DNA of 5,857 bases. It comes from Desulfotomaculum sp. GTDB lineage: Bacteria > Bacillota > Desulfotomaculia > Desulfotomaculales > Nap2-2B. The stretch lies in the NCBI GenBank assembly GCA_003445555.1, contig DMDI01000060.1, positions 6,802 through 12,658 of the forward strand, in the 5' to 3' direction. Shown piece by piece: positions 1-5,857 of the stretch. The notes beneath the pieces were generated by a model. The model searched no databases and was not told the origin of the DNA. It saw nothing but the letters and a program-made list of their open reading frames with translations. Within the stretch, counting starts at the first letter, position 1. Every line of letters starts with the position of its first letter. The position numbers and the translations under genes are program-made.

Positions 1-405
1 GCGCCCCGGGGGGGTGGTGGCGGTTTTCCCGGCCCGGTGCCGGCGGGAAAAAGTTTTTCATCTGGTTTTGGTAACCGCCTGCATCCTATTTTAAACTATA
101 CCCGTTTTCACAGCGGGATTGATATTCCTGCTTCTTCAGGCTCCTCTGTGGTGGCAACTCAGGACGGTACGGTAATTCACGTTGGTTTTATGAGTGGTTA
201 CGGCAATATTATTATGCTTGATCACGGGAGAGGTATTACTACCCTCTACGCTCATCTATCCGCCCAGCTTGTTTCCCGGGGACAAGAGGTAACTAAAGGT
301 CAGTCAATAGGTAGAGTTGGCAGTACGGGCATGTCTACCGGACCACACTTGCATTTTGAAGTTAGGGTAAACGGTTCACCGGTTAATCCTACCGGTTATT
401 TATAA
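1..405 (+). CDS. M23 family metallopeptidase (LytM-type murein endopeptidase), 3' part only
   Basis: This is the C-terminal catalytic domain of a zinc peptidase that cuts peptide cross-bridges in peptidoglycan outside the cell. The frame is open to the window edge, so the true start, signal peptide and any coiled-coil or LysM part lie upstream; the GTG at 37 is unlikely to be the real start. Numbering from that GTG, the LytM motif is H25-S-G-I-D29 (two zinc ligands). YAHLS supplies the likely catalytic H73, and H104-L-H106-F-E supplies a catalytic His and the third zinc ligand. Before it, [11 protein letters not shown] is the usual entry to the M23 fold, and a Gly-rich linker (GGGGGF, upstream of the GTG) precedes it, as is common in EnvC/LytM-like proteins. 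All catalytic residues are present. It ends in TAA at 403-405, inside the last codons of the convergent transketolase gene. Family assignment is firm; full architecture is unknown. Confidence 0.93.
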
Positions 406-1358
406 GCAATTTGTAATTTTTTATCAATTAATTTTTCTACGGCCGCAATTAAATTTTGCGGGGTAAGCCCATATTTTACTAATAGCTCTTCCGCCTTTCC
501 CGACTCGCCAAATACATCGGGCAGGCCCACCCTTTTTACCGGTACAGGACAATATTCACCGGTTACTTCGGCTACGGCACTGCCTAAACCGCCAATAAGG
601 CTATGTTCTTCAGCCGTAACCAAGAAACCTGTTTCTTCGGCTGCTTTAACAATTGCCGCCACATCTAAGGGTTTTAAGGTGTGGATATTTAAAACCCGCA
701 CTTGTTTTCCTTCCCGGGCTAATTCTTCGGCGGCAATTAAGGCCTGGTGGACCATGATGCCGGTAGCGATAATGGTTGCGTCGTAGCCTTGGCGCAGAAT
801 TACGGCTTTGCCGGGCTGAAAAACAGCGCCCTCTTGCCGGGGCAAAATAGGAACACCTAATCTTCCTAAGCGGATATACACCGGACCATTAATCTCCACT
901 GCTGCCTGTACGGCATCCCACGTCTCTGGAGCATCGGCCGGAATAAAAATAGTCATGTTAGGTACGACCCGCATTAAAGCTAAATCTTCCACTGACTGGT
1001 GGGAGGCCCCGTCCTCGCCGACCGTTATCCCGGCGTGACTGGCTCCTATTTTTACGTTTAAACGGGGGTAAGCCACACTGTTTCGTACCTGGTCAAAAGC
1101 CCGCCCCGTCGCGAAAACGGCAAAAGTACTGCAAAAAGGAATTTTTCCTGCTGCCGCAAAACCCGCGGCTGTTCCGATCATGTTTTGTTCCGCCACCCCA
1201 AAATCAAAAAAACGGTCCGGATAATGTTTTTTAAAATCTATTGTTTTGGTAGATTTAGCTAAATCAGCATCCAAAACAACTATATTAGGATTTTTTTCTC
1301 CTAAAGCTACCAGAGCCTGCCCGTAAGCTTCCCTGGTAGCTATCTTTTTATCATTCAT
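396..1358 (-). CDS. Transketolase, C-terminal subunit (split transketolase)
   Basis: This 320-residue protein matches the C-terminal half of a two-subunit transketolase, which moves two-carbon ketol units between sugar phosphates in the non-oxidative pentose phosphate pathway. The pyrimidine-binding domain covers about residues 5-170 and the transketolase C-terminal domain about 185-310. GVAEQNM (54-60) carries E57, the conserved glutamate that activates the thiamine diphosphate pyrimidine. GEDGASHQ (114-121) is the expected sugar/cofactor loop. The diphosphate-binding GDG...N motif belongs to the N-terminal subunit, which would normally be the adjacent upstream gene but is absent from this window; the upstream neighbour is a DUF4125 gene 45 bp away. 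The ATG start is supported by AGGAGG at 1365-1370, six bases upstream. The stop overlaps the end of the convergent M23 gene by 10 bp. An acetoin- or pyruvate-dehydrogenase E1-beta or DXP-synthase half is less likely by motif and length. Confidence 0.93.
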
Positions 1359-1364
1359 AACCTG

Positions 1365-1379
1365 CCTCCTGATCAGAAG
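1365..1379 (-). promoter_or_regulatory. Ribosome binding site of the transketolase gene with possible weak occluding hairpin
   Basis: AGGAGG at 1365-1370 on the - strand lies six bases before the ATG and is a near-perfect Shine-Dalgarno site. CUUCU (1379-1375) could pair with AGGAG (1370-1366) around a GAUC loop, including one G.U pair, which would cover the site. With only five pairs the stem is weak, so regulation is speculative. The ribosome site itself is clear. Confidence 0.5.
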
Positions 1380-1403
1380 TTCTTGCGCTAAAAAATTATC
1401 CCC

Positions 1404-1967
1404 TTAGTCTTTTTCTTCCGCAAAATTGTTATCGAACTCTTCTAACATACGGGAAAAAATTGTTTCAATTCTATTTATGTTTTTTTGCTTGGCGTCTAAA
1501 ATATCTTGATAATACAATTCAAGCGTTTTCTTTGAGTAAGTAGCCAATTCGCCCCGGGAATAGGTCTCCGAAGATACTGCCCCCGGGGTATCCTGCCGGC
1601 TGTAAATAGGCCGGGCCGGCATATATTGAGGAGATTTTGCGGCCAAGTCTTCCAGCCACTTGCACTCAATGGCTACAATTTTGTCTATTAATGAGAGAAC
1701 CTCTGAATCAGGAGGGGGAATTAAACCTTCCATCCGGGCGTATTTCTCCGTCATTAAGTTTCGCTTTACTTTTTTTGCCCCTTGCAGGTCATTTAAATAG
1801 CTTTCCAAAGTAGCTTCAGACCAACACATAAAATTGCTTGACCTGATAATTTCAAAAGTTTTTGGTTCTTCCTGGCACGAAGCCTTTCCTCCCCTATTTT
1901 TCACCTTTGAGAACATTTCCCACTCAATTTCTATAATTTTCGTGATTAAGTCTTCCTTCTTACTCAC
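1404..1967 (-). CDS. DUF4125 family protein of unknown function, internally duplicated
   Basis: This 187-residue soluble protein has no signal peptide or membrane segment. I recognise the DUF4125 pattern: an EWEMF stretch (15-19), then NRGGKASCQ (24-32), TFEIIR (37-42) and EKYARM (74-79). No function is known for the family. The two halves resemble each other. LITKIIEIE (7-15) matches LIDKIVAIE (93-101), and residues 49-79 align without gaps to 144-174. Both copies contain a TLE motif, a Tyr-x2-Asp-x3-Ala-Lys motif and a closing Arg-Met. The protein is mostly predicted helical and rich in Lys and Glu. The first half carries C31 and C48, which the second lacks; C102 is in the second. The start is GTG, six bases after GGAGGAG (1974-1980), whose upstream bases touch the rtcB stop. 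The 16-bp gap to rtcB suggests co-transcription and coupled translation. Family call is from memory of the motif, not a search. Confidence 0.8.
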   Translation of the reverse strand: MSKKEDLITKIIEIEWEMFSKVKNRGGKASCQEEPKTFEIIRSSNFMCWSEATLESYLNDLQGAKKVKRNLMTEKYARMEGLIPPPDSEVLSLIDKIVAIECKWLEDLAAKSPQYMPARPIYSRQDTPGAVSSETYSRGELATYSKKTLELYYQDILDAKQKNINRIETIFSRMLEEFDNNFAEEKD

Positions 1968-1983
1968 TTTTTTCTCCTCCTTT

Positions 1984-3405
1984 TTAATCTTTACCCTTAA
2001 TTACGGCTAACGGGTGCATCCGGGCAACTTTTTGGGTAAAACCAAGGGTAACTAGCGTGTTTATTACTTCGTCAATATTTTTATAGGCCGGGGGTGCTTC
2101 ATCAATTAACTCCCGGTAATTACGGGCGTTGTACAACACCTCGCCCATACTTCCGTTAAATTCTTCTCTGGTGATTACTTTGGCCGCGGCGTTTCGGGAA
2201 AGGACCCTTCCTGCCCCGTGGTTTACCGAAAAGAAGGTTTCTTTAGCCAGCGGGGTACCCACCAATACGTATGAAGCCGTACCCATGCTGCCCGGAATTA
2301 AGACCGGATGACCGGTGTTTAAATAAACAGGCGGATTATCCGGGTGCCCGGCGGGCAAAGCGCGGGTAGCTCCTTTACGGTGGATTAATACCCGGGCTTT
2401 ATTATGCTTTTCCCATTTGGCAATGTTATGGGCCACGTCGTATACTATTTTCATTCCCAGCTTTAGTGGTGTTTCACCCAAAACACCGGCAAAAGCCTTC
2501 ATCACGTCATGCATAATAATTTGCCGGTTGGAAAAGGCAAAATTTACGGCGCAGGCCATGGCAGCATAGTAATTTTTTCCTTCCGGAGAATTAATGGGGG
2601 CGCAAGCCAAACCTTTACTGGGTAAGTTTAGTTTATATTTTTCGGCTACCGTAAGTAAGCTTCTGGAGTAATCCGTGCAAATCTGGTGGCCGAAACCGCG
2701 GCTGCCGGTATGGATCATTACGGTAAGCTGGCCGGGAAAAAGTCCAAAGGCTTTGGCCAGCGACCGGTCGAATATTTCTACCACCTCCTGAAGCTCAATA
2801 AAATGATTGCCGCCCCCCAACGTTCCTAACTGCACCGAACCTCGCTCATATGCTTTACTGCTTAACGCGCCTAAGTCAGCGCCTTTTAAGCAACCTCTTT
2901 CTTCTATATGTTCTAAATCTTGCTCGTGACCAAAACCCTGAGCAATTACCCCTTTTGCCCCGGTATAAACCACCTCTTCAAAAATGGCCCGGGTAATTCC
3001 GTGGTGACGGCCTTTACGGCCGATACCGGTAGGGATATATTCTTCAATTTTTTGCATTAACTCCCTTAAAATAGGCTTATTAAAATCACGGGCCTGTAAG
3101 CCGGTCCTTACTAAACGAACGCCGCAATTAATATCCATGCCCACGGCCCCGGCCGAAATTATTCCCTCCTCGCCTACGGCCATCACTCCGCCTATGGGCA
3201 GGCCAAAACCTTCGTGAATATCCGGCATACCCACCACCGGACTTATTACGCCAGGCAACTGGGCCGCGTGAGCCAACTGTTCCAGAGATTTATCCTCATA
3301 CAGGTAAGAAACCAGCGCCGGACTCACAAATACAACCACTTCCACCCGCCTCCCTTCTGCCCGGGCCAAGCGGTAGCGGTTAACACCCTCCGAAATTAAC
3401 TTCAC
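1984..3405 (-). CDS. rtcB: RtcB family RNA ligase (GTP-dependent RNA-splicing/repair ligase)
   Basis: RtcB joins RNA 2',3'-cyclic-phosphate or 3'-phosphate ends to 5'-hydroxyl ends using GTP and Mn2+, through a histidine-guanylate intermediate. At 473 residues it matches the long bacterial/archaeal form. The metal and active-site set is complete: D91 and C94 in MDINCGVR, N200 and H201 in GGGNHF, H232 in HTGSRGFG, H326 in YDVAHN, and H396, the expected guanylated histidine, in VNHGAGR. MPDIHEGFGLPIGG (60-73) is another family signature. The spacing agrees with the Pyrococcus enzyme (D95, C98, H203, H234, H329, H404). The start is GTG with GAGG four bases upstream. A near-copy of this start region lies 64 bp upstream. 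The activator archease, often encoded beside rtcB, is not in this window. The gene lies between a slipin gene and a DUF4125 gene in the same direction, so a role in RNA repair or tRNA processing is inferred from the family alone. Confidence 0.96.
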   Translation of the reverse strand: MKLISEGVNRYRLARAEGRRVEVVVFVSPALVSYLYEDKSLEQLAHAAQLPGVISPVVGMPDIHEGFGLPIGGVMAVGEEGIISAGAVGMDINCGVRLVRTGLQARDFNKPILRELMQKIEEYIPTGIGRKGRHHGITRAIFEEVVYTGAKGVIAQGFGHEQDLEHIEERGCLKGADLGALSSKAYERGSVQLGTLGGGNHFIELQEVVEIFDRSLAKAFGLFPGQLTVMIHTGSRGFGHQICTDYSRSLLTVAEKYKLNLPSKGLACAPINSPEGKNYYAAMACAVNFAFSNRQIIMHDVMKAFAGVLGETPLKLGMKIVYDVAHNIAKWEKHNKARVLIHRKGATRALPAGHPDNPPVYLNTGHPVLIPGSMGTASYVLVGTPLAKETFFSVNHGAGRVLSRNAAAKVITREEFNGSMGEVLYNARNYRELIDEAPPAYKNIDEVINTLVTLGFTQKVARMHPLAVIKGKD

Positions 3406-3417
3406 TATTCCTCAACC
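3392..3417 (-). repeat. Direct repeat copy B: rtcB ribosome site and first five codons
   Basis: This 26-bp block covers the rtcB ribosome site, the GTG start and codons for K-L-I-S. It matches the block at 3456-3481 in 23 of 26 positions, with all three differences in or just before the start codon region. The copies are 64 bp apart, so this looks like a diverged tandem duplication. Confidence 0.85.
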
Positions 3418-3421
3418 AATC

Positions 3422-3469
3422 CTAGCCGTCAAGCCGGAACCTGATAAACACTTGGGAAATTAACTTCAT
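3422..3469 (-). other. 15-codon mini-ORF (MKLISQVFIRFRLDG) ahead of rtcB: duplicated rtcB start or leader peptide
   Basis: In the 75-bp gap between slipin and rtcB, an ATG at 3469 opens a short frame ending in TAG at 3422-3424. Its product resembles the RtcB N-terminus (MKLISEGVNRYRLAR): MKLIS is identical and Arg-aromatic-Arg-Leu follows at the same positions, 10-13. AAGGA just before the ATG could serve as a ribosome site. Its stop lies 16 bases before the rtcB GTG, close enough for coupled translation. It is either an abortive relic of a tandem duplication or an upstream ORF that tunes rtcB translation. The sequence cannot tell which. Confidence 0.55.
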
Positions 3470-3481
3470 TATCCTTCAACC
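3456..3481 (-). repeat. Direct repeat copy A: start region of the mini-ORF upstream of rtcB
   Basis: This is the upstream partner of the block at 3392-3417 (23 of 26 bases identical). It begins at the last base of the slipin stop codon and contains an ATG where rtcB itself has GTG. Similarity beyond the 26-bp core fades to partial matches over about 38 more bases, so the original unit may have been the whole 64-bp period. Confidence 0.85.
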
Positions 3482-4251
3482 TACTTTTGTGCTTCGCCTT
3501 CTTGTTCTTGAAAAAATTTCAGGAACGGTTTAATTATATCTAAAGGTAAAGGAAAAACAACCGTACTGGCCTTATCGGTAGTAATTTCTCTTATGGTTTG
3601 CAGGTAGCGAAGCTGTAAAGCGGCTGGAATTTGAGCAATTATTTTTGCCGCTTCGACCAGTTTTTCGGCCGCCTGGTATTCGCCGTCGGCGTGGATTATT
3701 TTTGCCCGCTTTTCCCTTTCTGCTTCGGCCTGCGCGGCCATGGCCCGCTGCATGGTAGGCGGTAGTTCTAAGTCCCGGATTTCAACCAGACTGACTTTAA
3801 TTCCCCATGATTCTGTACCCTCGTCAATGGTTTTTTGCAGGCGTTGGTTAATTTCCTCCCTTTTTCCCAGGATTTCGTCTAATTGCGACTGTCCCATAAT
3901 ACTGCGCAGGGTGGTTTGGGATAACTGCGAAGTAGCGCGAATAAAATCAAGCACGTTAATTACGGAATGAACCGGGTCTACCACCTGAAAATAAACAATG
4001 GCGTTTACTTTAATGGTAACGTTATCGTTGGTAATAGTTTCTTGAGCGGGAACGTCCATAGTAATTAACCTTAAGTCAGCCTTTTGCATACGCTCAATGA
4101 AGGGGATTAAAAGTATTAAGCCCGGTCCCCGCGCCCCTACGCAACGACCCAGCCGAAAGATTACCCCCCGTTCATATTCCTGGACAATACGAATGGAAGC
4201 AAACAGGATCATTAAAACAATAATCACAATAATAGTAATTAAAATACTCAT
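3481..4251 (-). CDS. Slipin/stomatin-like SPFH (band 7) membrane protein
   Basis: This is a 256-residue member of the stomatin/prohibitin/flotillin superfamily, which forms oligomers that organise membrane patches; prokaryotic slipins are typically encoded next to NfeD. Residues 1-20 form one hydrophobic membrane segment. [16 protein letters not shown] (21-36) is the classic SPFH opening, followed by GPGL and IPFIERM. The band 7 domain runs to about 165. A charged Ala/Glu/Lys-rich coiled-coil stretch follows (about 168-205). The tail contains a hydrophobic segment (STVVFPLPL, 229-237), matching the type of site that the Pyrococcus NfeD protease cuts in its stomatin partner. I place the start at the ATG ending at 4251, with AGGAGG nine bases upstream and the membrane segment directly after. 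A longer frame from TTG at 4338 would add 29 basic residues, but lacks a ribosome site. It lies 131 bp after nfeD. Confidence 0.93.
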
Positions 4252-4260
4252 TCTTCTAAA

Positions 4261-4266
4261 CCTCCT
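4261..4266 (-). promoter_or_regulatory. Slipin ribosome binding site (decides start at 4251)
   Basis: AGGAGG on the - strand, within UAGGAGGU, lies nine bases before the ATG at 4251. It would fall inside the coding region if translation began at the upstream TTG (4338), so it supports the shorter protein. Confidence 0.85.
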
Positions 4267-4276
4267 AAAATTTGTT

Positions 4277-4305
4277 GTAGGGACGTTAGATTTAACGCCC
4301 CCCAC
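4277..4305 (-). repeat. Compact palindrome/RNA hairpin in the nfeD-slipin gap
   Basis: On the - strand the arms GUGGGGGGCGUUA and UAACGUCCCUAC flank an AAUC loop. They pair almost fully, with two G.U pairs and one bulged G. On the + strand the same positions give A.C mismatches, so the fold fits RNA from the operon transcript. It ends ten bases before the slipin ribosome site and has no U-run directly after it, so it is not a normal terminator. It may be a processing or stability element, or one copy of a small dispersed palindromic repeat. The rest of the 131-bp gap shows nothing convincing. Confidence 0.7.
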
Positions 4306-4382
4306 GTATTTAGTTTTCACTTTTTTTAGGGTAAACAATTTTAATTGCTCGTCTACTAATTTGAATGGCTAATTAGCGCTGG

Positions 4383-5693
4383 TTATTTTTTCTTGACCCG
4401 CAGTTTTAAGCCCTCCATGCCGGTAATGATTACTTCTTCCCCCTCATCACACCACCCCTCCTCGGCTATGGCCTGCCAGAGTCCGCCGGCGTAAAGGACA
4501 GTTCCTTTGGGGTTAAGAGGTGTACGCGTGACCGCCACCTGGCCTACGACTCCTTCCTGTCCTGTTGTTATCCGACGTTTTTGACCCCGTATAATGGCCA
4601 TAACCAGCAAAAATAAAAGACCGGCGAATAATACGGTAATGGTAAAAATAAGCCAGGGGCTAACCCTTAAACCCGGTTCACTTCCTGAAAAAAGAAGCAA
4701 AGAACCTAGCACGAAAGCCACCAACCCTCCTGTTCCCAATAAGCCATGGCTGACAAAAAAAGCTTCGGCAATAAAAAGACCAAAGGCCAATACCAAAAGC
4801 AAGAGCCCAACCCAATACGCTTCAAGAGTTCCCAAACCATAAAGCCCCAGTAAAAGACTCAAACCCCCAATTATACCGGGAAAAACAGCTCCTGGATGAT
4901 ATATTTCTACCATCAGACCAAGCATCCCTAAAGTAAATAACAAATAAGCTATTTCCGGGTTGCTAAAAGTCAAAAGAGATTTTTCCCGCCAGTTCAGATC
5001 TATTGGGTGCAGGGAAATATTTTTTGTTTTCACGGTTACCGGCTGGTTGTTTTTCAGCGTAAAGCTTTTTCCATTTAACTTGGCCATTAATTCTTCCAGG
5101 TTCCGGGCCCGGGCATCAATTAAATTTTTTTCTAGCGCCTCTTTATCGGAATACGATTTACTTTTTTTTACGGTGAGTTCGGCCGCCTGGACGTTTCTCC
5201 CCCGCATTTGGGCCAGTGAGCGAATCCAGGCGGCTGCATCTTCGGTGATTTTTTCGCCGGGAATCTTTGCTTCTTCTTGCTGACCAACGGATACGGGGTG
5301 AGCGGCTCCAATCCTGCTTCCCGGAGACATAACGGCGTAATGAGAGGCTACGGTGATGAAAGTGCCTGCCGAAGCAGCCCAGCCTCCCTGAGGAAATACA
5401 TAAATTACCACCGGGACTTGAGCACTTAAAATCCGGCTGACAATTTGCTGGGTTGATTGGTAAAGACCGCCGGGAGTATTAAGTTTAATGAGGCAAAAAG
5501 AAGCGCGGTTCTCTTCGGCATAACTAATTCCCCGGTCAAGGTAACTGGCTACCACCGGGACAATTGGTCCATCTACCGTAAGAACTACCACTTCATTTTT
5601 TGGGGTTTCTGCCGACCCCAAATTAACCGGCCACAAAAAAATTAGCAGCAAAATAAAAAGAAAAAAGATTGATTTGCTTTTATTTATTCTCAT
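4383..5693 (-). CDS. nfeD: NfeD family membrane-bound ClpP-class serine protease (long form)
   Basis: This 436-residue protein combines three modules. A signal peptide or anchor (about 7-28) ends at GSA. A ClpP-like protease domain follows (about 34-205). Then come about five membrane segments (roughly 248-268, 270-290, 293-315, 317-337, 346-369) and a C-terminal OB-like NfeD domain (375-436). The catalytic Ser-Lys dyad is visible as S108 in WAASAG and K148 in GEKITEDAA, matching S97 and K138 of the Pyrococcus protein PH1510; NTPGG (72-76) is the expected oxyanion-side motif. The Pyrococcus homologue cuts the hydrophobic tail of its stomatin partner, and here the next gene encodes such a slipin. 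Together they probably act in membrane quality control. The ATG start has AAGG six bases upstream and an extended -10 promoter about 55 bp further up. It is full length with no sign of decay. Confidence 0.95.
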   Translation of the reverse strand: MRINKSKSIFFLFILLLIFLWPVNLGSAETPKNEVVVLTVDGPIVPVVASYLDRGISYAEENRASFCLIKLNTPGGLYQSTQQIVSRILSAQVPVVIYVFPQGGWAASAGTFITVASHYAVMSPGSRIGAAHPVSVGQQEEAKIPGEKITEDAAAWIRSLAQMRGRNVQAAELTVKKSKSYSDKEALEKNLIDARARNLEELMAKLNGKSFTLKNNQPVTVKTKNISLHPIDLNWREKSLLTFSNPEIAYLLFTLGMLGLMVEIYHPGAVFPGIIGGLSLLLGLYGLGTLEAYWVGLLLLVLAFGLFIAEAFFVSHGLLGTGGLVAFVLGSLLLFSGSEPGLRVSPWLIFTITVLFAGLLFLLVMAIIRGQKRRITTGQEGVVGQVAVTRTPLNPKGTVLYAGGLWQAIAEEGWCDEGEEVIITGMEGLKLRVKKK

Positions 5694-5748
5694 TTTGTTC
5701 CTTAATCAAAGATTTCAGGCTTAAAAACATTTTTTTAATCTTTTTGCT

Positions 5749-5757
5749 ATTATACCA
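5749..5757 (-). promoter_or_regulatory. Extended -10 promoter for the nfeD-slipin-rtcB operon
   Basis: The - strand reads TGGTATAAT, a consensus TATAAT with the TGn extension, about 55 bp before the nfeD ATG. No good -35 box sits 16-18 bp upstream (CAAATA at 17), which is tolerated by extended -10 promoters. Transcription would begin near 5742 and give a roughly 48-base leader. It is the best sigma-A-type promoter in the window, and nothing comparable precedes the downstream genes. Confidence 0.7.
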
Positions 5758-5779
5758 TACTTATTTCATTTTATTTGAC

Positions 5780-5813
5780 CTTGGACAAAAAAATTATGTT
5801 GGATTTTGTCAAG
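5780..5813. repeat. Imperfect inverted repeat upstream of the nfeD promoter (possible operator)
   Basis: CTTGGACAAAA (5780-5790) faces TTTTGTCAAG (5804-5813) across 13 bases. The arms are complementary apart from one extra G. It lies just upstream of the extended -10 promoter, where an activator or repressor could bind. The right arm also holds TTGACA on the - strand, but no -10 box follows at the right distance. The remaining bases to the window edge (5814-5857) show no gene or clear signal. Confidence 0.35.
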
Positions 5814-5857
5814 TAAATCTGAAGTTTTCAAATCCGACCCGACTTTTACAGTTTAAA

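Follow-up and report, generated by a model that had tools for sequence, protein, structure and literature searches.

Why does an RNA ligase gene carry a second copy of its own start directly upstream, and what might that copy do to the gene? The question is raised by a 5,857-nucleotide stretch of Desulfotomaculum sp. DNA (hereafter the window, to which all coordinates refer), in which the minus strand carries, in this order, nfeD, slipin, rtcB, a DUF4125 gene and a transketolase-like gene. The rtcB gene (1984..3405, minus strand) has a GTG start and encodes a protein of 473 residues. The PF01139 domain spans the whole protein (1-426 of 426, 520.7 bits, E 4.7e-156), which places it among the RtcB RNA ligases, and a 99% identical RtcB, P0001, is found in JGI/ENA sources. 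The upstream slipin gene (SPFH/Band 7, PF01145; 3481..4251, minus strand), the start of which was set at an in-frame ATG, ends with a TAG codon at 3483-3481. The nfeD and slipin genes (3481-5693) lie directly ahead of rtcB both here and in two sister genomes, and an SPFH/NfeD membrane pair adjoins an RNA-repair gene. Directly 3' of rtcB, positions 1404-1967 encode a DUF4125 protein of unknown function.

An earlier note on this DNA had described a tandem duplication of the rtcB start, 64 bp apart, and the alignment bears it out. At the slipin-rtcB junction, the block at 3456-3481 recurs 64 bp away at 3392-3417, with 23 of 26 bases identical. The upstream block (copy 1 head, 3456..3481, minus strand) comprises a ribosome site, an ATG codon, K-L-I codons and two bases of an S codon, and its first base is the final base of the slipin stop codon. 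The downstream block (copy 2 head, 3392..3417, minus strand) comprises the ribosome site, the GTG and the first codons of rtcB itself. The 64-bp unit is completed by a 38-nt copy 1 tail (3418..3455, minus strand), which bears a weak likeness to rtcB codons.

No pair of 26-mers within 300 nt of each other agreed at more than 20 positions in any of 100 dinucleotide shuffles of the window. As a natural control, 83 loci (577,354 bases) were searched, and 15 clusters of comparable 26-mer repeats were found in 7 of them. Three of the 83 loci are redundant (L032, L033 and L034 are contained in L126, L124 and L125), and the five L032 clusters are the same as the five L126 clusters, which leaves 10 distinct clusters, one of which (in L067) contains Ns. 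Because of these 10 clusters, direct repeats of 23/26 strength must be regarded as uncommon, though not unheard of. Among 66 distinct rtcB starts, picked by script and including the present one, none of the other 65 has a match above 16 of 26 positions in its 200 nt of upstream sequence.

Comparison within the genus drew on three further genomes: G001 (Peptococcaceae bacterium SCADC1_2_3), G002 (UBA4795, DHGP01000004.1) and G003 (UBA2203, DCUX01000022.1). In G002 and G003, slipin is followed directly by rtcB, with a single ribosome site and an ATG start codon, whereas the window has GTG. Relative to both, the window has exactly 64 extra bases at the slipin-rtcB junction, and on these alignments the 64 bp are a clean insert with respect to the two sister species. 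G001 is uninformative for the insert, as its contig lacks everything before rtcB codon 9, and it shows no match to slipin or nfeD. The insert is therefore absent from two of two informative congeners, and it was found in no other of the 11 family genomes searched. Among the seven family genomes of other genera, six have no match to the junction DNA, and the remaining one, G007, matches the rtcB start in a single short stretch. A different repeat is seen in G001, where a stretch of about 340 bases 3' of rtcB on contig 11 (L126, 2998-3340, equivalent to L032) contains five overlapping close 26-mer direct repeats. According to the earlier note, absence of the repeat from sister strains, together with free drift of the short frame that it opens, would mark it as a neutral relic. 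The first half of this is what we found in the two informative congeners; drift of the frame has no second genome in which it could be followed.

The frame in question, also described in the earlier note, is present in the sequence. This mini-ORF (3469-3422, minus strand) consists of 15 codons and a stop, encoding MKLISQVFIRFRLDG; it begins with ATG at 3469, 11 nt after the slipin stop codon, and ends with TAG at 3424-3422, 16 nt ahead of the rtcB GTG at 3405. The description of this frame as an in-frame decoy could not be sustained. A spacing of 64 equals 1 modulo 3, and the mini-ORF is therefore out of the rtcB frame (+1), in which, moreover, a TGA occurs three codons before the GTG. An in-frame N-terminal extension of RtcB was ruled out by the same two features. 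As read from the sequence, the mini-ORF stands alone as a short frame, neither an extension of RtcB nor an in-frame decoy. No coding constraint was seen in its tail (score p 0.39 and 0.20).

The two parts of the insert differ in their resemblance to other sequences. The copy 1 head matches G002 at 25 and G003 at 23 of 26 positions. The tail matches copy 2, G002 and G003 at 17, 19 and 17 of 38 positions, respectively. These are poor matches, albeit above those of shuffled sequences (p about 0.006, 0.0005 and 0.006), and no convincing second site for the tail was found in the four genus genomes. The head matches copy 2 better than the tail does (23/26 vs 17/38, Fisher p 0.0005), although this contrast is inflated, as the boundary of the head was set by the match itself. 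At fourfold sites of three genes, 17-27% of positions differ between the window genome and the two sisters, whereas the tail differs at 21 of 38 (55%), and neutral decay of a whole 64-bp duplicate since the sister split was rejected on these figures. Since the tail is far more diverged than fourfold sites, it would be either filler or part of a duplication that predates the sisters and was lost there. A scan of 3300-3700 gave two sigma-70-like matches where 0.4 would be expected. One of them, on the gene strand (9/12, 3432-3404), has its -10 element overlapping the rtcB start codon; a promoter in the insert was rejected, as the transcript would start inside the gene. No Rfam family matched at gathering scores.

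Because the start region, GAAGTTAATTTC, comes close to being identical with its reverse complement, a direct repeat of it is also an inverted repeat, the two copies of which can pair. In the minimum-energy structure, a 13-bp helix is predicted between a 5' arm within mini-ORF codons 1-5 (3456..3468, minus strand) and a 3' arm within rtcB codons 1-5 (3391..3403, minus strand), and the duplex of the two starts has a predicted energy of -11.9 kcal/mol. To open the rtcB start (-12..+15) is predicted to cost 14.9 kcal/mol, compared with 6.8 in G002 and 7.7 in G003. For the start codon and first codons alone, the values are 11.2 vs 3.8 and 3.4 in the sisters, whereas opening the 12 bases before the start is predicted to cost 5.6, no more than the 6.1 and 5.9 of the sisters. 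The predicted cost exceeds that of both sisters at 25, 37, 50 and 60 C and in four of five fold windows, the exception being the shortest (60 nt upstream and 30 nt downstream; 9.6 vs 7.3 and 10.9). When the whole insert was shuffled with its composition kept, 1 of 200 sequences reached the natural opening cost. The cost was reached by none of 200 sequences when only the head was shuffled (mean 7.0), and by 8% of 200 when only the tail was (mean 11.0).

The pairing of the two starts suggests how the insert might act, and we tentatively favour a reading in which it holds RtcB translation down as long as no ribosome sits on the mini-ORF. The insert places a second ribosome site, start codon and set of first codons between slipin and rtcB, and the two start copies would pair in the mRNA and hold the rtcB start closed. 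Ribosomes finishing slipin, or loading directly, would initiate at the mini-ORF and, by pushing aside its half of the helix, free the rtcB start, and RtcB output would then follow mini-ORF translation. When a ribosome is modelled at the mini-ORF start, the predicted rtcB opening cost falls from 14.9 to 7.2, which makes the mini-ORF the predicted key to the lock. With the modelled ribosome in the middle of the mini-ORF the cost is 7.6, at codon 12 it is 10.1, and at the slipin stop codon it is 15.0, leaving rtcB opening unchanged. The mini-ORF start is predicted to be open in a piece that excludes the second start, as would be the case before the latter is transcribed (4.5 in the main window, in which the second start is outside the piece; 3.3-8.0 over five fold windows). 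By this modelling, the insert would probably act as an RNA lock that translation of the mini-ORF opens, rather than by the theft of ribosomes.

The latter idea had been put forward in the earlier note, in which the upstream ATG captures ribosomes and starves the real GTG. In its favour, the mini-ORF has ATG where rtcB has GTG, the two ribosome sites are similar, and the -12..-1 region is predicted to be cheaper to open at the mini-ORF than at rtcB (2.3 vs 5.6). On polycistronic bacterial mRNAs, however, each ribosome site loads independently, and capture would thus need overlap or structure; here the predicted structure, in which the two starts pair with each other, makes occupancy of the mini-ORF help rtcB. 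Ribosome competition is accordingly not the strongest reading of the junction, and we consider it most improbable. A neutral relic, that is, an accidental insertion or partial duplication tolerated in one lineage with no selected consequence, is by comparison nearly as likely as the RNA lock. The insert was seen in one genome only and is missing from both informative congeners, its tail differs at 21 of 38 positions with no sign of coding constraint, a frame of 15 codons may well be short enough to arise by chance, and the 130-nt leader is of unremarkable stability (z -0.23, with 76 of 200 shuffles as stable). The occurrence in one genome and the ordinary leader also weigh against the lock, and so do three further points. 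The helix is no evidence of selection, because it is the automatic outcome of copying the self-complementary rtcB start. The mini-ORF start is itself predicted to be buried when both copies are folded together, as they would be once transcribed (11.6). Finally, the 16-nt gap is long for reinitiation, as coupling was almost abolished at a gap of about 20 nt in six gene pairs summarised in PMC10666635. What a neutral relic accounts for less well is the large predicted effect on the rtcB start and, subject to the inflation noted above, the better preservation of the head than of the tail.

Two other proposals concern the origin of the junction rather than its action. In one, a G002-like donor contributed the slipin 3' end together with the copy 1 head, and an imprecise join, padded by 38 nt of filler, connected these to the rtcB start already present. 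Over the whole window the sequence is closer to G003, which it matches at 441 informative sites compared with 227 for G002 and 33 for neither. The slipin end and head, in contrast, are 98% identical to G002 (86 bp) and 91% to G003 (85 bp), and at the three sites in the first 27 bases at which the sisters differ, copy 1 is of G002 type at all three and copy 2 of G003 type at two. With a G002-like head (25 of 26 positions) and slipin end in a window otherwise closer to G003, a recombination join is a possible origin. The most G002-like stretch, 3489-3811 in the slipin 3' end, abuts the insert and could be a conversion tract, but it is not significant in a scan of the whole window (p 0.10), and none of the four genus genomes offers a convincing source for the filler. 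We regard such a join as rather unlikely; it would explain origin and not effect, and is compatible with either the lock or a relic. An assembly chimera of two strains could produce the same mosaic of G002 and G003 similarity at the junction, and the window's own genome is an incomplete draft (70% complete, 310 contigs). The copies are non-identical, however, and the 38-nt tail is without a convincing match elsewhere in the four genus genomes, which argues against a simple join at a shared word, and the contig continues through both genes in the order seen in the sisters. A chimera thus appears very unlikely.

The earlier note had also suggested, from the frequent proximity of archease genes to rtcB, that the repeat could mark a past rearrangement. 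Diverse bacteria and archaea encode archease and rtcB in one operon, as summarised in PMC3973293, but no archease match was obtained in any of the 11 family genomes (the window's own, 70% complete, included; six are at least 90% complete) by a search that was positive in 6 of 14 control genomes. None of the six window proteins scanned is an archease, and the locus is thus not an RtcB-archease operon; slipin directly precedes rtcB in both sisters as well, and the suggestion finds no support here. The genomes with a full-length rtcB-like match include the window's own and four of the other ten of the family, and in G001 the match covers all but the first codons. Elsewhere, rtc genes respond to damaged tRNA or translation stress, as outlined in PMC7790460 and PMC10272220. 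In the latter, a slipin-family gene and rtcB, located at different loci, are listed in one table of genes with changed expression for the Anabaena regulator TrcR.

By analogy with these responses and given the role of RtcB in RNA repair, a translation-sensing switch would be plausible for rtcB. In its strongest form, the copy would have supplied both an upstream ORF (uORF) and an antisense arm in one step, and RtcB would be made only once ribosomes paused on the copy, which translation stress would cause them to do. We consider this extended version quite unlikely. Should it nevertheless be true, any gene with a self-complementary start could gain an RNA lock by plain tandem duplication. A direct repeat of such a start would provide a uORF and a pairing arm together, a one-step route that can be searched for in any genome. 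Leader-ORF switches are known, and to our knowledge their origin has seldom been caught early. Even if no more than a relic, the repeat would remain a clean, lineage-specific insert predicted to alter the translation of an RNA-repair gene.

A narrow word search of the open literature returned no report of a uORF or reinitiation derived by duplication and, in titles and the beginnings of abstracts, no rtcB leader peptide. Several known systems nevertheless resemble the predicted arrangement. In termination-reinitiation coupling (PMC6728339 and PMC10666635, as summarised there), genes follow one another as slipin, the mini-ORF and rtcB do here at short distances of 11 and 16 nt; unlike in that arrangement, no stop and start codons overlap here, and the gaps approach the length of about 20 nt at which coupling is almost lost. 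In the ermB and ermC attenuators, according to the summaries in PMC8274638 and PMC5118997, stalling of a ribosome on the leader ORF is believed to weaken an inhibitory stem-loop ahead of the gene, a step resembling the one proposed here for the mini-ORF. In contrast to an ermB/ermC-type stall peptide, the mini-ORF peptide owes its likeness to the RtcB N-terminus solely to being a copy of it. Of the features expected of attenuators, a structure over the gene start is predicted at this locus (the 13-bp helix, 14.9 vs 6.8 and 7.7 in the sisters, in a leader of ordinary overall stability), whereas conservation of the uORF across relatives, a supporting rather than strictly defining sign, is not seen in the two informative congeners. 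The nearest system, judged by its abstract, is toiL-topAI of E. coli (PMC12121999), which likewise combines a short upstream ORF with a proposed structure over the downstream ribosome site, and in which antibiotics that stall ribosomes on the uORF, such as tetracycline at its start codon, relieve the repression of topAI. That system has been studied by experiment, whereas the rtcB lock is predicted and its arms are two copies of one gene start; the working principle, as far as these summaries describe it, is that of uORF attenuators.
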